A DNA stretch of 64,000 nt from Bremerella sp. P1 (lineage in GTDB: Bacteria; Planctomycetota; Planctomycetia; Pirellulales; Pirellulaceae): contig NZ_CP118164.1 of NCBI RefSeq assembly GCF_028748185.1, positions 2,790,001 through 2,854,000 of the forward strand, in the 5' to 3' direction. Every line of letters starts with the position of its first letter. Positions within the stretch are counted from its first letter, which is position 1. This document shows, piece by piece, positions 1 to 64,000 of the stretch. The notes under the pieces were generated by a model. It was given only the letters and a program-made list of their open reading frames with translations. It searched no databases and had not been told where the DNA came from. A program made the position numbers and the translations under genes.

Positions 1-8
1 GGTAACCG

Positions 9-350
9 ATGAGCGTCACGATCTATCACAACCCGCGTTGTATGAAGAGCCGACAGACCTTGGCCCGGCTCGAAGAACACGGCATCGAGCCCAAGGTGGT
101 GCTTTACCTCGAAACGCCGCCAGATGAGAAGACCATCAAGGGACTGCTCAAAAAGCTGGGTCTCAAGGCCGAGCAGCTTGTGCGGAAGAAGGATCACAAG
201 GCCTTGGGTCTGGAACAGCCGGAAGACGAAGCAGGCTGGATCGCCCAGATGGCTGCCAACCCAAAGATCATCGAACGGCCCATTGTCGTGGTCGGCAAAG
301 AGGCTCGCTTGGGACGACCGCCGGAGAGCGTCGACGAAATCCTCCCTTGA
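9..350 (+). CDS. arsC: ArsC/YfgD-family arsenate reductase-like protein
   Basis: Small thioredoxin-fold protein of the ArsC family, whose characterised members reduce arsenate in the cytoplasm using glutathione and glutaredoxin. The N-terminal NPRCMKSR motif puts the single redox cysteine at residue 11, without the second cysteine of a CXXC pair. The ERPIVV segment at 89-94 and Arg103 supply arginines typical of the oxyanion site. At 113 residues it has normal family length. Only eight bases upstream are visible, so its promoter and any operon partner lie outside the window. No other ars gene follows. YfgD-type members are not all proven arsenate reductases, so the fold is more certain than the substrate. 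Confidence 0.85.
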   Translation: MSVTIYHNPRCMKSRQTLARLEEHGIEPKVVLYLETPPDEKTIKGLLKKLGLKAEQLVRKKDHKALGLEQPEDEAGWIAQMAANPKIIERPIVVVGKEARLGRPPESVDEILP

Positions 351-548
351 TGCGTGCCTACCGGGGCCTCCTCGGCTGGGCGTGAAGCACTTTAAGTTCC
401 CAATTTCAGGGAAGGCCCCAATCAGGTTATACTGCAGGGATTATGAAACCCACCCAACGTGCGGTCACCAGGCAGATTGCCTACGGGGTCGTACGTTTTT
501 GTCGCTGGCAGCTCTTCTTAGGGCAACGGCGAAATAAAGATATCCAGT

Positions 549-1469
549 ATGGCGAAATACATCATTCGCTACGGGGCCATGCGTTTTTTAGGCGTGTTCT
601 CGGCCCGAGCAAAAGATGAATACAACCGCGACGATAAAGTCATCATTCGCACCAAGCGCGGCTTGGAGGTGGGGGATGTCCTTTGCGAAGCCACCGATGA
701 CGCAGTCAAGCAGCTGAGCGATCCGGCCTTTGGCAGCATCATGCGCGCCATGTCGGAAGAAGACGTCAAGCAGACCGAGCACATGGTAGGCGACGCCCAG
801 CGCGAGGTGGAAACGGTCCGTCGTGTGATCGGCGAGATGAATCTTCCGATGCAACTGGTCGACGTCGAGCACTTGTTCGGCGGCGAGCGGATCATCGTTT
901 ACTACCTGGCCGAGTCGCGGGTCGACTTTCGCGAGTTGGTCAAAGCACTGGCTTCTGAATTGCAAACCCGCATCGAGATGCGGCAAATTGGCGTTCGCGA
1001 CGAAGCCAAGTTGTTGGCCGATTACGGCGACTGTGGAAAGCCCGTTTGCTGCAATACGCACCTGAGCGAGATGCCGCCCGTTTCGATGCGGATGGCCAAG
1101 CTCCAAAAAGCGACGCTCGACCCGACGAAGATTTCCGGCCGCTGCGGACGACTCAAGTGTTGCCTCCGATACGAGTACGACACGTACGAGGAACTGCAAC
1201 GTGACCTTCCGCCGATCGGCAGCGACATCGTGACCAACAGCGGTCGCGGCCGGGTTTTGAATCACGAGATTCTGGCCGGTCAGTTGTTGGTTCGCATGGA
1301 AGACAACCGCAACATCATGATCGACTCCAGCGATGTGCTGACCGTGCTCAAACGCGGCAACGGGCAATCCGGAGGAGGTTCCCGACGCGGCAAGCGTCGC
1401 GACAAGAAGGAAGCCGCGGACGAGAGCGGCGAGAACACCCAGTCCAAACCTGACACTCCGAAGGAATAA
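549..1469 (+). CDS. ricT: PSP1-domain protein RicT/YaaT
   Basis: Homologue of Bacillus YaaT/RicT, part of the Ric (Y) complex that binds iron-sulfur clusters and modulates RNase Y-dependent RNA maturation. The cysteine signature is intact: Cys162, Cys167 and Cys168 in GDCGKPVCC, and Cys199, Cys204 and Cys205 in GRCGRLKCC. The stretch between them, with its VSMRMAK and DPTKISGRCG segments, follows the family closely. The last 40 residues are a lysine- and arginine-rich tail that is probably disordered. The 306-residue length is slightly longer than the Bacillus protein. It leads a tight plus-strand operon, with the next gene starting 6 bp after the stop. RicA and RicF partners are not visible, so a Ric-complex role here is inference. 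Confidence 0.88.
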   Translation: MAKYIIRYGAMRFLGVFSARAKDEYNRDDKVIIRTKRGLEVGDVLCEATDDAVKQLSDPAFGSIMRAMSEEDVKQTEHMVGDAQREVETVRRVIGEMNLPMQLVDVEHLFGGERIIVYYLAESRVDFRELVKALASELQTRIEMRQIGVRDEAKLLADYGDCGKPVCCNTHLSEMPPVSMRMAKLQKATLDPTKISGRCGRLKCCLRYEYDTYEELQRDLPPIGSDIVTNSGRGRVLNHEILAGQLLVRMEDNRNIMIDSSDVLTVLKRGNGQSGGGSRRGKRRDKKEAADESGENTQSKPDTPKE

Positions 1470-1475
1470 CACGGC

Positions 1476-1976
1476 ATGTCCGAAGATACTTATTCCGCCT
1501 TCATGCAACTGCTCAAAGACGATCCACGCTATCGCATGGAAGCGTATCAATTTGTCCGCGAAGCCCTTTCGTTCGGACAGCGGTTTCAGGACGAGCAGGA
1601 CGAAGAATCCTCCGAAGAAGAAGACCTGGACCTGGAATGCTTCGAGGAAGAAGTCGATGAACTCGACGAAGAACTTGAAAGCTGGGAGGAAGAGGAAGAA
1701 GATCCCGAACGCCATCTGACCGGCCAGGTTCTGTGTCAGGCCATCCGGCAGTACGCCCAGCAGCAATACGGTTTGCTGGCCAAGGTAGTGCTCAACTCGT
1801 GGGGTATTCACACGACCGGCGATTTCGGCGAGATCGTCTACAACCTGATCGGCATCGGCATGATGCGTAAGTCGAAGTCGGACCGTCGCGAAGACTTCGA
1901 CGATCAGTACGACTTCGAAGACGCATTCGTGAAGAACTTCGACTTCCAACTGTCGGAAGAATCAGGGCAAGCTTAG
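1476..1976 (+). CDS. Minf_1886 family protein (Verrucomicrobia/Planctomycetes-restricted)
   Basis: Recognised as the Minf_1886 family, conserved in the Planctomycetes-Verrucomicrobia group and without known function. The N-terminal block (YQFVREALSF) and the C-terminal block (HLTGQVLCQAIRQYA, then WGIHTTGDFGEIVYNLI) carry the family features. They are separated by a strongly acidic insert at about residues 36-79 that is mostly Glu and Asp and probably flexible. No signal peptide or membrane segment is seen, so it should be cytoplasmic. The start codon lies 6 bp after ricT, with an AAGGAA ribosome site overlapping the ricT stop, so the two are surely co-transcribed. Linkage to ricT hints at an RNA- or translation-related job, but that is inference. 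Confidence 0.8.
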   Translation: MSEDTYSAFMQLLKDDPRYRMEAYQFVREALSFGQRFQDEQDEESSEEEDLDLECFEEEVDELDEELESWEEEEEDPERHLTGQVLCQAIRQYAQQQYGLLAKVVLNSWGIHTTGDFGEIVYNLIGIGMMRKSKSDRREDFDDQYDFEDAFVKNFDFQLSEESGQA

Positions 1977-1997
1977 GCCATCACCAAGGGAAGAAGC

Positions 1998-2180
1998 ATG
2001 GCGGCTGCGAAAAACAAACAGACAACCAAGTCCGACCAGGTCCCCCGGGCACCGGTGTACCTTCCCACGTCGAATCCACCCAAGCCCCATATCGCGTTCT
2101 TGATTGGCATGGCCGTGGTTACGGTCATTTGGTTTGGTCTGCTCGTCTATCTCGCACTACAGCAGGTCGGGACAATCTAA
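1998..2180 (+). CDS. Small single-pass membrane protein
   Basis: Sixty-residue protein with a basic, proline-containing N-terminal half and one hydrophobic helix at about residues 33-54 (from HIAFLIGMAVV to the C-terminus). Third gene of the ricT operon, 21 bp after the Minf_1886 gene, with a GGGAAG ribosome site before the ATG. No family recognised. The charge pattern predicts the N-terminus in the cytoplasm. It converges on the DUF454 gene, leaving 23 bp between the stops. Confidence 0.7.
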   Translation: MAAAKNKQTTKSDQVPRAPVYLPTSNPPKPHIAFLIGMAVVTVIWFGLLVYLALQQVGTI

Positions 2181-2203
2181 GCGCGGTTGAGGAAACGTTC
2201 CGG

Positions 2204-2737
2204 TCAACGATTCTCGCCGTGCGTCTGGCGTTGATTGCGGTCCCATTCGCGCTGTTTCCGCTCGAGCTCGTGCGGTGCGTGCACGGCACTCGCGTCTTCG
2301 GCATTCTCAAGCGACTCGTTCTTGGGTTTGGTCACCACCACGTCGTGCGGCTCAGGCACGCGGTAGATGACATAGATCCCGATCGTAACCAGTGCCGCCA
2401 TGATATACAGCGCCCAACTGGGGATCGGGAAGACCATGATCGAAATACCCCAGCCAAGAACCACCGTGGCGATGGCCTGAATCTTCGTACTCGTTTTGAT
2501 GCCTTTGCGTACTTCCCAGTCGTACAGGATCGGGCCGAAATAGGGCATGTCCAGCAGCAAGTCGTTCAGCTTGGGGAACGACCGCACCAGAAAATAGCTG
2601 GTCACCAACAGAAACGGAGTGGCCGGGACGATCGGCAGGATCATCCCCAGAACTGCGAGCGTAAAGAAGAACGCTGCGCAGCCCAAGTAGATCAGTCGCT
2701 TGGACCAGGGGATTTCAGGTACCGGAGGATGATTCAT
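2204..2737 (-). CDS. DUF454 (YbaN-like) inner-membrane protein
   Basis: Matches the DUF454/YbaN family of small inner-membrane proteins of unknown function. The hallmark N-terminal region holds two close hydrophobic helices with the LGMILPIVPATPFLL loop, followed by the FPKLNDLLL amphipathic segment and a basic stretch (EVRKGIKTSTK). Two more helices follow at about 95-140. The C-terminal 40 residues are hydrophilic. It is monocistronic and convergent with the upstream plus-strand operon. No functional context is visible from the neighbours. Confidence 0.82.
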   Translation of the reverse strand: MNHPPVPEIPWSKRLIYLGCAAFFFTLAVLGMILPIVPATPFLLVTSYFLVRSFPKLNDLLLDMPYFGPILYDWEVRKGIKTSTKIQAIATVVLGWGISIMVFPIPSWALYIMAALVTIGIYVIYRVPEPHDVVVTKPKNESLENAEDASAVHAPHELERKQREWDRNQRQTHGENR

Positions 2738-2790
2738 AGCGAAGGCCGAATCCCTGGGTGAATCGAACCAACCGTTCCGGTAGGCGTCGA

Positions 2791-3168
2791 CTATTCTCCC
2801 AGGTCGGAATAAAACGTCAGCAAGTTGCCATCGGGATCGAAGAAACCAAACTCGCGCGTGCCAAATGCCGTGTCACGCAGCGTCGTATCGGAAGCAAAGA
2901 TCCCCAGGGGTTGAAACACGCTGTAAAGGTGCTCGACGTCGCACACGGCGATGCGGATGTTCGGTCGCTCAACACGATCCCAACTCGAAGGATCGTGCCA
3001 GCGAAGATGGATTTCGACCCGATCTCGAATGATCGACGCGTAACGTGGATCGTCTGCATCTTGATACGATAGCTTGAAATCCAGTTTGTCGACATAGAAC
3101 TGGATGGCGGCTTTCACGTCACGGGACGGCAGCACAGGGTTAACGGCTTCGAGTAGCAAATCGGGCAT
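2791..3168 (-). CDS. VOC (glyoxalase/bleomycin-resistance/dioxygenase) superfamily protein
   Basis: A 125-residue protein with the vicinal-oxygen-chelate beta-alpha-beta-beta-beta pattern: VNPVLPSRDVKAAIQFYVDKLDF at the start, EIHLRWH in the middle and FGFFDPDGNLLTFY at the end. Putative metal ligands include the His of HLRWH and the Glu of REFGFFDPDGN. This is typical of the single-module VOC proteins usually annotated as glyoxalase or bleomycin-resistance proteins. Substrate cannot be told from sequence. It sits 17 bp upstream of the first STAS gene on the same strand and may be read through from it. Confidence 0.8.
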   Translation of the reverse strand: MPDLLLEAVNPVLPSRDVKAAIQFYVDKLDFKLSYQDADDPRYASIIRDRVEIHLRWHDPSSWDRVERPNIRIAVCDVEHLYSVFQPLGIFASDTTLRDTAFGTREFGFFDPDGNLLTFYSDLGE

Positions 3169-3185
3169 GGGGAGGGCAAGCCTTG

Positions 3186-3578
3186 TTAAGGGGAACGCAG
3201 TCGAGCGAGCCCGTCGTCACGGTTTGTCGCTACCTCTAACGGTCCCGGTTGATTCATATCGTCTGATATTAGGCTACAGACGAAAAGTACTCCCCGCAAC
3301 TCTCCATTCAGGCTGCAGACCATGATTCGGCCCTGAACTTCACACACTTCCCTCAAAAGCGCGACCAATACACGGACGCCAATACTCGACATAAAGCGTA
3401 CGTGGCTCAGGTCAACTAAGACTTTTTCCGGGTGACGAGATCTTCCATATTCGATAAACATTTCTCGAATCGTCAGACATTTATTCGCATCGCGCATATT
3501 GGCGATCAAGGGAGTGATGATGTGGACATCGTCCACTTCTTCGAACGAAACGAGTGTCTGCGTAGTCTTGGCGTTCAT
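3186..3578 (-). CDS. STAS-domain anti-sigma-factor antagonist-like protein
   Basis: Single STAS-domain protein of about 130 residues, the fold of SpoIIAA/RsbV proteins that switch partners with anti-sigma kinases. The region KVLVDLSHVRFMSSIGVRVL carries the phospho-acceptor serine position (SSIG). The start at MNAKTTQ was chosen because AAGGA and GGAG ribosome sites precede it; the reading frame is open 18 codons further upstream. It is a paralogue of the next gene, sharing the IRE/IRD helix and a C-terminal CSLIS/CKLIS motif. No HPK kinase or sigma factor lies in the window, so the signalling partner is unknown. Confidence 0.75.
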   Translation of the reverse strand: MNAKTTQTLVSFEEVDDVHIITPLIANMRDANKCLTIREMFIEYGRSRHPEKVLVDLSHVRFMSSIGVRVLVALLREVCEVQGRIMVCSLNGELRGVLFVCSLISDDMNQPGPLEVATNRDDGLARLRSP

Positions 3579-3685
3579 GCGTCCTTGCTCCGCCGTGCAT
3601 GGTTGGGGTGGGTGCCGATAGCATGCATCCAAATTGCATGATCGGTCAATAGAAATGCTCCGTCGACACCAACGCGTATTGGGGC

Positions 3686-4066
3686 CTACGCGGTCGCCAG
3701 AGCGGACTCAAGAGTATCTACGGAACCAAACGGGGTTGGATCGTTAGGGTTTTCTGAGATTAATTTGCAAATTCTGAACATCCCGGTGAGCGAGTCGGAC
3801 AGATTGCAAAAAATGATGCGTTCGTCGCTATTGGGGACCGCTCGACGAACATTCAGAAACGCGAGAATTCCGATGCTGCTGACGAAATTGACGTTTTGCA
3901 TATCGATGACCACACGCCGATGATCGACCTGCTTCACGTAGTCGGTCATTCCATCTCGGATCGAATAGCAAATCTCCGTATCACGCATCTGGTCGACTTG
4001 CGGCGTAAGAACGAGGACTTCGTTCGCAATGTGGTGGTGAACTAAATCGGGATCGGCTTCATTCAT
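3686..4066 (-). CDS. STAS-domain protein, paralogue of the preceding gene
   Basis: Second single-STAS protein, arranged in tandem with its paralogue and separated by about 107 bp. Core motif [21 protein letters not shown] supplies the conserved SSIG phospho-serine site and the alternating beta-alpha pattern. Start placed at MNEADPDL because AAGGG precedes it by 6 bp, although the frame is open another 27 codons upstream. Both paralogues have an unusually long region before the STAS core and a shared C-terminal ISxxxNxP segment. The pair suggests a duplicated partner-switch or localisation module rather than a transporter STAS domain, since no membrane segments are attached. Confidence 0.75.
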
Positions 4067-4473
4067 GGCTTGCCCTTTTCCAAGAAAGCGGATCACCTCA
4101 CAAGCGCAATGAGGAGAAACGGTGTACGCGTTTCCATGATTTAGCATCTCCTACCTTTGAGGGAAGGTCAACCTACGAAATTGGAAAGAAGATGACTTTC
4201 CGACCGCTTCGTTCCCGGTCGAATACCATCCGCAGCCAATGGGTGTTTCTTCACGTGTCGCAAAACGTGCCGAGGCATCCCTCACGGAAGCGAGTGACCC
4301 TCTGGGGGGTGACTCGGCCATTATTCCCAGTTTGGGAAAACACACTCGCGGACAAGAATCCGTTAAGATACTACCGCCCGATCAGCATTGCGCCCTGGCG
4401 CTTATCGGGCTACACTGAACCCACCAGGGCATGGTCCCTGACTGAACGATTATTCACGCCAAGGAGGGCCGCC
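4067..4473. other. Intergenic region upstream of the methyltransferase
   Basis: Divergent spacer between the STAS pair (minus) and the methyltransferase (plus). It contains a perfect short palindrome TTCCCA-GTT-TGGGAA at 4324-4338 that could be an operator, and a -10-like TAAGAT at 4364-4369 with no good -35. The open frame running through it in phase with the methyltransferase has no ribosome site and looks non-coding. Confidence 0.4.
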
Positions 4474-5367
4474 GTGGCGACGCCGCCGAAAATTCCCGCC
4501 ACCGGTTTAACGACCGGCGATTGCATTGCCCAGATGAAGAAGCTGCCTGAGGGTTGCATCGATCTGGCCTTTGCCGACCCTCCCTTCAATATCGGCTACA
4601 AATACGACGTTTACGACGATCGTAAATCGGTTGACGAGTATCTGGAGTGGAGCGAAGCGTGGATGCGGGAAGTCTCGCGCGTGCTTAAGCCAACGGGCGC
4701 CTTCTGGCTGGCCATTGGGGATGAGTTCGCTGCCGAACTAAAGGTCCTGGCTACGCGCACCCTGGGACTTCATTGCCGCAACTGGGTCGTCTGGTATTAC
4801 ACCTTTGGCGTGCACTGCAAAAGCAAGTTCACTCGCAGCCACGCCCACATCTTCTATTTCACCAAGGATGCCAAGCAGTTCACGTTCAACGATGAGCAGA
4901 TCCGTGTCCCCAGTGCCCGGATGCTGGTCTATGGTGACAAGCGAGCCAACCCCAAGGGACGCGTTCCCGACGATACCTGGATCTTGCGACCGCAGGATGC
5001 CCCGGAAAGCTTCAGCAGTGAAGAGGACACTTGGTACTTCCCCCGCGTCGCTGGCACCTTCAAAGAACGAGCTGGCTTCCATGGCTGCCAAATGCCAGAA
5101 CAACTTCTGGGGCGGATTATCAAGTGCTGCTCGAACGAAGGAGATATCGTCATGGATCCCTTCGCCGGTAGCGGATCGACGCTGGTAACCGCCAAAAAGC
5201 TGGGACGCACGCCGCTGGGCTTCGAGCTATCGAAAGACTATGCCAAACAGGTTCGCGAGCGACTCTCCAGCGTCAAAGAGGGCGATCCCTTGGTCGGAGC
5301 CGAAAACCCGCTTACCAGCGTCCCGAGCACCGCTAAGGGACGCCGACTGAAAGAGACGACGGCATAG
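4474..5367 (+). CDS. Orphan beta-class DNA methyltransferase (N6-adenine or N4-cytosine)
   Basis: Site-specific amino-methyltransferase transferring methyl from S-adenosylmethionine to adenine N6 or cytosine N4. Catalytic motif IV is DPPF at about residue 36 ([13 protein letters not shown]). AdoMet motif I is DPFAGSGST at about residue 228. The order IV before I, with a target-recognition region in between, defines the beta class (CcrM/HinfI type). The GTG start at 4474 is set by a strong AAGGAGG six bases upstream, giving 297 residues. No restriction endonuclease lies next to it, so it is probably a solitary regulatory or protective methylase. Target sequence cannot be read from the protein. 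Confidence 0.87.
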
Positions 5368-5428
5368 GTAGGGCCCGCGTGTCGCGAAGCTGTCACCGAC
5401 GATCCGACCCGCGACACGCGGGCCCTAC
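5368..5428. repeat. Perfect 19-bp inverted repeat between convergent genes
   Basis: Arms 5368-5386 and 5410-5428 are exact reverse complements (starting GTAGGGCCCGCGTG), separated by 23 bp. The element fills the gap between the convergent methyltransferase and folA stops, so it may act as a bidirectional terminator. There is no long T-run, and the high arm identity suggests a dispersed palindromic repeat. Confidence 0.8.
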
Positions 5429-5432
5429 AGAT

Positions 5433-5930
5433 TTATGCCTCAGGCAACCGATCCCACACCTCGAAGCGGGTTGGGAACTGGTTCTTCTCGTCGGCCGGGA
5501 TCTCTTCGGCCGATTCCAGGTGCCACTCGTGAAAATCGAGCAGTGGAAAGTGCGTGTCGCCATCGGGGATCATGGCATGCACCTTGGTCAGGTAAAGCCG
5601 CGTCGTCCACGGCAGCATGGCCTTATAGATCTCCGCGCCACCCACCACAAACGCTTCTTCCACATCGTGGCACGCAGCGACCGCATCACCAACGCTATTG
5701 GCGATGACCGCCCCTTCGACCTGGTAGCTAGGATCGCGCGTGACGATGATCGTGGTGCGTCCCGGCAGCAGCCGCCCGATCGACTCGTACGTCTTGCGGC
5801 CCATGATCATCGGGCAGCCCATGGTCAAGCTCTTGAACCGCTTGAGGTCATTGGACAGACGCCACGGCATGTCTCCGTCGCGGCCGATCACCCAGTCTTG
5901 GCTGGCCGCGACGATCATCGAAATTCTCAT
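5433..5930 (-). CDS. folA: Dihydrofolate reductase
   Basis: Reduces dihydrofolate to tetrahydrofolate with NADPH. All hallmarks are present: [13 protein letters not shown] with the catalytic acid Asp28 (Asp27 in E. coli), [15 protein letters not shown] for NADPH binding, and the VVGGAEIY motif at about residues 95-102. The length of 165 is normal. The ATG overlaps the thyA stop by four bases (ATGA), showing translational coupling in a thyA-folA operon. This makes sense because thymidylate synthase produces the dihydrofolate that this enzyme recycles. Confidence 0.97.
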
Positions 5931-6721
5931 ACGGCAACCGGAGCAGATATGTGCGGGTGCGGGTCGTAGTCGATCAACTCGAAGTCTTCAAACTTAAACG
6001 CGAACAGGTCCTTCACGTCTGGGTTGATCTTCATCGTCGGCAGCGATTTCGGCTCGCGCGACAGTTGGAGCTTGGTTTGCTCTAAGTGATTCGAGTACAG
6101 ATGGGCGTCGCCAAACGTGTGCACAAAGTCGCCTGGCTGAAGATCGCATACCTGGGCGAGCATCATGGTCAGCAGCGAGTACGAAGCGATGTTGAACGGC
6201 ACGCCGAGGAATACGTCAGCGCTTCGCTGATACAACTGGCAGCTCAGCTTCCCTTCGGCCACGTAGAACTGAAACAGGAGGTGACACGGCGGAAGCGCCA
6301 TGTGCGGAACGTCGGCTACGTTCCAGGCCGAGACAATCAGTCGCCGCGAATCGGGGTTCTTCTTGATTTGCTCGACCAACTGCGAAACCTGGTCGATCGT
6401 TTCGCCTGTGGGGGTCTGCCAACTGCGCCACTGCTTACCGTATACCGGCCCGAGGTTGCCTTCCTCATCGGCCCACTCGTCCCAAATACGGACCTTGTTT
6501 TCTTTGAGGTAGCCGATGTTGGTATCGCCTTGCAGAAACCACAGCAGTTCGTGAATGATCGACCGCAGGTGCAGCTTCTTGGTCGTGACCACCGGAAACC
6601 CTTCCGAGAGATCAAACCGCATTTGATGACCGAACACACTGAGCGTACCGGTGCCAGTCCGGTCATGCTTCTCGACCCCTTCGTCGAGAATTCGCTGCAT
6701 CAGGTCAAGGTACTGTCGCAT
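5927..6721 (-). CDS. thyA: Thymidylate synthase (ThyA)
   Basis: Methylates dUMP to dTMP with methylene-tetrahydrofolate. Starting at [10 protein letters not shown] gives 264 residues, the same length as E. coli ThyA, and puts the nucleophile at Cys146 in the [11 protein letters not shown] motif. AGGA lies eight bases before this ATG. A longer open frame starting 14 codons upstream is less likely. Other signatures are [49 protein letters not shown] and GDAHLYSNH. It is coupled to folA by a 4-bp overlap and lies 58 bp after the TIM-barrel isomerase gene, so a three-gene transcript is possible. Confidence 0.98.
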
Positions 6722-6779
6722 ATCTTTTTCCTGTTCCCTCATCCCGGCGGGGCAAGAGGACAAAAGGAACGCCTAACGT

Positions 6780-7604
6780 CTAGCCCAACGCCGACTCGCA
6801 CTGTCGCATGTAAGCGATACTGTCCTTCACCAACGACTCGATGCCTGGCTCGTAGTCGAAGACTTCCACCGAGACCCAACCATTGTAACCGACTTCCCTG
6901 AGTGCTTGGAAAATCGGGATAAAATCAACATCTCCCATGCCTGGGCCGCGTTTGTTGGGGTCGTTGGCGTGGAAGTGGGCAATGTGCGGATGTGTTTCGC
7001 GAATGATTTGCGGGATCGGCTTATCTTCGGCCGACATCGCTTTGACGTCCAGGTGAATCTGGCAGTTAGGCGAGTCGATCAGGTCCATCAACTCCATGCC
7101 TTTCTCGGCCGTGTTCAGGAAGTCTCCTTCCGCTGGTCCCAGGGGTTCCAGGGCCAGCGTCACGTCGCACTGTTCGAGCGTCGGCATCGCTTTACGAATG
7201 CAATCGGCGGCCAACTTCATCGCTTGCGACTCGCTCACGCCGGGAAGCAGGTTCCGCTGCTGCGGGCTGCCGAGCACCATAATTTTTCCGCCCAAATCGC
7301 TACATAGCCGCGCCAATTCGCAAAAGTAGTCGCTCGTCTTCTTACGGACCTCATCATCGGGCGTCGTCAGGTAGAAGCCTTCGGTCTTGGCCAGCAGCCA
7401 GTGCAGACCAACCACATCGAGGTCGGCATCTTCGATCATGCCGCGGATCTCACCGCGCCGCTTGGCGGTCACATCGTAGGCCGTCGGAGCAAGCGTGAAG
7501 GGAGCGATTTCGATCGCGTCGTAGCCAGACTCTTTCGCGTGGGCCAGGGCCGTTTCCAGCTTCCAGTCTTGGTACGTTTCGTTGCAGAGTGCGTATTTGA
7601 ACAT
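6780..7604 (-). CDS. Sugar phosphate isomerase/epimerase family TIM barrel
   Basis: AP-endonuclease-2/xylose-isomerase-like TIM barrel of 274 residues, a family with hydroxypyruvate isomerases, tagatose epimerases and similar enzymes. Metal-ligand motifs lie in the expected order: LALEPLG, IHLDVKAM, HFHANDPN and WVSVEVFDYEPG. The N-terminal MFKYALCNETYQDW and the SGYDAIEIAP strand are typical of planctomycete members. No signal peptide, so cytoplasmic. The substrate is not evident. It precedes thyA on the same strand, but function gives no obvious link. Hairpin repeats separate it from the upstream dehydrogenase. Confidence 0.82.
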   Translation of the reverse strand: MFKYALCNETYQDWKLETALAHAKESGYDAIEIAPFTLAPTAYDVTAKRRGEIRGMIEDADLDVVGLHWLLAKTEGFYLTTPDDEVRKKTSDYFCELARLCSDLGGKIMVLGSPQQRNLLPGVSESQAMKLAADCIRKAMPTLEQCDVTLALEPLGPAEGDFLNTAEKGMELMDLIDSPNCQIHLDVKAMSAEDKPIPQIIRETHPHIAHFHANDPNKRGPGMGDVDFIPIFQALREVGYNGWVSVEVFDYEPGIESLVKDSIAYMRQCESALG

Positions 7605-7611
7605 CGGCTTC

Positions 7612-7740
7612 TCTTGTCTCCTCTCCCTCGCTGGGAGAGGGCCAGGATGAGGGTTACTGGTTCGCGTTTGGCAGGTCGTTGTTTCTCCCTAGTCCGGCTG
7701 GCTCTCCCCTGACGGGCGAGCGAAGCGGATGGGGAACACT
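7612..7740. repeat. Paired CTCTCCC-type hairpin repeats
   Basis: Copy one at about 7617-7655 holds CTCTCCC / GGGAGAGGG arms followed by an AGGATGAGGGTTA tail. A more degenerate partner at about 7690-7735 (CTCTCCCCTGACGGGCGAGC) is in the opposite orientation. Same family as pairs near 9.0, 9.6 and 52.1 kb. They lie between two minus-strand genes. Confidence 0.65.
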
Positions 7741-7779
7741 CCGTTCTATGTCAATCCGAACGAGGGAACAACCAGTCTG

Positions 7780-8985
7780 CTACAGCGCTTCGGTCAGAAT
7801 CTGTAGCAAGTCGTCCCGCGTCGGCGTGCGGGGATTGATATTCATCAGCCGCGTGATGCCAAACGACTTGTCGGCAAAGCCAGGCAGCATGTCTTCGGTC
7901 ACCCCAAACGCACTCAGCTTCTCGGGAATACCAATCAGGCCTTTGAGCTGTTCCACTTGCCGAATGGCGAGCAGGGCCCCTTCCATGTCGCTGGCGTAAT
8001 CGCAGATCGGATCCAATAGCTGCGCGATGCGGGCCAGCTTCGCCTCGCGCTGCGGCAGGTTGTACTTCATCACGTAAGGAAGCAGCAAACCGTTGCCGCC
8101 GCCGTGGCTACAGTGCACGCGGCCACCGATGGGGTACTCCAGGGCGTGAACCACCGCCACGCCGCAGTTGGAAAAGGCCAAGCCGGCCAGTGAAGCGGCC
8201 AGTGCCATCTTCTCACGGGCCTCGCGGTTGTTCGGCTCGTGAACTGCCGCCACCAGGTACCGACCGACCAGTGCGATCGCCTCTTCGGCAAACAACTCAC
8301 CGATGGGTGTACTACCGCTATACGGAATCGCCTCGCCTGGTTCGGCGGCGATCTCGGAGGACTCCTTCGAGAGGTATGCTTCGACGGCATGGGTCAGCGC
8401 GTCGATGCCGCTGTCGGCCGTAATTTGTTTGGGGCAACTGAAGGTCAGCTCGGGATCGACAATCGCTAGAGCCGGCCGCATGAACTGGCTGAGGATGCTA
8501 ACCTTCATGTTCGTTTCGCGATCGGTCAGCACGGCCGACTGCGAAACTTCGCTGCCGGTGCCTGCGGTCGTCGGCATGGCGATCACGGGAATGATCTGGG
8601 AGGGAACGTTATCCCAGCCAAAGTAATCTTGGGGCTCGCCGCCGTGGGTCGCCAACACGGCGGTGACCTTGGCCAAGTCGATATTGCTTCCGCCACCCAA
8701 GCCAAGGATCGCGTCCGGTTCAAAGGTGCCAGCCATCAGGGCCGCGTTCTTGGCAATCTCCAAATCGGGCTCGGCGACACTGCCGTCGAACACTTCGACC
8801 TGAATGCCATGCTCGGCCAGGTCTTCGACCAACGGCTGCACCATACCCAGGCCCGAAAGCGTGGCATCGGTAACGATCTGAACTTTCCGATACCGACGCC
8901 GCGCCGCTTGCTTACCGAGTTCGTGTCGGGAACCGCAGCCAAAGGTAAACTGCCCAGCGGAGAAGAAGCTCCAGGATTGTGCCAT
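7780..8985 (-). CDS. Iron-containing alcohol dehydrogenase
   Basis: Group III Fe-dependent alcohol dehydrogenase of 401 residues that oxidises or reduces alcohols/aldehydes with NAD(P). The nucleotide site is GLGGGSNIDLAK near residue 95 and the MPTTAGTGSEVS loop near residue 138. Metal-binding segments are DALTHAVEAYLS and HALEYPIGGRVHCSHGGGNGLLLPYVMKYN, which carry the family histidines. A 20-residue insert after AVEAYLS differs from short members. Monocistronic, bracketed by hairpin repeats on both sides. Substrate is unknown; related enzymes act on 1,3-propanediol, lactaldehyde, butanol or hydroxybutyrate. Confidence 0.92.
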   Translation of the reverse strand: MAQSWSFFSAGQFTFGCGSRHELGKQAARRRYRKVQIVTDATLSGLGMVQPLVEDLAEHGIQVEVFDGSVAEPDLEIAKNAALMAGTFEPDAILGLGGGSNIDLAKVTAVLATHGGEPQDYFGWDNVPSQIIPVIAMPTTAGTGSEVSQSAVLTDRETNMKVSILSQFMRPALAIVDPELTFSCPKQITADSGIDALTHAVEAYLSKESSEIAAEPGEAIPYSGSTPIGELFAEEAIALVGRYLVAAVHEPNNREAREKMALAASLAGLAFSNCGVAVVHALEYPIGGRVHCSHGGGNGLLLPYVMKYNLPQREAKLARIAQLLDPICDYASDMEGALLAIRQVEQLKGLIGIPEKLSAFGVTEDMLPGFADKSFGITRLMNINPRTPTRDDLLQILTEAL

Positions 8986-8995
8986 GTTATCCAGT

Positions 8996-9174
8996 CCTGT
9001 CCCCTCGCCCCTGACGGGAGAGGGCTAGGGTGAGGGGGCGATTAGGTGTCTCGCCTAACTATGGAAGAAGCGTGAACCACGAGATGAGAATATGCTGTGA
9101 CATCGAAAAGGGTGAGAAACGCCGTTGGCAGCCCATCACCCGAACCCTCTCCCGTCAGGGGAGAGGGAACAAGA
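8996..9174. repeat. Inverted pair of CTCTCCC-type hairpin repeats
   Basis: Copy at about 8998-9037 reads CCCCTCGCCCCTGACGGGAG then an AGGGCTAGGGTGAGGG tail. The mirror copy at about 9136-9173 reads CACCCGAACCCTCTCCCGTC then AGGGGAGAGGG. The two copies are inverted relative to each other, so each can form its own hairpin and the pair can form a larger one. Confidence 0.75.
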
Positions 9175-9183
9175 CGCGAGTGT

Positions 9184-9450
9184 CTAACCTTGCTTGGCCA
9201 GGATGCGTTCCAGGTACTTGGCGACCAGCGTGGCATCGTCGGAAGCGACCAGGTGATCGATCTGCGCTTTGGGGACTTCCAGCTTTTCCAGGTGACCGAT
9301 GATCCGCTTCCAGATGGTGGCGCGCTTCTTACCTTCGGCGAGGTACAGTTCGGTGATGTTTTCCTGGAGCTTCTGCGTCGCAATCGCGTCTTTGTTGTCG
9401 TAGTAACGCTTGATGATATTTTGCTGATGTTTGGTGTAGGACTTAGCCAT
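9184..9450 (-). CDS. Small conserved-looking hypothetical protein
   Basis: Eighty-eight residues, mostly charged and helical (MAKSYTKHQQNIIKRYYDNK at the start). The start was placed at 9450 because AAGGA lies eight bases upstream; the frame is open 22 codons further, but that extension has no ribosome site and is unlike the rest. There is no signal peptide or membrane segment. The pattern of alternating aromatic/basic residues and a final LVAKYLERILAKQG helix suggests a small cytoplasmic helical protein, possibly nucleic-acid associated, but no family was recognised. It stands alone between two clusters of hairpin repeats. Confidence 0.65.
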   Translation of the reverse strand: MAKSYTKHQQNIIKRYYDNKDAIATQKLQENITELYLAEGKKRATIWKRIIGHLEKLEVPKAQIDHLVASDDATLVAKYLERILAKQG

Positions 9451-9616
9451 CCGGGGCATCCTTTTCGCATTCAAGAAAGCAAATAAGACCGCAAACAGGT
9501 GCGGCCGAAAATTCATCGTGACAGAGTCAACGAAACCTGTAAAGCGATCGGCTTTCCAGCGGGCAGAATTCCAGCAAATTTGCCCATAGTATCAGTGCTG
9601 GCATCCATAGATCCGG

Positions 9617-9726
9617 TCCCCTCGCCCTTGCAAAGGGAGAGGGCTAGGGTGAGGGTTGGGGAATGGGTACCAGCTTCACCCCCTCACCCTAACCCTCTCC
9701 CCCGAAGACGGTGGAGAGGGGACAGG
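9617..9726. repeat. Inverted pair of CTCTCCC-type hairpin repeats
   Basis: Copy at about 9618-9656 (CCCCTCGCCCTTGCAAAGGG then AGAGGGCTAGGGTGAGGG) faces a mirror copy at about 9681-9725 (CCCTCACCCTAACCCTCTCC, then a short spacer and GGAGAGGGGACAGG). The pair ends just after the DUF4198 stop. Confidence 0.75.
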
Positions 9727-9732
9727 AAAGAG

Positions 9733-10533
9733 TTACTCCCCACAGCAGGGGCAGCGCTCAGGCACGATCACCAGCAGTGTCGCGCTGTACTTGGTGGCAT
9801 CGTAGCCATCGCCGTTGGCGTCCGGCTGCTCGACATGAGCCACCACCAGGTACTGATCGCCACTCTTGGGCGTGAAGCTGGCTTCGCCTTGTTCGTTCGT
9901 CTTCCGTTCATACGTTTCGTCGAAACCTTCCTGCAACGTTTCGCGGCGCGGAATGAACGAGACGACCGTGTCCTTCAGCGGCTTGCCATGAAACATCAGC
10001 TTCACGGCGATTGGCTTGCCGGGACCGAGTGGCGCCACGGGGTTTTCTGTCGGCACCAATTCCAAGGCATGGCCCAGTGGCTTGTCGAAACCGGTCAGGT
10101 CGCTGGGGATCTGCGAAAGACTGTCGTTGACGATGAAGAACGTTTTGCCGCTCTTCACGCTGCGTACCGGGTGGCCGTGGTTCACAATCATGTCGCGAGT
10201 GTGCGAGACCTTATACAGGCCAGCCTTGTCGGCGACATACTTGGCGTTCCAGAAACCTTCCTTGGGGGCATAGCCCAAGTCGACCGCCACGCTGGTCAGA
10301 TCAAACTTCGATCCGTCCGGGGCAATCACGTCCCAGGTACCATCGGCTGGATTGGCCTTGCTGGCCATCTTGAAGTCGCGATGGTTGTTGCCGTGGTTGC
10401 CGAGTTTTAAGTCGACATAGATGGCGTCGCCTGTGCGGACGATCCCGGTGTTGGTTTCGACCCACGTATCGTGGGCCATGGCCGAGGTTGCCATGACGGC
10501 AACCAGGAGAGTCATCGTAAGAATACGTTTCAT
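9733..10533 (-). CDS. DUF4198 secreted protein with Cys-rich tail
   Basis: Exported protein with a signal peptide (MKRILTMTLLVAVMATSAMA, cleavage before HDTWVE) and a DUF4198 body. That family is often found beside metal-uptake genes and has been linked to nickel/cobalt transport, though without firm biochemistry. The mature start HDTW offers an N-terminal histidine, and the last residues are CPCCGE, a possible metal site. A late beta-rich segment (PLKDTVVSFIPRRE, then GEASFTPKSGDQYLVVAH) matches the family's Ig-like fold. The start at 10533 follows AAGGTG by seven bases. It lies 34 bp after the DUF1559 gene, so the two are probably one transcript. Confidence 0.82.
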   Translation of the reverse strand: MKRILTMTLLVAVMATSAMAHDTWVETNTGIVRTGDAIYVDLKLGNHGNNHRDFKMASKANPADGTWDVIAPDGSKFDLTSVAVDLGYAPKEGFWNAKYVADKAGLYKVSHTRDMIVNHGHPVRSVKSGKTFFIVNDSLSQIPSDLTGFDKPLGHALELVPTENPVAPLGPGKPIAVKLMFHGKPLKDTVVSFIPRRETLQEGFDETYERKTNEQGEASFTPKSGDQYLVVAHVEQPDANGDGYDATKYSATLLVIVPERCPCCGE

Positions 10534-10567
10534 CGTGTTCACCTTTGTGGTGGAATGGTCTTGAGAA

Positions 10568-11650
10568 TTAATAGTCACCGATCACTTCACCGCCGCTACC
10601 ACTGTAGATGGCGCGGTTGATGGTCAGGTCGATCGTCTCCGGCAGGAACTGTACCGAGCCGTCACCCATCAGCACTTCCGCGCCGCCAGGATGAAAACTG
10701 CGGGCCGCGAAGTAGCCGGTGAAATGGGTAACCACGTCCGGCGTGTGGCTGTTGGGCGAAAGATACCCGTTGGTGGCCGAGTTGATCGCCCCACTGAACG
10801 CCCACGTCGTACCGCGGCCCCGCAAGGCAGGGCTCTCGCCGCCACGCCAACTGGTGAATTGATTCCAGAACGAAGGGACATCCGGATTGGCAATCATCCC
10901 GCTACCGTTGGTGTAACCGCTCCAAGGGCTACCACTGCCGCTCATGCCGCGGGTCGATCCCATGCTCGTGCCCACGCCGCTCGATCCGTTGAGCGTTTTT
11001 TGGTACGGAGCCTTCGGCAACTCGCCAGCGGCCAGGGTCGTATCAGGGCCGACGCTACGAACCGTTTCGTTCATCAGCGCCGTGTTGCTCAGGCCATCGG
11101 TGAGTCCAGAGAACTTGCACCCGCTTGGCTCGAAGAACGGACCGTCGGTTCGCCAGCGGAAGTCATAGTTCGTCCCCGTGCCGCTGCCGATGCTCACCAT
11201 GTAGTTCAGCCCGCCGTAGGTCATTGGGCCGGCACTGGTCGTCAGCGTAGTGATCTCCGGTGCTGGGTCGCTGGGGCAAAGATAAACCGGAATGGGTGTA
11301 GCAAACGCACTCGCGAAAAGCGGATTGGGGATCTTCTCGCTCCAACTGCCGGTGAAAGCAACTTCGGAGAAGTCCAACAGGTCGTACAGGTTGCCTTGTT
11401 CGATGTACGGCAACAAACGCGCTTGAACCGAGAAGTCGGCGTCGCGCTGACCAAACCGAGGCAACACCTGGTGCGTCGATTCGTAGTTGTGCAGGGCTAA
11501 CCCCAACTGCTTGAGGTGGTTGGTACAAGTCATCCGCCGAGCCGCCTCGCGGGCCTGTTGCACGGCAGGGAGTAACAGAGCGATCAAGATTCCGATGATG
11601 GCAATCACCACCAGAAGCTCGACCAGCGTAAAAGCTTGTCGTCTTTTCAT
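10568..11650 (-). CDS. DUF1559 protein with type IV prepilin-like N-terminus
   Basis: DUF1559 (SBP_bac_10) protein of 360 residues, a family greatly expanded in Planctomycetes. The N-terminus has a prepilin cleavage/methylation signal, [20 protein letters not shown], followed by [23 protein letters not shown]. Processing by a PilD-like peptidase and membrane insertion by the single helix are expected from the family. The C-terminal block FHPGGAEVLMGDGSVQFL is diagnostic. Function is unknown; pseudopilus or surface structures have been proposed. It sits between the DUF4198 gene and the Cys-rich gene on the same strand. Confidence 0.93.
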   Translation of the reverse strand: MKRRQAFTLVELLVVIAIIGILIALLLPAVQQAREAARRMTCTNHLKQLGLALHNYESTHQVLPRFGQRDADFSVQARLLPYIEQGNLYDLLDFSEVAFTGSWSEKIPNPLFASAFATPIPVYLCPSDPAPEITTLTTSAGPMTYGGLNYMVSIGSGTGTNYDFRWRTDGPFFEPSGCKFSGLTDGLSNTALMNETVRSVGPDTTLAAGELPKAPYQKTLNGSSGVGTSMGSTRGMSGSGSPWSGYTNGSGMIANPDVPSFWNQFTSWRGGESPALRGRGTTWAFSGAINSATNGYLSPNSHTPDVVTHFTGYFAARSFHPGGAEVLMGDGSVQFLPETIDLTINRAIYSGSGGEVIGDY

Positions 11651-11713
11651 GATTATGTGTTTCAGTAGGTAACGTGTTTTTATGAATTAAGTAACGATGG
11701 ATTGGCGCATCTT

Positions 11714-11748
11714 GTCCCCTCTCACCCTCAGGGGAGAGGGGACAAGTC
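11714..11748. repeat. CTCTCCC-type hairpin repeat
   Basis: Inverted repeat TTGTCCCCTCTC / GAGAGGGGACAA around a short CACCCTCAGGG centre, between the Cys-rich and DUF1559 genes. Almost the same core recurs at 38706-38742. Confidence 0.75.
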
Positions 11749-11798
11749 AAAGCGCGCAGCGGTAGCGCACACTTGCCAATCAAACTGGGAAAAACACG

Positions 11799-12443
11799 TT
11801 AGGCCCGCGGCGGTGGCGGGTCGGGGGCGGCGCGGTAAGAGGTTGGCCGCAGCAAAGAATCGTGAGGCATGGCTTCGATGTTCAAAGCCACCAGTTGTCC
11901 GGCACCCAGATCAAACTCCAGAACCGGCGAGTAGATCAACGTCACGCTTGCCAGGGCATGACACTGCATGGCATTGGTTAACGAGAAGGGACGCGACGCG
12001 GGGGCTTCTTTCGGCTCGCTGCTGTTGGTCGAGCATGAACCGCTGGAGCACGAAGCGACCTCTTTCTTCGATTTGCCTACACCACGTAGCGTGCAAAGCG
12101 CGGCGTAAACATCCGGCTTCAACTCGTGCTTGCCGCAGAATTCCGACGACGTATCGATCGTCTTCTTCAGCTCGGCCAGGAACGTTTCCGGGGGCTGCAC
12201 CTTGTTTTTCTGAGCCCAGGCCAGCTTCTCGGTGCGGCTGAAGCAGCAGCAATGGTTCCAGCAGTTGCCGGCGTTGCGGCAGGAACACGCATGGTCCTGA
12301 CACATGAACGCCACGCTGGTGTCCTTGAAATTCGGTACCGAGATGGTGATGCCGGCTCCCCATAAGACCATAGTCCCCAGCAGGATAAACGTAAGCGTAC
12401 GTTTTCCGAGGGACTGGTCGGTAAGCTGATGCCAGCGGTGCAT
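11799..12443 (-). CDS. Membrane-anchored Cys-rich hypothetical protein
   Basis: 214-residue protein with one hydrophobic helix at about 16-34 (TLTFILLGTMVLWGAGITI) and then a dense cysteine cluster, MCQDHACSCRNAGNCWNHCC, near residues 47-66. A second small cluster (ASCSSGSCS) lies near residue 130. Cys spacing CxxxxCxC...C...CCC with nearby histidines looks like a metal or redox site. No family was recognised. It is on the same strand as DUF1559 and DUF4198, 149 bp upstream with a hairpin repeat in the gap. With the CPCCGE tail of the DUF4198 protein, it suggests an envelope metal-handling group, by inference. No clear ribosome site at this ATG. Confidence 0.68.
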   Translation of the reverse strand: MHRWHQLTDQSLGKRTLTFILLGTMVLWGAGITISVPNFKDTSVAFMCQDHACSCRNAGNCWNHCCCFSRTEKLAWAQKNKVQPPETFLAELKKTIDTSSEFCGKHELKPDVYAALCTLRGVGKSKKEVASCSSGSCSTNSSEPKEAPASRPFSLTNAMQCHALASVTLIYSPVLEFDLGAGQLVALNIEAMPHDSLLRPTSYRAAPDPPPPRA

Positions 12444-12662
12444 CGCGGCTGAAAGACTTTCCAGGGGAAGGTGATGGAGGTGGGTTCCCGGTTTTCGGGA
12501 AACAACCGATTGTAATGCCCAGTGAACAACGCGACAAGTTTCACAAACTCACTAGCGTCGTGGCCCTTGAAAGGAGTACCATAAGAGTAGATGGGTTAGG
12601 CAAATAAGTGCCAAAACCCCGCCGATTTGGATTTCGTTCAAAAAGCGAAAGAATTCAATAAC

Positions 12663-13010
12663 GTGAAGCAGATTATCGCCATCGTGAAGCCTTATTTGGC
12701 CGAGAAAGTGCTCGACACGCTCAGCCGTGCCCCGCTGGAAGCACTGAATGTTCGCGAGGTGAAAGGTTTTGGCCGACAAAAGAACTATCTCGACGAGTAC
12801 AGCGAGAGCGAATATTCCAAAACGTTTCTGCCCAAGATCGAAATCAGTATGTGGTTAGATGATTCGCGGGTTGAAGAAACTGTTCGCAAGATCGTCGCGG
12901 TCGCACGTAGTGGCCGTATGGGGGACGGAAAGATCTTCGTCCTCCCGATGACCTTCGCTGCGGACATGATCGACTTCGCCGAATACGAAGCCCGGCAGAA
13001 AGAAACCTAG
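12663..13010 (+). CDS. Divergent PII nitrogen-signal protein
   Basis: PII family signal protein, a trimer that reports 2-oxoglutarate, ATP/ADP and glutamine status to nitrogen enzymes. A GTG start at 12663 gives numbering identical to E. coli PII: Gln39, Tyr46 and Tyr51 in the T-loop, and Ser83-Gly84-Arg85, Gly87-Asp88-Gly89-Lys90 in the B-loop. The T-loop keeps its length and both tyrosines but changes residues 41-44 from GHTE to NYLD. The C-terminus (FAADMIDFAEYEA) lacks the usual RIRTGE segment with Arg101 and Arg103. So effector binding or partners may differ from GlnB/GlnK. No amtB or glnA is adjacent, but glnE lies 1.8 kb away. A TTG at 12627 is a less likely start. Confidence 0.86.
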   Translation: MKQIIAIVKPYLAEKVLDTLSRAPLEALNVREVKGFGRQKNYLDEYSESEYSKTFLPKIEISMWLDDSRVEETVRKIVAVARSGRMGDGKIFVLPMTFAADMIDFAEYEARQKET

Positions 13011-13051
13011 CCCCGGTCCTCGGTCAGACCGGAGTATAAGGAGTCCCAGCC

Positions 13052-13561
13052 ATGCGACACCTACTCATCGGTTTGATTGCGTTGATCATCTTTCTCATGT
13101 TGGTCCTGTACGCTTCGGCTAAGATCTGGGGCACTGAGCCTCAGGCCCGCACGGCACCCGAAGCCTCGTACACCGTGCAGGCCCGACTCCCGCCGCGAAG
13201 CGCCCTGGTCTTCGATACCCTCTACAGCGGTCGCACGCGCGTGAATCCGGTGCAGAAGCAACTGATTGGTGAGGGTTACGGCGTCACCGGCAAGCTGCCG
13301 ATCCTGCCCGAGAAACGCGATGCGCGAATCAAAGATGCCGCCGGTAACGTTCTGCCGGCGGCCAATCCGCTGCGCAACTTGAATAGTCCCCTGCTGGGAA
13401 CCGAACGCACCACGCGTGATCCATTAATGCGAAATCGACTCTCGGCGAGTGAGCGAACGCAGCAGCAACTGTTCCGTGGGCCATCGCGCCCGGGGATGAT
13501 CGCCCCACGAGCCCAGCAAGCGCGGTCGACGCCTTCGGCGCGAGACTTGGGACAACCTTAG
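13052..13561 (+). CDS. Membrane-anchored hypothetical protein
   Basis: 169-residue protein with a single N-terminal hydrophobic helix (LIGLIALIIFLMLVLYASA, about 4-23), followed by a basic, proline- and arginine-rich soluble region with few hydrophobic stretches, probably periplasmic and disordered. AAGGAG seven to eight bases ahead of the ATG fixes the start. It lies 41 bp after the PII gene, with a 6-bp hairpin (CCGGTC/GACCGG at 13013-13032) between. It might be co-transcribed with PII, but no functional link is visible. No family recognised. Confidence 0.72.
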   Translation: MRHLLIGLIALIIFLMLVLYASAKIWGTEPQARTAPEASYTVQARLPPRSALVFDTLYSGRTRVNPVQKQLIGEGYGVTGKLPILPEKRDARIKDAAGNVLPAANPLRNLNSPLLGTERTTRDPLMRNRLSASERTQQQLFRGPSRPGMIAPRAQQARSTPSARDLGQP

Positions 13562-13568
13562 CGCCAGC

Positions 13569-14069
13569 TTACGAGCGCCATCGCTTGGTCCAATTCTCCC
13601 ACCAGGAAGGCTCTGGGTCATTCTCGGCTGGCATCCAGGGCATGCGAACTCGTCGCGCCCGCTCTGTATCACCAGGCATATCCAGTGCCGTGACCAGACA
13701 GGCCTCTTGATCGACCGCGTGCGACATCCCCCGCCGCAATCGCCGGACTTCTATCGTCAGCCAATCGTCGTCCGGCTGATTCCCACCATACGACTTCCAG
13801 GCCGCTGCTAATTCATCCCGAAGTCGAAGCACGTCGTCCGACCAGTGGATCATCGGCGGTCGGAGTGGATGCCAAAGATCTTCGTGAAGAAGCTCCCCTC
13901 CATCGACGATTTCGCCCAGCACGCGTCCCAGTGGTTGAACTTCGATCCAATAGGCCAACAGGTGCGATACGCCTTCGAACTGGGTCGGCTGAAGAATGAA
14001 CGTTGAGTCAGCGCGAATCTGCTCGACTTGCTGCGTGGGTACCACAGCGCATAGCGTGAGGTAAGCCAT
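13569..14069 (-). CDS. Hypothetical protein, possibly DUF1877-like
   Basis: About 166 residues from MAYLTLCAVVPTQQ, no signal peptide. The central part (VSHLLAYWIEVQPLGRVLGE, a GGELLHED loop, then PPMIHWSDDVLRLRDELAA) resembles the order of segments in the DUF1877/YfbM family, where a hydrophobic HxLL strand is followed by a gly-gly loop and a gp-r motif. This similarity is weak and remains a suggestion. Start chosen at 14069 with a poor AAGAGA site; the open frame extends 13 codons further. Convergent with the preceding gene, 7 bp between stops. Confidence 0.6.
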   Translation of the reverse strand: MAYLTLCAVVPTQQVEQIRADSTFILQPTQFEGVSHLLAYWIEVQPLGRVLGEIVDGGELLHEDLWHPLRPPMIHWSDDVLRLRDELAAAWKSYGGNQPDDDWLTIEVRRLRRGMSHAVDQEACLVTALDMPGDTERARRVRMPWMPAENDPEPSWWENWTKRWRS

Positions 14070-14156
14070 GGCATTCTCTTCGTGAGAGTTCAGCAAACAG
14101 GTGCACAATAAGTGTTACTGACTGAGATGCGATGTTCTGCGGATGCGTTACATTCG

Positions 14157-14669
14157 CTACTGTTCGAAATTCCAAGTTGTTGGCAACTCGCTACCACAAA
14201 GTTCGCACACGTACCAATCATCTTTCACGATCGATCGCTCACCACAGCCTGGGCAGCGGCGGAAGATTATTGTTTGCGTAAACGTGCCCGGGTAGACGAT
14301 GCCTATTTTGTCGAGTGCCGACTCAACCGTAGGCCAAGACTCTGGTTCTGGGCAGAACCCAGTCGATTGGTTGGTAACGGCGATAACTTCTCCGTCGGCG
14401 TCGAATGTCATCTCACCGGCGCTGAGTACCGGGCCACCGCTGGCGCAAGCAACGTGTTCGGATTGACGTGGCGCTAGTCGTAGAAAGCCAGTTTGATCAA
14501 TGACAAACGTCGCAGTGATCGATCCATCAGGTTGTGCATCGTGGGCGTGCGAGTCGAGCCAAATGTGCAGGTCATCTAGCGAGTGAATGATCGAGCCGGG
14601 TGGTGCGTTGTGACTCGATTCCCTGATGTGTTCGGGGCCAACGTATTGATAAAGCCGGCGCATGGGCAA
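14157..14669 (-). CDS. Hypothetical protein with C-terminal zinc ribbon
   Basis: 170 residues, soluble. The last 35 residues hold two CxxC pairs, CPGCGERS and CELCGSEL, spaced by 12 residues as in a zinc ribbon. The N-terminal part is acidic and moderately hydrophobic (IIHSLDDLHIWLDSH) with no recognised domain. Same strand as its neighbours but 87 bp away from the next gene downstream. Function unknown; zinc binding is inferred from the cysteine spacing. Confidence 0.65.
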   Translation of the reverse strand: MPMRRLYQYVGPEHIRESSHNAPPGSIIHSLDDLHIWLDSHAHDAQPDGSITATFVIDQTGFLRLAPRQSEHVACASGGPVLSAGEMTFDADGEVIAVTNQSTGFCPEPESWPTVESALDKIGIVYPGTFTQTIIFRRCPGCGERSIVKDDWYVCELCGSELPTTWNFEQ

Positions 14670-14677
14670 TCCTTCGG

Positions 14678-14782
14678 CCGCCCCTTCAGGGCTTAAGACA
14701 TTTTTGTTGGATGCCTACCAGGGGCTTCCACCCCTGGCTATGAACGACCGCCCCTTCGGGGCTCAGGAGATTGTCGTTGGAT
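14678..14782. repeat. Direct repeats flanking a CCAGGGG hairpin
   Basis: Two 35-bp direct copies at 14678-14712 and 14748-14782 start CCGCCCCTTC(A/G)GGGCT and end GTTGGAT, about 80% identical. Between them is a hairpin with 7-bp arms CCAGGGG/CCCCTGG at 14718-14737. Located between glnE and the zinc-ribbon gene. Confidence 0.75.
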
Positions 14783-14847
14783 GGTGGACGACGAGAACGC
14801 CTCGGGCGTATCCGCGACTATCCGTGTAATCCGCGGTTCTCCCTCTC

Positions 14848-17800
14848 TTACCCAGCGGCAGCCTTATCGAAGATCTGATCGTATCGGCGGCGTGTTTCGC
14901 GGGTCATCTGGCGGCACTCTTTCAGCAGCGTGGCTGGGTCTTCGTAATCGAGCAGGTAGGCCAGCTTGGCGACTTCGATGCGATCCTCTGGCAGGTCATG
15001 CCGGGCAGTCGTATTCATCAGTCGCAGGCGAGCTTCGACCATGCGGAGGAACTCGTATGCCTTGTGGAAGTGGTCGTGGTCTTCCTGGCTGAGGTAGCCC
15101 TTTTCATACAGCAGATTCAGACCGTCGAGCGTGTTGGGAACCATCACCTCGGGACTCTCGGCCAGGTGCTTCATTTGCAGCATCTGCACGACGAACTCGA
15201 TATCGACCGTTCCGCCAGGGCCACGCTTGATGTTGTTGCGCGAGGCCGTTTCTTCCATGCGGGCTCGCATCTTGCGAATCTCTTCGGCGTCGGATGCCTT
15301 CCAAGGATGACAGGCGATCGCATCGCGAATGGTCTTCTCGGCAGCTTCGCAGCCTGCTGGAGGACCGAAGATCGGGCGGGCCTTGGTCAGGGCCTGACGT
15401 TCCCACAACTCGCCACTTCCGTTCGCGTGGTAGTGGTAAAGATCATGCAGCGTGACGGCCATGGGGCCGCTCTTGCCGGTGGGGCGAAGACGCGGGTCAA
15501 GTTCATAAAGTCGACCATACGGTCCCAGCTCGTTGACGCTCTTGATGATGCGCTGACCGAGCTGACCGAAGAAGTGCTGGTTGGTCGTGCTGCTTGCCCC
15601 GCGGTGCCTAGCATCGACGACGGTGTGCCCGTCCCCTTCGTAAACGAAGATGATGTCGAGATCGCTGTGGTAGTTCGGCTCGGCGCCGCCGATCTTGCCG
15701 AGACCCAGAATGATCAAATCGCACGGCCTGCCATCGGGCAGACGCGGTTCGCCAAAGCGGGCCACCAGCTGACGATACTCGCGAAACACAATCTGATGCA
15801 GGCACACTTCGGCCACGTCCGAAAGCGTTCTCAGTCGCGTATGCAGATCCTTCTTCCGCAGAATGTCGAGCACGCCCACACGCAGGTGCATCAGGTTCTT
15901 GAAGCTGTGCAGGATCGGCATGATGTCTTCCGCCCCGCGGCAAAGCTCCAGCACCATTTCTTCCAGCACGCGGCGGCTGGGCAGGCGATCGAGCATCAGC
16001 GAGTCCATCAACTCGTCGATCATACCAGGGTTGCTGATCAGCACGTTCGACAGGTACGGGCTACCGGCACAGAGCCGCACGTACAAGTGGAGCGTCGCCG
16101 GATTGGCGCTGAACAGTTCCCACAGCACTTCCTTGCCCCCGAGCGAATCACTTACCTGGGAAAGGTTCACCAGGGTCGAATCAGGGTCCGGGGTCTTCGA
16201 GATCGCTTCGAGCAACTGCGGTGCAATCGCCGCGAGGAAGTGCCGACAGCGACGCGTGGAAAGAAAACGCACGCGTTCACGCGTCAGGGCCATCACGTTT
16301 TCGTATGCGATCTTCGGATTGTGGAAACCAAAGTCAGAAAGCGCTTCGTCAATCGCATCGGCGGTTGGCTCGGGGTCGAGGACCAGGTCGACCACCGGGG
16401 CGGTCACCTCATCGTCGGGGAAGGCGTCGTGCAGCAGGTGATCGAGAATCTTACGATTGATCTCGGTCTTCTCCTGGAAGTCGGACTGGAACTTATCGAG
16501 CGCCTTGCCGTCGGCGTCGTCGACGTAGCCCATCCGCATCGCCAGCTTGTTGCGCTCGAGCGCCTCGCTGGGGAGCGAATGCGTTTGCAAGTCGAACATG
16601 ATTTGCAGGCGATGTTCGACCTTACGCAGGAAGCTGTAGTTGTCTTTCAGGATCGAACTTTCCTGCAGCGTCAGACAGCCCACCTCTTCCAACGTGCGAA
16701 TGCCTTCAAGCGTGTTGGGCATGCGGATCTGCGGCAGATCACCGCCGTTGAGCAGCTGCAGGAACTGAATGACGAACTCGATATCGCGAATACCGCCATG
16801 CCCTGTCTTTACGTTGGCATCGACCGCGCCGGCGCCGGTGGCGCGTTTCTCGATGCGGCGTTTGAGCGCTTTGATGCCGGTGATGTCAGCTCGGCTTAGA
16901 TAGTTGCGGTAGATCCATGGTTCCTGCTTTTCGAGGAACTCTTGTCCGAGCGAGCTATCGCCGGCACAGGCGCGTGCTTTGACGAAGGCCTGACGCTCCC
17001 ACGTGCGACCGAGGATGTCGTAGTAGTGCAGCGCGCCATCCAGGCTATTGATCAGTGGGCCGCGACTTCCTTCGGGACGCAATCGCATGTCGATCCGGTA
17101 AGGCGTGCCGAGTTCGGTCGGTTCGGTTAACAGCTTCAGCAGGCGCTGTCCGACGCGCTCGAAGTACTCTTTGTTGGTGACCGATTTTTCACCGTCGGTG
17201 TTGCCATCGCCGTCGTAAAGAAACATCAAGTCGATGTCGCTCGAGTAGTTCAACTCGGATCCACCCAGCTTGCCCAGCGCGATCACGCTAAACCGTGGCG
17301 TGATGGGTTTGCCGTTGCGACCATTCTTGGGCGTAGGGTTGCCGAAGCGCTGCGACACCAACTTAACGGCGGCCTGGTAAGCGGCTTCGACCAGGGCATC
17401 GGCGAGAAAAGAAATCTGCCGCGTGACAGTCTCGATGTTCTGATTGCAGATCAAGTCGCCGTAGGCGATTCGCAGCGTCTCGCGTCGTTTGTAACGACGC
17501 AGTGCTTTCATGATCGCTTTCTCGTCGTTGAGCTGCCCGACCTCGGCCACGATCTCGTCGACCAGGTATTGCCGCGCTGCCGGTTGGCCGTCGGTGATAC
17601 GGACCAGCTCGAAGCTTTCGGGATCGGAAATGATTTGATCACTGAGACTTTGACTGGAACTGAAGATCCGAACCAGGGTGGTCATCGAAGTCGAATCGCG
17701 TTCGAAGAGTGCCGCCAGGCTTAGGGGGCTGCGGGCACGACTGAACAATCGCTCTAAATTGTTCAGGGCCATGTCAGGGTCGCTGCTGCCAGGCAGGGCA

Positions 17801-17970
17801 TGGGACAACTGCTGACAAAGGGACGATTGCAAGTCGATGGGCAAGTTGAGCCGAACGAAACTGTTCAGATTTTCTCGGCCGCGCGCCGTGTCAACAATCT
17901 TCAGTTGCGAAAGCCACTCGCTTGCGTCCTGAGAATTTTCAGCAAGCTTAGCGAAATCAGATACGGTCAT
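14848..17970 (-). CDS. glnE: Glutamine synthetase adenylyltransferase/deadenylase
   Basis: Bifunctional enzyme that adenylylates and deadenylylates glutamine synthetase in response to PII. The two nucleotidyltransferase halves are both intact: VIALGKLGGSELNYSSDIDL near residue 230 and ILGLGKIGGAEPNYHSDLDI near residue 760, each with the DxD metal pair. Each half is followed by a GHGGIRDIEFVIQFLQL or GPGGTVDIEFVVQMLQM motif. At 1040 residues it is longer than the E. coli protein (946). Monocistronic, minus strand. The window also encodes a PII protein at 12.7 kb, fitting a PII-GlnE-glutamine synthetase circuit; glnA and glnD are not visible. Confidence 0.96.
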   Translation of the reverse strand: MTVSDFAKLAENSQDASEWLSQLKIVDTARGRENLNSFVRLNLPIDLQSSLCQQLSHALPGSSDPDMALNNLERLFSRARSPLSLAALFERDSTSMTTLVRIFSSSQSLSDQIISDPESFELVRITDGQPAARQYLVDEIVAEVGQLNDEKAIMKALRRYKRRETLRIAYGDLICNQNIETVTRQISFLADALVEAAYQAAVKLVSQRFGNPTPKNGRNGKPITPRFSVIALGKLGGSELNYSSDIDLMFLYDGDGNTDGEKSVTNKEYFERVGQRLLKLLTEPTELGTPYRIDMRLRPEGSRGPLINSLDGALHYYDILGRTWERQAFVKARACAGDSSLGQEFLEKQEPWIYRNYLSRADITGIKALKRRIEKRATGAGAVDANVKTGHGGIRDIEFVIQFLQLLNGGDLPQIRMPNTLEGIRTLEEVGCLTLQESSILKDNYSFLRKVEHRLQIMFDLQTHSLPSEALERNKLAMRMGYVDDADGKALDKFQSDFQEKTEINRKILDHLLHDAFPDDEVTAPVVDLVLDPEPTADAIDEALSDFGFHNPKIAYENVMALTRERVRFLSTRRCRHFLAAIAPQLLEAISKTPDPDSTLVNLSQVSDSLGGKEVLWELFSANPATLHLYVRLCAGSPYLSNVLISNPGMIDELMDSLMLDRLPSRRVLEEMVLELCRGAEDIMPILHSFKNLMHLRVGVLDILRKKDLHTRLRTLSDVAEVCLHQIVFREYRQLVARFGEPRLPDGRPCDLIILGLGKIGGAEPNYHSDLDIIFVYEGDGHTVVDARHRGASSTTNQHFFGQLGQRIIKSVNELGPYGRLYELDPRLRPTGKSGPMAVTLHDLYHYHANGSGELWERQALTKARPIFGPPAGCEAAEKTIRDAIACHPWKASDAEEIRKMRARMEETASRNNIKRGPGGTVDIEFVVQMLQMKHLAESPEVMVPNTLDGLNLLYEKGYLSQEDHDHFHKAYEFLRMVEARLRLMNTTARHDLPEDRIEVAKLAYLLDYEDPATLLKECRQMTRETRRRYDQIFDKAAAG

Positions 17971-18502
17971 AGTCGCTTCGAAGAGCCGCTAGTTAAAGTG
18001 CTTGCCCTGGGGATTGCGGTTGTCTGCCTGGGGCGCGGAAAGCAGCGCAAGTGCAATCAGGGTCGCGAAATCGGTGAATTCGGTAAACCTGTATTCTAAG
18101 CGGAAACCATGCGTTCCGATAGCAAGCAAGCAAAGAAGAAGGTGGCAAAAAAGTTGACATTTCACGCCCCGGCAGAATTCGTCAAACTGGGGCAAAGAGT
18201 TTTGAGTTTTCCGTGTTCCGTTTTCAGCCGGAAAGAGATTCTATCTCAAAACGGAACACGAAAAGCTTGGCCCCATTTCGCCTACGGCGAAGCAAAAGTC
18301 AAGTCCTTGCGAAAAATTTCGTCCGGTAAATAATCAATTTCAGACAGGCCGAAAAACAGTATTCCTCGGGAAATTGTGGCCTGTTTATAATCAAGGACGC
18401 CGACGCGAACTAAGCTTGCATAAGACGAGCGTTAAATGATCGCTGCGGTAAGTCATCGAGATCAGGAGGATCTCGCCGCCTTAAACCGAGAAGGAGTTTT
18501 CA
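17971..18502. other. Long divergent intergenic region with compound palindrome
   Basis: 532 bp between glnE (minus) and the DUF2617 gene (plus). Positions 18212-18224 and 18248-18260 are exact 13-bp inverted arms (CGTGTTCCGTTTT), and the spacer itself has a second palindrome GAGAT-TCT-ATCTC at 18235-18247. A perfect TATAAT occurs at 18386-18391 just after a CAGGCC/GGCCTG inverted pair. A 74-codon frame at 18109 has no ribosome site and is not called. Confidence 0.6.
18362..18391 (+). promoter_or_regulatory. Possible promoter for the DUF2617 gene
   Basis: Perfect -10 TATAAT at 18386-18391. The best -35 is weak (TTCCTC at 18362-18367, 18-bp spacer), so activation or another sigma factor may be needed. 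It lies about 110 bp before the gene's start codon. Confidence 0.35.
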
Positions 18503-19042
18503 TTGCTTTCGATCCGTCCAAGAGTTGCTGAGCTGGCCTTTCAGCTTTACACGAGGCCACTTCACCCCGAACTGTTCGAAGCGTTTCAAACGCGAACGGT
18601 TGAACGGGGAGGGTACACTCTCAAGATGGATATCACCAATTGCGGCCATGTTCTCACGTGGCGGCACGAAGGCCTCACGCTGACCGAAGTGTGCACATCC
18701 GCACATCAAGAACTGCCGACCAAGCGGCGGATCATGGCCTATCAAATCAAAGGCCGACGCAGCGATCAGTTTGAATGCCACGGCATTCGCTATCAAACCA
18801 CGTTTCAATTGGAAGCGGTGTCGACCAAGCTCTTCCGCCTATGCCAACGCGAACTGTGCAACGACGATCGCAAGGTTGGCCTGGTGCACGAATTCGATTC
18901 GAGCGGCCGCATGAACATGGGAGCCGTCAGCTACATGAACGCCGAGACGCGCAACCGCAGCGTCTTCATCCAAGCGTTTCATACCTTCCCCGACGATCAG
19001 GCGATCGTCAAAACGGAAACGTATTTCCGTCTGCCTGGGTAG
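18503..19042 (+). CDS. DUF2617 family protein
   Basis: 179-residue soluble protein matching my recollection of DUF2617, an uncharacterised family of planctomycetes and actinobacteria. The LAFQLYTRPLHPELFEAFQ opening, GHVLTWRHEGLTLTEV middle and KTETYFRL end are typical. The start is TTG at 18503, set by AAGGAG six bases upstream. It is convergent with the alpha/beta hydrolase, only 3 bp between stops. Function unknown. Confidence 0.72.
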   Translation: MLSIRPRVAELAFQLYTRPLHPELFEAFQTRTVERGGYTLKMDITNCGHVLTWRHEGLTLTEVCTSAHQELPTKRRIMAYQIKGRRSDQFECHGIRYQTTFQLEAVSTKLFRLCQRELCNDDRKVGLVHEFDSSGRMNMGAVSYMNAETRNRSVFIQAFHTFPDDQAIVKTETYFRLPG

Positions 19043-19045
19043 GTC

Positions 19046-19846
19046 TCAATCCAGGTCGTGGCAAAACGGTAGCACGGCTTCGCACATTGCGGCGGGATTT
19101 TCCATCGGAACCATGTGTCCAGCTTCGGGAATCTCGACGAATTGAGCCCCCGGGATCTGGGCGGCGAACCCTTTCATTTCTTCCGGCGAGCTGATGACGT
19201 CATGCTCGCCGCTGATCACTAGCGTAGGAATTGTGATGTCGGCCAGCCAGCTCTCGACGTTGGGCCGCTGAGCCATGCCGCGCTGAGCAGCGGCCACGCC
19301 ACGAGGATCTTGCCGCAGGATCATCTCGGTGAGTGCCTTGGCCACTTCCGGCTTGTCGTTGATGGTCGATTCGGCCAGCAGCTTCGGCAGCATGTTCACC
19401 GGCACGTCATCCATGCCGGCCGATAAGACCGCTTCGGCGGCCATCCGCCGCGCCCGCGCTTGCACTTCTTCGTCGGCGATGGCCCGCGTGTCGAGCAAGA
19501 TCAAGCGGCTCAGGCGATCGCGATGGCGCTGCCACATTTGCCAACCGATGTACCCGCCCATGCTCAGGCCGGCGAAGTTGACCTGCTCGGTTATTTCCAT
19601 CGCGTCGAGAATCGCAGCGATGTCGTCGGCGAACAGCTCCATCGGCACGATCTCGCGGTAGCCATGGCTTTGGCCGAAGCCGCGCAGGTCGATCGCAATT
19701 ACCTGGTGCTGCTCGGCCAGCGGCTCGAACACGGGGTCCCACATGTGATGGTCGAGGGGAAACCCATGCACCAGCACCAACGGACTCCCCTCCCCTGCCG
19801 TGCGAACGTGGAACGCGGTGTCGCCGATTTGCAGTGTCTGGTCCAT
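19046..19846 (-). CDS. Alpha/beta hydrolase
   Basis: Alpha/beta-hydrolase of about 266 residues. Oxyanion loop is LVHGFPLDHHMWD near residue 28. The nucleophile elbow is FAGLSMGGYIGW, with Ser at about residue 90. The late aspartate (ISGEHDVISSPEEM) and the histidine (PEAGHMVPMENP) complete the triad. No signal peptide. The start was set at MDQTLQIG with a GGAG site nine bases upstream; a GTG nine codons earlier is possible. Sequence is close to the 3-oxoadipate enol-lactonase/arylesterase type, but substrate cannot be determined. Confidence 0.88.
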   Translation of the reverse strand: MDQTLQIGDTAFHVRTAGEGSPLVLVHGFPLDHHMWDPVFEPLAEQHQVIAIDLRGFGQSHGYREIVPMELFADDIAAILDAMEITEQVNFAGLSMGGYIGWQMWQRHRDRLSRLILLDTRAIADEEVQARARRMAAEAVLSAGMDDVPVNMLPKLLAESTINDKPEVAKALTEMILRQDPRGVAAAQRGMAQRPNVESWLADITIPTLVISGEHDVISSPEEMKGFAAQIPGAQFVEIPEAGHMVPMENPAAMCEAVLPFCHDLD

Positions 19847-19931
19847 GGGGGTTGCTCCGTCGGTTGATGTCACGATGGGTTAGCTATCATCTATTGTCGC
19901 AAAGAACGACGGAACTGGGAAAGGCGTTTGT

Positions 19932-20384
19932 CTAAACCAGTTTCCCAATCCACTGCACCATCAGCACGACAACGATGGGTGCCCAAATCCAGAGCGACAC
20001 CGAATTCAAGTTCCATTCCGGCAGGCCGCGACGCACACGCCATAGCTGGGCGATGCGATACGGTATTTGAAAGAGGACCAGGCCAAAGATCAGAATGCCC
20101 GCCGGGTTGAAGGCCAGCGAGGCGCTCAGCTGGCCATGCGCCAGCGAGATGAAGCTGCGCGTCAGGCCACAGCCTGGGCAATCGATGCCGGCCATTCTTT
20201 GCATGCTGCAGGTCGGAGGCAGCGCGACATTCAACCAGGGGACAACCACATCGGTTGGCCCGTCGGTGTAGAGGAAGAACGAAAGGACCGTCACCAGCGT
20301 AGCGATGCTCAGCATGATGATGTGGAAGGTCCACTTCGGCTTCGGGACATCGCTATCGGGCGGTATTGCGACCGCAGAACTCAC
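19932..20384 (-). CDS. DUF2752 membrane protein
   Basis: 150 residues with three or four hydrophobic helices and the DUF2752 signature MAGIDCPGCGLTRSFISLAH near residue 65. Family members are small inner-membrane proteins of unknown role. The ATG overlaps the stop of the upstream HEAT/TPR gene by four bases (ATGA), so translation is coupled and the two products probably work together at the envelope. Confidence 0.85.
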   Translation of the reverse strand: MSSAVAIPPDSDVPKPKWTFHIIMLSIATLVTVLSFFLYTDGPTDVVVPWLNVALPPTCSMQRMAGIDCPGCGLTRSFISLAHGQLSASLAFNPAGILIFGLVLFQIPYRIAQLWRVRRGLPEWNLNSVSLWIWAPIVVVLMVQWIGKLV

Positions 20385-22339
20385 AGCTTGCCCTCTTTCT
20401 TGTACTCCGGAAAGTGCGTGTCAGGGCTGGCAGGAAGTTCGATGGTCTCGTACTCGATGTTATTCTCTTCGCACTTCTTGGCGAACTCCTGAAACTTCTC
20501 GCGAATCATGCCGGAGTGTGGAATCTGCATGGCGGCCATCCGTTGATACTTGACCGCGGAAGCCCAGTCCTTTTTCGCGGCGTGGCAATGCGCCAGCGTG
20601 TCCAAGTAAGCACCGTTACCAGGCTGCATTTCCAACGACAGCTCGCTTGCTTCCACCGCGTGATCGAAGTCGCCGTACGTATTGCAGACGAGCCAGGCGT
20701 ACTGATTGCAGTAGTTCGCCATCTGCGAGCCTTGAGCGCCCATGAAGTCGTCGCCGCGGCTGTTCTGCTTGAAGATCTCGTACTGCTTCTGGAACTTCTC
20801 GACAAACGGCTTGTAGAAGTCGATCGTGTGGTCGATGTGCTCCTTGGCCTTGGCTTTCCACATGTCGTCCTGCTGGCCGACGCGATACGCAGCGATCAGC
20901 ACGTCCGCTTCGTCTTCGTAATACTTGACCGCGCGGTCCAGGTCTTTCTTAGCCGCGGCCAGATCGCCGCGCTTCTCGGCGGCGGTCGCACGGAACAAGT
21001 AGCTCCGCGCCAGAAACCGCGAGATGGCTTCTTCGCGATCGGAGTTGAGCGGATTGTTCGGGCCGAACTTCTTCTCGACCGCTTCCACCCAGGGCCACAT
21101 CACTTCGGCCGCTTTGTCGGGGTCGCCCAGGTCGTTTTCCAGTTCGCCCAGCTGCATGCGAGCCAGCATCGATTCGCGTTCCAGGACATCGTCGAAGCTA
21201 TCGATGACGTAACGATACTCGTTGCGGCTCCAGCGGAAGGTGCCCCGGTCGGAAAGAGCCTGGGCGGTCAGGTAATGGCTGTCGTACGAATCAGGCTCCA
21301 GACTCAGCGCTGCCTTGGCGTACTGTTCGGCCTTCTCGATGTTGTCTTGGACCAGTTCCGATTCGGCCAGCAGATACAACAGCGATGGGTTCTCGCCGAA
21401 GGGGCCGCCGATCGGCATGCCTTCGACCGCCGGCGACTTCTTGGCGTGGTACTCGGCCAGTTGACCGACCACCGAAGGACCTTTGCGATCCAGGAACCAT
21501 GTCGTCAGGTCGAGTAGTTCACTTTCGGAAAACTTGGCGCTGATGCGAATGACGTCTTCCATCGTCGCCAAGGCTTCTTCCTGTTGGCCTTGCTGGCGAA
21601 GCTGATCGACTTCCCACCGCACCAGGTCGAGCACGACCTGCTGACTGGTCAGGCCGGGCCGCGTGGTGAACAGATCGATCTCTTCGGTGATCTGATCTTC
21701 CCACTGGGCGATGGCTTCGTCCGGTTGGTTCAAGCTGGTGCGGAAGATCTTCATCCAGCTGGGACCAACGCGAGGACTGTCGCCAATGCGAGCATTGATG
21801 ATCTCAATGATCTGCGGCTTCTCTTCTGCGGTGGCTCCCTGGAATTGAATGGCTGCCGCCAGGGCAGCTTCCTTCGAGAGGACTTCCGAAACGTCGTAAC
21901 GGGCAATGCGGCAAAGGGCGCTTAGCGCGTCCATGGTGTGAAGTCGCGACAGCTCGCCAATGCGGCTGCGACGATTGTCGACGTTCAGGTTGCCGTAGCG
22001 ATTGAGATAGGCGTTGACCTCGTCCGAGAATTCGGGCCGGGTCCATTCGATTTCGACACTGCGAATGAGGTACTGAGCACGGCGGGCAATTTCCAAATCG
22101 GGATCTCGCATCGCGCCAAACAGTTGATCGAAGGCCGCAATTCCCATGCGCGCCAGATCGGTTTGAGCCCGCTCTCGGACGGTGAAGTTGCGATCTCCGA
22201 GTTGGGTAATCAGGGCCTGAACTTTTTCAGGGGCGGTGGCTGCCGACGACTGCGCATTGGCAGAACTGACGGACCACGGTCCGAGCGTCACAAAACAGAC
22301 CACGACCATCACCAGGCCGAGCCGTACATTCCAAGGCAT
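20381..22339 (-). CDS. Secreted HEAT/TPR-repeat protein
   Basis: 652-residue protein with a signal peptide (about residues 1-29, ending SANAQ). Residues 40-110 have a HEAT-like pattern (LITQLGDRNFTVRERAQTDL, then LFGAMRDPDLEIARRAQYLI), and residues 320-620 carry tetratricopeptide repeats (e.g. EKAEQYAKAALSLEPDSYDS, then AVEASELSLEMQPGNGAYLD). Such proteins scaffold other proteins in the periplasm of planctomycetes; no catalytic motif is seen. It is translationally coupled to the DUF2752 membrane protein. No known family name. Confidence 0.75.
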   Translation of the reverse strand: MPWNVRLGLVMVVVCFVTLGPWSVSSANAQSSAATAPEKVQALITQLGDRNFTVRERAQTDLARMGIAAFDQLFGAMRDPDLEIARRAQYLIRSVEIEWTRPEFSDEVNAYLNRYGNLNVDNRRSRIGELSRLHTMDALSALCRIARYDVSEVLSKEAALAAAIQFQGATAEEKPQIIEIINARIGDSPRVGPSWMKIFRTSLNQPDEAIAQWEDQITEEIDLFTTRPGLTSQQVVLDLVRWEVDQLRQQGQQEEALATMEDVIRISAKFSESELLDLTTWFLDRKGPSVVGQLAEYHAKKSPAVEGMPIGGPFGENPSLLYLLAESELVQDNIEKAEQYAKAALSLEPDSYDSHYLTAQALSDRGTFRWSRNEYRYVIDSFDDVLERESMLARMQLGELENDLGDPDKAAEVMWPWVEAVEKKFGPNNPLNSDREEAISRFLARSYLFRATAAEKRGDLAAAKKDLDRAVKYYEDEADVLIAAYRVGQQDDMWKAKAKEHIDHTIDFYKPFVEKFQKQYEIFKQNSRGDDFMGAQGSQMANYCNQYAWLVCNTYGDFDHAVEASELSLEMQPGNGAYLDTLAHCHAAKKDWASAVKYQRMAAMQIPHSGMIREKFQEFAKKCEENNIEYETIELPASPDTHFPEYKKEGKL

Positions 22340-22534
22340 AGATCGTTCCTCGCCATGAGATTAGGGACTCCTTAAGGATACCCCTCATAGTGGCTCAGAA
22401 ACAAGGCAAGAGTATGAAGCCGGATGCCAGCAGCGGCACCTGAGATGCGCCTTACGACCAAGAAAATCAGCCTCACGAAGGTTCCTTCCCTCATCGGCGA
22501 ACAGGCCGCAAGGGATTACCAAGCATGCGGGGGG

Positions 22535-22975
22535 TTAGCTGCTGCTGTTTTCCATCTGCTCGATGTACTGCCGCAGCCTTTCGTTCTCGTTTTCAACGTT
22601 TTTTAGTCGCAGCATGTTCTCGACGCGCTTGGTCAGTTCGATGCGATTGACCGGTTTTGAGAGGAAATCGTCGGTTCCCGCGGCGACGGCGCGTTCGATG
22701 TCGCCCAGCTCATTAAGCGCCGTAACCATAAGTATCATAATACCTTTGGTCGACGGGTCCGCCTTCAGCTGCTTGCAAACCTCGAAGCCGCTGAGCTTCG
22801 GCATCATGACGTCCAACAGGATCAAGTCAGGCTGGAAGCTGGCGACTTTGTCGAGCGTATCTTGTCCGTTGACGGCGATTTCGGTGTCGCAGTCAACGCC
22901 GGCCAAATAGGCCTCCAAGAGTTCAACATTGGCTTGATTGTCGTCGGCAATCAGAATCTTGTAGCTGTCCGCCAT
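22535..22975 (-). CDS. Single-domain response regulator with coiled-coil tail
   Basis: Receiver domain with acidic pocket Asp11-Asp12, phospho-acceptor Asp55 (LILLDVMMP), the MVTAL threonine near residue 83 and the conserved lysine in FLSKPVN near residue 105. Instead of an output domain it ends in a short coiled coil (NVENENERLRQYIEQMENSS), which may dimerise or dock to a kinase. Start at MADSYKIL is preceded by GGAG six bases upstream. No histidine kinase is adjacent, so it is an orphan regulator probably controlled by a distant kinase. Confidence 0.92.
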   Translation of the reverse strand: MADSYKILIADDNQANVELLEAYLAGVDCDTEIAVNGQDTLDKVASFQPDLILLDVMMPKLSGFEVCKQLKADPSTKGIMILMVTALNELGDIERAVAAGTDDFLSKPVNRIELTKRVENMLRLKNVENENERLRQYIEQMENSSS

Positions 22976-23145
22976 AGTGCTCCTCAACTTATCCCGAAAG
23001 GGCGAATCGATTCCGTGATTATAGAAGCCAAGTCGATTCGCGGAAACGGCTGATATCAGCCCCTCGGGGCAACTTAGTTGAGGTTTCTCGCGGGGTAATT
23101 AGGCTGGAATGTATCTCCATGCTTCGCTTCTGAGGATACCCAGCC

Positions 23146-23583
23146 GTGAATTACCGCCTTTTGGTACGCATACCGACTGCCCTGATTGTTCTGACCAAGA
23201 TGCTGTTTGTCGCCTGTCTGATGGTTCAGGCAGCGGGTCCGGCCGCCGAATCTCCGGAAATCGAAGCCGCTCGGCTGCGAATCAAGCTGTACCAGAGCCA
23301 AGAGTACCCACTGCAGCGTCGGGTCCTCAACTCGAAGATCAACGTCGCCAAAGCCCAGGTTCAGTCGTTTGAGCGTCAGCTCGCGGAGTATGAACAGTTC
23401 ACGAAGTTTAAGTACTCCGCGCCCCTTTTTGGACAGTTAGAGTTCACTAAGGTTGGTCTCGTCGAAGCCGAAGAAAACCTCAAGACCCTGGTGGAAGAGA
23501 AGTCCCTGCTGGAACGCTTCCATCAAGATCGAGTGCGGCTGATGCAGTTGGAACTGCAACTGCTTCAGCGTAGCGGACGTTAG
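23146..23583 (+). CDS. Secreted coiled-coil hypothetical protein
   Basis: 145 residues starting with GTG at 23146, preceded by GAGGA eight bases upstream. A signal peptide spans about 1-30 (ALIVLTKMLFVACLMVQAAG). The mature part is almost entirely helical and charged (RRVLNSKINVAKAQVQSFER through ENLKTLVEEKSLLERFHQDR), a likely coiled coil. Its stop overlaps the stop of the convergent FIST gene by two to four bases. No family recognised. Confidence 0.65.
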   Translation: MNYRLLVRIPTALIVLTKMLFVACLMVQAAGPAAESPEIEAARLRIKLYQSQEYPLQRRVLNSKINVAKAQVQSFERQLAEYEQFTKFKYSAPLFGQLEFTKVGLVEAEENLKTLVEEKSLLERFHQDRVRLMQLELQLLQRSGR

Positions 23584-24779
23584 TCCGACTCTTCTTCACA
23601 CGGTTCCAGCACTGCGACGCTGGCCGTGAAACCGTGCAGGAAGTTCTTGCCTGCTACCGGTCCGATTTCGCCCGCGGCGAAGAAGCCGGCGTTAGGGATC
23701 GTACCGAAGGCGCTCTTCAAACAAGTCGCATCGTGATGCGGTTCGCTGAAGAGCTTCGTTCCGCGACCATTGCAGGTAAACGTTAACACCGAGGTCGGCG
23801 ACGATCCGCTGTTCTTCATCTCGGCGGTCAGTTGCTTGAGTTCGGCTGAAGCCGAGAACTCGTCGCGCACATGAAACTGCACGGTCTGACCCGGCTTCAC
23901 ATAGTCGCCGATCATCAGCGCGCCGGTCTCTTTCTCGATTCCCACTACGTTGCGAACGATGAAGTCCCCTTGGCTGCGGTCCGACTGGTATTCGTCGACC
24001 ACGCGTCCGATGTGCAGCCCGCGACTGACCAGTTGTTGATCGGTTGTCGGCAGCGTTTTGTAGATGGCTTCCAACTGCTTAAGCGCCGGCAGGCCGCCGA
24101 GTTCGTGAATGACGTTGCGTTCGGCCTTGGTGATGATAAACGGATCGCCGATCGGTCGGCATCCCTGCGAAACGATCGTGCGTACGCGGACGTTTCCGTG
24201 CAGGTAGATCAGGATACCGCCGCTATCGTAGGTCTGATCGCCCATAATCAAGCGATTCTCGCCAGGCTGATAACTACCGCTGGCAATTCCGCCAATCACC
24301 GGGATGCCTGGCTGATCTTCATTGATCCGCTCGAGCAGCAGGTCGGCCGGAAAGCTGAACGGTTCGGCGACCGCAAGTGTACAGGCATCTTTGGGCCACT
24401 GGGTCGGTAGTTCGTCGGACCAACCGACAATCGAGCCACCATCCGGCGTGCGCTGGAACTCTAAGTGCATCGGCAGGACGGTCGTCTGCGGCAAGTGAGC
24501 CAGCCACAGGCTGATCGCAGGCGTATCTTCCGCTTCGCGCGATTCGCCGATGATCGATTCGCCTGTGCAGCCGATGACGTTGGATGTGCCGAGCAGGCGC
24601 GTCAGTTCTTTGGCCACGACTTCAGCGTGTTGCGTATGATGCGGCGAAAGAAAGACCATCGCCAGATCGACCGGCGCGGCCAACTCGTCGAGTGCCTGCT
24701 TCACAACTTCCGCGAGCGCTGCTTCGGTGGTGTCGTGAACTGAAAGTGCCGCGGCAAATTTGGGTTGCGGCTTCGTCAT
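23580..24779 (-). CDS. FIST-domain signal-sensing protein
   Basis: FIST_N plus FIST_C protein of about 399 residues. FIST domains are predicted small-ligand sensors linked to signal transduction. N-terminal part: LAMVFLSPHHTQHAEVVAKE and VIGCTGESIIG; middle: GIPVIGGIASGSYQPGENRL; C-terminal part: GIEKETGALMIGDYVKPGQT and VLTFTCNGRGTKLF, then GFFAAGEIGPVAGKNFLHGF. The start is at MTKPQPKF with AAGG eight bases upstream. It follows thiG by 61 bp on the same strand, so may be read with the thiamine genes. No attached kinase or GGDEF domain. Confidence 0.87.
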   Translation of the reverse strand: MTKPQPKFAAALSVHDTTEAALAEVVKQALDELAAPVDLAMVFLSPHHTQHAEVVAKELTRLLGTSNVIGCTGESIIGESREAEDTPAISLWLAHLPQTTVLPMHLEFQRTPDGGSIVGWSDELPTQWPKDACTLAVAEPFSFPADLLLERINEDQPGIPVIGGIASGSYQPGENRLIMGDQTYDSGGILIYLHGNVRVRTIVSQGCRPIGDPFIITKAERNVIHELGGLPALKQLEAIYKTLPTTDQQLVSRGLHIGRVVDEYQSDRSQGDFIVRNVVGIEKETGALMIGDYVKPGQTVQFHVRDEFSASAELKQLTAEMKNSGSSPTSVLTFTCNGRGTKLFSEPHHDATCLKSAFGTIPNAGFFAAGEIGPVAGKNFLHGFTASVAVLEPCEEESD

Positions 24780-24840
24780 AGTATGTGCCTTGTCCGTTAG
24801 TGGACGGAACCTTCTCTGTTCTGTTCGCATCGATCGGTGA

Positions 24841-25683
24841 CTAGTGTCGCGTGCGACCGATCACGCCATCTTCGGGGCTGCTGGCCGAAGCATACAACCG
24901 CCGCGGGATGCGACCTGATTGAAACGCCAGACGACCCGCCTCGGTCGCATGCCGCATGGCGTGAGCCATCCGCACAGGATCTTTCGCGTGGGCAATGGCC
25001 GTGTTCAACAACACGCCATCGACACCCAGTTCCATAGCAAACGCCACATCGCTGGCCGTTCCGACGCCAGCGTCGACGATTACCGGGTAGTCGGGGTCTT
25101 CCCCCTTGAGATACTCCAGGCAGATCCGAATGTTGTTGGGATTCAAGATCCCCTGCCCTGAGCCAATCGGACTTCCGGCCGGCATCACGGCGGTCGCGCC
25201 GACTTCTTTCAGACGCTTGGCGATGACCGGATCGTCGGTTGTGTAGCACAGAACCTGGAAGCCCAGTTCGACTAACTGCTCGCATGCCTGAACCGTTTCG
25301 ACCGGATCAGGCAGCAGGGTCTTGGTATCGGCCAGCACTTCCAGCTTGACCCAATCGGCGCCGGGGTTCTCGAGCCCGAGTAGGATCTCTCGGCCCAGTT
25401 TGGCGGTCCGCACGGCATCTCGGGCGTTGTAGCAGCCGGCCGTGTTAGGCAGCAGGGTGTAGCGATGGAAGTCGATATAGTCCAAGAGATTACGACCGGT
25501 CGGGTCGTACAGCTTTTCGCGACGCACGGCGACCGTCACGCACTCGCTGCCAGAAGCTTCGAGCGACTGCTGCATCAGTTCCAGCGTGTCGTACTTGCCG
25601 GTTCCAACAATCAATCGGCTGCGGAGCGTGTGTGTACCGAGGACGAGAGGGGCATCGTCGGTCTTCGCTTCGACAAGACTCAT
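24841..25683 (-). CDS. thiG: Thiazole synthase
   Basis: Forms the thiazole phosphate of thiamine from deoxyxylulose phosphate, dehydroglycine and ThiS thiocarboxylate. Hallmarks: [16 protein letters not shown], the Schiff-base lysine in the WVKLEVLAD motif, [29 protein letters not shown], and the final phosphate-binding [20 protein letters not shown]. 280 residues with a slightly longer tail than usual. The ATG overlaps the thiS stop by one base (TAATG), so the pair is translationally coupled. No TPP riboswitch was found upstream of the pair. Confidence 0.97.
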
Positions 25684-25883
25684 TAGCCACCTCCTACCAG
25701 GGTCACGACTTCTAACTGGTCGCCAGCAGACAACTTAGTGCTCGCGTGCTCGCCCCGCGGAATGAGTTCGAGGTTGACTTCCACGGCGATGAATTTGGGA
25801 TTCAGCGAAAGAGTTTCGACAACATCCGCCACCGAGGCACCTTCCGGGACGTCGCGTTCCTCTTCGTTAATGCGTATTTTCAT
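25683..25883 (-). CDS. thiS: Sulfur carrier protein ThiS
   Basis: Ubiquitin-like sulfur carrier that delivers sulfur as a C-terminal thiocarboxylate to ThiG. It ends in the required Gly-Gly pair (VVTLVGGG, one extra Gly), and the fold pattern [20 protein letters not shown] through [13 protein letters not shown] matches the family. The start at MKIRINEE gives 66 residues, the usual size; the longer open frame (25 more codons) is not family-like. Overlaps thiG by one base. No thiF or thiE is visible nearby. Confidence 0.95.
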
Positions 25884-26038
25884 GGAACTCTCAGACAGAA
25901 AATCAGGCGGCACGGCCAACGATCCGCCTGTTTGGGCCGTGGGCTGAGCCTTACCCAAGTTTACGACGGCAGGGTTTCTTTCGACAACCGGACGATTTGT
26001 CTGCGGCTGGGTTTTCCGGCGGAAATGCCGGTCTGGCC

Positions 26039-26075
26039 AAAAAGAAAGGGCCTGCTTCGGCGGCGAAGCAGGCCC
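26039..26075 (-). terminator. Intrinsic terminator
   Basis: Perfect 12-bp stem GGGCCTGCTTCG/CGAAGCAGGCCC with a four-base loop at 26048-26075, followed on the minus strand by TTTCTTTTT. It terminates the 26107-26658 gene and separates it from thiS. Confidence 0.9.
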
Positions 26076-26106
26076 GATCGTATGTGTTGGTCGTGATCCG
26101 TGGGGA

Positions 26107-26658
26107 CTACGGTTCGCGAATCATGACGTTTCGTGCGGTACCCGAATCCAACAGGATCAGAGCACCCTGCTGCGGTGCCCCACGAGCGGCCAGCGTGCGC
26201 TGCCATGGCACCCCGTAAACGACGAAGCGGCCGGTGGTCGAATCGATGACGTACACCACGCAGTCACCTGGACGCGTGTTGCCCCCTTGGCCGGGGAAAC
26301 TGGCCGCACCGGTCAGGATCATGTACGAAGGCTTCTTCGAGGCGTCGACACCCAGGTCTTGCAGCACGTTGGTGCGGAAAAGACCGGCGAATTTCGTGGT
26401 GCGGCCATTCAAGACCGAGCATTGCAGGTCGCCCGTCAGCGAGTCGAGCGTAAACAGGCCTTCCACCTCTTCATCGATGCGGCCGGTTGCGGCACACATG
26501 GTCTCGCTCCAGGTGCTCGCGGTTGCATTGACCGGGATCTCGAGCGCTGGTTGTTGCTGCTGAAGTCCGACCGTCATACCGACGATAGCAAACGCCGTCA
26601 TGACGCTTCCCACCGCGAAACTAGCTAGCCAGAAACGAGTTGTCGAATCGAGCTTCAT
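26107..26658 (-). CDS. Membrane-anchored hypothetical protein
   Basis: 183 residues from [10 protein letters not shown] with one N-terminal hydrophobic helix ([20 protein letters not shown]) and a periplasmic part. The region ending [19 protein letters not shown] resembles a WD/PQQ-type blade and may fold as a small beta unit, but no family is recognised. GAGGA eight bases upstream supports the start; an ATG five codons earlier is less likely. Ends at a strong terminator; monocistronic. Confidence 0.68.
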
Positions 26659-27141
26659 GAATTGAGTCCTCAAAGGTTTCCATCAAAGGGGGGAAGAAAA
26701 GACTGGTCTGAAGTCAGCCGAAAGAAGCGACCCGGGGGATCTAACCCCAAGCATCACCAGGCCGAAATCCGCCTAACGTTGGCGTCAATGCCCTAACCAA
26801 CCGACATCGTACGAGGTTTCTCCCTAATGTGCCAGAGATAAGTTGGGTTCGCGTGACAAAGCGCAGCTTACTTGGCGGGTGGGGATTGGCGGCGGGTCGG
26901 TTGAACTTGTTTGGTCCTTGCGTTTTTAACGGAAATGCGTATTCTTCTTGAAGTTACGAACACCAAACCTCGATCCCAAACTTCTTGGTAAACCTGGGTG
27001 GCGAGCAGCCAGCGGGGCTTGGAATTGGGCATTCGATTGGTTGATAATAAGACTTGGCGGATGCCAATCCGGCCGGATCCTCGACAATCGGCCGAAAGAC
27101 GCGACGGATAGACCTCGTCGAACTACCCCTTCAGCCGGCTG
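26659..27141. other. Intergenic region, no gene seen
   Basis: 483 bp between divergent genes. No ORF with a ribosome site. A promoter-like pair for the downstream plus-strand gene lies at 27019-27048 (separate entry). The remainder shows no structure I could recognise. Confidence 0.5.
27019..27048 (+). promoter_or_regulatory. Putative sigma-70-like promoter
   Basis: TTGGAA at 27019-27024 and GATAAT at 27043-27048, spacer 18 bp, 93 bp ahead of the 27142 start codon. Matches are 4/6 and 5/6 to TTGACA/TATAAT. Confidence 0.4.
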
Positions 27142-28638
27142 ATGCGCGAGATACTCTTTCAATACGAAAGCGTAAATCCGACGACTTGGGCTTACCTGTC
27201 GTCGCTGCTGGTGATCGGTTTGTACTTCAAGTTCAACCGCGTCTGGAGCGTTCGCAACCTCGATATCTTGCTGATCATCGGCCTGGCACCGGGCCTCTTG
27301 ATGGTTTACTTCGGTCAGCAGAGCATCAATATCTCGAGTAGTCTTCCCACGGCTGCCGCCGAAGTGGCTCCGTTGGCCCCCATGTTAGAACCGGTGGTCG
27401 AGCCTGCGGCTGCGCTGGAGGCTCCCATCGTGCCAGAGGAGGCCAAGGCTCCGCCAACGCGGCAAGAGATGCTGCAGATTGGTAAGACGCTGGAGAAGGC
27501 CGGCTACATCTGGCTGTTTTGCTTAAGCGCTTTGATCGTCATCCGCTTGTTTGTCGATCCCACGATGGTCCGCCGGCCGATGCTCGAGCCGAACCTGACC
27601 ATCGGCGGGATGACCTTCATCACCTGCGCGCTGTTCATCTTCTTGATGACCAACGTGATCGTCGGTCGTCCGTCCGATGCCGACCTTCGCGGCGTTCGCG
27701 AAGCCTCGAAGAGCAGCCCGGAAGAAGTGGAAGAGTCGCTCCGGCACTTTGGTCCCGGCTATCGCATGCTGCTTCTGGTGCCGCGTATTCCGACCTATCA
27801 GTTGGCTCAGCAAGACGAGCCGTCCGATCTGGAGACCACCGAGAAGATCACCGTCATCGTGACCAAGACGATGGCCATCCTGGCGAACATGGCCCTGATC
27901 GCCGGCATTATCCTGGTGGGCTACCGCCACTTCGATAACATCAAAATGGGAGTAGGCGCCGCCATGTTCTACTTCCTGCTGCCCTATGCGGCGGTCTACA
28001 CCGGAAGAATCGACCACGTGCTGCCGGCTGCGCTGTTGGTCTGGGCGATCTTCTTCTACCGCACACCGCTGGTCTCTGGCATCTTCATGGGCTTTGCGAT
28101 CGGCACGCTGTATTACCCGTTGTTCCTGTTGCCGCTGTGGTTCAGCTACTACTGGGAACGGGGTCGTGGTCGATTCCTGATTGGCGTGGTCGCGACGCTC
28201 GTGCTGCTCGCGCTATCACTGGCGTTCACCTCGTCCGACTTCGAGACCTTCCTGAACCAGTTCCGCGCGATGTTCGGTTTGTGGCTCCCGCGCGACGAAG
28301 GCTACACCGGCTTCTGGAACTACTATTTCAACTCGAACGCGTACCGCATTCCTGTGCTGGCGGCGTTCGCGGTGATCTCGATCGCGTTTGCTATCTGGCC
28401 GGCTCAAAAGAACCTGGGCACGCTGATCAGCTGCACCGCTGGACTCATGCTCGCTGCCCAGTTCTGGCATGCCAACGACGGCACGACCTACATTGCCTGG
28501 TATATGCCGCTGATGCTGCTGACCATCTTCCGGCCGAACCTGGAAGACCGCGTCGCGCTGCGGGTCATTGGCGAAGGGTGGCTCAAGCGGCCCGGCCAAG
28601 GAGCCAAGCCCACCGACGAAGAGAAGCAAGCCGCTTAA
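27142..28638 (+). CDS. Polytopic membrane protein, glycosyltransferase-87-like
   Basis: 498 residues with about ten to twelve hydrophobic helices, an Ala/Pro/Glu-rich loop at about 70-110 (AAEVAPLAPMLEPVVEPAAA), and a charged C-terminus (RPGQGAKPTDEEKQAA). The region GRIDHVLPAALLVWAIFFYR, then FMGFAIGTLYYPLFLLPLWF, with WYMPLMLLTIFRPNLE near the end, resembles the GT87/DUF2029 lipid-linked mannosyltransferase topology, but no catalytic Asp motif was confirmed. Followed by a strong bidirectional terminator. Function uncertain. Confidence 0.6.
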   Translation: MREILFQYESVNPTTWAYLSSLLVIGLYFKFNRVWSVRNLDILLIIGLAPGLLMVYFGQQSINISSSLPTAAAEVAPLAPMLEPVVEPAAALEAPIVPEEAKAPPTRQEMLQIGKTLEKAGYIWLFCLSALIVIRLFVDPTMVRRPMLEPNLTIGGMTFITCALFIFLMTNVIVGRPSDADLRGVREASKSSPEEVEESLRHFGPGYRMLLLVPRIPTYQLAQQDEPSDLETTEKITVIVTKTMAILANMALIAGIILVGYRHFDNIKMGVGAAMFYFLLPYAAVYTGRIDHVLPAALLVWAIFFYRTPLVSGIFMGFAIGTLYYPLFLLPLWFSYYWERGRGRFLIGVVATLVLLALSLAFTSSDFETFLNQFRAMFGLWLPRDEGYTGFWNYYFNSNAYRIPVLAAFAVISIAFAIWPAQKNLGTLISCTAGLMLAAQFWHANDGTTYIAWYMPLMLLTIFRPNLEDRVALRVIGEGWLKRPGQGAKPTDEEKQAA

Positions 28639-28641
28639 ACA

Positions 28642-28673
28642 AAAAAGGCCGCGTCATCTGACGCGGCCTTTTT
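28642..28673. terminator. Bidirectional intrinsic terminator
   Basis: 15-bp stem AAAAAGGCCGCGTCA/TGACGCGGCCTTTTT with a two-base loop, between the plus-strand membrane gene and the minus-strand CoA-binding gene. The T-run on each strand suits termination from both directions. Confidence 0.92.
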
Positions 28674-28716
28674 CTTTGTGTGTCTTAACCAGCTAAAGAG
28701 GAGAAGGGGCGGCTGG

Positions 28717-29100
28717 TTAGTCGAATGCGTGTGGCGTGACGCCTACGTTGACCATGCTGCAAGCCTGGATCGGAGCGATGCCACGCTGACGAGCAGCTTC
28801 GATCACTTCGGCGCTGTCGCTACCAGGATTGAAGAAGACTTCGCGAGCCGGCTTTGAAGCGATGTCGCTCACCATCTTCACGCCAATTTGAGGCGGAACG
28901 TAAACGCTGATGCGATCCAACTGATCGACAGGAATATCTTTCACCGAGGTATAAACTTTCAGTCCTTCGATCTGGCCACCTCTTGGGTTCACGGGGAAAA
29001 CATCGTACCCACGTTCCAGGTGAGCCCGGACGGACTTGTTCCCATATTTGGAACGCTCCGCGCTTGCTCCCAAGATGGCCACAGTTGGCTTCGACACCAT
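28717..29100 (-). CDS. CoA-binding domain protein (CoA_binding_2, YccU-like)
   Basis: 127-residue protein of the single CoA_binding_2 fold, a Rossmann domain akin to the alpha subunit of succinyl-CoA ligase. Visible features: TVAILGASAERSKYGNKSVR (glycine-rich loop), YDVFPVNPRGGQIEGLKVYT, ISVYVPPQIGVKMV and the EVFFNPGSDS segment. The start at MVSKPT is preceded by GAGGAG. Monocistronic, cytoplasmic. Exact role unknown in the family. A run of nine Gs lies about 22 bp upstream of the start. Confidence 0.87.
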   Translation of the reverse strand: MVSKPTVAILGASAERSKYGNKSVRAHLERGYDVFPVNPRGGQIEGLKVYTSVKDIPVDQLDRISVYVPPQIGVKMVSDIASKPAREVFFNPGSDSAEVIEAARQRGIAPIQACSMVNVGVTPHAFD

Positions 29101-29436
29101 TTGCGATCTCCTCAAAAGATTGGGGGGGGGAAAAAGATAGATAACGACCAGAAGCGTCTGGTCGGCAACCGCCCTAGACTTCCATTAATAGCGGGAATCC
29201 GCATGGCGTCAAACGTCGAAAATCAGTAGCGCACGGCACCAATTTCTACTAACGTGCAATGGGCGCAAAGAGTTGCGCTCACTGATCAATTTGTGGCCAC
29301 TATAAAAAGAATTCGCAAATTTGATCACATTCTTTCCGCGCCAATTTGAAGCTGGGGGAACTGCGTTTACCCCGTATTTTCTCGAGTGAAACGCATGCGA
29401 CCTCTTAAGGGAAAACTGGCGATCTTAATCTAGCCA
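29101..29436. other. Intergenic region with an imperfect palindrome
   Basis: 336 bp, no gene. Contains a nine-G tract at 29122-29130 and an imperfect inverted repeat, GATCAATTTGTG at 29284-29295 with CGCAAATTTGATC at 29314-29326, around an AT-rich centre (TATAAAAAG). It could be a regulator site, or the end structure of the uvrA transcript (minus strand). Confidence 0.45.
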
Positions 29437-32400
29437 TTAGAGGAGTGATCGTTGACCAGAGGACGATTCGCCCTCCAGCATCTCCTTCAAAAATGCTCGC
29501 AGGTCGCCCTTTTGCAGGTCGGCATCGTGGCGGAAGTGGAGTCGGACGATCTCTTCACCACTGCGCGACTGATCGACGTCCGGTTCGTGACCTAATTCGG
29601 CGATTCTGCCCTGCGTGGTGGACGCTTTGGAGGTCTTCAATTCCAAGCGAACGTGTTCCGGCTTCTTCGTCGTCACCACCGCCCACGCGGTGCGCTTGCC
29701 TGGGATCATCATGTTGATCAGCATTTGGTTGTTCCACAGGATCTCGCCCTGCGGAGCGACCTCTTTGAGAAGCTCGATCACTTCTTCCAGCACCGACTGA
29801 TCCCACGCGACCTTCTTGCCCGGCGGGAAGCCCTTCCGTGAGAGATGCCACTTCTCGCCCAGTTTCTTCCACGGCATGTGGCTCTCGACATCCTGGCTGA
29901 TGGTCGCCTCATACTTCTGGAAGCCGATGATGGCGTCGTCGATGAACTTCCAGAACTCGGGCTTGTTGATCTCTTGCCAGCTGTGAGCTCGGATCTCGAC
30001 CTCCTGGAACGGACCGCGCAGGTTCTTGACCTTTACCCGTGGATCGTTGCTGTAGATCGGCAGTTCGTCCATCTGGTTCAGCGTCGGCAGATCGAGTTCC
30101 TGGGGCAGTTCGTACTTGTTGAACGTCCCCTTCATCACGCGGAACTTCAGCTTCACCAGCCAGCTTTCGCCGGTGATGCCATGGAAGAACCAACCGTCCG
30201 ACTTTTTCTTTGCGGCGATCTCGACAATCGTTCGCGAGTTCCAGTTCGGATCGCTGAATGAATCGGAAGCCTGAATCCGATCGACCACTTCGGCTAGGAT
30301 CTTGCCATCCCAGTTGCACGGCTGTCCGTCACGTCCGACGCGATCTTTGGTGTGCCAACGTCGCCCGTCGAGTTCCCACGGCATTTGAATCTGGGCACCC
30401 ACATCATCGATGTCGAGGTCCCCTTCGCGTTCCTCATCGGCGGCGTGCGGATCGTACAGCGGACGTTCCTGCAGCGGAGCCGCTTCCAGCACGGGCCCCA
30501 GCGCTTCGCCCGTGTGGCTACGCAGCCAGGTCATGCCTTTTTCGTCGGTCAGCGTCGACTCGTCCGTCTTCTGCTTCTTGGCCAGCTTGAGGAACGACTT
30601 CGAGTACTCGACGATATCCTCCGGCGTGCCGACCGTCACCACCTGGCCGCCAGATTGGCCTGCTTCAGGACCCATCTCGATGACCCAGTCGGCCTGCTTC
30701 AAGATGTCGAGATTGTGTTCGATCACGATCACCGTATTACCCAGGTCGACCAGTCGATGGAACACATCCAGCAGTTTCTTCAGGTCTTCAAAGTGCAGCC
30801 CGGTCGAAGGTTCGTCCAAGAGGTACAGCGTGCGACCCGTATCAGGGCGGGCCAGTTCCGAAGCCAGCTTCACACGTTGGGCTTCACCACCGGAAAGGGT
30901 CGGAGCCGACTGGCCAAGCGTGACGTAGTCGAGACCCACATCGCACAGCGTCTGAAGCGTACGGCGAATCTTGGGAATGTTCTCGAACAGCTGCACGGCC
31001 TGGCCGCACGACATCTCGAGCACTTCCGAGATTGTCTTGCCGTGGAACTTGACCGCCAGCGTTTCTTCGTTGTACCGCAGGCCCTCGCACGTTTCGCACG
31101 TGACCCACACATCCGGCAGGAAGTGCATCTCGATACACTTCTGCCCCATGCCTTGGCAGTCTTCGCAGCGACCTCCTTCGACATTGAAGCTGAAGCGACG
31201 CGCCGTGTAGCCGCGGACCTTCGCATCGGGCAATTGAGCGAACAGGTCACGAATCAGATCGAACACGCCGGTATAGGTGGCCGGATTCGAGCTGGGGCTG
31301 TTACCGATCGGCTGCTGGTCGACGCGGATAACCTTGTTGATGTTCTCCATGCCGCGCAACGCATCGTGGGCGCCCGGAATGGTCGAAGCGCGATGCAGAC
31401 GGCGAGCCAGCGTGTTGTACAGAATGTCTTGGACGAGCGTGCTCTTGCCGCTACCACTCGGACCACCGATGGCGACCAAGGCCCCCAGCGGAATCGAGAC
31501 GTTCACGTTCCGCAGGTTGCGATGGCTGGCCCCGACGATCTCGAGCCATTCGCCGGAAGGGCTACTGAAATCGGCGATCACGTCTTCGTCCGAGTTGTTG
31601 GCGATCGACATCATGCGGCGATTGCTCGGCGCGTAGATCGCTTGCTTACCGGAAACGTAAGGACCGGTAACCGAGCCTGCGGCCTTGGCGATTTGCTTGG
31701 GTGTTCCTTCGGCGACGATCGTTCCGCCGTGACGCCCTGCCTGGGGACCGAAGTCGATCAGGCGATCGCTCCCTTCAATCACTTCCTGATCGTGTTCGAC
31801 GACGATCAACGTATTGCCCAGGTCACGCAGTCGATGCAGCGCCTTGAGCAGTCGGCGATTGTCGCGTGGGTGCAGGCCGATCGTCGGTTCGTCGAGCACA
31901 TACAGCACGCCGCATAGTCCGCTGCCAAGTTGGCTGGCCAGGCGAATACGTTGGGCTTCGCCGGCCGACAGCGTCGGTGCCGTGCGACGCAGGGTCAGGT
32001 ACTCGAGACCCACGTCCAGCAGGAACTGCACGCGGTTGTCGATCTCTCGCAGCAGCTCGCCGGCGATCTTCTGTTCGCGCTTCTTCAGCTTGGCCGCGCG
32101 GATGAAATCCAACAGTTCGGCCAGCGGCATGCTGGTGATGTCACGCATCGACTTCTTGCGGAAGCGGACCGCCGAGGCGTCGTCTCGCAGTCGCGAACCA
32201 TCGCAGGTCGTGCACTCGACTTCCGCCACCAGCGATTCGAGCTGACCACGGAACGAAGGACTCAAACGCGAGGCATCTTCCAGGGCCGGATACAGCCCCT
32301 TGAACTGGAAGCGGAAATCGACCTTCTCCTTCTTCTTGTCGGTGAAGATATCGTAGACCGTGTCGCCGGTACCATGCAGGATGATCCGTCGCTGACGTGC

Positions 32401-35400
32401 CCCGAGCTGTTCAAACGGAACGTCGATCGGAATCTTGTTTTTCTCGCAGATCGCGTCCAGCATCTTCATTGCGATGGGCGACTTCAGATCAGGCCACAAC
32501 CGCAGGGCCCCTTCGGCCAGGCTTCGCTTCGGATCGCTTAGCAGTGCCGTCGGATCCGCACCTGTTTGCGTACCGAGCCCTTCACAGTCTGGGCACCAAC
32601 CGAGATAGCTGTTGAAGGAGAAGTTATGCGGCGAGAGCGGATCGAAGCTGCGATCGCACGACTCGCACGAGAGCTTCTGACTCAGACGCTTGGTTCGCCA
32701 GTGAGCTTCCGGCACGTCGTCTTCCGCGTAGGCGATCACCAGCACGCCGCCAGACTGGCTGAGGGCGATTTCCACGCTGTCGGCGATACGCGGTCGGGCA
32801 TCCTGGCGCACCACGATTCGGTCGACCACTACTTCCACGTCATGCTTGCGGCGGCGATCGATCTTCGGCATGCGATCGATCGTGTGCACCACGCCATCGA
32901 CGCGAATACGCTGATAGCCGGCGGCCTTCAGCTCTTCCCACAGATCGGAGTATTGCTGCCCAGTGTCCAGATGACGCGGAGCGAGCAGGAACAGCTTGGT
33001 CCCCTCCTCTTCCTGCAGGACCTTGTCGGTGATCTGCGTCGACGTTTGCGTTTTGATTGGAACGTCGCAGTCGGGGCAATGCGGCACGCCCAAACGGCTC
33101 ATCAGCACCCGCAGGTAATCGTAAATTTCGGTGACCGTACCGACTGTCGAACGAGGCGACTTGCCGAGGTTCTTTTGCTCGATGGCGATCGCTGGCGAAA
33201 GCCCTTCGATGTGATCGACCTTCGGCTTCTGCATCTGACCGACGAACTGCCGCGCGTAGGCGCTCAGGCTTTCGACGTAGCGTCGCTGTCCTTCGGCGTA
33301 AATCGTATCCATTGCCAGCGAGCTCTTACCGCTACCACTGGGGCCGCAGAAGACGGTCATCTTGTCGCGATCGATGCCGACGCTGACGTCCTTCAAATTG
33401 TGCATCTTGGCACCACGCACGTCGATCCGCTTGGCCAGGGCCTTGGCGGTCTGCTGCGATTCTTTCGCGGCGCGTTTGATCTCGGCAACGGCGCGGCTGG
33501 TTTCGCCCTTGAGTAGTGGCTGCAGGGCTTGGCCGGTGTACGAAGCTTCGACCGCGGCAACATCTTCGGGCGTGCCTTCGGCGACGACCGTACCACCGTT
33601 GACGCCCCCTTCGGGACCGAGATCGACAACCCAGTCAGCCGTCTTGATCACGTCCAGGTTGTGCTCGACCACCAGCACCGTATTGCCGGCACTGGCAAAG
33701 TCATGCAGCACCTTCAGCAGCATCTTCGTGTCGGCGAAGTGCAGCCCGGTGGTGGGCTCGTCCAGCAGATACAACGTCTTGCCGGTGCTTCGTTTGGAAA
33801 GCTCCTTGGCCAGCTTGATACGCTGGGCTTCCCCACCGGAAAGGGTCGGCGAAGGCTGACCGAGCTTGATGTAGTCAAGACCGACGTCGTGCAGTGTTTG
33901 CAGCTTCTGAGCGATCTTGGGAACGTTCTCGAACGTCTTCAAGGCTTCTTGCACGTCCATCTCTAAGATGTCGGCAATCGACTTTTCCTTGAACAAGATC
34001 TCGAGTGTTTCACGGTTGAATCGGTGTCCTTCACACACCGGGCAGGTCACCCAGATGTCGGCCAGGAAGTCCATCTCCAGCTTGTTGGCCCCGTTCCCTT
34101 CGCACGCGCTACAGCGGCCGCCGTCGACATTGAAGCTGAAGCGGCCCGGCTTGTAGCCGCGTTTGCGGGACTCAGGCAGTTGGGCGAACAGGTCGCGGAT
34201 TTCGTCGAACACCTTGATGTAGGTCGCCGGGTTACTACGTGGCGTGCGACCGATCGGGCTTTGATCGATGGCGATCATCTTGTCGAGATGCTCGATCCCT
34301 TCGATCCGTTCGTGCTCGCCGGGTTCGCCGAGGCCGCCGTTCAAGTCGCGACGGAGCGCTTCGACCAGGATGCCGTTGATCAGCGAGCTCTTGCCGCTAC
34401 CACTAGCACCCGTGATGCAGACGAATCCGCCCAGTGGAATCTCGGCGGTGATGTTCTTCAGGTTATTCTGCGCGGCACCGACGATGCGGAGCTTCTTTTC
34501 GCCCAAAGGGCGTCGCGTCTCGGGGATTTCGATCTTGTCTTTGCCAGATAGGAACCGCCCGGTGACGCTCTCGTCGACGGCTTCCAACTGCTTGGCCGAA
34601 CCTTGGGCGACGACGTACCCGCCACGGACACCAGCGCCGGGACCGAAGTCGATAATATGATCGGCGACACGCATCGTGTCTTCGTCGTGCTCGACCACCA
34701 GGACCGTATTGCCGAGGTCGCGCAGGTCGTTGAGCGTTGCCAGCAGGCGGTCGTTATCGCGCGGGTGCAGACCGATCGACGGTTCGTCGAGGATATACGT
34801 CACGCCCACCAGGCCGCAGCCGATCTGACCGGCCAGGCGAATACGCTGCGATTCACCACCACTAAGCGTTGGTGCGGTACGGTCGAGCGTCAGGTATTCG
34901 AGCCCCACGTTCTGCAGGAAGCCGAGTCGCCCGCGAACTTCTTTGACTGCTTCTTCGGCGATCTTTTGCGAAAGGTTGTCGAGCTCGAGCTGGCCGAAGA
35001 AATCGGCCGCTTCTTGAATCGACAGCTGGCAGATCTCGGGCAGCGTGCGCGAGCCATCTTTGCCGAACGCTTTGCTGGTCGTGGTGACCTTCACGCTGCG
35101 GGCCTGGGGGTTCAAGCGATCGCCATGGCACTGCGGACAGATGACCGTGGCCATGTACTTCTCGAGCTGTCGCTGCTGCGGCTTCGAGTTCGTGTTGCGA
35201 TACTTTTCCAGCAGGTCGGGGACGATACCGCCGTAAGTGCCGCCGTACATCTGCGGGCTGTTGCCGCCACGCCAGGTGAAGGTGATGTGTTCGTCGCCGG
35301 TGCCCCACAGCAGGTAGTCGTGGTGCTCCTTAGCCATGTCGCGCCAGGCCGTTTCCAGGATGGCCCCTTTGCCCAGGTCGTACTTCCGCTCCATCGTGTC

Positions 35401-36456
35401 GGCCATACCCTGGTAGATATGACGTTTCCAGCGACCGAGCTCTTTCCACTTGCCCAGCAGTTCGATCGCCCCTTGCTTGAACGAGAGGGTTACGTCCGGC
35501 ACGAGCAGTTCGGGATCGAATGTGTAGACCTTACCGAGGCCGTCGCACGTCGGGCACATCCCTTGTGGCGAGTTGAAGCTGAATAGCTGCGGCGTTGGCG
35601 GACTGTAAGATATCCCACAGTCGACGCAGGCATAGTCGACCGAAAACATCATGTCGCCGGCAACGGCCGTCTTGCTGCGTTTGCTTTTGGCGCGTTTCTT
35701 TTTCGGAGCCGCTTCCTGGCCTTCCGGCGTTTCGTCGTCGCGAGGGGCGATGATCAGGCTGCCTTCGCCCATCTTCAGGGCTAGCTCGACCGCTTCGGCC
35801 AGGCGTCCGCGGACCCCCTCTTTGATGCTCAAGCGATCGACGACCAGTTCGATGTTGTGCCGCATCTGCCGATCGAGCTGGAGCTCGTCGTTCAGCTGGA
35901 TGATCTCGCCATCGACGCGAGCCCGGACGAAGCCCTGCTTCAACAGGTCGATGAATAGATCTTTGAACTCCCCCTTCTGGCCGCGGACCAGCGGCGCCAG
36001 GACGGCGAACGAGGTGCCTTCTTCCTGGCCGAGAATCCGTTCGAGGATTTGTTCCCGCGTCTGGGCGGTCAGCTTCTTACCACATTCACTGCAAAACCCT
36101 TGGCCAACGCGCGAGAAAATCACACGCAGGTAGTCGTAGATTTCGGTGATCGTACCGACCGTACTACGCGGGTTATTGCTGGTGGTCTTCTGCGAAATCG
36201 AGATGCTGGGGGTCAAGCCGCCGATGAAGTCGACATCGGGCTTGGGCATCTGCCCCATGAATTGCCGCGCATAGCTAGACAGGCTCTCGACGTAGCGTCG
36301 CTGTCCTTCCGCATAAACGGTATCGAACGCCAGCGAGCTTTTCCCGCTGCCGCTCACGCCCGTCAAGCAAATCAATTTATTGCGAGGAAGCGTCAGCGTG
36401 ACCTCGCGCAGATTGTGTTCGCGGGCCCCTTTGACTTCAATATCGGAAACCGGCAT
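29437..36456 (-). CDS. uvrA: Fused double-length excinuclease ABC subunit A
   Basis: 2339 residues, about 2.5 times a usual UvrA (about 950). It is a head-to-tail fusion of two complete UvrA copies, which find bulky DNA damage for UvrB/UvrC excision. Copy 1 (about 1-1000) and copy 2 (about 1009-1965) each have two ABC ATPase modules. Walker A sites (GxSGSGKS) are near residues 33, 683, 1037 and 1663. Zinc fingers are kept in all four expected places, such as CVDCGISY...CPTCDG and CSACEGNG...CPVCEG in copy 1. ABC signatures are LSGGE in modules 1, 2 and 4, but LSAGE in module 3. A 370-residue tail follows, holding two related domains at about 2025-2185 and 2194-2328. Both ATG and frame are continuous; no frameshift is seen. 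Monocistronic. Confidence 0.96.
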   Translation of the reverse strand: MPVSDIEVKGAREHNLREVTLTLPRNKLICLTGVSGSGKSSLAFDTVYAEGQRRYVESLSSYARQFMGQMPKPDVDFIGGLTPSISISQKTTSNNPRSTVGTITEIYDYLRVIFSRVGQGFCSECGKKLTAQTREQILERILGQEEGTSFAVLAPLVRGQKGEFKDLFIDLLKQGFVRARVDGEIIQLNDELQLDRQMRHNIELVVDRLSIKEGVRGRLAEAVELALKMGEGSLIIAPRDDETPEGQEAAPKKKRAKSKRSKTAVAGDMMFSVDYACVDCGISYSPPTPQLFSFNSPQGMCPTCDGLGKVYTFDPELLVPDVTLSFKQGAIELLGKWKELGRWKRHIYQGMADTMERKYDLGKGAILETAWRDMAKEHHDYLLWGTGDEHITFTWRGGNSPQMYGGTYGGIVPDLLEKYRNTNSKPQQRQLEKYMATVICPQCHGDRLNPQARSVKVTTTSKAFGKDGSRTLPEICQLSIQEAADFFGQLELDNLSQKIAEEAVKEVRGRLGFLQNVGLEYLTLDRTAPTLSGGESQRIRLAGQIGCGLVGVTYILDEPSIGLHPRDNDRLLATLNDLRDLGNTVLVVEHDEDTMRVADHIIDFGPGAGVRGGYVVAQGSAKQLEAVDESVTGRFLSGKDKIEIPETRRPLGEKKLRIVGAAQNNLKNITAEIPLGGFVCITGASGSGKSSLINGILVEALRRDLNGGLGEPGEHERIEGIEHLDKMIAIDQSPIGRTPRSNPATYIKVFDEIRDLFAQLPESRKRGYKPGRFSFNVDGGRCSACEGNGANKLEMDFLADIWVTCPVCEGHRFNRETLEILFKEKSIADILEMDVQEALKTFENVPKIAQKLQTLHDVGLDYIKLGQPSPTLSGGEAQRIKLAKELSKRSTGKTLYLLDEPTTGLHFADTKMLLKVLHDFASAGNTVLVVEHNLDVIKTADWVVDLGPEGGVNGGTVVAEGTPEDVAAVEASYTGQALQPLLKGETSRAVAEIKRAAKESQQTAKALAKRIDVRGAKMHNLKDVSVGIDRDKMTVFCGPSGSGKSSLAMDTIYAEGQRRYVESLSAYARQFVGQMQKPKVDHIEGLSPAIAIEQKNLGKSPRSTVGTVTEIYDYLRVLMSRLGVPHCPDCDVPIKTQTSTQITDKVLQEEEGTKLFLLAPRHLDTGQQYSDLWEELKAAGYQRIRVDGVVHTIDRMPKIDRRRKHDVEVVVDRIVVRQDARPRIADSVEIALSQSGGVLVIAYAEDDVPEAHWRTKRLSQKLSCESCDRSFDPLSPHNFSFNSYLGWCPDCEGLGTQTGADPTALLSDPKRSLAEGALRLWPDLKSPIAMKMLDAICEKNKIPIDVPFEQLGARQRRIILHGTGDTVYDIFTDKKKEKVDFRFQFKGLYPALEDASRLSPSFRGQLESLVAEVECTTCDGSRLRDDASAVRFRKKSMRDITSMPLAELLDFIRAAKLKKREQKIAGELLREIDNRVQFLLDVGLEYLTLRRTAPTLSAGEAQRIRLASQLGSGLCGVLYVLDEPTIGLHPRDNRRLLKALHRLRDLGNTLIVVEHDQEVIEGSDRLIDFGPQAGRHGGTIVAEGTPKQIAKAAGSVTGPYVSGKQAIYAPSNRRMMSIANNSDEDVIADFSSPSGEWLEIVGASHRNLRNVNVSIPLGALVAIGGPSGSGKSTLVQDILYNTLARRLHRASTIPGAHDALRGMENINKVIRVDQQPIGNSPSSNPATYTGVFDLIRDLFAQLPDAKVRGYTARRFSFNVEGGRCEDCQGMGQKCIEMHFLPDVWVTCETCEGLRYNEETLAVKFHGKTISEVLEMSCGQAVQLFENIPKIRRTLQTLCDVGLDYVTLGQSAPTLSGGEAQRVKLASELARPDTGRTLYLLDEPSTGLHFEDLKKLLDVFHRLVDLGNTVIVIEHNLDILKQADWVIEMGPEAGQSGGQVVTVGTPEDIVEYSKSFLKLAKKQKTDESTLTDEKGMTWLRSHTGEALGPVLEAAPLQERPLYDPHAADEEREGDLDIDDVGAQIQMPWELDGRRWHTKDRVGRDGQPCNWDGKILAEVVDRIQASDSFSDPNWNSRTIVEIAAKKKSDGWFFHGITGESWLVKLKFRVMKGTFNKYELPQELDLPTLNQMDELPIYSNDPRVKVKNLRGPFQEVEIRAHSWQEINKPEFWKFIDDAIIGFQKYEATISQDVESHMPWKKLGEKWHLSRKGFPPGKKVAWDQSVLEEVIELLKEVAPQGEILWNNQMLINMMIPGKRTAWAVVTTKKPEHVRLELKTSKASTTQGRIAELGHEPDVDQSRSGEEIVRLHFRHDADLQKGDLRAFLKEMLEGESSSGQRSLL

Positions 36457-36725
36457 AGATGCTCGTCCGTGGGTTCACTTCGCGGCTAGGTTCGATCGAA
36501 TCCATCGATTTTAGGGGACCTTCGGAGCAGGGAGAAGGGTACGCGTTAGCCCCTCGCCCAGGAAATGGACGTTGCGAAGGGGACAGTTTGGAGAGAATGC
36601 GCGGCGAGACCGCGTATTCTTCGGTTACTCCTTTCGGACTCCCCCCTTCCGATACCGGTCTGAAAATTTGTTACCATGGGTGGTTTCCTCGCTGAATCCC
36701 CTGCCCGACTCAAGAGAGACGCATC

Positions 36726-37691
36726 ATGGCCAAATTCCACGTTCTGCTGACCGACTATGCCTGGGAAGAACTGGAAATCGAAAAACAAGTGCTCGCCGAC
36801 AACGACGTCGAGTTGATCGTCGCGACCGCGAAAGACGAAGATTCGCTGGCCGCTTTGGCGAAAGAGCACCAGGTCGACGCCATCATGACCAACTGGGCCC
36901 AGGTGACCAAAAAGGTCATCTCAGCCTCCCCCAATGTGAAGATCGTGGCCCGCCTGGGGATTGGCCTCGATAACATCGACATGGAGTACTGCACTTCCCA
37001 GGGCATTCTGGTCACCAACACGCCTGACTACTGCTTAACCGAAGTAGCCGAGCATACGCTGGCGTTGCTCTTCGCGTGTGCCCGGAAGGTGGCCATGTAC
37101 CACCACGACACGATGAGCGGCAAGTACGACCTGACGGCCGGCCCGATCATGCGTCGGATGGAAGGGCAAACCCTGGGGATCGTCGGCCTGGGCAACATCG
37201 GCGTGCTGCTGGCCCAGAAGGCCAAGTGCCTGGGCTTGAACGTCGTGGCGACCAGCCGCAGCGGCAAAACGATGGACGGCGTCGAAACGGTCGATATGGA
37301 TACCCTGCTGGCAAAGTCCGACTACGTCTCGCTTCTCATCCCGGCGACCCCAGAAACGAAGAAATCGTTCGGGGCCGAGCAGTTCAAGAAGATGAAGCCG
37401 ACCGCCTACTTGATCAACACGGCTCGCGGGGCGATTGTCGATCACGATGCGTTGGCCGCGGCCCTGGAAGCCGGCGAACTGGCCGGAGCGGCCCTCGACG
37501 TGCAAGATCCGGAACCGTGCGATCTGACGATTGCTCCATACAACGATCCACGCGTGATCGTCACCCCGCACGCGGCGTTTGTGAGTGTCGAATCGCTCGA
37601 GAACATGCGCGGCCGCGTCTCGCAGCAGGTAGTTGATTGCTTGCAAGGCAAGACGCCTGAGAACGTCCGCAACGGTTTGACCGCCGGTTAA
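36726..37691 (+). CDS. D-isomer 2-hydroxyacid dehydrogenase, CtBP type
   Basis: 321-residue NAD-dependent dehydrogenase of the D-2-hydroxyacid family, nearest in motif style to C-terminal-binding-protein members. Nucleotide motif LGIVGLGNIGVLLAQKAK is at about 150. The catalytic arginine is in LINTARGAIVDHDAL, the acidic residue in ALDVQDPEP and the histidine in IVTPHAAF. The inner domain opens with KFHVLLTDYAWEELE and has VARLGIGLDNIDME. Cytoplasmic. Substrate may be 3-phosphoglycerate-like or another hydroxyacid; it is not determined. Divergent from uvrA, convergent with the next gene. Confidence 0.9.
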   Translation: MAKFHVLLTDYAWEELEIEKQVLADNDVELIVATAKDEDSLAALAKEHQVDAIMTNWAQVTKKVISASPNVKIVARLGIGLDNIDMEYCTSQGILVTNTPDYCLTEVAEHTLALLFACARKVAMYHHDTMSGKYDLTAGPIMRRMEGQTLGIVGLGNIGVLLAQKAKCLGLNVVATSRSGKTMDGVETVDMDTLLAKSDYVSLLIPATPETKKSFGAEQFKKMKPTAYLINTARGAIVDHDALAAALEAGELAGAALDVQDPEPCDLTIAPYNDPRVIVTPHAAFVSVESLENMRGRVSQQVVDCLQGKTPENVRNGLTAG

Positions 37692-37700
37692 GGCGACGAC

Positions 37701-38462
37701 TTAAGTCGCTTTCTGTTCCGGCAGCGGGTTGATCGAAAGGCCACCGCTGCTGCGGATCTCGACTTCGTACTCTTTTCCGGGACGCACTCGCATGCCTTCC
37801 GATTGCTCGCTCGCGGCACGCACGCCGTACTCGGCGGCTTTGATCGGATCGTTGGCGATGTCCCAGAAGTTGCTCCAGATCTTTTTCTCGAACTCGTTCG
37901 GCTCGTCTCGCAGGCCATACGCTTCGGGGCGTTGCCCTTCCTTGTCGATCGTGAACCCGTCAATCGGCTTTTGGTGTTCGCCGTAGATCTTCTGCAGAAT
38001 GTAGATGGAAGCGGACCGCAGCGGGTCGTTCGTCTCGACCAGTTCGTCCTCGAACTTCACGACCTTGCCGTTCACGTAAACCATGTCGCCATCAATTTTG
38101 AACTGCTGCGGCTCGGTGATCGGTTCGCCTTGCTGGTCGAGTTCGACGAACTCGACAACCGACTGAACCCGCTCGGCATCGTCCGGCTTCTCTTGGCTGA
38201 TGACCGAAAGACGCCCCACTCGGCGGTCGACCTTTAACAGCTTCAACCGCAGCGCGAGCAGATCGATCTCATTTTCCAGCTCGCCGATCTTGGCGACGTG
38301 CTGTTCGATCTCCTTCTGCTTCGCGGCGATTTCCAGTTCTTTTTCGTTGTAGACCGACCAACCGTAGTAAGAAACGGTCGAGAACGCGATCAGCAGCAGC
38401 AAGATCAACAGCGTCCGAACTGAGTTGTTAAACCGGTCGATGGCGTCCACCATCTTGGCCAT
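37701..38462 (-). CDS. Membrane-anchored coiled-coil hypothetical protein
   Basis: 253 residues. One transmembrane helix at about 18-36 (TLLILLLLIAFSTVSYYGW), then a coiled coil at about 38-80 (EKELEIAAKQKEIEQHVAKI, LENEIDLLALRLKLL). A beta-rich part follows (VVEFVELDQQGEPITEPQQF) and a mixed tail. The architecture suits an envelope scaffold or a cell-division-type bitopic protein, but no family is recognised. Start supported by a GGAG seven bases upstream. Confidence 0.72.
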   Translation of the reverse strand: MAKMVDAIDRFNNSVRTLLILLLLIAFSTVSYYGWSVYNEKELEIAAKQKEIEQHVAKIGELENEIDLLALRLKLLKVDRRVGRLSVISQEKPDDAERVQSVVEFVELDQQGEPITEPQQFKIDGDMVYVNGKVVKFEDELVETNDPLRSASIYILQKIYGEHQKPIDGFTIDKEGQRPEAYGLRDEPNEFEKKIWSNFWDIANDPIKAAEYGVRAASEQSEGMRVRPGKEYEVEIRSSGGLSINPLPEQKAT

Positions 38463-38764
38463 ACTATTGCTCCGTAAGGTTGCCCGGTGTGTGCGGGTTA
38501 GGAAGTCACGTCAAAGTAGCTAAAACATTCGAGCCGCCTCCCCCTATCGTAACTCGCCAGGCGGATGCGAACCAATCCCAACTACTGCAAGCCGGATGCC
38601 AACCGCGAAGATTGGACGAATTCTTCACCTGGCGCACGCGCAAGCGTCCACCGCACGCCCAAGAAGACTTGGGCGTGGCACCGGATTAATCAAAATGCGC
38701 TGATTCCTGTCCCCTCTCCCTTGCGAAGGGAGAGGGGACAAGTTTGTGTTGGCCGGGTGCCTGG
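38463..38764. other. Intergenic region with a hairpin repeat
   Basis: 302 bp between same-strand genes. It holds the CTCTCCC-type hairpin at 38706-38742 (arms CTGTCCCCTCTCCCTT / AAGGGAGAGGGGACA, separated by GCG). No ORF with a ribosome site was seen. Confidence 0.5.
38706..38742. repeat. CTCTCCC-type hairpin repeat
   Basis: Near-perfect stem of about 14 bp, TGTCCCCTCTCCCTT/AAGGGAGAGGGGACA, loop GCG. Nearly the same core as 11714-11748, so the copies are of recent common origin. Confidence 0.85.
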
Positions 38765-39427
38765 TCAGGGAGGCCCGCGTTGGGTCTTGTTATCCACATC
38801 GGGTGCCACGCTCAAGTCCGCTGGAGCGTGTCTTTGCCGGGCACTACCGACGCGGCTACTCGGTCCTTCCCGGGTGGCTTTTTGCGCACGCCCAGTCAGG
38901 CTAGGCCTTGGCACGTCGATTGTCGACCGCTGTTTGAGCAGCTTTCGCAGGCGTTTGATTTCGCTCCCTTGTCGGTCGAGGACCTTCAGGTGAAACGAAA
39001 CCCACGCCAGCGCACGATCCAACTGGCCGGCCGTTGGCACGCGTAGTCCGTCGATCATCTCGTCAGCGAACGAAACCCGCTTCGGTTGCTTCGGGCGTCC
39101 GGGCCGCGATGGCCGGGTGGTCTTGGCTGTCGAAGGCCGCGTGCATACTTCGGCCGTTACCGGGTGGGACGGCGATGACTTCTCTTGAGCTGCTTCTGTG
39201 CGGCCAGGCTCCTGCTCTTCAGACGCAGCGTCGACAGGTTTGTTTTCCGCTTCCGGAGTTACGGCGATGACCAGCTGCCCGACGACATCGGCCGGGATCT
39301 CGACCAAGGTTCCACAGGCCGAGCAGACGTAGGTCTTGCCAGCGCGCACGACAACCTGCGGAGTGTTCTCGGCTGAGAACGCTCCGCCCGGGGCGACCGG
39401 ATTGGGTTGAACGTGGGCTGATGACAT
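38765..39427 (-). CDS. Hypothetical protein with short cysteine motif
   Basis: 220 residues, soluble. An N-terminal VYVCSACGT-type motif (TYVCSACGTLVEIPADVVGQ) offers one CxxC only, so it is half of a zinc ribbon or a redox pair. The middle is a Pro/Ser/Glu/Lys-rich linker and the C-terminal third has a helical segment (LDRALAWVSFHLKVLDRQGS, then IKRLRKLLKQ). Not recognised as a family. Codon use is normal for the neighbourhood. No good ribosome site before the ATG, so the start is uncertain. Confidence 0.55.
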   Translation of the reverse strand: MSSAHVQPNPVAPGGAFSAENTPQVVVRAGKTYVCSACGTLVEIPADVVGQLVIAVTPEAENKPVDAASEEQEPGRTEAAQEKSSPSHPVTAEVCTRPSTAKTTRPSRPGRPKQPKRVSFADEMIDGLRVPTAGQLDRALAWVSFHLKVLDRQGSEIKRLRKLLKQRSTIDVPRPSLTGRAQKATREGPSSRVGSARQRHAPADLSVAPDVDNKTQRGPP

Positions 39428-39491
39428 GGAAATACTCGGTAGAGGTTAGGGAAACGAAGTGCTCGTCGCCAAACAGAAATTGGCTTCGAAG

Positions 39492-39517
39492 GCACTGGCC
39501 AGAGGCCAGTGGCACAC
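39492..39517. repeat. CACTGGCCAGAGG-type dispersed palindrome, solo copy
   Basis: 26 bp starting GCACTGGCCAGAGGCCAGTG and ending GGCACAC. The core CACTGGCC/GGCCAGTG is self-complementary around AGA. Matches both arms of the repeat at 57995-58087. Confidence 0.85.
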
Positions 39518-39714
39518 AGACAAAAAGATGGCTTCTCGGGGAAGAGTCCCCGTGCAAGGTTTAGGTATACCAGCCTGAGGCCACCTGAAGATAGTGCGCG
39601 CGGAATTTTGTTTCTGAGCACGAGAAAGTGTAGGTTGAGGCTCGGCCCAGTCTAAGACGTTGGTTAGATACGCGCGCTTTCGATTGGGGTAATCGGACAT
39701 ACAAAGGTCTACAC

Positions 39715-40158
39715 GTGGCAGATTGTATAATTCCTCATTACAGCATCGCCCTGGAACTGTCGACGCTCTGGCAGTTCATTGGGGGTAACAGAGGTGCCGC
39801 TTATATTGCGAGTATCCGCCCCGACTTGCCTCCGATGAAGGGAACGATCGAGAGGCTCTATATCGCACGAGCGATGGAAGGAAGCATTGAAAATCGTTGC
39901 GTTGGCAGCATCGTTTACGATTGGTGGGTCGTTGACGACTATGGCTATGAGAGCACAATCAGCCCCAGTTTCGTGTTTTCCGATAATGAATCCGAGTTAC
40001 ACGCAACAGCTACTATCCGCTTTTTCGCTTCGGGAGATAGGATAGTTCTCTGGGAGCATCTCTCAACAGGGTTTATCATCCAAAAGGCTGGCAATATAAC
40101 ACACGAACCTGGATGGTGGGAACGATTGGAATATATTGCCGACCCATTGAAACGATGA
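39715..40158 (+). CDS. Hypothetical protein, atypical base composition
   Basis: 147 residues. GTG start preceded by AAAGG seven bases upstream. Distinctly more AT-rich than the neighbours. Pattern is beta-rich (IRFFASGDRIVLWEHLSTGF, then IIQKAGNITHEPGWWERLEY), no signal peptide. No family recognised. The base composition and isolated plus-strand position between two minus-strand genes suggest a horizontally acquired cargo gene. Confidence 0.6.
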   Translation: MADCIIPHYSIALELSTLWQFIGGNRGAAYIASIRPDLPPMKGTIERLYIARAMEGSIENRCVGSIVYDWWVVDDYGYESTISPSFVFSDNESELHATATIRFFASGDRIVLWEHLSTGFIIQKAGNITHEPGWWERLEYIADPLKR

Positions 40159-40189
40159 CCCAGCCTACGAGGCTCTCACTCGATCGTCC

Positions 40190-41464
40190 CTACTCTTCAC
40201 CTCCAGGAATCCAGTGGAACAGGCTGACGGCGTTCAGTTCGCGGATGATTACGTCTTCGCCGCTTACTGCGATGTGGGCCCAGGCTTCGTCTTCGCTGAC
40301 TTTTCTTTCTTCCAATAGCTCGAACTCTTCGGGGTTGGCCTTCAACAATAGCAAACTTCCTCGTTCGTCTAATGCCAGAATACGATCCTGCTGGGCGATC
40401 AGACTGCAATACTTGCCATAGGGCTTGGAAGTCCATTTCCGCTCACCTGTTTTCAGATCGATGCAGGCGAATCGTTGGTTTTGCAGGTGCATATAAACGT
40501 GTCCGTCGATAACGACCGGTGATGACATGTAACCGGCGGCGTTGTTCTCCCATTTTTCAGTGCAGCTGAACTTCCCGTCTTCTTGGGTCACTTCATATAG
40601 CCACGATTTGTTTTTGTACGAGCTTGTGAAGACGCTATCGCCGAAGGTCACAGGCGTCTGAATGTTCATGCCTCGGAAGCTTGGCACCTCGTGTTCCCAC
40701 AGGACATCCCCATTCTCGGGGTCGACCCCTACCAGCTTTTGACGTGTCTGGACGAGAAGTTGACGCTTGCCAGCGATGGTTGCCACGCTCGGCGAAGAGA
40801 AGGCGCTGCCGAACATGCCGCCTGCATCGACTAGTGTGCGCCAGACGATTTCGCCATTGGACTTATTGAGCTTGATGAACGAGGCACCGGCCTGAACGTA
40901 TAGGTAGTTCCCATCCAGCAGCGGCGAACTGGCGAAGCCGAAAGAGGGCAGCGGTGTTTTCAGCTGCTCGACGAAATCGACACGCCATTGCTCTTTGCCG
41001 GTCTTGGCATTGAGCGAGACGAGAACGTCCCGGATGCCAGCTACGAACAGGCTTTCACCATCGAATGCGGGAGTCGCTCGAATCCAGCTTCCATTGGCAG
41101 CCGCAAAGAAGGGAACGGTCATCGCGCCTTCCCAGCGTGCCTCCCACAGGACCTCACCGCTCTTGCGATCGAGTGCGTAGGCGACCTCGTACTTGCTGTC
41201 CTCGGTGCCGGTGACAAAGACGGTTGAGTCCGAAACGACCGGGCCGGAGTAGCTCGGCGGAAGCTCGACTCGCCAGGCCTGCTGCAGCGTTTCCTCGTCT
41301 AACGATCCCGGCCACTGGGGACCTTGAACCTTGCCATCGCGGTTTGGCCCTCGCCACTGATTCCAGTCCGACGATCCATCCTGTCCGAAAAGCGAAGACT
41401 GACTCGCAAGCGCGAGGAGTACGACTGGCGAGATCTTCAGGATGGACGTGAGCATCGTAACCAT
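40190..41464 (-). CDS. Secreted PQQ-like beta-propeller protein
   Basis: About 424 residues with a signal peptide ending near SSLFGQ. The body is a PQQ/pyrrolo-quinoline-type propeller: WNQWRGPNRDGKVQGPQWPG is the typical planctomycete entry motif, followed by blades such as GEVLWEARWEG, GKEQWRVDFVEQ, GEIVWRTL, GDVLWEHEVPS and GERKWTSKPYGKY. Usually periplasmic, sometimes an electron-transfer or scaffolding protein; it does not imply a dehydrogenase. Start uncertain between two nearby Met codons; MVTMLTS at 41464 was chosen. Confidence 0.85.
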   Translation of the reverse strand: MVTMLTSILKISPVVLLALASQSSLFGQDGSSDWNQWRGPNRDGKVQGPQWPGSLDEETLQQAWRVELPPSYSGPVVSDSTVFVTGTEDSKYEVAYALDRKSGEVLWEARWEGAMTVPFFAAANGSWIRATPAFDGESLFVAGIRDVLVSLNAKTGKEQWRVDFVEQLKTPLPSFGFASSPLLDGNYLYVQAGASFIKLNKSNGEIVWRTLVDAGGMFGSAFSSPSVATIAGKRQLLVQTRQKLVGVDPENGDVLWEHEVPSFRGMNIQTPVTFGDSVFTSSYKNKSWLYEVTQEDGKFSCTEKWENNAAGYMSSPVVIDGHVYMHLQNQRFACIDLKTGERKWTSKPYGKYCSLIAQQDRILALDERGSLLLLKANPEEFELLEERKVSEDEAWAHIAVSGEDVIIRELNAVSLFHWIPGGEE

Positions 41465-41703
41465 TTCTTTGGAGGAAGCAGATTGCGCTGAATGGGAAGT
41501 CGAGCAATTCACATGCGAAAAGTGCCGATTACCAAAGCCTGCTGCCCAGTCGGCCTCGGTAACCGGCGGGTGAAAGAATCCCGTGGGTAACCGCCGCCAG
41601 TCAGCCGGGTTAACTGTCCGTAAGCAAGAATTTTGTGATGAGACGAAGCAGCCTAGTTAAGCTCTCTGGGCAACCGTTGCAGACGCGTCGCTAAGATCAA
41701 CAC

Positions 41704-42126
41704 TCACTCTTGGGCCGGCAGCGCATGGTCGGGCAGGTACTGGCGTGCTGCCTGCATGACATCGTCATCGATCGTCACGGAGGCCCGCTCGGGGTAGCCG
41801 ATGCTGAGGCAATAGTTCCGCCACGAAAAGAACTTGTTTTCGTGTATGTCTTTGATCTCGCTCCAGGGGATCAGCAGGGGCGGATGAACGAAGCGAAACG
41901 GAAAGAACACGGCCAGGTACAGCCCCTTGGCCGTTACGCCGACGGTCAGCATATTCCGATAACTGGCCATCCCTACACCGGCACTGCGAAAATAGAAAAA
42001 CTTTCCACTCGGTTTCTCGCGAGCACGAAAGCTCTTGGCCAACAGCCCCCAGTCTCCGAGAAAGGCGATCAGCAGCGTGAAGCCGCAGAACAGTGCAACG
42101 ATGAATAGGAGCAGGAACAAGTACAC
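41704..42126 (-). CDS. Small membrane-anchored hypothetical protein
   Basis: 140 residues. An N-terminal hydrophobic helix (MYLFLLLFIVALFCGFTLLI) is followed by a soluble region with a possible second short hydrophobic stretch (LYLAVFFPFRFVHPPLLIPW) and a PH-like beta pattern. Preceding gene downstream is the PQQ protein (240 bp away), and upstream is the sulfatase (28 bp). Same strand, so it could be the second gene of a sulfatase transcript. No family recognised. Confidence 0.7.
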   Translation of the reverse strand: MYLFLLLFIVALFCGFTLLIAFLGDWGLLAKSFRAREKPSGKFFYFRSAGVGMASYRNMLTVGVTAKGLYLAVFFPFRFVHPPLLIPWSEIKDIHENKFFSWRNYCLSIGYPERASVTIDDDVMQAARQYLPDHALPAQE

Positions 42127-42153
42127 TTCAGCGATTCCGAATCAGACAACAGT

Positions 42154-43647
42154 CTATCGTGCCTTGTCGTATTCCGGGTTCACGGCTTCCTTGTTCCACC
42201 GTTGCAGTACGCCTTTGAGCGATTCGACCGATTCGTCGTACTGGCCTTGGTCGCCGGTTTGCTCGATCCACTGGGAAAGGATGCCGCGGTACTTCTCGAG
42301 TTGTTTTCGGTACGCGGGATCGCCTGCCAGGTTGTGGATCTCGTGGGGGTCGTTGTCCAGATCGTACAGTTCCTCCGGCACGCGGGTTTCGGACATGATG
42401 AAGCTTTCGACCTCGTTCATCTTGCCGGCCTTGTAGTGGGCTTTGAGGTCTTTCATGAACGCCTGACCGTCGCGGTATTGGGGCTGCATGAACGGGCGAT
42501 CGGTTTTGAAGTTGCGAATGTATTTGAAGCGCTCGCCGGTAATCGCGCGGACGCGTTCGATCGTGTAGTCGCAGCGGTCGCGGGCACTGATGACCCAGTC
42601 GCGATGAAAGTCGTCGGCGAAGAAGTTCTTCGCTTCCATGTGCTTAGGCTGTTCGAGGCCGGCCAGGGCGAGCGTGGCGGCGCTGATGTCGATGCCGCTG
42701 ACCAGGTCGTCGCGCCTCTTGCCGACCGGGATGCCTGGGCCGGCGACGACCAGCGGCACGCGAATGCCCCCTTCGTAGAGCCACTGCTTATGACGCGGCA
42801 GGATCATGCCGTGATCGGTGAAAAAGAAGACGATCGTGTTCTTGTCGAAGCCGTTCTCTTTGAGCGTGCTGACGATCTGCCCGACTTCTTCGTCGGTTTG
42901 GCGAATGGTGTCGTAGTGATGGGCGATCTTCTCGCGGACGCTGGGCAGATCGGCGTAGTACGGCATCACTTTGACGTCTGCCGGGTTGATCTTGCCTTGG
43001 GGGTAGCCGTCGAATTTGCCGTTGTTCTTGCCCCCTTTGAGCTGCAGCTGAAGGAAGACAGGCTTGTCGTCCGGACACGCTTTCAAGAGCTGTGGTAGCA
43101 AGTTGTTGCTGGGTGCCCAGGGCAGCACGTTGACGTCGTACAACAAGTCACTGTCCGACTCGGCCGGGATCGCGCTGGTCCCATTGCGCCGCTTCAATTC
43201 TTTTTCGTTTTGCGAAGCCCACAGGAAGTTGAAGTCGCTTTTGGGGCCATAGTTAATCACGTGATAGCCGCCGGCGCGTAGCGTTTGATAAACGGTCTTT
43301 ACGTTGTCCGGCAGGCGAATCTCTTCACCAGGAAATCGCTGACGCGAGCTGCGATGGTTGTGCACGCCCAGGCTCGTCTGCATCGCGCCCAGGGCCATCG
43401 CCGAGCGGGTCGCCGAGCAAACGCCGGCAGGCATGTAGGCGCGGTTGAACTGCACACCGGCGCTGGCGAGCGCGTCGATGTTGGGCGTGGGGACGGTGTC
43501 GTCACCGTAGCAGCCCATCCAATCGTTCATGTCCTCGGCGAAGATCCACACAATGTTCGGGCGATCGGCCGCGAAAGAGGGGACAGCCAACAGACCCAAG
43601 AGAATGGCCAGGGCCAGCGGGTAAACCGAGAGGATGTTTCTTCGCAT
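42154..43647 (-). CDS. Secreted formylglycine-dependent sulfatase
   Basis: Type I sulfatase (S1 family, arylsulfatase-A fold) of 497 residues that hydrolyses sulfate esters on polysaccharides. Signal peptide about 1-27 (ending SFAA). Metal ligand near DMNDWMGCYGDD. The catalytic cysteine is Cys77 in VCSATR, a C-x-A-x-R variant of the usual C-x-P-x-R, to be converted to formylglycine. Further motifs are TDHGMILPRHKQWLYEGGIR and FKYIRNFKTDRPF near the C-terminus. Planctomycetes encode many such enzymes for marine algal polysaccharides. Divergent from the Gfo/Idh/MocA gene with 118 bp between. Confidence 0.9.
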   Translation of the reverse strand: MRRNILSVYPLALAILLGLLAVPSFAADRPNIVWIFAEDMNDWMGCYGDDTVPTPNIDALASAGVQFNRAYMPAGVCSATRSAMALGAMQTSLGVHNHRSSRQRFPGEEIRLPDNVKTVYQTLRAGGYHVINYGPKSDFNFLWASQNEKELKRRNGTSAIPAESDSDLLYDVNVLPWAPSNNLLPQLLKACPDDKPVFLQLQLKGGKNNGKFDGYPQGKINPADVKVMPYYADLPSVREKIAHHYDTIRQTDEEVGQIVSTLKENGFDKNTIVFFFTDHGMILPRHKQWLYEGGIRVPLVVAGPGIPVGKRRDDLVSGIDISAATLALAGLEQPKHMEAKNFFADDFHRDWVISARDRCDYTIERVRAITGERFKYIRNFKTDRPFMQPQYRDGQAFMKDLKAHYKAGKMNEVESFIMSETRVPEELYDLDNDPHEIHNLAGDPAYRKQLEKYRGILSQWIEQTGDQGQYDESVESLKGVLQRWNKEAVNPEYDKAR

Positions 43648-43765
43648 AGTTAAGCTCTAATGGGATGCGGGGCGGCAGCTTTATTGTTCGTGTATTCGTC
43701 CCATCTTAAAGTACAATAACTCGACCTGCATCCTTGCCCCCGTCTTTTCTTCAGGAGCCACACCC

Positions 43766-45124
43766 ATGGATCGTCGCCAGTTTTTGACCACGGCTGCCGC
43801 CGTGACTGCGATTTCTTCGCTGCCTCAATCGACCTGGGCGCAGGACCTTTTGGATATCAAGCCCAAGCGGGTTGGTTTGATCGGCTGTGGCTGGTATGGC
43901 AAGTGCGACTTGATGCGTCTTATTCAGGTGGCTCCGGTCGAAGTTGTTTCGATTTGTGATGTCGATTCGCAGATGCTCTCAGGGGCGGCCGAGCTCGTCG
44001 CTTCGCGACAGAAGTCAGGCAAGCAGCCTCGGCAGTATGGCGACTATCGCAAGATGCTGGCCGAGAAAGACCTCGATATTTGCCTGGTCGGCACGCCAGA
44101 CCATTGGCACGCACTGGCAATGATCGAGGCCTGTCAGGCGGGGGCGGACGTTTACTGCCAGAAGCCGATCAGCCGCGATATTGTCGAAGGCCAGGCCATG
44201 CTGGCCGCGGCTCGCAAGTACGAACGCGTGGTGCAGGTTGGCACGCAGCGGCGAAGCACAGCGCACTTGATTGAAGCCAAGGAGAAGGTGATCAACGAAG
44301 GTTTGCTCGGCACGATCGGCCACGCCGAGATTTGCTGCTACTACGGCATGGGGCGTAACCGGACCGCCGAGAACTGCCCGCCGCCTGAGACCTTGGATTT
44401 CGAGATGTGGACCGGCCCGGCCCCGAAGCTGCCGTTCAACCCGGTGATGCATCCGCGCAGCTGGCGAATGTTCCAGGAGTTCGGCAACGGGATCATGGGC
44501 GACATGTGCATTCACATGCTCGACACGGTCCGCTGGATGCTGAATCTGGGCTGGCCCAACAGCGTGATCAGCCGCGGTGGAACGTACGTCTACACCGACG
44601 CCACTGGCAATGTGCCGGATACCCAGGTCGCGACGTTTGACTTCGATCAGCTCGATGTCGTGTGGACGCACCGCACCTATGGCGATGCCCCCGACCGCGA
44701 TTACCCGTGGGCCATCTTCCTGTACGGCGACAAAGGGACGCTGAAAGCAAGCGTGAACAAGTACGAGTTCTTCCCCAAAGGCAAGAAGGAGCCGACCCTC
44801 AGCGGTGCTCCGAAGACGGAATGGGATAAGTACCCGGAAGACGAGCACGAGAAGGACCTCGAGCAGCACGTCGCCGCCGCCAACCGCGCCCACCAGCGCG
44901 ACTTCCTGAAAGCGATCGAAGAACGAGGACGCCCGGTGGCCGACATTGAACAAGGCCATATCTCGACCGCCAGCTGCATTCTGGCCAACATGTCCCTGCA
45001 GCTACGCCGTAGCTTGGCGTGGGATATCGAAGCCGGCAAGGTCAAGGGAGATGACGAAGCGAATCAGCTGCTGGCTCGCGAGTACCGAGGTGACTGGGTG
45101 CACCCGACGGTTGAGAATGTGTAG
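43766..45124 (+). CDS. Tat-exported Gfo/Idh/MocA oxidoreductase
   Basis: 452 residues. N-terminal MDRRQFLTTAAAVTAISSLP with an RR pair looks like a twin-arginine signal. The Rossmann motif is VGLIGCGWYGKCDLMRL. Substrate-domain motifs include VGTPDHWHALAMIEACQAGA and YCQKPISRD, where Lys is the usual catalytic residue (EKP in many members, QKP here). NAD-dependent sugar or polyol conversions are typical; the substrate is not known. It is adjacent to but divergent from the sulfatase. Followed by a strong terminator. Confidence 0.9.
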   Translation: MDRRQFLTTAAAVTAISSLPQSTWAQDLLDIKPKRVGLIGCGWYGKCDLMRLIQVAPVEVVSICDVDSQMLSGAAELVASRQKSGKQPRQYGDYRKMLAEKDLDICLVGTPDHWHALAMIEACQAGADVYCQKPISRDIVEGQAMLAAARKYERVVQVGTQRRSTAHLIEAKEKVINEGLLGTIGHAEICCYYGMGRNRTAENCPPPETLDFEMWTGPAPKLPFNPVMHPRSWRMFQEFGNGIMGDMCIHMLDTVRWMLNLGWPNSVISRGGTYVYTDATGNVPDTQVATFDFDQLDVVWTHRTYGDAPDRDYPWAIFLYGDKGTLKASVNKYEFFPKGKKEPTLSGAPKTEWDKYPEDEHEKDLEQHVAAANRAHQRDFLKAIEERGRPVADIEQGHISTASCILANMSLQLRRSLAWDIEAGKVKGDDEANQLLAREYRGDWVHPTVENV

Positions 45125-45161
45125 GCATCAGGTGATGCGATTCTCGAAGCGATCGACAAAA

Positions 45162-45190
45162 AAAGGCCTCGAAACAAGCTCGAGGCCTTT
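45162..45190. terminator. Intrinsic terminator
   Basis: Stem AAAGGCCTCG/CGAGGCCTTT with a nine-base loop; T-rich tail on plus, A-rich lead gives T-run on minus. Ends the Gfo/Idh/MocA transcript and probably also the minus-strand lipoprotein transcript. Confidence 0.9.
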
Positions 45191-45223
45191 CGTCGTTTTC
45201 TAACCAGTGGATTGGCGAGTCGC

Positions 45224-45676
45224 TTACTCCGACGCGAGCGCAATGTCATGCGTGTTGCTGCCGGCTTCGACTTGAATCACTTCGATTTCTTCCCAGTAGG
45301 TCTTGGGAAGATTGGCCATCGGATTCTTCGGTGGTGGTCCGATGGGTTGGCCATTAGGACCGATCTCGGGCATTGGTGCTTCAACCGAGCCGGGGATCAG
45401 CTTAACCGAGTGCTCGCCAGGCTGGATGCCGGTTTTGTTGAACGAGAACTGCGCCTCGTAATGTCCGTCGGCATCGGTCTGAGCATAGGAAGGAGAGCCT
45501 CCAGCCGCGGTGGGCGAAAACTGGATGGCGACTCCGGCCGGTGCCGGTTTGCCGTCGATGGTGACCGTTCCGGTCAACGACGGCAAACCGCTGCCACCGC
45601 AACCGGCCGCCGCAGCCAGTAAGGCCACGGCAAGGAGTTTCGATAAGCCAAGGGCGCGTAATATCTGCATGTGCAT
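45224..45676 (-). CDS. Lipoprotein with transthyretin-like domain (module 1)
   Basis: 150 residues. The lipobox LAAAAGC puts lipidation at Cys26. A single beta-sandwich follows, opening LTGTVTIDGKPAPAGVAIQF and including DADGHYEAQFSFNKTGIQPG, as in carboxypeptidase-regulatory-like/transthyretin folds. A proline-rich linker (GQPIGPPPKNPMANLPK) leads to a conserved end (YWEEIEVIQVEAGSNTHDIA). ATG preceded by GGAGG seven bases upstream, 18 bp after the DUF1559 stop, so co-translated. Paralogue of the 47100-47516 product. Confidence 0.82.
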   Translation of the reverse strand: MHMQILRALGLSKLLAVALLAAAAGCGGSGLPSLTGTVTIDGKPAPAGVAIQFSPTAAGGSPSYAQTDADGHYEAQFSFNKTGIQPGEHSVKLIPGSVEAPMPEIGPNGQPIGPPPKNPMANLPKTYWEEIEVIQVEAGSNTHDIALASE

Positions 45677-45694
45677 GTGATGACCTCCCTGCGA

Positions 45695-46693
45695 TTAGTA
45701 CTCACCCAGAGGCTGACCGTCGTCACGCAAACCAAGCTTCTGGTAGACGCCGATGGTCGACTTGTCGAGCGAGCCGTACGAACTGTACCAGGCAGCCGGG
45801 TTGCCGTCGTTCAAGAGCCCTTCACGCGAATCGATCGTTTCGCTGATGAAGTGCACGCTACCGTCGGCGAACAGGAAGTTGGCCCCGCCTGGGTGCAGGC
45901 TCGAGAACGCCAGGTAGAAACGTCCGACCAGCGGCTGATTCAACTTCTGACCAAACGTACGGCCGATGGCTTTCGGCGAAGACCACGACGATTCGGAGTT
46001 CACGTTACCGGTACCGACCCAGTAAGCCGCATGGTGAATGGAGTCGCGCTCGCCCACGGCAAACGTGTTGCTCGTTCCATCGGTGATGTCGGCCATGCGG
46101 ATCCCCTTTTGCGGGTCCATCATACCGTGCTTGTTAGGAATGCTCGCCGTAGGAGACGCGCCCCAGTTGGTCGTGTAGTGACCCAGTACGCCGGCGTAAT
46201 TGCTTTTAGCAGGCTTGGTCGAGTCAGGCCCGCCGGTGTGGCAGAAGTCGACCGAGGTGTTGATCACGTCGCCGGGATCGCTCGGGCAGATGTAGGCATC
46301 CAGCGGCGTCCGAATCAGGGCGACACCAGCGGCCGGCCAGCTGGACGAATTGTTGCCGGGCAGGAGATTGTCGAACTCTTGGCTGGTCACGCCCAGTTGA
46401 TCGTGCAAGGCCGATTGTTCGAGGAACGGTAAGATCCGAGCACCCCAGCCCCAGGCTTTTCTCCAGGAAGCGGCATTCGCCTGGTCGTTAAAACCGTAGC
46501 CGGCCGGGAATTGGCCATAGGTGTCGTGAAAGTTGTGCAGGCCCAGACCGATCTGCTTGAGATTGTTGTTGCATTGCATCCGCCGGGCAGCTTCACGTGC
46601 CTGCTGGACGGCAGGCAGTAACAGGGCAATCAGAACGCCAATGATGGCGATGACAACCAACAGCTCGACGAGCGTAAAGGCTCGCTTTTTCAT
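45695..46693 (-). CDS. DUF1559 protein, prepilin-like (module 1)
   Basis: 332 residues with the class III-type signal [20 protein letters not shown] at the start, then [20 protein letters not shown]. The body has DUF1559 motifs, including [18 protein letters not shown] near the C-terminus. It leads the module-1 transcript with its lipoprotein, from a TTGACA/TATCAC promoter. Paralogous to the DUF1559 genes at 10.6 and 47.6 kb. Confidence 0.93.
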
Positions 46694-46764
46694 AGACAGG
46701 TCCTCTGGAAGGATACGCGGGATATTTAGATAAGAACATAAACAGGCAGAACGCCTAGTATCCC

Positions 46765-46793
46765 GTGATATCTTCCGTCCCGGATTGTGTCAA
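46765..46793 (-). promoter_or_regulatory. Promoter of module 1 (DUF1559/lipoprotein)
   Basis: On the minus strand TTGACA (46793-46788) then 17 bp then TATCAC (46770-46765). The same hexamers at the same spacing occur at module 2, within a shared GATATCACGGGATA block. 72 bp ahead of the ATG. Confidence 0.7.
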
Positions 46794-47099
46794 TGCAATA
46801 AAACAGAGAAAAGGAAATAAATGCCCATAACGGATCTGAAAAGCCCGTTATGGCCCTAGATTACCTGTTGTGAATCGGAAAGACGAAGTTTGCAGGGCAA
46901 AAAGATGTGGGGAGACGCACCCCTACGAGTAGAGGTTATTCGGCCGCTGAATCTAGCGGTCTATGAGAATGGTTGCGTTTTGCCAGGCTCCTGGGCTGCT
47001 GTGCGGTAGAAATGAAAAAGGCCGGAAACCCATGATGGGTATCCGGCCTTGAGTGATCCGCGGTTCGACAGGAGCGTCGATCCGACTTGCTAGGAAGCA
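46794..47099. other. Intergenic region between modules
   Basis: 306 bp with the terminator of module 2 at its right end. The rest shows no ORF or structure beyond AT-rich stretches. Confidence 0.5.
47015..47050 (-). terminator. Intrinsic terminator of module 2
   Basis: Stem AAGGCCGGA/TCCGGCCTT at 47018-47026 and 47042-47050 with an inner ACCCAT/ATGGGT pair; TTTTT on the minus strand follows at 47019-47015. It lies 49 bp after the lipoprotein stop. Confidence 0.88.
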
Positions 47100-47516
47100 T
47101 TACTTGCCGTTCTTCGAGATCTCGAGGTCGATGGTGTTGTGCCCACCACTGATGGTCACCTGACGGATCTCTTCGTAGTACTCGTTAGGAAAGGGTCGTT
47201 TCGGCATCTGCCCCGGTGCCGGCGGTGCGACGTTGGGCTGTACCAGCTTCACGACGCACGTTCCTAAACGAACCCCTTTGGTCGAAAGGGAGTATTCGGC
47301 TTCATATTGGCCCGACTCGTTCGTGACAGCCGTGCTGCCGCGAACGCCTTTGGTGACCGGGTCAAATTCAAGTTGCAGCCCTGCCGGAGCCGGCTGGCCG
47401 TCGATATAGACCGTGCCAGATACCGTTCCAATGCTGACTTCGCTGCTGCTGCCGCACCCGGTGGTGATCAGCAGCGTGAGCAAAAGTCCAAGGGGCGTCC
47501 ATCTTGCTGCGCACAT
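47100..47516 (-). CDS. Lipoprotein with transthyretin-like domain (module 2)
   Basis: 138 residues from MCAARWTPLG. The lipobox LLITTGC puts lipidation at Cys21. The domain opens VSGTVYIDGQPAPAGLQLEF and has NESGQYEAEYSLSTKGVRLG, then a proline-rich linker and a YYEEIRQVTISGGHNTIDLE end, all parallel to the module-1 lipoprotein. A much longer open frame to 47816 is an artefact overlapping the upstream DUF1559 gene. It starts 64 bp after that gene's stop. Confidence 0.82.
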   Translation of the reverse strand: MCAARWTPLGLLLTLLITTGCGSSSEVSIGTVSGTVYIDGQPAPAGLQLEFDPVTKGVRGSTAVTNESGQYEAEYSLSTKGVRLGTCVVKLVQPNVAPPAPGQMPKRPFPNEYYEEIRQVTISGGHNTIDLEISKNGK

Positions 47517-47580
47517 GGTTGATAAACTCTCATCGGTTGCGCCGCCGTGGCGACGACTAGAAATGTGGCTGACGTCAGAA

Positions 47581-48504
47581 CTATGGCAGCGAGACCGTTT
47601 GGCCGTCGTCGCGAACGCCCAGCAGTTGGTAGACGCCCATGCCGCTGGCGTTGGCGTAAACCTGGTCGCGGACGCCGTTGCCGCCGAACCAACCGTTTGG
47701 TACGCCGTTCTTATCGAATTCGATGTGCTCGGAAATGAACTGGACCGAACCGTCGCAGAAGGCAAAGTAAGCTCCTTCGGTGTGCTGACTGGTGAAGCCC
47801 CAGTGTGCGGTGGCATTCATCGGGAAGGAAACGCACTTCGAGAGAGTGTTCTGTCGTTCGAGATAGCTGTTGCCAGGTGTACCGGCCCAGAAAGCCCAGC
47901 CACGTGGACCAGGAACCCAACCACCAGCTCGGGCCGAAGCTTCACCGATGGCGAATGTGTTGGAAAGACCGTCGGTGATCGCCGAGAACTCCAGGCCTTC
48001 CTTGTTGATGGCACCCGTGTTGGCCGCGGCATCCGAGTCCCAACCGGCTTGACCGTATCCACGCGAAGCCGCGTAGCTGATCACGCCGTATTCGACGCCG
48101 TCGTGTTCGTAGGTTTCCGGAGCGGTGGTCGATGGGCAACGCAGACCCGAGATAACCGTACCTAGCGCGTCGGTTGCGGCCGTGCCGGCGCTTCCGTCAA
48201 CCGCTTGCGGGAAGGTATTCGAGTTGACACCAACCGTTTCGCTCAGGTTGTCCTGCTCCATGAACGGCAGAATCTGAGCAGCCCAACCCCAGAAAGTGTT
48301 ATCCCGGCGGTACGAAGGCATTTCAAGGAACGTGTCGTGGTAGTTGTGAATCGCCAAGATGCTCTGCTTCAGGTTGTTGCGGCACTGCACCTTGCGGGCG
48401 GCTTCGCGGGCCTGTTGAACAGCCGGCAATAGAAGGGCGATCAAGACGCCGATGATGGCGATGACCACGAGTAGTTCTACAAGGGTAAAGGCTTGCTTCT
48501 TCAT
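47581..48504 (-). CDS. DUF1559 protein, prepilin-like (module 2)
   Basis: 307 residues from [12 protein letters not shown], preceded by an open but unlikely 16-codon extension. N-terminal signal and [20 protein letters not shown] helix as in the paralogues. C-terminal region AYFAFCDGSVQFISEHIEFD matches the family. First gene of module 2. Closest relative in the window is the module-1 DUF1559 protein. Confidence 0.93.
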   Translation of the reverse strand: MKKQAFTLVELLVVIAIIGVLIALLLPAVQQAREAARKVQCRNNLKQSILAIHNYHDTFLEMPSYRRDNTFWGWAAQILPFMEQDNLSETVGVNSNTFPQAVDGSAGTAATDALGTVISGLRCPSTTAPETYEHDGVEYGVISYAASRGYGQAGWDSDAAANTGAINKEGLEFSAITDGLSNTFAIGEASARAGGWVPGPRGWAFWAGTPGNSYLERQNTLSKCVSFPMNATAHWGFTSQHTEGAYFAFCDGSVQFISEHIEFDKNGVPNGWFGGNGVRDQVYANASGMGVYQLLGVRDDGQTVSLP

Positions 48505-48576
48505 TAGATGATCTAATCCTGGAAAAATAACGCGAGATATCAAATGGGGCAAAGCATAAAAGTGAGGTACTATCCC

Positions 48577-48605
48577 GTGATATCGGATGGGCCGCCAGGT
48601 GTCAA
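48577..48605 (-). promoter_or_regulatory. Promoter of module 2 (DUF1559/lipoprotein)
   Basis: TTGACA (48605-48600), 17 bp, TATCAC (48582-48577) on the minus strand, identical to module 1. A second shared block, TGGAA then ATA, CGCG and GATAT, lies nearer both start codons (about 48520-48540 and 46706-46725). Shared leader suggests common control. Confidence 0.7.
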
Positions 48606-48878
48606 CGTAAAATCTGCTAAAAACCGAGAAGTTACATCTACAGGGTTGTATAGCCCTAGGTGACCAGAGGGGCTTGTGGAGGTTATTCCGAGGAGCATTT
48701 CCCCCGAGGTACTGGGGATAGTGGACAAGCGGTAACCATCTTGTCCGGTTTTAGAGGTAAGCGATGGCTTAGGCAGGTCTGCCCTTGACGGTGACTTTTC
48801 GAGGCAACAAGGGTGATTGAAGAACCGTTCGTCAACGTCTACTGGAGATGAACGCGATCTGCGCTGGTGTGCGGTGAC
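48606..48878. other. Intergenic region
   Basis: 273 bp between the module-2 promoter and the sulfotransferase-like gene, no gene seen; together with the leader DNA the gap from 48505 is 374 bp. Confidence 0.5.
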
Positions 48879-49676
48879 TTAAGAATATCCCAGCTTTGCT
48901 TGAAGACTACCGCAAATGTCATCGAAGCGTTGCTTGAATTCATCGGGCCATTCGTCATACGACTTGTACTTTGGCGTCTCCAGCTTTTGCTTCTGCTTCG
49001 TGTTGACGGGCTGAATCTTCTTCGTATCGAAATCGATCGAAGTAAACTCTTCCAGTTCGGCAAGATTGCCGACTACCAAATCATCGAAGCTGAGTTCCAT
49101 CGAAGGCAAGTCACGCAGGTCATCGATGATCCTCTGGTTGATGTTCGTCCAATACCAGCACGCCTTTTCAAAGGTCGTCAGTTCGGGCGAACCGGAGAGG
49201 AATGAACAATACCTCAACCGTTTTGAATTCCAGAAATCCTCAAACGACTTCTTGTTCATCGAAGACGTAAGCGTGTCTTTCGCGCTGCGGTGCAGGTGGA
49301 TGAACTTAGAATTGGGAAACACTTCATTCAACAGAGGCGCAAGCGCGAAGAAGCGGTTGTTGGCCTCGAATTGAACGTCATGCCGAGTAAGGTAAAGCAA
49401 TCCTTTGATGTACGAGCGGTTCTTAGAGCGAATCGCGTAGTCAACGCCGACATGATCCAGGCTAGGGTGCTTTTCGTGGTAACAGCCGGGCACATTATTG
49501 GACTTGAATAGCTCGGTTATGTAGCCGCTTCCACAACTGCCAGTGCATAGACAAAAGATCTTGTTCTCGCGGTTCTCGGCGCCAAAATCGAGGTATCGTG
49601 ACTTCGTAACCGCCCAGAGCGTATCGCCTAGATAGCTGTTATCGATGAAGAAATTCAGGTGACCTCGCAGGCCCAT
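48879..49676 (-). CDS. Sulfotransferase-like protein, low GC
   Basis: 265 residues. The P-loop-type CTGSCGSGYITEL near residue 43 and the KFIHLHRSAKDTLTSS motif near residue 127 are PAPS-binding features of sulfotransferases. WTNINQRIIDDLRDLPSMEL, then DWY-like features and a Lys/Gln-rich tail follow. Soluble, no signal. AT-rich with different codon use from the surrounding genes, suggesting transfer. Possible acceptors are glycans or lipids of the cell envelope; unproven. Confidence 0.75.
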   Translation of the reverse strand: MGLRGHLNFFIDNSYLGDTLWAVTKSRYLDFGAENRENKIFCLCTGSCGSGYITELFKSNNVPGCYHEKHPSLDHVGVDYAIRSKNRSYIKGLLYLTRHDVQFEANNRFFALAPLLNEVFPNSKFIHLHRSAKDTLTSSMNKKSFEDFWNSKRLRYCSFLSGSPELTTFEKACWYWTNINQRIIDDLRDLPSMELSFDDLVVGNLAELEEFTSIDFDTKKIQPVNTKQKQKLETPKYKSYDEWPDEFKQRFDDICGSLQAKLGYS

Positions 49677-49928
49677 TTATCTGCTCCGTAGGTCCACTCA
49701 AGAACAAGTTTGGCAGCCGGTTGTTCATGTCTAATCAGACGATTGACAGTCGAATTCTCGATTTAAGCCTACGTGCTTCATAGGGACAACCGAAAGGTCT
49801 GAGCCTCATGCAAAATTCGATGATTCTTCACATGAAGCCAATGTGGACTGGCAACGAGCGGCCGTAAGAGATACGGCCGCAGGTCTTAGAGCATTGGCGA
49901 TTCTGGGATCGATGCGCTTTCGGCGACG

Positions 49929-52055
49929 CTAATCTTCGTCGTCGGCCTCGTCATCGTCGAACAGTTCGCCTTGGCCATCTTTCGGCTTTGTAGTTGCGGG
50001 GGCGTCCGCTTCGGCCGGCCGGTTCAGCATGTCGGCCAGCATCTCGTCGTCATCTTTGTCGACGATGAGCACGCCGCCACCGTAGTCGGCTTGGGTCGGA
50101 TCGACTGCCTTGCCGCTTTCGTCGAGAACCATGTCGGCCTCGGCCGTCTTCTTCTTGGCGACTTCCAGCAGCTTTTCGTAGATGTCTTCTTTGTCGGTTC
50201 CGTTGATGTCGCTGACGGCTTGGGCCACTTCGCCCAGGTACCGACGGAAGATGCTACGACGGTCGGCCTGTTGCTTCACCTTCATCCGGCGACGAAGGAA
50301 CATCCCCAGCTTACGTCCGACGGTCTGCAGCGCCAGTCGCATTTCCTTCTGGATTTCGTCGTAGCTGGCGACGGCTTCCTTGGCCTGGTTGGTAAACGGA
50401 ACCCAGACGCTGGCAATGTGCACCATGATGGTGACCGGACCGCTGGGCAAGTTGCCGCGCGACTGCGACAGGCCATACGAACGCCAGTTGGTTTGCGCGA
50501 TGGTCTTGGTGATCGCACAGTCGCCGTGCTGGAATTGCAGCGGCACGCGGTTGGCGTACCGGTAGACCTGCATCGACTGCCCTTCGTTGACGTTGACGTT
50601 CTGCATCGCTTCGAAGAGGTGGTCGATCTCTTTCGGCTTCAGCTTGTTGGGGCTCTTGCGCGTGCCGACCTTCGACTGCTTGATGATCTTGTCGGCCGCA
50701 TCGGGACCGAGGCCATTGAACGTGAGGATCAGGAACTGGCGGACCGTTCGCGCGTCGGTTTCGTACAGCAGTTCTTTGAGCAGATCCTTGGTGATCTTCT
50801 GCGTTTCGACGTTGCCGCCGTAAGCCAACGCGACTTCAATCTGGAAGGGATTACCACGGTAAACGGCTGGGGGACGCGTGGCCGCGGCGTAGAACTCGGC
50901 CGGCACGACACTATGCAGCCCTTTAAGCAGTTGCTCTTCACCGATCGGCACGATGCAGTCAGTCGTGGGATTCGAGATCTTGGTGTCTTGAATCGCCGCG
51001 TACAGGTGCTCGGCGTGATCGCGATCGATACGCTTGACCCGCATGCGCGTGCTGAGCTTGGCCTTGTCGCAGATCTGCTTGGCAATGCCCGAACTGACGC
51101 GGGAAAACGAGGTCGTCAGAAAACCGGACAGGCTCGACTCGGTCGATTCCTTGCACATCGAAACGAGTCGGCCGAGCTCGACCCCGTAAGGATGCGGTTT
51201 GATTTCGGTCGCTTCAGGCGGCAAGATGTCGGTCGATCGGCGGTAGGTCTTTTGGTGGCCGCTGGGGTCGATGTAGTGCAGCGTGACGTGCGGGTTGGCG
51301 ATCGCCGTTTGTTCGAGGTATTCGTCGACGCTGCCTTTGCCGCGCTGGTACTTGGCTTCCAGGTCGAGCGTGACGCGGGTGCCGGAAACCAACGGCTTGG
51401 GCTTGGCATCCGGCTTTTCGGGATCGTGATGGGTGACCCATTCGATGCCGTGGTCGGCGATGTACTGCTCTCCCTTTTCGCCGGGCGGGATGTCTTCGCC
51501 GTCCCCCTTGCCGTTGAGGATCTCGGGCTTGTTGACCTTGGTATCGATTCGCAGTTCGTAGTAGTGGGCAGGCTTCCTGGCACCTGTCTTGCTGACGATC
51601 TTGATCGGTTTGCCAGTGGTCAAAATGGCATACATACCGGCGGCACTAATACCGATACCCTGCTGGCCGCGGCTCATCCGCAGACGATGGAATTTCGAGC
51701 CATACAGCAGCTTGCCGAAGATCAGCGGGATTTGCTTTTTCAGAATGCCGGGCCCGTTGTCTTGGATGGCCGCTTTGTAGCGGCTTTCGCCTGTCTGTTC
51801 GACGTGCACCCAGATCTCGGGCAAGATGCCGGCTTCTTCACAGGCGTCCAGCGAGTTGTCGACGGCTTCCTTGATGGTCGTCAGCAGGGCCTTGCGCGGG
51901 TTGTCGAAACCCAGCATATGACGATTCTTGGCAAAGAACTCGCTCACCGAGATCTCGCGCTGCTTCTTGGCCATCGTTTCGGCCGTAGCGCGGCGGGGAG
52001 CAGACTTCTTACGCTTTGCGGTTCCGTTCGCAGTGGTGGTGGCGCCTTCCGACAA
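49929..52055 (-). CDS. top6B: DNA topoisomerase VI subunit B
   Basis: GHKL ATPase subunit of the type IIB topoisomerase VI, typical of archaea and plants and found in a few bacteria. ATP site motifs: EAVDNSLDA (N box), QDNGPGI (G1), GQQGIGIS (G2). Transducer motifs such as LSGFLTTSFSRVSSGIAKQI and TKTIAQTNWRSYGLSQSRGN follow. At 708 residues it is longer than archaeal versions (about 530), with an acidic C-terminal tail. TTG start with AGGAG eight bases upstream. The A subunit (Spo11-like) is not adjacent on either side. So a functional topo VI would need a distant top6A gene. Confidence 0.94.
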   Translation of the reverse strand: MSEGATTTANGTAKRKKSAPRRATAETMAKKQREISVSEFFAKNRHMLGFDNPRKALLTTIKEAVDNSLDACEEAGILPEIWVHVEQTGESRYKAAIQDNGPGILKKQIPLIFGKLLYGSKFHRLRMSRGQQGIGISAAGMYAILTTGKPIKIVSKTGARKPAHYYELRIDTKVNKPEILNGKGDGEDIPPGEKGEQYIADHGIEWVTHHDPEKPDAKPKPLVSGTRVTLDLEAKYQRGKGSVDEYLEQTAIANPHVTLHYIDPSGHQKTYRRSTDILPPEATEIKPHPYGVELGRLVSMCKESTESSLSGFLTTSFSRVSSGIAKQICDKAKLSTRMRVKRIDRDHAEHLYAAIQDTKISNPTTDCIVPIGEEQLLKGLHSVVPAEFYAAATRPPAVYRGNPFQIEVALAYGGNVETQKITKDLLKELLYETDARTVRQFLILTFNGLGPDAADKIIKQSKVGTRKSPNKLKPKEIDHLFEAMQNVNVNEGQSMQVYRYANRVPLQFQHGDCAITKTIAQTNWRSYGLSQSRGNLPSGPVTIMVHIASVWVPFTNQAKEAVASYDEIQKEMRLALQTVGRKLGMFLRRRMKVKQQADRRSIFRRYLGEVAQAVSDINGTDKEDIYEKLLEVAKKKTAEADMVLDESGKAVDPTQADYGGGVLIVDKDDDEMLADMLNRPAEADAPATTKPKDGQGELFDDDEADDED

Positions 52056-52533
52056 CGTGGAAACTCCTGAAGCAACTGATGGGGTTTCGATCTAACCTGA
52101 TCCGCTCGCCCCTCAGAAGAGAGGGTTCGGGGTAAGGGGCGAACCGGGTATCTGTTTTCCAACCCTCACCCTATCCCTCTCGCATGGAAAGAGCGAGGGG
52201 ACGCGATGCGAATTGAATCGCCGATTGTAGTAAAGTTTGTCGATTACGGGGATAGCGGCAGGATCTGGAGATTGGGGATGACTGTCACACTCGGAAGAAT
52301 AGGGGTTTTTGGCATGATGGCTTCATAAAGTCTCAGACTACCCATCCGAATAGCCGATTTAATCAACGACGGAAGGTCTGGACTTATCTGACCCGCGCAG
52401 ATTGCCGAAGTACCCAGAGGCGGCGGTTTGGACCGGTTTCCCGACAAATTCACACAACGCGAAGCTAAGAAACCCATCCACGGCCAAAAGCGTGGTTGCC
52501 CAATTGCCGCATTTGGCAGGAGCTATCAATCGG
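52056..52533. other. Intergenic region with an inverted hairpin-repeat pair
   Basis: 478 bp between divergent genes. A CTCTCCC-family pair lies at about 52106-52142 (CGCTCGCCCCTCAGAAGAGA then GGGTTCGGGGTAAGGGGCG) and about 52161-52203 (CCAACCCTCACCCTATCCC then GCGAGGGGACGCG), facing each other. No ORF called; the frames that cross it have no ribosome site. Confidence 0.7.
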
Positions 52534-52899
52534 ATGAAACGCATTGCAACAACTTGTTTGTTCGCCCTGGTCCTGACTGCAGGCTGGATGGCGGTTGGCT
52601 CGACGGCTCAGGCTAACGAGTATGCCAGCCCACCGGTTTACCCCGACATCATGAACCAGTACTACGTCGCCGATCCGTACTACGGATATCCAGCTGCGAT
52701 GTATACCGCTCCGATCACGACGCCTCCTTACGTTCCGCAAACGTACATCACGTATCCAGCACTGGATCCGCACGAGTTTCTGTATAAGCACCACCGCAAC
52801 TACTACCACTACTACAACGGTGGTCAGGGTTTCAACCGTACCAAGGTTCACTGGTACGGTGGTCGAACTTGGCTGAATCCTTACAACCCGTTCTTTTAA
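52534..52899 (+). CDS. Secreted Tyr/Pro-rich small protein
   Basis: 121 residues from MKRIATTCLF. Signal peptide about 1-27 (FALVLTAGWMAVGSTAQA). The mature part is rich in Tyr and Pro (YYVADPYYGYPAAMYTAPIT), with a C-terminal YKHHRNYYHYYNGGQGFNRT block. AGGAG eleven bases upstream. Such proteins are probable cell-surface or matrix components. Paralogous in style to the next gene, 49 bp away, but not alignable over full length. Confidence 0.7.
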   Translation: MKRIATTCLFALVLTAGWMAVGSTAQANEYASPPVYPDIMNQYYVADPYYGYPAAMYTAPITTPPYVPQTYITYPALDPHEFLYKHHRNYYHYYNGGQGFNRTKVHWYGGRTWLNPYNPFF

Positions 52900-52948
52900 T
52901 CAGAAACTGCTCGAGCCGGACCACGTCCCTCGCTTCACGTAGGAAATA

Positions 52949-53593
52949 ATGACGATGACCCAGACACGACTGATTCTCGCTCTCCTCGTCGGCCTGACCA
53001 TTGGCGGCAGCGTGCAAACGGCTGAAGCTGGTTGGCTGTGGGGACGTGGCTACAGCAACAATGCAAACGCTCAGCATGCCTCGAACTTGCCTTGGCACGG
53101 CGGCTATGCCTACGCGAACTACGAAACGCCCGTTGCCATGGTCGTTCCGCCCAACGCGAACATGCAGACGAACTACTCGTGGGGCGTGCCTTCGAGCCGC
53201 ATGACGCCTGTCTATCACCAGTTCGGTCGCGCTTACGCTGGCGGCATCACCGGTCACCCAAGTACCTTGGGTACGACCCCTTACTGGCCCAACGACACGC
53301 AGCAGTTCGGCGTTTACAACGTTCGTGGTCCTTGGACTTGGAACGCTGCTGACCTGGGTTACGGCTGGCACATGGGTTTCCACCATCGCCCACACTGGAA
53401 CAACAAGATCGGTAGCTGCCCTAACGGCAACTGCTATGGCAACGGCTACTACGGCGGCGGTGCGTACGACGTCGAAGGTGGCAATGTCATCACCGAAGAA
53501 GGCTACGTGCCTGGCAGCTACAGCGAACAGCCGATCACTCCGGCTGAAGCTCCGACGCCTGCTCCCGTGCCAGCCGCTCCGCCAGAAGCTTAG
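52949..53593 (+). CDS. Secreted Gly/Tyr/Asn-rich protein
   Basis: 214 residues. Signal peptide about 1-27 (LILALLVGLTIGGSVQTAEA). The mature part is low-complexity, with GWLWGRGYSNNANAQHASNL, HRPHWNNKIGSCPNGNCYGN and a Pro-rich acidic end (PAEAPTPAPVPAAPPEA). AGGA ribosome site before the ATG. Follows the Tyr-rich gene on the same strand, so both may be exported matrix or coat proteins. A strong terminator follows. Confidence 0.72.
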   Translation: MTMTQTRLILALLVGLTIGGSVQTAEAGWLWGRGYSNNANAQHASNLPWHGGYAYANYETPVAMVVPPNANMQTNYSWGVPSSRMTPVYHQFGRAYAGGITGHPSTLGTTPYWPNDTQQFGVYNVRGPWTWNAADLGYGWHMGFHHRPHWNNKIGSCPNGNCYGNGYYGGGAYDVEGGNVITEEGYVPGSYSEQPITPAEAPTPAPVPAAPPEA

Positions 53594-53623
53594 TCCTGAC
53601 TGGCCTCAAAGCGTGAATCAACG

Positions 53624-53660
53624 AAAGCTGAGCTCTCCAAACGAGGGCTCAGCTTTTTTT
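53624..53660 (+). terminator. Intrinsic terminator
   Basis: Stem AAAGCTGAGC/GCTCAGCTTT (53624-53633, 53647-53656) with a run of Ts to 53660. Ends the secreted-protein pair. Confidence 0.92.
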
Positions 53661-53702
53661 ATGTTCTTGCCGTTTTAGGTAAGCTGATCGCTTACGCGAC
53701 AA

Positions 53703-54545
53703 GTGAAAGCTTCGGCGATGTGGAATCGTAAGGCCAGCGAAAAAGAACGCGAGATCGACCGCCAGGTGCATGGTTTGGTCAAGCCAGCAACACGCTTTCG
53801 TGCAACGAAGCTGAAGCCTGGAGAAACACTCTCTATTACAGCGACCAAGTTTGGCGGTGCTCCTTACGCAGAAGCTGGCGAGTCCTGGCCCATGTTGGGA
53901 GATCATCCGTTTGATTTCGTCGCACAGTTCAACCTGACCGAGATCGAAGAACCGCCGACCGATGCGTACGATTTGTTTACGGTTTTTATTTGCTGGGAGG
54001 GTCTGGTCGAAGATCCGGAGAACTGCTGCCTGGTCAGGACCTACGAAAAACCGTCGGTAGAGAAAGCGGTGGAAATGCCGCGTCCCGAGGCCCACGGCCA
54101 ACAGGACTACCAGACTCAAGCGTGCGGTGTCGAGCGATGGCGAGCCGACAGTTACCCTTCACCTCTAGGAGGATGGGAACAGTTGCCGGTGTTTGAAAGC
54201 TGGCCAAAGCCACCCAAGGTTTGCGTACGTAGTTTTCGCGACGAGCTGATTCAGTTGGGTAGCAGCATCAAGTATCACTGGACCATCGGCGAGGCAGGCC
54301 AGGCTTACTCGAAAAGTCTGCGTCGCTTGGGTTACCATTGGAAGGACGGAGAGGTCACTCAAGTTGGCGGCTATCCCTTCTACGTCCATGATGCCACGCT
54401 CGAAGACGACGATTACTTTCTGCTGGCACAAATTGCCCACGAACCCAACGCCAATTTCTGCATCGGGGATGCGGCCAATTACTTGATTGCCGCTTGTAAG
54501 TCCGATCCTACCCAGTTCTGGTTCGACGCTTTTCAAACCCACTAG
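53703..54545 (+). CDS. DUF1963 (YwqG-like) protein
   Basis: 280 residues. Family features: TKFGGAPYAEAGESWPM and FDFVAQFNLTEI near residues 50 and 75, then LAQIAHEPNANFCIGDAANY towards the end, as in YwqG/DUF1963 cytoplasmic proteins of unknown function. GTG at 53703 is used; an ATG at 53718 in frame is an alternative, neither with a good ribosome site. Confidence 0.72.
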   Translation: MKASAMWNRKASEKEREIDRQVHGLVKPATRFRATKLKPGETLSITATKFGGAPYAEAGESWPMLGDHPFDFVAQFNLTEIEEPPTDAYDLFTVFICWEGLVEDPENCCLVRTYEKPSVEKAVEMPRPEAHGQQDYQTQACGVERWRADSYPSPLGGWEQLPVFESWPKPPKVCVRSFRDELIQLGSSIKYHWTIGEAGQAYSKSLRRLGYHWKDGEVTQVGGYPFYVHDATLEDDDYFLLAQIAHEPNANFCIGDAANYLIAACKSDPTQFWFDAFQTH

Positions 54546-54684
54546 AGCCTCGTACGGACGATGCACGACTATCGGTTTCCCAGTCCGAGTCGATAGCAAA
54601 CCCCCTCACCTTCTTTGAGTGTTCTTTGCTGAACCTGCCAAGTAGGAAGGTCTTCTCAGGCAATGTCTGTCTTGAGCACGAACG

Positions 54685-54722
54685 AAAACAAAAAGGCCAC
54701 GTCCGATTGCTCGTCCGTGGCC
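54685..54722 (-). terminator. Intrinsic terminator for the M56/BlaI operon
   Basis: GGCCACG/CGTGGCC stem at 54695-54701 and 54716-54722, with TTTTTGTTTTCG on the minus strand after it. Lies downstream of the M56 gene. Confidence 0.85.
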
Positions 54723-54792
54723 GTCCTCGTTGCGGTCCTCGCTTCCATTAAGCAAAAACAATTTGTCGAATAGACGCGGTTGAGGGGGCAGG

Positions 54793-56505
54793 TCACTTCA
54801 TAAGTGCGTCTAACTCGCCGATGAGACGATCGAGCATCGCATCTTGGGAACCTTGTCCATCTTTCATGGACTCAAGTTGTTCCCGCAGCATATCGCGGGC
54901 ATCTAGGGGCTGACGGCTTCCAGTACTGGTCGCAGTGCCCATGTTGCTGCTGGCGGTAGAACCTGGGGGCAATAGCTTACGATAGATGGCAGACGCTTTG
55001 CGGGATTGCCGCGCCAAATCTCGCAGGTTCTTGGCAACAAAAACCTCTTCGGTCCCGTCGGGATGTTCGATTGTGAGCGAAATGGTGTCGGGTTTTTCAA
55101 CAATCGTGATGTTGTCGCCATTGAGAGTCGCCTCCGTCGTACGCGTCCACAACTCATTGCCATTTGCATTGAGCGAACTCATCGATTGCTTCATTCTCGA
55201 CGAGTCTTCAAGTTCCATTTCGGGCCGAGTCTTGGGTTTTTGGGCGTCTTGCGGAGAATCTGTGTTGATCGATATTGAAGTTCTACCGCTCGACTGCGAC
55301 TTTGCACGAGTCATAGCGCCGCCGAAGCCAAAGCCCCCTGCGTTCCCGTCCGAGTTTCTTCCCCTGCCTGATCCGGTACCCCTGCCTGCTCCGGCACCCA
55401 GGGCGTCGGCAGATCCTGACCCTCGAGAAGTACCGCTCGCAGTTACCGAAATGTTCAGCCCGTCGGCATCCTTGTTCACCGTGAGTTCCTTGCGCTCATC
55501 CTTTTCCGCTTGTTCGGCAAGCGCAAATGGCAGGAGACCTAAAACGCCCATTGCCGTTACGGCCCAAGCGATCAACTTCGAGGGTTTGTAGTGTGCCTGA
55601 TACATGGAGGAGATCCTTTGCTTGAGACTAGAAGTCGAGCCTATCATTGCCACGGCACTAATCGGAGTTGCCGTAGCGTGTTCCGCAAGTTGTACGAGAA
55701 GACGCGCGAATTCGGCGCGATTTCCGCCGGTGTTCGCAATCGCGATACTATCGCAGGCCATTTCCTGAGACAGGAGATAGCGCCGCATAGCAATCCAAAC
55801 TAAAGGATGGAAGAAAAGTACTGCCCGAGACCAAACGAAAAAGCGATTCCATGCTAAATCGCCGCGGGCCAAGTGCGCCAGCTCGTGGGCCAAAGATAAT
55901 CGCAGCTCTGACATCGAACACGATTCAAGCCACTGCTTCGGGAGAAGTATGATCGATTGTTTTTTTCTACTGAGCAAACAGGGACTATTCGTTCCTGGTA
56001 CCAATCGAACCTCTGGAACAACCTTTAGGCCTAACTTGCGACTCATGGCTCGTACATTCTGAACGAGCAGGCTAGTTGCCAGGGTGGAAGTCGACTTCTG
56101 TAGTTTCTTTCGGACCTGCCGGCCGCTCTCCCAAATGGATATCGCGCACGCGATGAAGCCTATGAGCCAAATCGCAAACAGGAGAAGCGCTAACGGCGGT
56201 ATGGATGATTGCCAAGAATCCGTAGCAATGGCTGAAAGTGGGACATCGACAGAATTGCTTGTTGCCGTACTTACGGTCGGCTCGGCAGATGCTGGGAGTA
56301 GTGGAAGTGGAATGGAGAGAGGTATTATTGCAATGGCGATTTTGAGAAACGCTAATCGCCAAAGCCAATTTCGCCAGCTTGGTGGCATGGACTTCCATTG
56401 GTAATCGATCAGCAAGGCAATGAGGATGACAATCGTGCCTTGCCAGGTTACTCGCCAAATAATATCGAACCAGGCCGAAAGGAATTGAGCCAGGAAATCA
56501 ATCAT
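54793..56505 (-). CDS. M56-family (BlaR1-type) membrane metallopeptidase
   Basis: 570 residues. Four or more helices at the N-terminal part (two near 1-70, then about 100-125 and 310-330). Zn site HELAHLARGD at about residue 206 and the downstream QEMACDSIAI Glu. This is the antirepressor-type peptidase that in BlaR1/MecR1 relays a signal to cleave or release the BlaI repressor. The C-terminal domain is unlike the beta-lactam sensor: a Gly/Arg-rich low-complexity linker, then a short beta region (TTEATLNGDNITIVEKPDTI). So the ligand is unknown. Coupled to blaI by a 4-base overlap. Confidence 0.88.
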   Translation of the reverse strand: MIDFLAQFLSAWFDIIWRVTWQGTIVILIALLIDYQWKSMPPSWRNWLWRLAFLKIAIAIIPLSIPLPLLPASAEPTVSTATSNSVDVPLSAIATDSWQSSIPPLALLLFAIWLIGFIACAISIWESGRQVRKKLQKSTSTLATSLLVQNVRAMSRKLGLKVVPEVRLVPGTNSPCLLSRKKQSIILLPKQWLESCSMSELRLSLAHELAHLARGDLAWNRFFVWSRAVLFFHPLVWIAMRRYLLSQEMACDSIAIANTGGNRAEFARLLVQLAEHATATPISAVAMIGSTSSLKQRISSMYQAHYKPSKLIAWAVTAMGVLGLLPFALAEQAEKDERKELTVNKDADGLNISVTASGTSRGSGSADALGAGAGRGTGSGRGRNSDGNAGGFGFGGAMTRAKSQSSGRTSISINTDSPQDAQKPKTRPEMELEDSSRMKQSMSSLNANGNELWTRTTEATLNGDNITIVEKPDTISLTIEHPDGTEEVFVAKNLRDLARQSRKASAIYRKLLPPGSTASSNMGTATSTGSRQPLDARDMLREQLESMKDGQGSQDAMLDRLIGELDALMK

Positions 56506-56909
56506 TTCTTCCTCCCCTTATCCTTTTTGGCCTGCTTCGCCTCGAGATCTTCGACCAACGATTTCAATTGAGCCAACTCTTCTGGATCAACTTCCTTCTG
56601 GTCCTGCAAATAGGCGACAACGGGAGAAACCGATCCGCCGAGCATCTTTTGAACAAAATCACCCACAAGTCGAGGTAATAGCTCAGATACCGAGACACGT
56701 GGAGAGTAGTGGTTGACGCCTTTGATAGAACGTCGCGTCACGCATCCCTTGGCCCGCAACCGTTCGAGGGTTGTCAGGATGGTTGTCCGTGCCTGACCTG
56801 TTTTGTCGGCCAGATGTTCCACTAACGTTCGAACGGAAACAGGCTGTAGTTCTTCTACCGCTTGAAGCAGTTCGAGTTCAACTTTGCCGAGAGGTTTGCG
56901 CTGCGACAT
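56502..56909 (-). CDS. BlaI/MecI/CopY-family repressor
   Basis: 135-residue winged-helix repressor: KVELELLQAVEELQPVSVRT, then LADKTGQARTTILTTLERLR as the recognition helix, then KGCVTRRSIKGVNHYSPRVS. The C-terminal helices form the dimer and include the likely cleavage region. ATG preceded by AAGG eight bases upstream. The gene leads the operon, with the operators and promoter in front. Likely controls its own transcription and that of the M56 gene. Confidence 0.92.
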   Translation of the reverse strand: MSQRKPLGKVELELLQAVEELQPVSVRTLVEHLADKTGQARTTILTTLERLRAKGCVTRRSIKGVNHYSPRVSVSELLPRLVGDFVQKMLGGSVSPVVAYLQDQKEVDPEELAQLKSLVEDLEAKQAKKDKGRKK

Positions 56910-56925
56910 TGCTTTCGCCTTTTGT

Positions 56926-56941
56926 GACTACTGTTGTAGTC
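56926..56941. promoter_or_regulatory. BlaI-type operator, downstream site
   Basis: GACTAC-N4-GTAGTC palindrome, typical of BlaI/CopY-family sites. Sits across the probable transcription start of blaI, 30 bp (three helical turns) from the other copy. Confidence 0.85.
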
Positions 56942-56943
56942 GG

Positions 56944-56973
56944 ATCATAGAGGATGACTACAGCAGTAGTCAA
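56944..56973 (-). promoter_or_regulatory. Promoter of the BlaI-M56 operon
   Basis: On the minus strand TTGACT (56973-56968), 18-bp spacer, TATGAT (56949-56944), both 5/6 matches. The upstream operator overlaps the -35, the other lies after the -10, so repressor binding would block it. Confidence 0.75.
56956..56971. promoter_or_regulatory. BlaI-type operator, upstream site
   Basis: GACTAC-N4-GTAGTC palindrome overlapping the -35 element of the blaI promoter. Same half-sites as the copy at 56926. Confidence 0.85.
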
Positions 56974-57549
56974 TCGATTTGTATGAGAAAACGCGAAATT
57001 TTCGAGAGGAAGATTTGGTGTGAGAACGTCTCTGTAGAAAGCTCAGGCCTCGCCTTCTTGCCCCATTTCTCGAGCGCTCCGATGGCTCGAACGCGTGAAC
57101 CAGCCCCTTGGCGAGAAAGAACTCGACAGGCTCCGTGAATGCGTCAGCCTCGGTTGCCCAGCGGTCAGGCCCAAACGACACGCTCCGCCCCAGAGGACGT
57201 CCTTGAAAAGACCGAAACATCAAGAGATCCCCGTCCCCTTGAATCGCCCATGAATTCATCGCGCCAGCGAAGCATTGCTATCGGTTTCCCGCATCCGGAT
57301 CCGAAAATTCTGCTAGCCACTTGCCTGGATATCTCACAACGCGAATGATGTTGTCGACTCGATAACCAACCACCTCGCCTCCTCCCGGTGTTTCTTTCCG
57401 AGTCTGCCGAATATGCCGGTTTCTCCGGGCAAAAACGGCCCCTTTCGAAATTTCGCGCTGCCGGTCCGCACTTTGGCACGGCAAGTGAATTTATGTCTCT
57501 CAACAACCATTCACCCCTCAGGAAAACCTTTCACACAAAGAACCAAGCC
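56974..57549. other. Intergenic region, no intact gene
   Basis: 576 bp. The minus-strand frames in it (for instance a stretch reading VVGYRVDNIIRVVRYPGKWL near 57310-57370) look protein-like but are broken and lack a ribosome site; they might be a decayed gene. Nothing else was recognised. Confidence 0.4.
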
Positions 57550-57657
57550 ATGCTCGAATTCCAAACCATGTTGATCTTCTTCGGTGCTTCGATCGCGATC
57601 GTGCTGGGCGTGCACGTCTCTCGTCCACTCAAGGCGACGAACCCGTTTGGTAGCTAG
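57550..57657 (+). CDS. Possible 35-residue membrane peptide
   Basis: MLEFQTMLIFFGASIAIVLG, then VHVSRPLKATNPFGS: one hydrophobic helix with a basic C-terminal end. Weak ribosome site (AAGAACCAAGCC). It could be a real small protein or chance; no homologue is known to me. Confidence 0.35.
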   Translation: MLEFQTMLIFFGASIAIVLGVHVSRPLKATNPFGS

Positions 57658-58425
57658 TTCGAGCAGCCGCGAGCGGCTGGTCGAGACAAATGCTTCCAGC
57701 CAGTTCATTTCCCAAGAGTCCTTTACCCCCGCTTCCCAAGGACGACTCAGTTGTTGCCTCCACGCGACCCATCGGACCGTGCCTACCGGTCCTATTCTTC
57801 CGAGACAAAGTGTCTGCCGATAGCAAACGGCCTGCTACGCATGCTGGGGCTACCGGTGACATCAGATAGTGTCTTCTCGCGGTTTCTAAAACGCCGCCAG
57901 CCGTGCCCGGCTTATGTGCCGGTACGAAGACGCCGGGCGAGAAAGCGCTTGGGCTAGATTCCCACCGGCTGTAACAGCGATCGACAAAACTTCGGTGTGC
58001 CACTGGTCTCTGGCCAGTGCTTTAGTAATAGGGTTTCGCTTGCCTGCGGCTTACCCTGTTCGCACTGGCCAGAGGTGAGTGGCACACCACGAGGGGTTTG
58101 ACACGCTGATTCTCATCGGACTGTGTCGGCACGTGGAGAGTACGGCTCGAATAGCATCGTTTGAGTGCCCAGACCCATTCGTCATTGCTTGGGAAAAGGT
58201 AGGCAACGTGGAACGGACCAACGGGGAAGCGTTGGCCTTAATCGACGAGTTGGCCGAGACGCAAGCGTCGTAGGAAGCCATCGTGCAGCGGAACTTGGAT
58301 TCAGTGGTCCGGTGGCAATATGCCGACGGTACGCCTGACCCCCTTGGGCCGCGGGGAGAGATGGAGTTGTTCGACAAAAGAAGAAAGGGAAGGAGAAGCG
58401 AGTCCCCTCCCCTTCAGAGAGTTCA
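57658..58425. other. Intergenic region with dispersed repeat
   Basis: 768 bp holding the inverted repeat at 57995-58087 and nothing else I can support. The minus- and plus-strand frames across it have no ribosome site and their composition is not protein-like. Confidence 0.5.
57995..58087. repeat. Inverted CACTGGCCAGAG dispersed repeat with structured spacer
   Basis: Left arm 57995-58020 and right arm 58062-58087, 26 bp each with few mismatches, read GTGTGCCACTG... and ...AGTGGCACAC. The 41-bp spacer has its own AGGGT/ACCCT pair. A single arm copy is at 39492-39517. Confidence 0.85.
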
Positions 58426-58602
58426 CTACTTATTACCGCGTGATACCAGCATGAAGACTTGGATCCCGAAGACCGCCAAGCCAATCGGTGCGCAGATGAG
58501 GCCAGTGGTACGCATGTTGGGATCGGCGACGATTAAGTAACCACCCAGTGCAGCACAGGCTAGTCCAAGAAACGCCCACCAGACGCGATACATTACTTTC
58601 AT
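58426..58602 (-). CDS. 58-residue membrane protein
   Basis: Short gene read directly from the sequence: MKVMYRVWWAFLGLACAALG, then GYLIVADPNMRTTGLICAPI, ending GLAVFGIQVFMLVSRGNK. Two transmembrane helices (about 8-26 and 34-52). AGAGGA ten bases upstream of the ATG. No family recognised. It is a monocistronic minus-strand gene after the repeats, before the ExbB/ExbD operon's TPR gene. Confidence 0.65.
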   Translation of the reverse strand: MKVMYRVWWAFLGLACAALGGYLIVADPNMRTTGLICAPIGLAVFGIQVFMLVSRGNK

Positions 58603-58779
58603 GTTGCGATAGTCCTCTTAAGTTGGCAGAAGAAGCGAGGCAGAACAGCCTGCGGTAGGAGGAACGGCCGCTCTGGGCAGTGCTTTGGAAACGAAAGTCC
58701 CCTCGGGGGGTGTTTAATCTACACTGGAGAGGTGTCGATTGCACGCGCTAAGATGTTGAAAAGAGCGAGAAAGCCTTAA

Positions 58780-61281
58780 TCAATTCCGCGGCAGCCGTTG
58801 CATCAGTTCCACAAAGCGGGCCTTCATCTCGGGGCCGCCCATGTCAGGGTAGAGCGTTTGTAGATAGCGTACGACCTGCTTGGCTTCTTCCGGTTTGCCA
58901 AGCTGGATGTGGCAGCGGGCGATTTCGAGTTTGGCTTCGTACCAGGTTGGCGACTGCGTGCGGCTCTTGCGGCTGATCTGTCGCCAGCGGTCGAGGGCCT
59001 GCTCTTGTTGCTCACGCGTTGTGCCGCGAGAAAGCATCCGGGCCAGGCCTGCCTGCACTTCGGAATCATTCGGAAGCTGCTGGGCGAGGGCTGTGTACAG
59101 CTCGATCGCCTGGTCGAGCTTACCGCTGGCGGCCAGGGCTTCTGCTTCGCGCGTGGTGATGACCATCCGCGTTGCTTCGTCGAGCTGCATCATGTTCGGT
59201 CGCAGCATGGCGATCACCTTTAGTTCGATCTGGGCGATCTGCGGTCGGATGGCAGGCGAGGCCGAATTGCCCATCTGTCCGAGCGATTGCAGGACTTCGA
59301 ATAGCTGGTGAGGGCTGTCGTTCTGAACTTGCTGCAGCTTTGCTTGGGCCTGATCGAGCTTGCCCAGGCCTGCCAGGGCGATCACTTGCAGCGATTCCAA
59401 GCGGCTTCGCCAACCATCAGGCCCGTTGGGGTTCGAGCGCAGGGCGACCTCGATCACAGCCCGTGCGTTGTCGTAGCCATTGTCCGTGTAGTTGAGCCAT
59501 AGCTGGGCGGCTGTTTCCGAGGACAGACGCATGGTGGCCGTCCACGCGCCGCCGCCTGACTGACCGTTGAGGACGACCTGCTCGAAGTAGTCGATCACCT
59601 TGCGGACGTCTTGCGGTACGAGTTCCTGCTTCGCTTCAGCCGTTTGAAACCACTTGAGCGATGCCTGGCGAACGCCTTCGACAGCCAGCGGGAAGTGGGT
59701 CGACTTCGCTGGGATAAGCAGGTAGGCCTCGGTGGCGGCTCGCCAATTGCCCTGCGAGAACTCGATTTGAGCGAGCCACATCGCGGCCTGGGCGGCTGGC
59801 TCTCCTTCGTTCCAGCGGCTCAGGTTTTCGCGCAGCAGTTGGATGTACGGTTCCAACTGCGGCGGATCCGACTGCCGGGCAATTTGCGATTGATAGTAGG
59901 CTGCCGTCAGGTGCCTCAAGGACGCATCTTGCTCGGCGGGAAACTCGAGCGACGCTTCTCGCAGGCGTTTCACCCCTTCGGCCAAATTGCCAGCTTCGAC
60001 CGCTACCGCGGCGGCCGCGAGGCGAAGTTGATATTCTTCCGACGGCTGATTGGAAGCCTTGGCCGCTTGAGCGCCCAGGTCGTAGTTCTTGATCGCTTCG
60101 TCCCAGTCCTTTTGCCGGACGTAGTTTTCCGCGGTGCGGCGAAGCAGGTCGACGTTCTGCGTTCCGCCCGTCGCTGCGCTGCCGGTTAATTGTTGTTCCG
60201 CACGACGAGCCCAGTACGAGCCATAAAGCTGTTCCAGTTCACCAACGACCGCCGCGCTGCGTCCTTGCCATAGCTGAATGTCCTTGGTGTTCTGCTTCTC
60301 TTCGGCCTGTTTCCAGAGCGCGAGGTAGGTCTCGAAGATGGCGTAGTCGAGCTGAGCCGATGCCATGCCATCGATCGCGCGCGACTTGTTGATTAGCTGG
60401 GTCGCCAGCGGCAGGTCGTTTTGGGCCAGCGCCACGCGAATGTCTTCCGCCCAGGCAGCACTCAGGACAGAAACCGGCGGAGGCGGATTCATTTCCAGCA
60501 GCATCGCAATCGTGCTTCGAGCTTGGTCCAACCGACCGAGATAACGCAGCGCACGGATGGCCAACAGTTGAGCTGGCCACTTGACCTGGGTATCTGGCCG
60601 GAGCTTGGTCAGTGGTTCGACCCGCTGGATGGCCTGGATCATGGCGTTGGTGCGATCCAACGAATCGGCCGGGTAGCTGAGCCCCTGCTCTTCCGCCGCT
60701 TCGCCCGATTGCAGCATGACCTTCCGCGACAGGGCCAACAGTTGATCCGACGTGAGTGGCAATTGGCTACCTGGCGAATGCGACTGACGCAGCAGCGCGT
60801 CGACTTTCTCTTGCAAGTTCTCGTACTGCTGAAGCACTTGGGCGGCAAGCTGTTGAGCTTGGGTCAGCTTGGTGTCGTCGCCAAAGACCTGCCCTTCTTG
60901 CCGCAATAGTCGCAGTTGCGCCAGCTGACTATGAGCCGTTTGGACTTCGATCAAGATCGAAGCGGATGGATCGGGGAACTGTTTTTGGAATTGAGGGAGG
61001 ACCGCCGCCGCCGAATTCCAATAACGATCTCGCTCGCTCGGTCGAGCATTCATCGCGTGCTGTGAATACGCTCGGACCAGTTCCGCGGCCATCTCGGCGC
61101 GATGTGCTTCCGAGATCCCTTCGGCCATGACCTGCTGGGCGGCGTAACGCTCGGCCAGCCCGAATAGCTGGCGGTCGAGGAGCCCCTCGATCATCTTGCG
61201 ATCGTCGTCCAGCGCAGACTGCGCCCAAGTCGCGCTAGTCAGCGTGAGCAGCAAGATCGTGATGAGGGGAATGTTCTTCAT
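58780..61281 (-). CDS. Secreted TPR-repeat protein of the ExbB/ExbD operon
   Basis: 833 residues with signal peptide (MKNIPLITILLLTLTSATWA, then QSALDDD). The rest is a long series of tetratricopeptide-like helix pairs (DWDEAIKNYDLGAQAAKASN, LAEGVKRLREASLEFP, KLDQAIELYTALAQQLPNDS near 730). Probably a periplasmic scaffold or adaptor for the proton-driven ExbB/ExbD complex encoded just upstream. 20 bp after the second ExbD gene, so in one transcript. No known family name. Confidence 0.8.
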   Translation of the reverse strand: MKNIPLITILLLTLTSATWAQSALDDDRKMIEGLLDRQLFGLAERYAAQQVMAEGISEAHRAEMAAELVRAYSQHAMNARPSERDRYWNSAAAVLPQFQKQFPDPSASILIEVQTAHSQLAQLRLLRQEGQVFGDDTKLTQAQQLAAQVLQQYENLQEKVDALLRQSHSPGSQLPLTSDQLLALSRKVMLQSGEAAEEQGLSYPADSLDRTNAMIQAIQRVEPLTKLRPDTQVKWPAQLLAIRALRYLGRLDQARSTIAMLLEMNPPPPVSVLSAAWAEDIRVALAQNDLPLATQLINKSRAIDGMASAQLDYAIFETYLALWKQAEEKQNTKDIQLWQGRSAAVVGELEQLYGSYWARRAEQQLTGSAATGGTQNVDLLRRTAENYVRQKDWDEAIKNYDLGAQAAKASNQPSEEYQLRLAAAAVAVEAGNLAEGVKRLREASLEFPAEQDASLRHLTAAYYQSQIARQSDPPQLEPYIQLLRENLSRWNEGEPAAQAAMWLAQIEFSQGNWRAATEAYLLIPAKSTHFPLAVEGVRQASLKWFQTAEAKQELVPQDVRKVIDYFEQVVLNGQSGGGAWTATMRLSSETAAQLWLNYTDNGYDNARAVIEVALRSNPNGPDGWRSRLESLQVIALAGLGKLDQAQAKLQQVQNDSPHQLFEVLQSLGQMGNSASPAIRPQIAQIELKVIAMLRPNMMQLDEATRMVITTREAEALAASGKLDQAIELYTALAQQLPNDSEVQAGLARMLSRGTTREQQEQALDRWRQISRKSRTQSPTWYEAKLEIARCHIQLGKPEEAKQVVRYLQTLYPDMGGPEMKARFVELMQRLPRN

Positions 61282-61301
61282 GGAATACGTAGTGGGTCGA
61301 C

Positions 61302-61745
61302 CTAATCGGGTTCGACCGCGAACTGGATCTCTTGGAAGTTCAGCACGCGGCCGATGTCGTACACGTCGATGACTTGCCCTACCGGGACGACTTCGGCCGG
61401 ATCGATGATCAACGGAACGTCGTTCTTGATGGTGGCCAGCGTGCCGAGGATCTCGCGAACTTCGGGTAGCTCTTGCGTTCGACGTTCGTTCACGGCATAG
61501 GTAAAGTTGCCTGGCTCGCCGGTAATGCGGACGACGATCTGTTCGAAGTCTTCGATCTCCAGTTCTCTCTCAGCCGACGAACCAACATTGCTTGGCGGCG
61601 AGATGCTGCTGGGCAGCGCGTACTCGACGATCTGAAAGCTGGCTGTCCACAAAAAGAAGATCAGCAGCAGAAACACGACGTCGATCATCGGTGTCATGGC
61701 GACCTGCAGCGGCCCGCGATCTCGGTAAGGGCTAGGACGTTTCAT
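61302..61745 (-). CDS. ExbD/TolR-type biopolymer transport protein (second)
   Basis: 147 residues. The single N-terminal helix begins MTPMIDVVFLLLIFFLWTAS, with the Asp that carries protons in the ExbD/TolR family. The remainder is periplasmic (VPLIIDPAEVVPVGQVIDVY). The ATG overlaps the upstream ExbD stop (ATGA); GGAGG lies about eight bases upstream. Two different ExbD proteins in a row suggest a hetero-oligomeric stator. Confidence 0.88.
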   Translation of the reverse strand: MKRPSPYRDRGPLQVAMTPMIDVVFLLLIFFLWTASFQIVEYALPSSISPPSNVGSSAERELEIEDFEQIVVRITGEPGNFTYAVNERRTQELPEVREILGTLATIKNDVPLIIDPAEVVPVGQVIDVYDIGRVLNFQEIQFAVEPD

Positions 61746-62170
61746 CGTGCGTCCTCCGGCCGGATGACACTGAAGGCAATGCTCCAGATGCCGGCTTCAG
61801 TGGCGGCCAGCATGACCGGTTTCACGTTGGCGTAGGGCGTATCGCGATCGCAGCGGATGCGTAGTTCGATCGAGTCACCACTTCGTTCGCGCTCGGTTGC
61901 CAAGCGATCCCGCAACTGATCCGGCGGCACACGGCGACCGGCCAGGATGAGCGAGCCGTCGGCTTCGATATTCACCACGGCGCACGGCATTTGATCGTCG
62001 ATGATCTCTTGGCCGCTCTCGGCAGTCGGCAACGGCAGCGGCATCTGCGCTTCCTGCTTGGCCAGGTGGCTGGAGACCAGGAAGAAGATGATCAACAGGA
62101 ACACGACGTCGATCATCGGCGTCATGTTGAATTCGGCCTGGCCAGGTTTCAAGTTGCTGGGCACACGCAC
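61742..62170 (-). CDS. ExbD/TolR-type biopolymer transport protein (first)
   Basis: 142 residues, GTG start with AAGGAG nine bases upstream. MTPMIDVVFLLIIFFLVSSH carries the membrane helix and proton-path Asp. Then LILAGRRVPPDQLRDRLATE and LRIRCDRDTPYANVKPVMLA match the ExbD periplasmic fold. Lies between ExbB and the second ExbD gene. Confidence 0.9.
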   Translation of the reverse strand: MRVPSNLKPGQAEFNMTPMIDVVFLLIIFFLVSSHLAKQEAQMPLPLPTAESGQEIIDDQMPCAVVNIEADGSLILAGRRVPPDQLRDRLATERERSGDSIELRIRCDRDTPYANVKPVMLAATEAGIWSIAFSVIRPEDAR

Positions 62171-62175
62171 GGAAG

Positions 62176-63006
62176 TTAACTCCTTGAGGCCTGAGCAGCA
62201 GCTTGACGCTTGCGGCGTTTAAGCGGAGTGAAGACCTGCTGAGCAACGTAGGCGGCTTCGGCGACCAGTTCATCGACCCAGTTACGAAAGATAGCGAACG
62301 CACCCAGCGAAGGAATCGCCACGAGCAAACCGCCCACCGTGGTGACCAGGGCCTGATAGATCCCTTCGGCCAGGTCCCCTGCCCCGGCGGCACCTTGCGT
62401 GGCAGCCACTTGCTGGAAGGCGAAGATCATCCCGGTGACCGTACCCAACAGCCCGACCATCGGAGCGATGTTGCCGATGACCGATAAGTATTCGATCTTG
62501 CGAAACAGCCGCGCGGACTGCTCAGCCGTGGCGTCTTCGAGCGCCTTTTCCACGGCGGTCCAACCACCATCGAGTTCCGCGATACCACTCAGTAGCACAA
62601 ACGATAGGAAGCTGGGACGCTCGCGACAGGCACGTTCGGCCTCTTGAACTTTGCCGGCCAAAAGATGATCGCGAACCGTATCGCCCAGCTCGGGCGGCAT
62701 GATCTCGGTCTTGCGAATCGTCATCGCTTGTTCAAAGACAAGGTACGCCGCCGTCATTGAAAGCGCGAGCAGGAAGACGAGGATCAGTCCCCCCACGATT
62801 CCCCCGCTAAGAACGATGTCGATGAAACCGGTTTTTTCTGGGGCTGCCGGAGGCGTTTCCGCCGGCGGACTGACCGGAGCCGTATCTTGCGCGGCTACCG
62901 ACTGAGGCCCGGCCGTGGGAAATAGACTCGAGCCACTTCCCAACATGCCCAGGGCAAGCACAGCCAGACAGGCGGACCAAATTCCAATACGTGTAAGATT
63001 TGCCAA
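62176..63006 (-). CDS. MotA/TolQ/ExbB proton-channel protein
   Basis: 276 residues, TTG start set by a perfect AGGAGG five bases upstream that overlaps the previous stop codon. N-terminal helix plus a Pro/Ala-rich region, then three membrane segments: GGIVGGLILVFLLALSMTAA, then LSVIGNIAPMVGLLGTVTGM and AEGIYQALVTTVGGLLVAIP, with the family's conserved channel motifs. It forms the proton channel with ExbD and drives work at the outer envelope, as TolQ and ExbB do. Confidence 0.92.
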   Translation of the reverse strand: MANLTRIGIWSACLAVLALGMLGSGSSLFPTAGPQSVAAQDTAPVSPPAETPPAAPEKTGFIDIVLSGGIVGGLILVFLLALSMTAAYLVFEQAMTIRKTEIMPPELGDTVRDHLLAGKVQEAERACRERPSFLSFVLLSGIAELDGGWTAVEKALEDATAEQSARLFRKIEYLSVIGNIAPMVGLLGTVTGMIFAFQQVAATQGAAGAGDLAEGIYQALVTTVGGLLVAIPSLGAFAIFRNWVDELVAEAAYVAQQVFTPLKRRKRQAAAQASRS

Positions 63007-63015
63007 GGCTGCCTC

Positions 63016-64000
63016 CTAGTTGCTACCTGAGCTGGCGATTCGTTTGAGGTTGATTTCCGCTTCCTGCCGTGCTGGCTGGTCGCCATATTGTTCGATTGCT
63101 TCACGCAGGACACGAGCTGCTTCGTCGCTCTGCCCTGCCCTTTCCAGTGCGCGGCCTGCTTGCAGTAAGCTATCCGCCGCGACGGGACGATGATTCGGAT
63201 ACAGGATCGGCGGCCGCATCAAGGTGAGGGCTGCCTGGTTGTCGTTATCGAGTTGCCGCCACGCTTTGCCAACGACCAGCGTCGGCCCTGCCAGAGCGGC
63301 TCCGCGAAGGATACCGGCATCCAGCTGCCGCTGCCACTGCTGCACGTCTGCCTGGCTGGCGGTAACGATTTTGGTTTGCCACAGCTGAGCTTCGGCCAGT
63401 AGCGAGATCTGCGGGATCTTGCTGCGGCGAAGGTTGCCCAGAACCTGGATGGCCTGCGAACGATCGGAAGTGCTCAATAGCCAGCTTGCACCCAAAAGCT
63501 GAGCATAAGGCGACGACATTTCCATCCAGCCGCGCGCCGCTCGATCGCGCTCGAAGTGGGGTGGCAAGCTGAACCATGCTAACGGGATGGCATCGAAGTG
63601 AATCGTCTGTGGATCTTCGGCCACGATCTTCAGGAACGCGTTGCCGGCTTCGATATATCGACCGGCGTTCTGCAGGGCGAGGGCTTCGAGGGCCAGGATC
63701 TCACGCTTTACCCACGGGCGACGTTCGCCAGGGTACGCGGCGGCGAACATCCGGGCAGCTTCGCTCGACTTCCCTTCGTCCAGAAGCTGCCGGGCCTTCA
63801 GCACGTCGGAAGCGTAGTCGGTTTCGACCGATGCGATCTTATCCGAGGGGATGCTGGTTTGGCCAGAAGCCGTTTGCAGAGTCAGTACCTGGCCGGTGTA
63901 GTCGATGACGTTGCCGCGAACCTTGGTAGGCTCGGCATTGGGACTGGCCGGGCGAAGTGTAACCGTGTCATCCGCCGCGCACCACTGCGTCGAGCCGCCA
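63016..64000 (-). CDS. TPR-like protein, 5' part beyond the window
   Basis: The frame stays open past the apparent GTG start (63804) to the window edge; translation reads ...VRGNVIDYTGQVLTLQTASG, then DKIASVETDYASDVLKARQL. So at least 328 residues of a longer protein are visible. The C-terminal part has TPR-like helix pairs (SSEAARMFAAAYPGERRPWV, QSDEAARVLREAIEQYGDQP). Its stop codon overlaps the ExbB ribosome site. Probably the first or an early gene of the operon. Confidence 0.75.
   Translation of the reverse strand, partial: GGSTQWCAADDTVTLRPASPNAEPTKVRGNVIDYTGQVLTLQTASGQTSIPSDKIASVETDYASDVLKARQLLDEGKSSEAARMFAAAYPGERRPWVKREILALEALALQNAGRYIEAGNAFLKIVAEDPQTIHFDAIPLAWFSLPPHFERDRAARGWMEMSSPYAQLLGASWLLSTSDRSQAIQVLGNLRRSKIPQISLLAEAQLWQTKIVTASQADVQQWQRQLDAGILRGAALAGPTLVVGKAWRQLDNDNQAALTLMRPPILYPNHRPVAADSLLQAGRALERAGQSDEAARVLREAIEQYGDQPARQEAEINLKRIASSGSN

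What the first reader, a model, noticed from the sequence alone, without database searches (positions are those of the whole stretch)
49929..52055. Bacterial topoisomerase VI subunit B without a neighbouring A subunit
All GHKL motifs are intact and it is long (708 aa), but neither flank carries a Spo11/Top6A gene. The B subunit may pair with a distant A gene, or act alone.
Basis: partly seen in the sequence, partly recalled or inferred. Interest (0 to 1): 0.65.

Follow-up and report, generated by a model that had tools for sequence, protein, structure and literature searches.

The report
Topoisomerase VI B with doubled H2TH
This bacterial DNA-untangling enzyme subunit is not an orphan, because its partner gene lies 0.7 million bases away on the same chromosome after an old gene pair was split; more unusual, the subunit carries a second copy of its own DNA-gripping domain, whose grip residues are worn away.

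Summary
The gene is real and intact, but on the minus strand (TTG start at 52055; 708 aa). It is a DNA topoisomerase VI subunit B. It is not A-less: the genome holds one Top6A (387 aa) 0.71 Mb away. Of 246 phylum genomes 112 have both subunits, 2 only B, 1 only A; 96 of 114 have them within 3 kb. In this genus the pair was broken between the two genes: B keeps the old upstream neighbours, A the old downstream thioesterase. "Acts alone" is not supported.

Residues about 415-491 are a second Topo VI-B H2TH domain inside the transducer: profile E 6e-16, Foldseek's first 14 hits all Topo VI-B, four helices exactly 129 residues after the canonical ones. It has constant length in 50 of 50 relatives aligned and no match above 55 bits outside the order. 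It lost the basic DNA-contact residues. Allen and Maxwell (2024) saw a helical bundle there in Pirellula staleyi; the parts I read do not call it H2TH. Likely role: structural or regulatory element of the transducer (inferred).

The parts
49929..52055 (-). top6B gene, DNA topoisomerase VI subunit B, 708 aa, TTG start at 52055
   Evidence: same TTG start with ribosome-binding-like site in the window and 4 of 4 genus members looked at
51189..51986 (-). GHKL ATPase domain (residues about 24-289)
   Evidence: alignment to M. mazei and S. shibatae Top6B; invariant motif residues in 46 sequences
50973..51188 (-). canonical H2TH domain (residues about 290-361); keeps equivalents of M. mazei K268 (R/K in 49 of 50) and K308 (K/R in 50 of 50), mostly not R263 (R in 4 of 50)
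   Evidence: helices 294-303, 309-316, 322-331, 345-357 in the model
50814..50972 (-). link and first part of the transducer domain, up to the insertion point (residues 362-414)
   Evidence: Topo-VIb_trans positions 1-58
50583..50813 (-). second H2TH domain inserted in the transducer (residues about 415-491), near-neutral charge, no equivalents of the three DNA-contact residues
50136..50582 (-). rest of the transducer domain with W-R-S-Y (WKxY-like) motif, lysine K559 and long stalk helix 566-618 (residues 492-640)
52402..53593 (+). two divergent genes (165 and 214 aa, no Pfam family) whose relatives also sit upstream of the linked B-A pair in the two sister-genus genomes examined: the ancestral upstream flank

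Best explanation
The gene encodes the ATPase (B) subunit of a normal A2B2 DNA topoisomerase VI; the DNA-cutting A subunit is made from a gene 0.71 Mb away. The ancestral order B, A, thioesterase was broken between B and A in the ancestor of the genus, probably by an inversion, and the subunits now meet in trans. Because the genome has gyrase but no second GyrA/ParC-type gene was found, topo VI is probably its second type II topoisomerase and chromosome decatenase (inferred). The B subunit is a variant: a second H2TH domain, derived from a Topo VI-B H2TH, is built into a loop of the transducer. The first H2TH keeps two of its three DNA-arm contacts; the second has lost them and is uncharged overall. 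I therefore infer that it works mainly as a structural or regulatory element in or by the T-segment cavity (contacts with the partner protomer, the transducer or Top6A) rather than as a second grip on the bent G-segment. Shown here: partner gene, split, co-occurrence, identity and distribution of the second H2TH. Inferred: heterotetramer, decatenation, role of the second H2TH.
For: Single Top6A in the genome. Co-occurrence and joint absence. Split: own genus 8 of 8 not adjacent (3 on one contig, 5 on different contigs), sister genus 4 of 4 adjacent; each gene keeps its own ancestral flank, seen in G000 and G343 against sister genomes G121 and G320; A and B on opposite strands in the three genus members with both on one contig. 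One PF00521 match, with GyrA-box motifs (QRRGGKG, and a second QKRGGKG) in its locus. Second H2TH: hhalign 70 ungapped columns, probability 98.6, E 6e-16; PDB profile hits Topo VI-B 1.5e-7, uS13 1.6e-3, Fpg 0.024; insert HMM 49.7 bits to the best Topo VI-B H2TH and 30.3 to the own one, Fpg 8.5, S13 about 0, NFACT none; Foldseek top hit 9o0g_B, rmsd 1.0, TM 0.83, first 14 hits all Topo VI-B; helix offset 129; in all 50 sequences none of 1000 shuffles reaches the self-match score. Contact residues lost, mean charge +0.2 against +4.9 (contacts from PMC5922973 and PMC13040014, passages).
Against: The role of the second H2TH is not shown. Its place in the cavity comes from the paper's AlphaFold model of P. 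staleyi, not from a model of mine: my full-length model is weak (pLDDT 67) and I did not model the tetramer. The neutral domain could still bind DNA through other residues (invariant R466 and a G-x-G-type hairpin). Intragenic duplication, rather than a copy from another Top6B, has weak support (62/98.8), and the insert HMM scores some other families' H2TH above the own one. 9 of 196 order genomes carry only one subunit, 7 of them only B (drafts of 210-710 contigs, 76-95% complete). In the phylum sample G182 and G228, both of family f75, have B only; G228 is in 30 contigs and 95% complete, so a real loss of A there is not excluded.
Confidence: 0.85

Rival explanations
1. Top6B acts alone, or with a partner other than Top6A.
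For: No A gene in the window; 2 of 114 phylum genomes and 7 of 178 order genomes with B show no A match; G228 (30 contigs, 95% complete) is the strongest case and was not followed up.
Against: Top6A is present in this genome; co-occurrence, joint absence and matching A/B lineages; the other B-only genomes are drafts of 210-710 contigs; in the known enzyme the cleavage tyrosine and TOPRIM are on A (recalled).
Confidence: 0.03
2. The second H2TH is a working extra DNA grip that binds the T-segment in the cavity or a longer G-segment arm.
For: H2TH folds are generally nucleic-acid binders (PMC5922973, passages); the hairpin G448 and R466 are invariant in 50 of 50; the paper places the bundle of P. 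staleyi in the central cavity.
Against: Positions equivalent to the three DNA contacts are I/T/M/V/L/A, G (50 of 50) and N (44 of 50); net charge near zero.
Confidence: 0.3
3. The insert came from another H2TH family (NFACT/RqcH, uS13 or Fpg), as the Pfam hit NFACT_N suggests.
For: NFACT_N E 4e-10 and Ribosomal_S13 5e-5 on the whole protein; NFACT_N matches 23 of 23 inserts.
Against: NFACT_N also matches 17 of 17 canonical H2TH domains and about the same profile positions on both copies (170-239 and 160-238); direct comparison prefers Topo VI-B in sequence and fold; no NFACT match at E 0.001 in the genome outside Top6B.
Confidence: 0.07

Closest known systems
DNA topoisomerase VI (type IIB), e.g. 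Methanosarcina mazei Top6A/Top6B (2q2e, 9o0g)
   Same: GHKL, canonical H2TH, transducer with WKxY-type motif, lysine and stalk; a Top6A with TOPRIM in the same genome
   Different: A and B genes unlinked; a second H2TH inside the transducer; shorter KGRR-equivalent loop; no sequence match to the M. mazei C-terminal region after residue 626
Topo VI of Pirellulales (Pirellula staleyi, Lacipirellula parvula, Thermogutta terrifontis) in Allen & Maxwell 2024, PMC11302465
   Same: Topo VI A and B with gyrase and no topo IV; an alpha-helical bundle at the transducer of P. staleyi (sections 12 and 14 read whole, otherwise passages)
   Different: The parts read describe the bundle as unique and do not identify it as a second H2TH; I saw no treatment of gene linkage in those parts (the word 'operon' occurs 0 times in the text).
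H2TH domains of Fpg/Nei glycosylases, ribosomal uS13 and NFACT/RqcH
   Same: Same fold type
   Different: Weaker in sequence and fold score than the Topo VI-B H2TH

Membership tests
DNA topoisomerase VI subunit B | Full-length match above curated cut-off of the family model | tested here: met
   NF003218 686.4 bits (cut-off 274), TIGR01052 502.6 (cut-off 380.7)
DNA topoisomerase VI subunit B | GHKL ATPase with N-box E/N, G1 and G2 motifs and transducer lysine | tested here: met
   alignment; invariant E63, N67, D99, G101, G103, G130, G133, G135, K559 in 46 sequences; K559 aligns with M. mazei K435; motif names recalled
DNA topoisomerase VI subunit B | H2TH domain between GHKL and transducer | tested here: met
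DNA topoisomerase VI subunit B | Only one H2TH domain, continuous transducer (as in the solved members; not required for membership) | tested here: not met
   second H2TH at residues about 415-491
DNA topoisomerase VI (holoenzyme) | Top6A with winged-helix tyrosine and TOPRIM acidic residues in the same genome | tested here: met
   (TP6A_N E 7.7e-16), residues 50-385 aligned to S. shibatae Top6A, L-Y-Y and D-x-D stretches shared (that these are the catalytic ones is recalled)
DNA topoisomerase VI (holoenzyme) | ATP-dependent relaxation/decatenation, A2B2 assembly | not testable with these tools
   needs purified proteins
Topo VIB-like (meiotic, SPO11 partner) | Complete absence of an H2TH domain (PMC11302465 section 12) | tested here: not met
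   two H2TH domains present
[quoted passage not shown]
   the gene lies in the 6.96-Mb contig and its orthologue is in most sampled genomes of the order, but Topo VIII sequences were not compared
NFACT / Fpg / uS13 (for the insert) | Best sequence or fold match of the insert | tested here: not met
   Topo VI-B outscores each

The most novel reading that the evidence does not exclude
An order-wide lineage of bacteria that lacks topoisomerase IV has re-engineered an archaeal-type topoisomerase VI by duplicating its own H2TH domain into the T-segment side of the transducer and stripping the copy of its DNA contacts, making a protein gate that changes how the enzyme captures or retains the T-segment (for example favouring decatenation over relaxation).
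Probability: 0.25. Interest if true: 0.7.

Novelty: new variant of a known kind. Interest (0 to 1): 0.45.

Why it matters
Why some bacteria keep topo VI beside gyrase is open (PMC11302465: further work needed to establish its role in bacteria; passage). A natural variant with a duplicated, DNA-contact-stripped H2TH in the transducer gives a ready test of what the H2TH and the transducer cavity do, since other families carry only a short loop or a low-complexity insert at the same place. It also shows that non-adjacent A and B genes do not mean an orphan subunit, and that Pfam's NFACT_N match to these proteins is misleading.

Tried and rejected
B acting alone: rejected on the partner gene and co-occurrence. 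Exchange of A partners: the phylum has two Top6A types (about 50-82% against 30-37% identity to the own A; L006 at 42% between), so I tested them on the Top6B tree; they form clades (2 changes, minimum 2; 53 of 64 candidate rows, the rest lacking a Top6A match of 330 aa or more in the same locus, which leaves out the unlinked genomes other than the window's), so no exchange is seen. Insert from NFACT, S13 or Fpg: rejected. Inserts at the same loop in other families (segments of 42-91 aa against 38-39 in the shortest forms) are not H2TH of this type: no match above 54.6 bits in the 380 sampled genomes outside the order (at most 14 first-look candidates scored per genome, and the 12 order members are counted from the table's sorting). 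The tree of H2TH copies (69 columns, 92 rows) cannot settle intragenic duplication against copying from another Top6B: 62/98.8. The full-length AlphaFold model is too weak (pLDDT 67) to place the insert in the holoenzyme. For the 44 order genomes with A and B on different contigs I did not check the distance to contig ends, so some may be assembly breaks. Sampling of the 50 aligned relatives: the window, 46 loci of the order (mostly the best-scoring matches, plus 16 chosen across families) and 3 named MAG contigs (L004, L005, L008) whose order was not checked; the weaker matches were not fetched. Alignment A1 holds 23 of the 34 inserts printed, A2 17 of the 20 canonical domains printed. Literature: searches showed no title, abstract or passage naming a second H2TH in Top6B; this covers open-licence PMC only.

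Full report
Observation. The ORF at 49929-52055 is on the minus strand, 708 aa, TTG start. The same TTG and a purine-rich site upstream occur in the window and in the four genus members looked at. It is Topo VI subunit B above curated cut-offs, aligns to M. mazei Top6B in three blocks (residues 24-180, 224-419 and 493-626), and its model's ten best structural matches are all Topo VI-B (Z 24.5-28.6; the next rows, GyrB and MLH1, about 16).

The partner. The genome (6,955,728 bases, one contig) has one TP6A_N match at E 0.001, at C1:3548693, with a 387-aa ORF. It matches NF003333 (557 bits, cut-off 465) and S. shibatae Top6A (E 1.7e-76). B and A are 0.71 Mb apart. In 246 genomes drawn from the phylum, 112 have both, 2 only B, 1 only A (that hit is below the family cut-off) and 131 neither; the two matches lie within 3 kb in 96 of the 114 with B. 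In 196 genomes of the order the numbers are 171, 7, 2 and 16 (three misses inferred by exclusion). Within the own family 13 of 35 genomes lack both. The two Top6A types of the phylum fall as clades on the Top6B tree. So B and A travel together whether or not they are neighbours. Against this stand the few B-only genomes, of which G182 and G228 belong to one family (f75); a third f75 genome, G206, has A 3.3 kb from B, and a fourth, G138, has both on different contigs.

The split. Of 127 order genomes where both places were listed, 77 have A within 6 kb of B, 6 have them 186-714 kb apart on one contig and 44 on different contigs, some of which may be assembly breaks. Own genus: 0 of 8 adjacent (three on one contig, 650-709 kb apart; five on different contigs). 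Sister genus: 4 of 4 adjacent. One other family (f93): 0 of 25 adjacent, 24 of these on different contigs. In the two sister-genus genomes examined (G121, G320) the order is two divergent genes, then B, A and a thioesterase-like gene. In the two own-genus genomes examined (G000, G343) relatives of the two divergent genes are still upstream of B and the 4HBT thioesterase is still downstream of A. The break therefore fell between B and A. A and B are on opposite strands in the three same-contig cases of the genus, as an inversion would leave them. Other separated cases (G127 outside the order, 481 kb; G167, 714 kb, same strand) look like separate events (inference).

The second H2TH. The transducer match is split by extra sequence. 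Of 66 Top6B proteins compared, 7 carry a 111-residue segment at this place (the window, three order genomes and the MAG contigs L004, L005 and L008); the other 59 have 38-91 residues, either a plain hairpin or charged low-complexity loops. In 50 distinct relatives the insert has constant length without indels and is conserved about as well as the canonical H2TH (mean share of the commonest residue 0.66 against 0.71; GHKL 0.83); L15, D23, R25, F30, F35, G37 and R55 are among the invariant positions of the 23-sequence alignment. Profile comparison with the canonical H2TH of the same kind of proteins: 70 ungapped columns, probability 98.6, E 6e-16. Best PDB sequence matches are Topo VI-B H2TH domains (1.5e-7), ahead of uS13 (1.6e-3) and Fpg (0.024). 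An HMM of the insert scores 49.7 bits on the best Topo VI-B H2TH (another family's) and 30.3 on the own one, against 8.5 for the own Fpg, about 0 for S13 and none for NFACT. The insert alone folds with pLDDT 83, and Foldseek's first 14 PDB matches are all Topo VI-B (best 9o0g_B, rmsd 1.0 over 72 columns). In the full model the four helices of the two copies all start 129 residues apart, and so are L297/L426, F312/F441, F317/F446 and R337/R466, each the same in 50 of 50. In the window protein the self-match at this offset scores 59, the next best place 8; in all 50 sequences no shuffle of 1000 reached the observed score. Of 392 phylum genomes, 11 have insert-type matches (124-140 bits), all among the 12 order members sampled; the twelfth, G295, lacks B and A in the order searches. 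Nothing else exceeds 54.6 bits.

What it does. In M. mazei the H2TH residues R263, K268 and K308 touch the bent DNA arms (PMC13040014, abstract, passages and section 10; predicted and mutated in PMC5922973, passages). Here the canonical copy keeps K268 (R/K 49 of 50) and K308 (K/R 50 of 50) and mostly lacks R263 (T 42, R 4 of 50). The second copy has I/T/M/V/L/A, G (50 of 50) and N (44 of 50, K 2 of 50) at those places, and a mean net charge of +0.2 against +4.9. I read it as a duplicate that kept the fold and lost the arm grip. Allen and Maxwell place the bundle of P. staleyi in the central cavity (PMC11302465 section 12), which would put it where the T-segment is held; transducer state is linked to cleavage competence in M. 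mazei. A structural or gating role is the most likely, at about 0.55 to 0.6; a second DNA contact through other residues at about 0.3.

Setting. The genome has one PF00521 (GyrA/ParC-type) match, with GyrA-box motifs, consistent with the published list in which topo VI-bearing Pirellulales have gyrase and no topo IV. Topo VI may then be the decatenase (that paper's suggestion; not tested here).

Verdict. The A-less appearance is ordinary gene separation. The doubled H2TH is a new variant of a known enzyme; the bundle itself was seen before in one species (and in a dinoflagellate sequence thought to be acquired), its nature and spread were not stated in what I could read.

Noticed in passing
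window 29437-36456 (-): 2339-aa ORF with two UvrA_inter and two UvrA_DNA-bind stretches: two UvrA units fused in one chain.
   Followed up: no
window 54793-56909 (-): BlaI-type repressor (Penicillinase_R) next to an M56/BlaR1-type membrane peptidase.
   Followed up: no
window 51387-51512 (-), Top6B residues about 182-223: About 40 residues in the GHKL domain that do not align to M. mazei (between the aligned blocks), partly conserved in the order.
   Followed up: no
window 51333-51347 (-), Top6B residues about 237-241: The KGRR loop of M. mazei (a DNA-crossing sensor there, PMC5922973 passages) reads QRGKG here, QRGRG in the order consensus, and is one residue shorter.
   Followed up: no
L006 and L009: MAG contigs labelled Nanoarchaeia and Fibrobacterota carry Top6B (54 and 53% identity) next to a Top6A (42 and 56%); their Top6B fall among the planctomycete type I rows: transfer or binning error.
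   Followed up: partly
other families of the phylum, e.g. L095-L098, L126: The same transducer loop carries long charged low-complexity inserts (68-91 aa segments) in several families: a permissive site.
   Followed up: partly
phylum genomes G182 and G228 (family f75): Top6B without a Top6A match, G228 in only 30 contigs: possible real loss of A.
   Followed up: no
window 45695-48552 (-): Two DUF1559 (SBP_bac_10) pseudopilin-like genes with N-methylation motifs near each other.
   Followed up: no
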